Source: Flavobacteriales bacterium UBA2426
GTDB lineage: Bacteria; Bacteroidota; Bacteroidia; Flavobacteriales_F; PHOS-HE28
Assembly: GCA_002342985.1 (NCBI GenBank)
Contig: DDRC01000105.1
Coordinates: 1 to 12,585 of the forward strand
DNA: 12,585 bases
Reading direction: 5' to 3'
The notes below the pieces were generated by a model, which was given only the letters and a program-made list of their open reading frames with translations, was not told the DNA's origin and did no database searches. This document shows positions 1 through 12,585 of the stretch, one piece after another. The position numbers and the translations under genes are program-made. The number at the start of each line of letters is the position of its first letter. Position 1 is the first letter of the stretch.

Positions 1-593
1 TCGGCCTCGGGCCATCCGTCCAGCCACATGGGATAGTAGGTGTAGCCCGCCGCGCCGCTCGCACTGGCCGCCACCCACACGTTCATGTAGCGGTCGCGCG
101 GCCATTGGATCAGCTGGGTCATGTCGTAGTCCCCGTCGTAGGTGCGGATGCTCGCCGTGCGCGTGATGCCGTTGGTGCAGTTGCCCTCGGGGTCGCGCCT
201 GGCCAAGCGGAATTCGATGCCCACATCGGCTACGATGTCCAGGAATTCGGGACGGACGGTGCTCCAGTCCGGGTTGAGCCGATTGAAGTCCTCGTTGAGG
301 ATCCGTACGGCATCAAGAACCTGCTGATCGCTGATGTTCTCCGGTCCGAAGTCATGGATGACGTGGAAGACCACGGGAATCACGTAGGCCTGCCCGCCGC
401 CCCGGGTGAAGGCCCCTGCGCCTGCTTCCATGGCCGCCTTGGCTTGCAGCGCGTGCTGTGCGGCGTTCGGCCGTTCGGCCAGGTGGCGCGCCAGTTCGAC
501 GGGGTGATTGGCGAGGCAGGAGAAACCGCTCTCTTGGGCAGGGGCCTGGGCGACGGCAGCAAGCAGCCCCAAGCCGATGAAGGCGATGCGCAT
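1..593 (-). CDS. Secreted pappalysin-like (M43) zinc metalloprotease, N-terminal part, cut by left window edge
   Basis: The frame stays open from the ATG at 593 to the window edge, giving 197 residues. Residues 1-20 form a signal peptide (MRIAFIGLGLLAAVAQAPAQ). From about residue 69 the protein has the features that open M43 (pappalysin/cytophagalysin-type) proteases of Bacteroidota: IPVVFHVIHD, then NISDQQVLDAVRILNEDFNRLN, GIEFRLARRDPEGNCTNGI, and RDRYMNVWVA. Such enzymes are secreted zinc endopeptidases, often exported by the type IX system. The HExxH zinc site and any C-terminal sorting domain would lie beyond the left edge, so catalytic competence and export route cannot be checked. The start is chosen for the signal peptide. 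A weak -7-like box (TACTTTAC, 606-613) lies 12 bases upstream of the ATG. The gene follows the propeller-cytochrome gene by 54 bp and could be read with it. Family assignment is firm; the substrate is unknown. Confidence 0.85.
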   Translation of the reverse strand, partial: MRIAFIGLGLLAAVAQAPAQESGFSCLANHPVELARHLAERPNAAQHALQAKAAMEAGAGAFTRGGGQAYVIPVVFHVIHDFGPENISDQQVLDAVRILNEDFNRLNPDWSTVRPEFLDIVADVGIEFRLARRDPEGNCTNGITRTASIRTYDGDYDMTQLIQWPRDRYMNVWVAASASGAAGYTYYPMWLDGWPEA

Positions 594-615
594 GTGGATC
601 GGCACGTAAAGTAGG

Positions 616-631
616 CCGCCCGACGGGGCGG
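616..631 (-). terminator. GC-rich hairpin between the propeller-cytochrome gene and the M43 protease gene
   Basis: Six-base perfect arms (ccgccc / gggcgg) surround a four-base loop, just after the stop of the large gene. On the minus strand the hairpin is followed by CCTACTTTACG, not a true T-run, so at best it is a weak or attenuating terminator. It could instead be chance structure in GC-rich DNA. Confidence 0.35.
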
Positions 632-647
632 ACCGTCCCCATAACAC

Positions 648-3600
648 TCAGGGCAGCTGCTCGGTGCGCGTATTCGTTGGAATGCTGCCGCCGATGTTCT
701 GCAGGATGGGGTCACGGTCGTTGTCCTGCCCGGTGTACTTCACCACGCCGTCCAGGTTCACATCCTCCGGATGGTATCCGGTGGTGGTGGCCGTGGGCAG
801 GCTGCCCCCCACACGCACCAGGATGGGGTCGCGGTCGTTCTCCTGGTTGGTGTACCGCAGGATGCCGTTGCCGTCCACGTCGCCCGCCCATAGCGCGGCG
901 ATGGTGCCTAGAAGCTTGCGTGCATCGGTGCCGTACGTGGGCGTGGCCGGGTCGGCCAGGTCCACGCGCACCACGCCGGCGCCGAAGGCCTGGGCGCTGC
1001 TGGTCATGGTGGCGAGGTGATTGCGGTGCCAGACGGCCACCTTGTAGGACGCGCGCGGGGCATCGGGGAACCAGAGCGGCTCATCTCCGTCTGGCGTCAC
1101 CACGCGGCCATCAGCGAGCAGCACGGCGGCCATTTCGTCCACCACCGTCCCATGGTTTGCGCCATCGCGCAGCTGCACCATCACCCAATCCACGGGGGCC
1201 CCGGCACCGGTACGCTCGAGGAGCTCCGGCTTCATGGTGGCGCCTTGGCCGTATGGGTCGGAAGTGGGCAGGATGCCGGCTGTCAGCAGGTCGCTCCGCA
1301 TCGCCGTTCCGTTCCATGCCCCTTCCAGCACCATGCTCAGCGCCAGTTCTGCATCGCCATCGGAGTAGTCGAAGATGCCGTCCAGGTCACGGTCAACGCC
1401 ATGGCGGATCTTGGTGCTGGGGTGGACGATGGTCCAAGTGAGCGGGTTGCCGGCCTGCGCATGGGCAACCAGCTGAGCGTGCGTCACGGGTGGCGCTCCG
1501 TTGAGGTCGGGCTGGTAGTTGTTGCTCCCGAGGTAGTAGAAGCCCCGCAGCTCCCCCTGCCAGCGGCCCTTCACAACGAGCGCGTAGTCGTTCGGGTACT
1601 TGTTCGTCCAGTTCAAGAGCGTCCCCACACGGCCGGCGCTGCCCACGCTGCCATTGATGGTCATGCGCATTCCCACGGCCGGCATGGCATCCTGGATGGC
1701 ATGCACGCGGTCGAAGCCGTAGCTCTGCGGGCTGTTCGCCTGTGTGATGCCGCCGCTCCAGCTGAGCAGCTCCGGCTCATAGTCGCCGAGGTAATGCCCG
1801 GTGCCGTTCTGATTGAACCGGGTCTCCATCACCCCGTCGCTCATCATTCCGAAGCCGCTGGTGCATTCGGTGGTGTTATAGAAGAAGCCGTTCTTCCGGT
1901 AGGTGCTGCGCAGGTCGGGCACCATATTGGTGTTCAGGGCCATGTTCACCACGCCGGCGCTGGTGTTCGAGCCGTTGCCGGGCAGGTGTCCGCGTCCGCT
2001 CCCGGTCTGGTGGCAATGCGAGCAGTTGATGTTCACGGCGACGAAGAGGCTCACCCCGGCAGTGGGAATGGTCTGGAACGTGGTGCCCGTGAAGCGCACG
2101 CGGTTGGGATTGTTCATCCGCTCCACGGTAGCGGCCACCCCGGCGGTGTTGGTGTCCGGCCTGATGGTGCGGTAGGGGTTGGGGACGTACCAGGTGGCCG
2201 CGAGGAAATCGCTGAACTCCTGCATGCCCACCACGTCTAGCGGAGCATCCAGGCCCTGAAGGTCCTCGAAGGCACCGGCGAAGTCGTGGAAGCTGCCCTT
2301 GTCGCCGCGCCAATGAAGCTTGCCCGTGCCCCGGTTGATGATGTCGATGAGGAACTGGGTCGTCTTCAGCCCCTTCATCGGATGGTAGGTCTTATTGCCT
2401 GCGGGGTCGTTCACGGTGACCATTCCGCCGGCGGGATTGCCGAGGTCCCAGGCCAGGCGGTCCCAACGGCTATCCACATGGCAGCTGCCGCAGCTGATGT
2501 GACCGTGGCCGCTGCCCAGGTGCGTATCATAGAGATGCTTCCGTCCGACCTTGATCGCCTGCGGGGTGGGATCGAAATAGGAAGTGCGGGCCACCTCCTT
2601 GTTCGTCGCAAGGTCGATGGTGCTGATGCTGGCGCCGAACTTGTTGAGCACGAAGGCGCGGCCGCTGCCCTCATGCAGCACAACGCCTGTGGGCCCTTCT
2701 CCCACGGTGATCGGATCGGGGCTCACGCGCGCGCCCGTGGCGTTGATCATGATCACATTGTTGCTCCCCATGCCGGTGACATAGGCCGTGCTCCCATCGG
2801 CCTTCCAAGCGATGCCGCGCGGGTCGCCGATGGATTGCTTGCGCAGCGCAGGCGGCGAGCTGTGGGTGCTGTAATTGATGTGGGGGTTGAGGTCGGTGCG
2901 CGTCACCGCGCCCGCTCCGAGGAATCGCGACACGTTCACCGTGAGGAATTTGCCGCGCAGGTTGGGCTCGAAGCGCTTCTCATTGGTGGCATCGGTGCCC
3001 ACGACGAATACCTCGCCCGTTCCGGGCCGCACGCTCATGGCCATGAGGATGTTGCCGAGCGTCTGCTTGTAGGTGACGGTGGCGGTGCTGGGGCTGTTGG
3101 CGTTGATCATGGCCACGTCCCTGTCGGGCATGTCCCAGCCGGCGATGCGCGCTTTCCCCGGAGCGTTGCCGGAGACGAGGTTCGTCCAGTTGCCGCCATT
3201 GTCATCCATCCATTGGCCAGCGGCATTCTTGCGCACCACCAGGCTGTGATTGGCCTGCATGGGCGGATTGTTCGGGTTCATGGGCGGGTTGAATCCCGTG
3301 CCGGCGTTCGGTACCGGAACGGCTCCGCCATAGGGCCCTGCCGGATTGGTCACTTCATTCGGCACGGTGGTGCATCCGCCTTGCGGAGAGCAGAAGCCCC
3401 CGGCATGGAAGGAGTTGCCATTGAGGACAGTGGTCTGGTTCCCGCTCTCGAAGAAGGCGCAGTATACCGTGCCGCCGTCGGGGCTCACGGCCAGGGCGCG
3501 CGGCTGCTCGCCCTTCAGCAGCACCTGGGTGGGCGCGGAGTTCAGGTTGGCCAGGTCGAAGACCTGCACCATCTCCTGCTCGGCGCAGCTCACGAAGGCC

Positions 3601-4052
3601 TTCCCGCTCGCGAAGACCACATCGGCCGGCTCGTTCTCCGTGAGCAGGCTGCGCACGGTGGCCTTCAGGGTGAGGTCCACGATGCTCACCTCATCGCTGA
3701 TGGTGCACACCACCCAGGCTTCGTTGTTGGTGCGGGCGCGCACGGTCACGGGGTCGAGGCCCACGGGGATGCTGGCGGAATGGGTGATGCCGGCGGCGGT
3801 GACATCGAACACCTCCAGGCTGTTGTTGGCCGTGTTCACAGCCAGCAGCCGGGTGCCATCGGGCGTGAGGGCGATGGGGCTCACATGCGCCGACTCGAAG
3901 TTGGTGAACGCCGAAACAGGGACACCGCCTCCGATCGCCTTGGCGGAGCCGGTATCATCGGAAGGCCCCGGCTCGAAGGCCGAGAGGCCGGCGAAGAGCG
4001 AAAGCGCGGCGAGCGCAATGATGGACTTGCGGTTGGCGGCGAGGAAGCGCAT
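648..4052 (-). CDS. Secreted YVTN-type beta-propeller / diheme cytochrome c peroxidase-like protein with C-terminal calcium-loop repeats
   Basis: A 1134-residue protein with several parts. Residues 1 to about 25 are a signal peptide (MRFLAANRKSIIALAALSLF...). A beta-propeller of YVTN/lactonase type follows to about residue 500, with blade-like stretches such as ALTPDGTRLLAVN, LAVSPDGGTVYCAF and GIAWKADGSTAYVTG. Two c-type heme motifs come next, CGSCH at 521-525 and CSHCH at 677-681, with a PDLRSTYRKNGFF segment after the second as in the peroxidase/MauG family. A thrombospondin-3-like loop (DRDLDGIFD) is near 886, and two dockerin-like repeats close the protein. Known relatives are periplasmic or surface redox proteins; peroxidase activity here is inferred, and no classic type IX sorting tail is visible. 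The frame opens upstream at GTG 4103, but ATG 4052 directly begins the signal peptide and is preferred. The GGAGG at about 4090 is too far from that ATG to serve it and could argue for a GTG start. Confidence 0.8.
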   Translation of the reverse strand: MRFLAANRKSIIALAALSLFAGLSAFEPGPSDDTGSAKAIGGGVPVSAFTNFESAHVSPIALTPDGTRLLAVNTANNSLEVFDVTAAGITHSASIPVGLDPVTVRARTNNEAWVVCTISDEVSIVDLTLKATVRSLLTENEPADVVFASGKAFVSCAEQEMVQVFDLANLNSAPTQVLLKGEQPRALAVSPDGGTVYCAFFESGNQTTVLNGNSFHAGGFCSPQGGCTTVPNEVTNPAGPYGGAVPVPNAGTGFNPPMNPNNPPMQANHSLVVRKNAAGQWMDDNGGNWTNLVSGNAPGKARIAGWDMPDRDVAMINANSPSTATVTYKQTLGNILMAMSVRPGTGEVFVVGTDATNEKRFEPNLRGKFLTVNVSRFLGAGAVTRTDLNPHINYSTHSSPPALRKQSIGDPRGIAWKADGSTAYVTGMGSNNVIMINATGARVSPDPITVGEGPTGVVLHEGSGRAFVLNKFGASISTIDLATNKEVARTSYFDPTPQAIKVGRKHLYDTHLGSGHGHISCGSCHVDSRWDRLAWDLGNPAGGMVTVNDPAGNKTYHPMKGLKTTQFLIDIINRGTGKLHWRGDKGSFHDFAGAFEDLQGLDAPLDVVGMQEFSDFLAATWYVPNPYRTIRPDTNTAGVAATVERMNNPNRVRFTGTTFQTIPTAGVSLFVAVNINCSHCHQTGSGRGHLPGNGSNTSAGVVNMALNTNMVPDLRSTYRKNGFFYNTTECTSGFGMMSDGVMETRFNQNGTGHYLGDYEPELLSWSGGITQANSPQSYGFDRVHAIQDAMPAVGMRMTINGSVGSAGRVGTLLNWTNKYPNDYALVVKGRWQGELRGFYYLGSNNYQPDLNGAPPVTHAQLVAHAQAGNPLTWTIVHPSTKIRHGVDRDLDGIFDYSDGDAELALSMVLEGAWNGTAMRSDLLTAGILPTSDPYGQGATMKPELLERTGAGAPVDWVMVQLRDGANHGTVVDEMAAVLLADGRVVTPDGDEPLWFPDAPRASYKVAVWHRNHLATMTSSAQAFGAGVVRVDLADPATPTYGTDARKLLGTIAALWAGDVDGNGILRYTNQENDRDPILVRVGGSLPTATTTGYHPEDVNLDGVVKYTGQDNDRDPILQNIGGSIPTNTRTEQLP
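651..884 (-). repeat. Two tandem dockerin-like calcium-loop repeats (NDRDPIL type) encoded at the 3' end of the propeller-cytochrome gene
   Basis: The last 78 residues contain two copies, 39 residues apart, of D-V-[DN]-x-[DN]-G-x-[LV]-[RK]-Y-T-x-Q-[ED]-NDRDPIL, each followed by a GGS[LI]PT segment. The first half of each copy looks like an EF-hand/dockerin calcium loop. The protein ends TRTEQLP. A role in surface attachment, sorting or calcium-dependent folding is an inference from the C-terminal position on a secreted protein. Confidence 0.75.
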
Positions 4053-4107
4053 GGCTGTGCGGGTTGACTGTGCCGGCCGCCGCTCACTCACCTCCCTTCG
4101 CACCGCG

Positions 4108-4119
4108 GCCCTGCAGGGC
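4108..4119. promoter_or_regulatory. 12-bp perfect palindrome near the predicted transcription start of the propeller-cytochrome gene
   Basis: gccctgcagggc is self-complementary and lies 3-14 bases downstream of the predicted -7 box, so it would cover the start of transcription. It could be an operator or a small 5' hairpin. Palindromes of this size also occur by chance in GC-rich DNA. Confidence 0.3.
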
Positions 4120-4122
4120 GAT

Positions 4123-4153
4123 GCAAGCTAGCTGCGGGAAGGGTGAAAAGCAA
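4123..4153 (-). promoter_or_regulatory. Bacteroidota-type promoter for the propeller-cytochrome gene
   Basis: On the minus strand, TTG (4151-4153) is followed by exactly 20 bases and then TAGCTTGC (4123-4130). This resembles the Bacteroidota sigma-ABfr promoter, a -33 TTG/TTTG element and a -7 TAnnTTTG element separated by 19-21 bases. It begins four bases after the stop codon of the aldehyde dehydrogenase gene, so the two genes may be transcribed separately. The untranslated leader to the ATG at 4052 would be about 65 bases. Confidence 0.5.
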
Positions 4154-4157
4154 GCGG

Positions 4158-5621
4158 TCAGTACACCAGCAGCCGTGGCTCGCTCATCTCCTCGATGGCG
4201 TACCGGATGCCCTCGCGCCCCAAGCCGCTGTCCTTGATGCCGCCGTAGGGCATGCTATCCACCCGGAAACCGGGGATTCCGTTGATGATGACGCCTCCCA
4301 CCTCGAGCTCCTCGTGGGCCATGCGCATATGCGCGAGGCTATCGGTGAAGACGCCCGCCTGAAGCCCGAAGCTGCTGTCGTTCACTGCGTCGATCGCGGC
4401 CTTGAAATCCCGCACGCGTTCCACGGTGGCGACCGGGCCGAAGGCCTCGGCGCAGCTCACCTTCATCGAGTTGTCCGTGCCGGTTAGCAGGGTGGCTGCA
4501 TACACGTTGCGCGCCTCATCCACCGCGTGCCCGCCGGCAAGCACCTGGGCCCCGCCCTGCCGGGCCTCTTCGACCCATGCCGCGATGCGGAGCAGGTGGC
4601 CCCTATCGATGATGGGCCCCACGATGGTGCCGGGATCGGCCGGGTCGCCGCAGGGAATGCGGCCCACCTCCTGGACCAGCAGGTCGCGGAAGCGCTCGAA
4701 CACGCGCTCCACGGCGAAGATGCGCTGGGTGCTGATGCAGATCTGGCCGGCGTAGAGGAAGGAGCCAGCGGCCACGGCCTTGGCCACAGCGGGCAGGTCG
4801 GCGCCCTCGTCCACGATCACGGCCGCGTTGCCGCCGAGCTCGAGGGCCACCTTCTTCTTCCCGCAGATGGCCTTCAGGTGCCAGCCCACCTTGTCGCTTC
4901 CGGTGAAGCTGAGCATGGCGATGCGCGGGTCCTTCACGAGCTTCTCCGCCACCGGGATTCCGCAGAGCATGCAGCTGAATGCCCCGTCGGGATAGCCCAG
5001 CTGCGCGATGAAGCGGGAGAGCGCCAGGGCGCTGAGCGGGGCCTGCGGCGCGGGCTTCAGGATGACCGGGCAGCCGATGGCCAGCGCCGGCGCCACCTTG
5101 TGCAGTACCAGGTTGAGCGGGAAGTTGAACGGTGTGATGGCGGCGATGATGCCGATCGGGCGGCGCTTGGTGAATGCCGTCCTGCCCGCGCCTGCGCCAT
5201 AGTCGATGGGCACCACCTCGCCGCCGAAGCGCAGCGCCTCGGCCGCGGCCGTGCGCACGGTGACGATGCACCGCGCGATCTCGGTGCGTGCATAGCCGAT
5301 CGGCTTGCCCGCCTCGCGCATGATGAGCTGCGCCAGTTCCTCCTCGTGCTCCTTGAGCAGGCCCGCCAATCGCTCCAGCCGCTCGCTGCGCTCACCCGCA
5401 CTCAGCTTGCGGAACGCCGGGAACGCTCGCTGGGCGGCGGTGATGGCCGCTTCCATCTGGGCTTCGCTGGCGTGCGGGATGCGGGCTATCTCGGTGCCTT
5501 GGTACTTGTCCAGCACCGCCTGGGTGCTGCCATCGCCTTCGGAGGACCAATGGCCATGCAGGAAGTTGGCCGGCCGGTACAGGGTGCGTGCGGAGGCGGC
5601 CTCCGCTGGGGTGGGGGACAT
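4158..5621 (-). CDS. NAD(P)-dependent aldehyde dehydrogenase
   Basis: A 487-residue full-length member of the aldehyde dehydrogenase superfamily, which oxidises aldehydes to acids with NAD(P) in the cytoplasm. The expected active-site residues are present: Asn166 in TPFNFPLN, Lys189 in ILKP for cofactor binding, FTGSDKVG at 239-246 in the Rossmann region, general base Glu261 in ELGG, nucleophile Cys295 in GQICIST, and Glu392 in EAFGP. The stretch GGEVVPID...GRTAFTKRRPIGIIAAITPFN resembles the broad bacterial branch annotated as lactaldehyde/succinate-semialdehyde/glyceraldehyde-3-phosphate-like dehydrogenases, but the substrate cannot be settled. The frame stays open for about 265 codons upstream; ATG 5621 is chosen because homology begins there and a -7 box lies four bases before it. 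The gene diverges from a membrane glycosyltransferase-like gene 45 bp away; no functional link is evident. Confidence 0.93.
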   Translation of the reverse strand: MSPTPAEAASARTLYRPANFLHGHWSSEGDGSTQAVLDKYQGTEIARIPHASEAQMEAAITAAQRAFPAFRKLSAGERSERLERLAGLLKEHEEELAQLIMREAGKPIGYARTEIARCIVTVRTAAAEALRFGGEVVPIDYGAGAGRTAFTKRRPIGIIAAITPFNFPLNLVLHKVAPALAIGCPVILKPAPQAPLSALALSRFIAQLGYPDGAFSCMLCGIPVAEKLVKDPRIAMLSFTGSDKVGWHLKAICGKKKVALELGGNAAVIVDEGADLPAVAKAVAAGSFLYAGQICISTQRIFAVERVFERFRDLLVQEVGRIPCGDPADPGTIVGPIIDRGHLLRIAAWVEEARQGGAQVLAGGHAVDEARNVYAATLLTGTDNSMKVSCAEAFGPVATVERVRDFKAAIDAVNDSSFGLQAGVFTDSLAHMRMAHEELEVGGVIINGIPGFRVDSMPYGGIKDSGLGREGIRYAIEEMSEPRLLVY

Positions 5622-5625
5622 GCGG

Positions 5626-5633
5626 CGAAGGTA
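5626..5633 (-). promoter_or_regulatory. -7-like box (TACCTTCG) four bases before the aldehyde dehydrogenase start
   Basis: On the minus strand TACCTTCG matches the Bacteroidota -7 consensus TAnnTTTG except at one position. It ends four bases before the ATG at 5621. At the usual spacing transcription would start at or next to the A of the ATG, making the mRNA leaderless. No clear -33 TTG is visible at 19-21 bases. No Shine-Dalgarno site is present. Confidence 0.45.
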
Positions 5634-5654
5634 TCGCCGCACGGATGGCCCGGC

Positions 5655-5662
5655 TACCTTGG
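5655..5662 (+). promoter_or_regulatory. -7-like box (TACCTTGG) four bases before the first membrane glycosyltransferase start
   Basis: TACCTTGG, close to TAnnTTTG, ends four bases before the ATG at 5667. This is the same gap as on the opposite strand. The two boxes form an inverted pair (CGAAGGTA ... TACCTTGG) separated by 21 bases, so each lies where the other promoter's -33 element would fall. Initiation from the two genes may therefore interfere. Confidence 0.45.
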
Positions 5663-5666
5663 CCCC

Positions 5667-7436
5667 ATGCCGCAGCGCCGCTGGTCGTTGGTCGCCGTTT
5701 GGGCCCTGTGCGCGCTGCTGCTCGGCCTGCGTACGACTCAGCCCGTGCGCCATGCCTTCACGTGGGACGTCTTCGGGTACTACCTCTATCTCCCGGCCAC
5801 ATTCATCCACCATGATCCCGGGCTGCGCAACCCCGCTTGGCTGGAAGCGTTGGTGGCGGAGCATGAGCCCTCGGCCACGCTCTATCAGCTGGTTGATGGC
5901 CCGGAAGGCGGGCGCGTCATCAAGTACAGCTCGGGCATGGCGCTCGCCTATGCTCCCTTCTTCGCTATTGCGCATGCGCTGGCAGGTCCGTTGGGCTTTC
6001 CTGCGGATGGCTTCTCGGCGCCCTACCGCGTTGCGGTCACCTACGGCATGCTGCTGTGGGTGATGCTCGGGATCTTCCTGTTCCGACGGCTGCTGCTGAA
6101 CTGGTTCGATGAGCGGACGACGGCCGTTCTCATGGTCCTGGTCGTACTGGGAACCAACTTCCTCCACCTGGCTGCTTTGGACGGCACGCTGCTGACGCAT
6201 CCGCTCCTCTTCACCCTTTATGCCGCCTTGGCGCTTGCCACGCAGCGCTGGCACCGCCATGCGGGCCTGCCGGCGGCGGTAGCGGTTGGGGCCCTGGCGG
6301 GCTGGATCACCCTGGTGCGCCCGAGCGAGGGCGTGTGCCTGCTGATTCCGTTGCTCTGGGCGGAGCCGTCGGGATGGCGCGCGAAGTGGCGCATGGTGGC
6401 CGATCGCTGGCCCCAAGCGGTGCTGGCGGTGACGGCCTTCGTGGTCATGGCTTCGCCACAGCTGGCATACTGGAGGCAGGTGACGGGCGAGTGGCTGTTC
6501 TACTCCTATATCAATCCCGGCGAAGGCTTCGATTTCGGCTCACCGCATACCTGGGATTTCCTGTTCAGCTTCCGCAAGGGCTGGTTCGTGTACACGCCGC
6601 TGGCGCTGGTCATGGTGGCTGGGCTCGGGGCCGTGCGGCAGCGCGCCCGTCACCTGTTCTGGCCGCTGTGCGCCTACCTGGCCGTCGACCTCTACGTGGT
6701 GAGCAGCTGGACGAACTGGTGGTATGCCGGCGGCAGCTTCAGCGCACGGAGCATGATGCCGGCCTATGCATTGCTCGCGGTGCCGCTCGGCTTCGCGCTG
6801 ACCGGCCCCGGCCGGCGCACCATGCTCGCGGCAAGCGCGGTCCTCGTCGTGCTGAACCTGTTCCAGACCTGGCAGTGGAGCCACGGCATCCTCAGCAAGG
6901 AGCGGATGACTGCCGGCTACTACGCCGCGGTTTTCTGCCGTACCGCGGTGCCGGCCGGGGCGGATGCACTGCTCCTGGTCGACCGTCCGCTCACCGAGGA
7001 GGAGGCGCTGAAGGATGAATCGGGTTATCACCGCTCGCTGCTCTACCGCAACACCTTCGATGACCGCCCCGAAGGGGTCTATGCCCTTTCCCCGGCCGAC
7101 CCGTTCACGCCTGGGCCCGATGTGCCGTTCAGGCGCCTCACCGGTGCGGATCACGCGTGGCTGCGCATCAGCGCCCGGCTATGGGTCACGGACAGCACCA
7201 CGGCTCCGCCCATCCTCGTGGCCACCTTCCACCACAAGGGTGAGACCTATAAGTACCGTGCGGTGAAGTGGGACCTCGGTGCGGCGGCCCCCGGCGAATG
7301 GTGCACCCAGCGCTTCGACTACATCACGCCCGAGGTGCGGTCCGCCGAGGACAACCTGAAGGTGTACATCTGGAACCAGGCCGGAGGTACGCATATCGTG
7401 GACGACCTGCAGGTGGAGCTCTTCGGCCCCAAGTGA
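5667..7436 (+). CDS. Polytopic membrane GT-C-like glycosyltransferase with C-terminal beta-sandwich-like domain
   Basis: A 589-residue protein. Residues 1 to about 440 hold roughly ten hydrophobic segments. The first extracytoplasmic loop carries acidic residues (FTWDVFGYY, Asp34; FIHHDPG, Asp50), as in ArnT/PMT-type GT-C enzymes that use polyprenyl-phosphate sugars. From about residue 450 the protein is soluble, with alternating beta-strand-like stretches (YRNTFDDRPEGVY, AWLRISARLWV, LKVYIWNQAGGTHIVDDLQVELFG) that look like a carbohydrate-binding jelly-roll domain outside the membrane. The open frame starts far upstream, inside the antisense of the dehydrogenase gene. ATG 5667 is chosen because the membrane protein begins there and a -7 box precedes it. 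The stop codon touches the stop of the next gene on the other strand. Membrane topology is clear; donor and acceptor are unknown, and enzymatic activity is inferred from fold resemblance. Confidence 0.75.
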   Translation: MPQRRWSLVAVWALCALLLGLRTTQPVRHAFTWDVFGYYLYLPATFIHHDPGLRNPAWLEALVAEHEPSATLYQLVDGPEGGRVIKYSSGMALAYAPFFAIAHALAGPLGFPADGFSAPYRVAVTYGMLLWVMLGIFLFRRLLLNWFDERTTAVLMVLVVLGTNFLHLAALDGTLLTHPLLFTLYAALALATQRWHRHAGLPAAVAVGALAGWITLVRPSEGVCLLIPLLWAEPSGWRAKWRMVADRWPQAVLAVTAFVVMASPQLAYWRQVTGEWLFYSYINPGEGFDFGSPHTWDFLFSFRKGWFVYTPLALVMVAGLGAVRQRARHLFWPLCAYLAVDLYVVSSWTNWWYAGGSFSARSMMPAYALLAVPLGFALTGPGRRTMLAASAVLVVLNLFQTWQWSHGILSKERMTAGYYAAVFCRTAVPAGADALLLVDRPLTEEEALKDESGYHRSLLYRNTFDDRPEGVYALSPADPFTPGPDVPFRRLTGADHAWLRISARLWVTDSTTAPPILVATFHHKGETYKYRAVKWDLGAAAPGEWCTQRFDYITPEVRSAEDNLKVYIWNQAGGTHIVDDLQVELFGPK

Positions 7437-8879
7437 TCAATCAGCCGTGATGCGCTCGTGCGAGAGACCTGCTGCGGCTTGGCGGAAGAAAATGCCCTTG
7501 GGGTTGCCCGATGCCCGAAGGAGCTCCCGGGCGTGCCGTGTATCATCCACCCGGAAGAGCGTGCGCTTCGCGTACCACCGCACCTGCGGCTCCGGGGTGA
7601 AGCCGAGGGTGAAGACCATCTCGTCCGGCCTGGCTTCGCGTGCGATGGCGAGGCCTTGCTCCATCTGCCAGGCGAATCGCTCGTCAGTCGGTGATGAGGG
7701 CGGATTGGTGCGGTAGAAGTAGAGCACGCCGGAAATGCATGTCACTGCCAGCGCGGCCCACGACCAACCAGCGCGCATGGCCGACAGCCCCAACCCGCCC
7801 AGCCCGCAGAGCAGCAGACCGGCTTTGAGCGCGGTGAAGTCGTGGCCGGTGTACTCAAGCAGGAAGGCCATCTCCAGGATCACGGGCAGAGCCGTGAGCA
7901 CCACGAAGAGCCACAGTGCGTTGCGCTGGGAGATGACCGAATGGCGCTTCCGCAGCAGCGACACGAGGGGCAGCAGGAGCGGCAGCCAGCTGATGCGGTA
8001 GTTGAGCAACAACGTGCGGAGCATGCCTCCATGCTCGCTGCCGGTTCCACGCTCGGCGTAGCGACCGCTGAAGTAGGCGAGCAGGGCATCGACATCCACC
8101 ACCTGCAGCCAGCGCCAAGCGGTAAATGCCAGCGCGAGGCCGACACCGGCAAACGCCGAAGCCAACAATCGCAATCGCGTGGCATCGCGCTGCTGGTGCC
8201 ATTGCACAATAGCGATCATGCCCAATGCAACGCCCGCCCACACACCCGGCCAGCTGATAAGCGTGGTGAGGAAAAGCGTCAACGCGCACAACACCGCCAT
8301 GCGCCAAGGGACGCCATCGGTTCTCGTCAAGGCACGCAAGGCGACGAGCACGTGCCAGACCCATGCGTTCTGGGCGAACATGTCGCTCATGTAGGCATTG
8401 CCGTGGAACCAGAGCGGCGCGGGCATGAAGAGGTAGAGCAGCGCGGCGAAGAGCGGCGCCGGTCCATCGCGCTGCAGCTCGCGCACGACGAGGTACAGGC
8501 CGATGGCCGTGAGCAGGTGGAAGAACAGATTGAAGAGCTGCAAGCCCAGAGCATTGGGCTCGGTGCCCGTGATGGCGAACAGCGCATGCGGCAGGTCGAA
8601 GGCGAGCGGCGGATGCGAGAGGTAGTAGAGCACGCCATCGTGCAGTGCGGGAGCATCGGTGTAACCGGGCGGGATCAGGTCGGCTGGTCCGGTGAAGGTG
8701 ATGGCCGGCGCGCCGTGGTGGGCGAGGAAGCCATCGTGGTGCCAGCTGTGCAGCGCGATGAGCACCAGCGCGGTGCAGAGCTCGTGGTGGCCGCTGAGCG
8801 GTCGGTTGAGCAAGGGCCAGCGCACAACCACGCTCACCGCGAAGGCAAGGAGCAGGAGGAGCAGATGGCGGCGCGACAT
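7437..8879 (-). CDS. Polytopic membrane protein, GT39/ArnT-like glycosyltransferase candidate
   Basis: A 480-residue protein with about ten to twelve hydrophobic helices. It opens with a single helix (LLLLLLAFAVSVVV) followed by a first outer loop RPLSGHHELCTAL, where the HHE (31-33) occupies the place of the acidic catalytic motif of GT39-like transferases. Further marks are LHDGVLYYLSHPPLAFDLPHAL, typical of the second part of that loop, and WFHGNAYMSDMF. A short soluble tail ends with a VRWYAKRTLF...HARELLRASG stretch. Family members move a sugar from a lipid-phosphate carrier to an acceptor on the outer face of the inner membrane. The gene is convergent with the previous one with no spacer (TGATCA holds both stops) and divergent from the next with 34 bp between starts. 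ATG 8879 is preceded at four bases by a -7-like box. Substrate unknown; a non-enzymatic membrane role is not excluded. Confidence 0.72.
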   Translation of the reverse strand: MSRRHLLLLLLAFAVSVVVRWPLLNRPLSGHHELCTALVLIALHSWHHDGFLAHHGAPAITFTGPADLIPPGYTDAPALHDGVLYYLSHPPLAFDLPHALFAITGTEPNALGLQLFNLFFHLLTAIGLYLVVRELQRDGPAPLFAALLYLFMPAPLWFHGNAYMSDMFAQNAWVWHVLVALRALTRTDGVPWRMAVLCALTLFLTTLISWPGVWAGVALGMIAIVQWHQQRDATRLRLLASAFAGVGLALAFTAWRWLQVVDVDALLAYFSGRYAERGTGSEHGGMLRTLLLNYRISWLPLLLPLVSLLRKRHSVISQRNALWLFVVLTALPVILEMAFLLEYTGHDFTALKAGLLLCGLGGLGLSAMRAGWSWAALAVTCISGVLYFYRTNPPSSPTDERFAWQMEQGLAIAREARPDEMVFTLGFTPEPQVRWYAKRTLFRVDDTRHARELLRASGNPKGIFFRQAAAGLSHERITAD

Positions 8880-8883
8880 CGCA

Positions 8884-8891
8884 CGAACATA
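8884..8891 (-). promoter_or_regulatory. -7-like box (TATGTTCG) four bases before the second membrane protein start
   Basis: On the minus strand TATGTTCG matches TAnnTTTG except at one position and ends four bases before the ATG at 8879. This repeats the arrangement seen at 5621 and 5667. No ribosome binding site is visible, and a leaderless message is suggested. Confidence 0.4.
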
Positions 8892-8898
8892 GCGCGGC

Positions 8899-8906
8899 TA
8901 CCTTGG
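8899..8906 (+). promoter_or_regulatory. -7-like box (TACCTTGG) seven bases before the third membrane protein start
   Basis: This is the same octamer as at 5655-5662, within a shared CGGCTACCTTGG, seven bases before the ATG at 8914. Only seven bases separate it from the divergent box at 8884-8891, so two polymerases could not occupy both promoters at once. Confidence 0.42.
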
Positions 8907-8913
8907 TCGCATC

Positions 8914-10287
8914 ATGGATGCGCGCGGCGAGCGTTCGATTCCGTCATGGGCCGTGCTGCTCCTGCTGGTGGCCGTCAGCATCGGGGCACATGCGTCCATC
9001 CTGACGTGCACCTTCTTCAGCGACGATTTCCAGGTGCTCTGGCGGCTGCGCTCCGGCGAGGGCAGCAGCTTCTTCCGGCCACTGGCCGACCTCGCACTCC
9101 GCGCGAACCTGGCATTGACCGGGCCGGAGCCGTGGGCCTTCAGGGTGGTGAATCTGGCGCTGCTGGGCATCAATGGCTGGCTGGTGCATCTGCTGGCCAG
9201 ACGGCTGCTCAGCCGAGACGCCGCCTTCGCCGCAGGCTTGTTCTTCGTGCTGTACCCCTTCCACCTCGAGCCGCAGGCCTGGATCATCGGCCGCGGCATT
9301 GCCCTAGCGTCGGCGTTCACGCTGGGGGCCTTGGTCGTGGCAACCGGCAACGCGCCAACCACCAAGCGCACCATCGCGGTTGCATTGTTGGTGCTGCTCG
9401 GCTCACTGTGCTATGAGAGCGCGCTGCTGGCGCCCCTGCTGCTCGGCGCGTGGTGGCTCATCCTTCGGCCCACGGACGCGAAGGCCTGGCGCGCGATGTT
9501 GCTCGCATCAATCGCGGTGGTCGTGCTGAACCTCGCGTTGCGCTGGATGGTGCTTGGCGGCCTGGCGAATGACTATGGATCGGCCTTCTTCGTCAAGCCT
9601 GTGAGCGATTACCTCAGCGCGGCCTTCAAGGTCATCGGGCGCTCCTTCCTGCCGCCGCATGACGATCCCGCGGTGCAGACCGTGCGCTTCGCGCTGCTCG
9701 GCCTTGCGCTTACGCTCGTCGGGCTCTGGTTCTGGCGCTCGAACCGGTTCCATCCGGAGCGCCTGCGCGCTGCTGCGCTGGTGGCATCGCTCTACGGGAT
9801 CGCCTCCATCATCGCCATGGTGGGTGGTGTGAGCACGCGCACGAGCGAGAGCGACCGTTTCCTATTTATGCCCTCGGCATTCCTGTGTGTGCTGGTCGCG
9901 CTGGCGATGGAGGGTATGCGGTCGAAGGCGGTATGGCGGATGGCCCTCGTGATGCTGGTGGCATCATGGTCACTGCTCTTGCGACAGGGCCTGGGGCATT
10001 GGCGCACCGCTTCCGAGACCATCGATCGCATCATCGCAGACACACCAGAGCCGCCGCGCGGAGGGCGACTGCTCGTCCATAACCTGCCGAGTGATTACCG
10101 GGGGGCCTACATCTTCCGGCACGGGTTCCCGGAGGCGCTCCAGCTCAGCGGCCGGGGTGCTGCGGATGTTGTCTTGGTGCAGAAAGACCTGAGCCAGACG
10201 GTGGTCACCTACGACGGCGATACGCTGGTGGTGCGGGAGACGGATGTGCGCTACGATGCAAGCGTGGCACTCAAGCCGAAGCCTTGA
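8914..10287 (+). CDS. Polytopic membrane protein, PMT/TMTC-like glycosyltransferase candidate
   Basis: A 457-residue protein with about ten hydrophobic helices. The first outer loop has the double aspartate of PMT/TMTC-type GT-C proteins (FFSDDFQ, Asp37-Asp38) followed by FRPLADLALRANLAL near 54-68. Residues 114-128 (YPFHLEPQAWIIGRG) match the style of the HPxHVExVAWIxGR segment of TMTC-like and related bacterial mannosyltransferases. About 100 residues after the last helix form a soluble tail that begins near RLLVHNLPSDYRGAYIFRHG and is common to this bacterial group. Such proteins are expected to glycosylate secreted proteins or surface glycans from a polyprenyl-phosphate sugar. Its 3' end overlaps the dxs remnant on the other strand by 17 bp. 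An overlapping out-of-frame ATG at 8918 makes no sensible protein. Substrate unknown. Confidence 0.75.
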   Translation: MDARGERSIPSWAVLLLLVAVSIGAHASILTCTFFSDDFQVLWRLRSGEGSSFFRPLADLALRANLALTGPEPWAFRVVNLALLGINGWLVHLLARRLLSRDAAFAAGLFFVLYPFHLEPQAWIIGRGIALASAFTLGALVVATGNAPTTKRTIAVALLVLLGSLCYESALLAPLLLGAWWLILRPTDAKAWRAMLLASIAVVVLNLALRWMVLGGLANDYGSAFFVKPVSDYLSAAFKVIGRSFLPPHDDPAVQTVRFALLGLALTLVGLWFWRSNRFHPERLRAAALVASLYGIASIIAMVGGVSTRTSESDRFLFMPSAFLCVLVALAMEGMRSKAVWRMALVMLVASWSLLLRQGLGHWRTASETIDRIIADTPEPPRGGRLLVHNLPSDYRGAYIFRHGFPEALQLSGRGAADVVLVQKDLSQTVVTYDGDTLVVRETDVRYDASVALKPKP

Positions 10288-10441
10288 TGCCCTTCACGGC
10301 TCGCTTCTCCCCCAGCATCTCCTTCACCGCCTCCACCACCGCGATGTCATCAATGCCGCATTCGCGGTAGAGCTCCGGCTGTGTTCCGTGCTCGAGGAAG
10401 CGGTCGGGAATGGCGAGGCGCTTCACGTGGGCCGTGAAGTA
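10271..10441 (-). pseudogene. dxs: C-terminal remnant of 1-deoxy-D-xylulose-5-phosphate synthase
   Basis: The minus strand reads 56 codons and a stop, with no start codon that would make a gene. The translation contains HVKRLAIPDRFLEHGTQPEL and then YRECGIDDIAVVEAVKEML, the characteristic end of DXS (IPD.F.EHG....L..ECGID), in the C-terminal transketolase-like domain. DXS makes 1-deoxy-D-xylulose 5-phosphate from pyruvate and glyceraldehyde 3-phosphate at the head of the MEP isoprenoid pathway and is about 620-650 residues long, so over 90% is missing. The reading frame upstream is closed at once by the TGA at 10442-10444, which is the stop codon of the WG-repeat gene. No other DXS segment is in the window. 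The missing part was either displaced by an inserted or rearranged segment or lost at a wrong assembly join. An intact copy would be expected elsewhere if this organism relies on the MEP pathway. Confidence 0.85.
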
Positions 10442-11137
10442 TCAACTCAGACGAGTGACCAACCCCGCTTCGGATACGGCAACGGGATTGCCCTCCTGGT
10501 CGATCGCAAAAGCGACCCCATTGTAAAAGGGTTCCAGGTAGGGGAACCGGTGCGCGGCTAAGGGGCGACCAGACCGGTCGATATGGAACCAGCCCTTCTC
10601 GTCCAAAGCCAACGCAAAGCCCTTGTGGTATACGTTCACAAAGCGGTAGGTGTGCGCATAAAGGCGGCTGCCATCGAACCGGATGTGGAAAGCCTCACTA
10701 TTCTCTACTGCGCAAATAATCCCATCCCTGGCATCACCAGCGTAATCGAACCGTGCCGCATAAATCGGTCGCCCTTTGGAGTCGATGTGGAAATAGCCTT
10801 CCTTGGAGCGTACCGAACAGACGCCCTCCTGATAGTTGCCGCACCACGGGTATCGCTCAGGATAGCAAGCCTTGCCGCTCAGGTCGATGTGGAACCAACC
10901 CTCTGGATCCATTACAGCGGCCCTTGCGAAATAAAACCCAAAGGCTTTCTGGAAGCGGGCGGTGTACAATGGATGCCCATTAGCATCGATGTGGTACCAT
11001 CCGGATGCATCCTGAACCGGGGCCACGCCCGGTGCATGGAACGACATCACGGCTGTGAAGCGATCCCTCCATAGGGGCTTCCCCTCGAGCAGGAAGTGTG
11101 ATCCGTCCAATGATGGCTTAATATCACGCCAGTTCAT
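10442..11137 (-). CDS. WG-repeat protein with exact 34-residue periodicity
   Basis: A 231-residue protein without signal peptide or membrane segment. Residues 46-215 are five consecutive repeats of exactly 34 residues, each close to G-[WY]-[YF]-H-I-D-x-x-G-x-x-x-Y-x-x-R-[FY] followed by a more variable half (...GxxxAVxDxE). A degenerate copy of about 33 residues precedes them (near FLLEGKPLWRDRF), and a 16-residue tail closes the array. These are WG repeats, a family of extracellular or intracellular beta-rich repeats of generally unknown function, probably binding modules. The start is ATG 11137, not the earlier in-frame codon at 11359, because the extra residues lie inside the methyltransferase gene and have no repeat character. 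The ATG overlaps the upstream stop in an ATGA, so translation is probably coupled. The stop codon directly abuts the dxs remnant. Function unknown; it may present or regulate the two enzymes encoded before it. Confidence 0.85.
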   Translation of the reverse strand: MNWRDIKPSLDGSHFLLEGKPLWRDRFTAVMSFHAPGVAPVQDASGWYHIDANGHPLYTARFQKAFGFYFARAAVMDPEGWFHIDLSGKACYPERYPWCGNYQEGVCSVRSKEGYFHIDSKGRPIYAARFDYAGDARDGIICAVENSEAFHIRFDGSRLYAHTYRFVNVYHKGFALALDEKGWFHIDRSGRPLAAHRFPYLEPFYNGVAFAIDQEGNPVAVSEAGLVTRLS

Positions 11138-12087
11138 GATCGTTGCGCTTTGATGATGGCCTGCTTTCCGTGATGTACATGGTCCAGGACCAGGAATCCT
11201 GAACGCTCCAGGAGCTGCTCGTATTCCTTCACGGAACGCTCCCGGCTTCCGCAAACGGCAAGCATGTTCATCGATAGCAGATGTCCTCCATCCCCCAAGA
11301 GGGACAGATCGTTCTCGATGAGATGGAGGGCTCCATGTGGGGGGAGTGCTGCGTGGCAATTCCCAAGGATCGCCATGGCTTCGGCATCATTCCAATCATG
11401 GATGACCCTGCTCAGGAGCAAGGCATCGGAGCCTTCCGGAACACCCTTGAAGAAGTCGCCTTGGAGGAACGCCACATCGCGGGTGCCTTCGGTACGGTGG
11501 TCTTGGATATCGAAGATGCGGAAGGTGACTTCCGGATATGCTGCTCGCAAGGAGCCGATCAGCGCCCCATTGCCGCCTCCCACGTCCATGACCGATCGGT
11601 ATTGGGACAGGTCCAGGACATCAGCTATTCCCTTATAGTCCTGTGAGGCATATGCGAACATGGCTTTATGGTACTCGACGGCGCGATCCGGAAGACCGTC
11701 CAAGTAGCAGAAGAAAGGAGCACCATAGAGTATGGGAAAAACGGCCTGTCCCGAGCGGATGCTGACGTCAAGCTGCTGCCAGGCATCCATGTGCTCGGCG
11801 CCCCACAGCAGGCAGGCATGCTTCGCACTTTCAGGATGGTCAGCACATAGCCGCTCAGCCTCTGGTGATAGACCGAGCCCGATATCCGATCGGCGCAAGT
11901 AGCCTTCATGCACAAGTGCCCCGATGAGGTTATCCAAAGCACGTGCATCTGCGTTGATGACCGAAGTGAGGTCCGCCACATTCCGCATGCCCGAAGCGAT
12001 GTGATCGAAGAGGTCCAGTTTGCACGCCGCCCTGACAGCGAGGTACTTCCAGTATCCGGTGAAGAGGTGCTCAAGTCGTTCAGCCAT
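11134..12087 (-). CDS. SAM-dependent O-methyltransferase (family 2, dimerising winged-helix N-terminus)
   Basis: A 317-residue protein with the layout of the plant-COMT/acetylserotonin and antibiotic O-methyltransferase family. An N-terminal helical/winged-helix part for dimerisation covers about 8-85 (KYLAVRAACKLDLFDHIASG, LDNLIGALVHEGYL). A Rossmann domain follows, with SAM motif I DVGGGNG at 168-174, the ribose-binding acidic residue in FDIQ (Asp193), GDFF at 210-213, HDW at 230-232 where His230 is the likely catalytic base, and Glu258 in LIENDL as its partner. All key residues are present, so it should be active. Members methylate hydroxyl groups of small aromatic or polyketide-like metabolites; the substrate here is unknown. 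The start overlaps the phosphatase stop by 8 bp, and the stop overlaps the WG-protein start by 4 bp, a tight operon. Base composition is lower in GC than the genes left of 10441. Confidence 0.92.
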   Translation of the reverse strand: MAERLEHLFTGYWKYLAVRAACKLDLFDHIASGMRNVADLTSVINADARALDNLIGALVHEGYLRRSDIGLGLSPEAERLCADHPESAKHACLLWGAEHMDAWQQLDVSIRSGQAVFPILYGAPFFCYLDGLPDRAVEYHKAMFAYASQDYKGIADVLDLSQYRSVMDVGGGNGALIGSLRAAYPEVTFRIFDIQDHRTEGTRDVAFLQGDFFKGVPEGSDALLLSRVIHDWNDAEAMAILGNCHAALPPHGALHLIENDLSLLGDGGHLLSMNMLAVCGSRERSVKEYEQLLERSGFLVLDHVHHGKQAIIKAQRS

Positions 12088-12585
12088 GGATCAATCGTTG
12101 TTGAAGGTCCGCGATCTCGTGGTCGGCAACGCCGCAGTTGATCAAGTATCCCCGAATGCCTCCTTCGCGCTCAATGATCTGGAGCACGATCTCCAGGTTA
12201 TGGGCGTACGTGTCGGACTCGCTGGCGAGGTAATCGACCAACACTACTTCCCTGTCTGCCCCGGACAAGAGATGGAGCAATGTGCACACAATGCCGGTCC
12301 TGTCCTTGCCGGCATGGCAATGGATCAACGCTCCCTGTCCTTCAGGCACTCTGCGCAGCGCGTCGACGACCGCCTTGATGCTCTCCCGGCACCCCAGCGC
12401 GAAGAAGCGATAGGCAATCTCCTGGTTGCCACCCTGCTGATAGGCGGGTTCCTTGAACCAATCGGGTTGCGCCCACGGGTCGAATGGGGCATGCACATAG
12501 TGGACCTTGCTCAGCGCTTCATCGGAGTATGCGTGCTCTTCCAGTTCCTGGGGTGCGCGCAGATCGATGATGGGGTGAATGGTGT
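12080..12585 (-). CDS. Tyrosine/dual-specificity-type protein phosphatase (Y_phosphatase3-like), 5' end outside window
   Basis: 167 residues are visible, and the frame is open through the right edge without a start. A methionine-like GTG at 12496 lies in the middle of the domain and is not the real start. The visible part begins IHPIIDLRAPQELEEHAY, the usual opening strand of bacterial tyrosine phosphatases (IDLRxxxE). It holds the P-loop HCHAGKDRTG (encoded at 12293-12322) with catalytic Cys and Arg in C-x5-R, and ends with a GGIRGYLINCGVADHEIADLQQRL segment typical of the Y_phosphatase3 group. The GKDRT form is shared with enzymes acting on phosphotyrosine, phosphoserine/threonine or phosphoinositides, so the substrate is open. 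It is the first visible gene of a coupled set with the O-methyltransferase and the WG-repeat protein. Confidence 0.88.
   Translation of the reverse strand, partial: TIHPIIDLRAPQELEEHAYSDEALSKVHYVHAPFDPWAQPDWFKEPAYQQGGNQEIAYRFFALGCRESIKAVVDALRRVPEGQGALIHCHAGKDRTGIVCTLLHLLSGADREVVLVDYLASESDTYAHNLEIVLQIIEREGGIRGYLINCGVADHEIADLQQRLIHG

Follow-up and report, generated by a model that had tools for sequence, protein, structure and literature searches.

A second dxs 3' tail downstream of the complete gene, and its recurrence beside unrelated cargo in one bacterial genus

The dxs fragment and its surroundings

The window, by which we mean the whole stretch of 12,585 nucleotides analysed here, is contig C153 of a MAG (G000) in 256 contigs. 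Its minus strand carries, outside any gene, the 3' end of dxs, an essential gene of the MEP pathway. The reading of window:10271-10441 (-) is YFTAHVKRLAIPDRFLEHGTQPELYRECGIDDIAVVEAVKEMLGEKRAVKGIKASA*, has no stop inside, and shows 80% amino acid identity to the end of the complete DXS that the same genome encodes on contig C119 (E 5.8e-27). On one side of the fragment is a gene of the opposite strand, which is convergent with dxs in several members of the genus, and on the other is a run of genes here called the cargo. The features are as follows.

8914..10287 (+), right-hand neighbour, native, without a Pfam match; its stop overlaps the fragment end
10271..10432 (-), putative displaced dxs 3' tail (about 53 codons plus stop), outside any gene; 80% amino acid identity to the intact DXS, same place in G058
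10410..10432 (-), 23-bp core, identical in the fragment and in the intact dxs of C119 (alignments, exact matches); probable crossover region
10442..11137 (-), WG-repeat protein, last cargo gene (PF14903, E 2e-11), with relatives of near-equal length
11134..12087 (-), O-methyltransferase (Methyltransf_2), cargo (PF00891, E 9.3e-35)
12080..12585 (-), nucleotidyltransferase-tyrosine phosphatase fusion, cut at the contig end, with its remainder on C119:2-1057

A preliminary description of this DNA had reported a DXS C-terminus of 56 codons that ends, with no spacer, at the TGA of the WG-repeat gene. The resemblance and the adjoining stop codon, at 10442-10444, hold good, and the breakpoint placed near 10441 is borne out to within about 10 bases. 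The codon count and the missing spacer need correction, because DNA homology, whether to the related genome G009 or to the intact copy, begins only at the core, at window 10432, which is 9 nt from the TGA; the initial residues YFT consequently cannot be assigned to dxs with confidence, which leaves about 53 genuine codons. With 231 amino acids against 232-233 in relatives elsewhere in the genus, the WG-repeat protein looks complete, so that the stop codon probably belongs to the gene itself and did not arise at the breakpoint. Farther off in the window, a gene at 648-4103 (-) encodes a large protein whose matches are of beta-propeller type and, weakly, di-haem peroxidase-like, and which has two similar repeats at its end.

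The preliminary description also took dxs to have been cut short, and proposed looking in the rest of the genome for a complete copy and for one lacking its 3' end. A complete dxs of 646 codons is present on C119, and the gene is also complete in G058, a genome of the same species assembled as one contig and 99% complete, so that a truncated pseudogene as the sole dxs is ruled out. In G058 the intact dxs tail (C1:2921943-2922107) and the fragment (C1:2929401-2929568) are on one strand, the fragment being downstream, with 7461 bp (7.46 kb) from core to core. No dxs without its 3' end was found in G000: a DXS_N search yielded a single strong match, of full length, besides two weak ones, and a tail search at E < 0.1 returned the two tails only.

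Because one-contig G058 carries the same junction of WG-repeat gene and fragment, the suggestion that the window might be a chimeric contig, or be binned in error, can be given almost no weight. In its favor are the origin of the contig in a 256-piece MAG and the break between C119 and C153 within the cargo, with about 150 nt in common; against it, the window shows no mismatch to G058 from 10386 to 12573, across the junction. The start of C119 nearly repeats about 150 nt of C153, and the window contig ends inside the nucleotidyltransferase-phosphatase gene. The shared stretch indicates that the two are adjacent contigs left unmerged, and they align to G058 as two halves of one stretch, C119 having 2 mismatches over its first 8000 nt and the window 1 over its 2144 nt of insert.

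The insert of G058 consists of eight genes, all Pfam-scanned, which run from the intact dxs to the fragment in the order AAA ATPase, DUF4258-like protein, glycosyltransferase (GT4), radical SAM protein, AAA_33 protein, Polbeta nucleotidyltransferase fused to Y_phosphatase3, O-methyltransferase and WG-repeat protein. The first encodes an ATPase with AAA-type Pfam matches only, Sigma54_activat leading; this RtcR-like ATPase at the left end of the cargo (L067:7132-8085, minus strand) has RtcR_PspF1 as its best PADLOC match, over model positions 182-439 of 468. The DUF4258-like match is below the cut-off, the radical SAM protein carries SPASM, and the AAA_33 protein is kinase-like. GC content is 57.6% in the insert versus 65.1 and 66.5% in its flanks.

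Related GT4-radical SAM-WG clusters exist at other loci of G009, G023 and G026 (79% DNA identity over 2.4 kb), with a more distant relative in G004. The radical SAM gene is present in 6 of the 45 genus genomes (E 1e-15); the nucleotidyltransferase-phosphatase was found only in its own genome among 395 phylum genomes (E 1e-20), and has at least 580 matches in the protein database at E 1e-3. Among 19 genomes compared, these cargo genes adjoin dxs only in G058 and G000. It had been argued beforehand that relatives with the same gene end beside an ordinary gene would make the dxs resemblance spurious. The WG relatives in G009, G023, G026 and G004 are indeed not followed by dxs, which means that the cargo occurs at several places; the match to dxs is not thereby spurious and is still genuine. 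We found no published description of this cargo in the open-licence literature searched. A separate observation in G004 (L198, contig C3, near 12108-12422, minus strand) is a degenerate tyrosine-recombinase C-terminus (PF00589, E 2.3e-8) just upstream of the related GT4-radical SAM-methyltransferase-WG cluster.

Relationships of the two tails

The two tails of one genome are only about 75-86% identical, and the intact tail differs from the window fragment at 18 positions in the first 120 nt. In a tree of the dxs body G058 joins G009 (100/99), and the intact dxs matches that of G009 at 93-98% per 60-nt bin across the last 360 nt before the core. Beyond this point the identity of the intact tail to G009 is 97% in the first 30 nt, then 80, 70, 100 and 47% in the next 30-nt bins. 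At sites that differ between the intact tail and the window fragment, G009 sides with the fragment 13:3 (p=0.02, 16 decidable sites) and G066 with the intact tail 13:3 (p=0.02), while other genomes are near even (G063, G062 and G018 9:8, G015 8:8, G024 7:10). The same test using G058's own fragment gives 6:4 for G009 and 3:10 for G066, not significant.

Since the intact dxs is G009-like through the core and then departs, and the fragment's tail is the more G009-like of the two, the alignments argue with moderate strength that the fragment is probably the displaced native end and that the intact gene would have an imported tail. The amount of tail divergence lends this reading no support: in an outlier test over 595 pairs, G058-G009 had a residual of 0.03 sd, what its body distance would lead one to expect, because dxs tails diverge fast. 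The tail tree is weak, with few supported nodes, and the fragment edge varies with the reference, a gapped alignment against G063 having extended it to -79.

It is formally conceivable that the dxs end was simply duplicated and the copies then split by an insertion, with no imported tail. Such a duplication would account for both copies being dxs tails on one strand and for the extra short tail remnant right after the intact dxs of G024, but it does not sit well with the 18 differences in the first 120 nt or with G009 and G066 falling on opposite sides, and we regard it as improbable. Displacement of a native end by an imported one accordingly remains the reading followed below.

The two strains of the window species are almost identical in dxs and insert, but less so in the fragment, with 10 differences over 171 nt, and in the right flank, with 149 over 5329 nt. 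Between window positions 6942 and 10385, the last fragment mismatch, divergence from G058 climbs from the near-zero level of dxs and insert to about 1-14% per 400 nt, and the switch falls within the dxs fragment. Elsewhere too G000 and G058 are mosaic, with near 99.7-100% identity interrupted by stretches of about 93-98%, from which we conclude that homologous exchange is common. Taken with the divergence switch, this mosaicism makes it possible that the endpoint of a more recent homologous exchange lies within the fragment. The two fragments differ at 8 sites in their first 120 nt, at which G009 equals the window at 8 of 8 and the intact G058 tail equals the G058 fragment at 6 of 8, a pattern that could reflect gene conversion.

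Recurrence in the genus

The tail search covered 45 genus genomes representing 44 species, G000 and G058 being counted as one, and 42 genomes matched. A second dxs tail is present in four of them: G000 and G058, which are one species, G024 and G008. The two further species have the same layout around unrelated cargo, 17.7 kb in G024 and a 0.75-kb HEPN-MNT pair in G008. A longer tail query matched 173 of 198 class genomes, with two matches in the four genus genomes and in G039; the second match of G039 is absent from the 20 kb examined on the contig that carries its dxs. Among named Bacteroidota, 80 dxs loci were collected, of which one had no gene end, and none of the 79 scored had a second tail within up to 10 kb. 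A search for the core pattern with up to 3 mismatches gave nine places in 8 of the 45 genus genomes, all at dxs tails; this search is insensitive, as neither the window fragment nor that of G058 was picked up. In G026 (C7 near 32350, L169) dxs matches only to about residue 621 and is then followed by a different reading, for which a frameshift and a further tail change are candidate explanations.

In G024 the distance from core to core is 17.7 kb, and the fragment is a 56-codon open frame whose edge is 6-8 nt before the core, directly preceded by the TGA of a cargo-side ORF of 176 amino acids. The core region has 2 mismatches in the first 21 nt, followed by 38 identical nt. At the sites where the tails of G024 differ, G066 sides with the fragment 17:3, G058 16:6 and the other six references 12:9 to 15:7. 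The insert, whose 14 ORFs of at least 70 amino acids were all Pfam-scanned, encodes a histidine kinase, a LytTR regulator, a DDE transposase, secreted proteins with sorting tails and a TonB-C protein, and has a GC content of 56.1% versus 63.6 and 62.9% in the flanks. The third dxs tail of G024 is a short remnant located 25-114 nt beyond the intact stop (L068/L069); it suggests more than one round of tail exchange.

The insert of G008 consists of an NTase_sub_bind (HEPN-type) gene and a Polbeta (MNT-type) nucleotidyltransferase gene, after which comes the fragment. Decay restricts the alignment of this fragment to the part from about +50, and noise enters the alignments beyond; its 36-nt leader aligns no better than shuffles, 83% of which score as high. 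Over the final ~35 nt the tails differ at 18 sites, at 15 of which G033 agrees with the fragment, and the exchange can be placed only somewhere before about +126. GC content in the insert is 65.0%, equal to the 65.4% of the left flank. The sequence after the G008 fragment resembles that after the G024 fragment.

The empty site is represented in other species by G063 and G009, which have one dxs tail with fam4 and fam1 downstream; the order in insert-free G063 is dxs, fam4, fam1, fam2, fam3. In the window species fam4 was not seen between the fragment and fam1.

Possible mechanism and relation to known systems

Direct observations are the junction, a whole dxs and its fragment on one strand, the unlikeness of the two tails, and the presence of this layout in three species. 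They are best explained, and in our judgement probably so, by the insertion into dxs of cargo that carried its own dxs tail, by which the gene was rebuilt and the native tail displaced. In the window species a cargo of 7.46 kb with its own dxs 3' tail, perhaps arriving as a circular or otherwise mobile unit, would have recombined with the chromosomal dxs within its final ~53 codons. Through this crossover the native body of dxs would have acquired the tail that the cargo brought, so that the gene stayed whole, while the original tail was cut off from it and came to lie at the other end of the insert, immediately behind the WG-repeat gene. Of the origins first proposed for the breakpoint, insertion is the one that fits best.

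It is somewhat more probable that the crossover was made by a recombinase acting at the core than by RecA or microhomology, to which we assign a smaller but appreciable chance. A recombinase is favored because the change points of the intact gene and of the fragment are in or beside one 23-bp block, and because the fragment edges are near-equal in two unrelated cargos. No recombinase was found by Pfam scan among the 8 genes of the G058 insert, the 14 ORFs of the G024 insert or the 2 genes of the G008 insert, so an autonomous integrase within the insert was rejected as a candidate and the enzyme would have to act in trans or have been lost. The sole mobility gene in the three inserts is the DDE transposase of G024. 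Among the matches listed, no PF00589 domain on the dxs contigs of the genus is closer than ~650 kb to dxs, and the nearest in G058 is about 800 kb off. Two sources of a dxs tail serving as attP were also considered and rejected: a phage, for which 8 pattern matches in viral contigs gave none confirmed, and a plasmid, for which only an annotated Parabacteroides dxs was found among plasmids.

The alternative is an additive import of the dxs end and downstream genes of a related species, mediated by RecA or microhomology without a dedicated recombinase, through recombination in dxs on one side and joining within dxs on the other. It would fit inserts that lack a recombinase, a G024 cargo resembling ordinary chromosomal genes, the common homologous exchange seen in the mosaic strains, and the loose placement of the G008 exchange. 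It does not readily explain why the change point and the fragment edge of G058 are both in or next to the 23-bp block when a longer stretch of identity (39 nt, at +90) could have served, why two unrelated cargos have fragment edges so close together (about 0 nt in one, -6 to -8 nt in the other), or why the cargo genes adjoin dxs in only 2 of the 19 genomes compared, and we consider such an import less likely but still a strong competitor.

Insertion of tail-carrying cargo may be extended, more tentatively, to the proposal that the dxs 3' end is a dedicated acquisition site in the genus. Non-autonomous cassettes of 0.75-17.7 kb, the smallest being the 0.75-kb HEPN-MNT toxin-antitoxin-like pair, would be integrated by a recombinase supplied in trans, and the C-terminal ~50 residues of DXS would be swapped between species, with dxs staying whole each time. 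If insertion at dxs is correct, an essential MEP-pathway gene can act as a landing site, an insertion can replace its coding tail with the frame retained, and where a MAG shows a stranded gene end the cause can be the edge of an island instead of faulty assembly. That unrelated cargo recurs at this site offers a concrete place to seek the missing recombinase. No report of dxs as an integration site was found in the open-licence literature searched.

Integron gene cassettes can carry small toxin-antitoxin-like cargo that ends close to the recombination point. The G008 insert would be similar in its small toxin-antitoxin-like cargo near such a point, but the joint here is dxs coding sequence. 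Islands that, as proposed for dxs, use one end of a conserved protein-coding gene for integration are described in the available portions of PMC8409611 and PMC4482086, at the 3' end of trmE (SGI1) and the 5' end of dusA; the dusA islands bring a named integrase family, whereas none was found in the dxs inserts.

The closest likeness is to the genomic islands mapped by Islander and TIGER (PMC4383910, PMC12884075), for which the available text of PMC4383910 gives a rebuilt target with a displaced old end as the mapping signature. As far as these sources extend, the target is there too rebuilt by island sequence with the displaced fragment at the other end, and unrelated cargo occupies one site in several species, of lower GC in two of three cases here. 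At dxs the intact target and a displaced fragment in the same orientation flank the interval, and Pfam detects no integrase inside it in G058, G024 or G008. The candidate core blocks at the two ends are identical over 23 bp in G058 and the window, and differ at 2 of the first 21 nt in G024; in G008 the block would fall outside the alignable part of the fragment, which begins at about +50. The dxs case differs from those islands in that the target is a protein gene and not a tRNA gene, the three inserts lack a detected integrase, one cargo is only 0.75 kb, and the two tails in a genome have diverged to about 75-86% identity. Even with inserts in which no recombinase was found, the arrangement is of a known kind, the regenerated target and displaced fragment of genomic islands, here at dxs.
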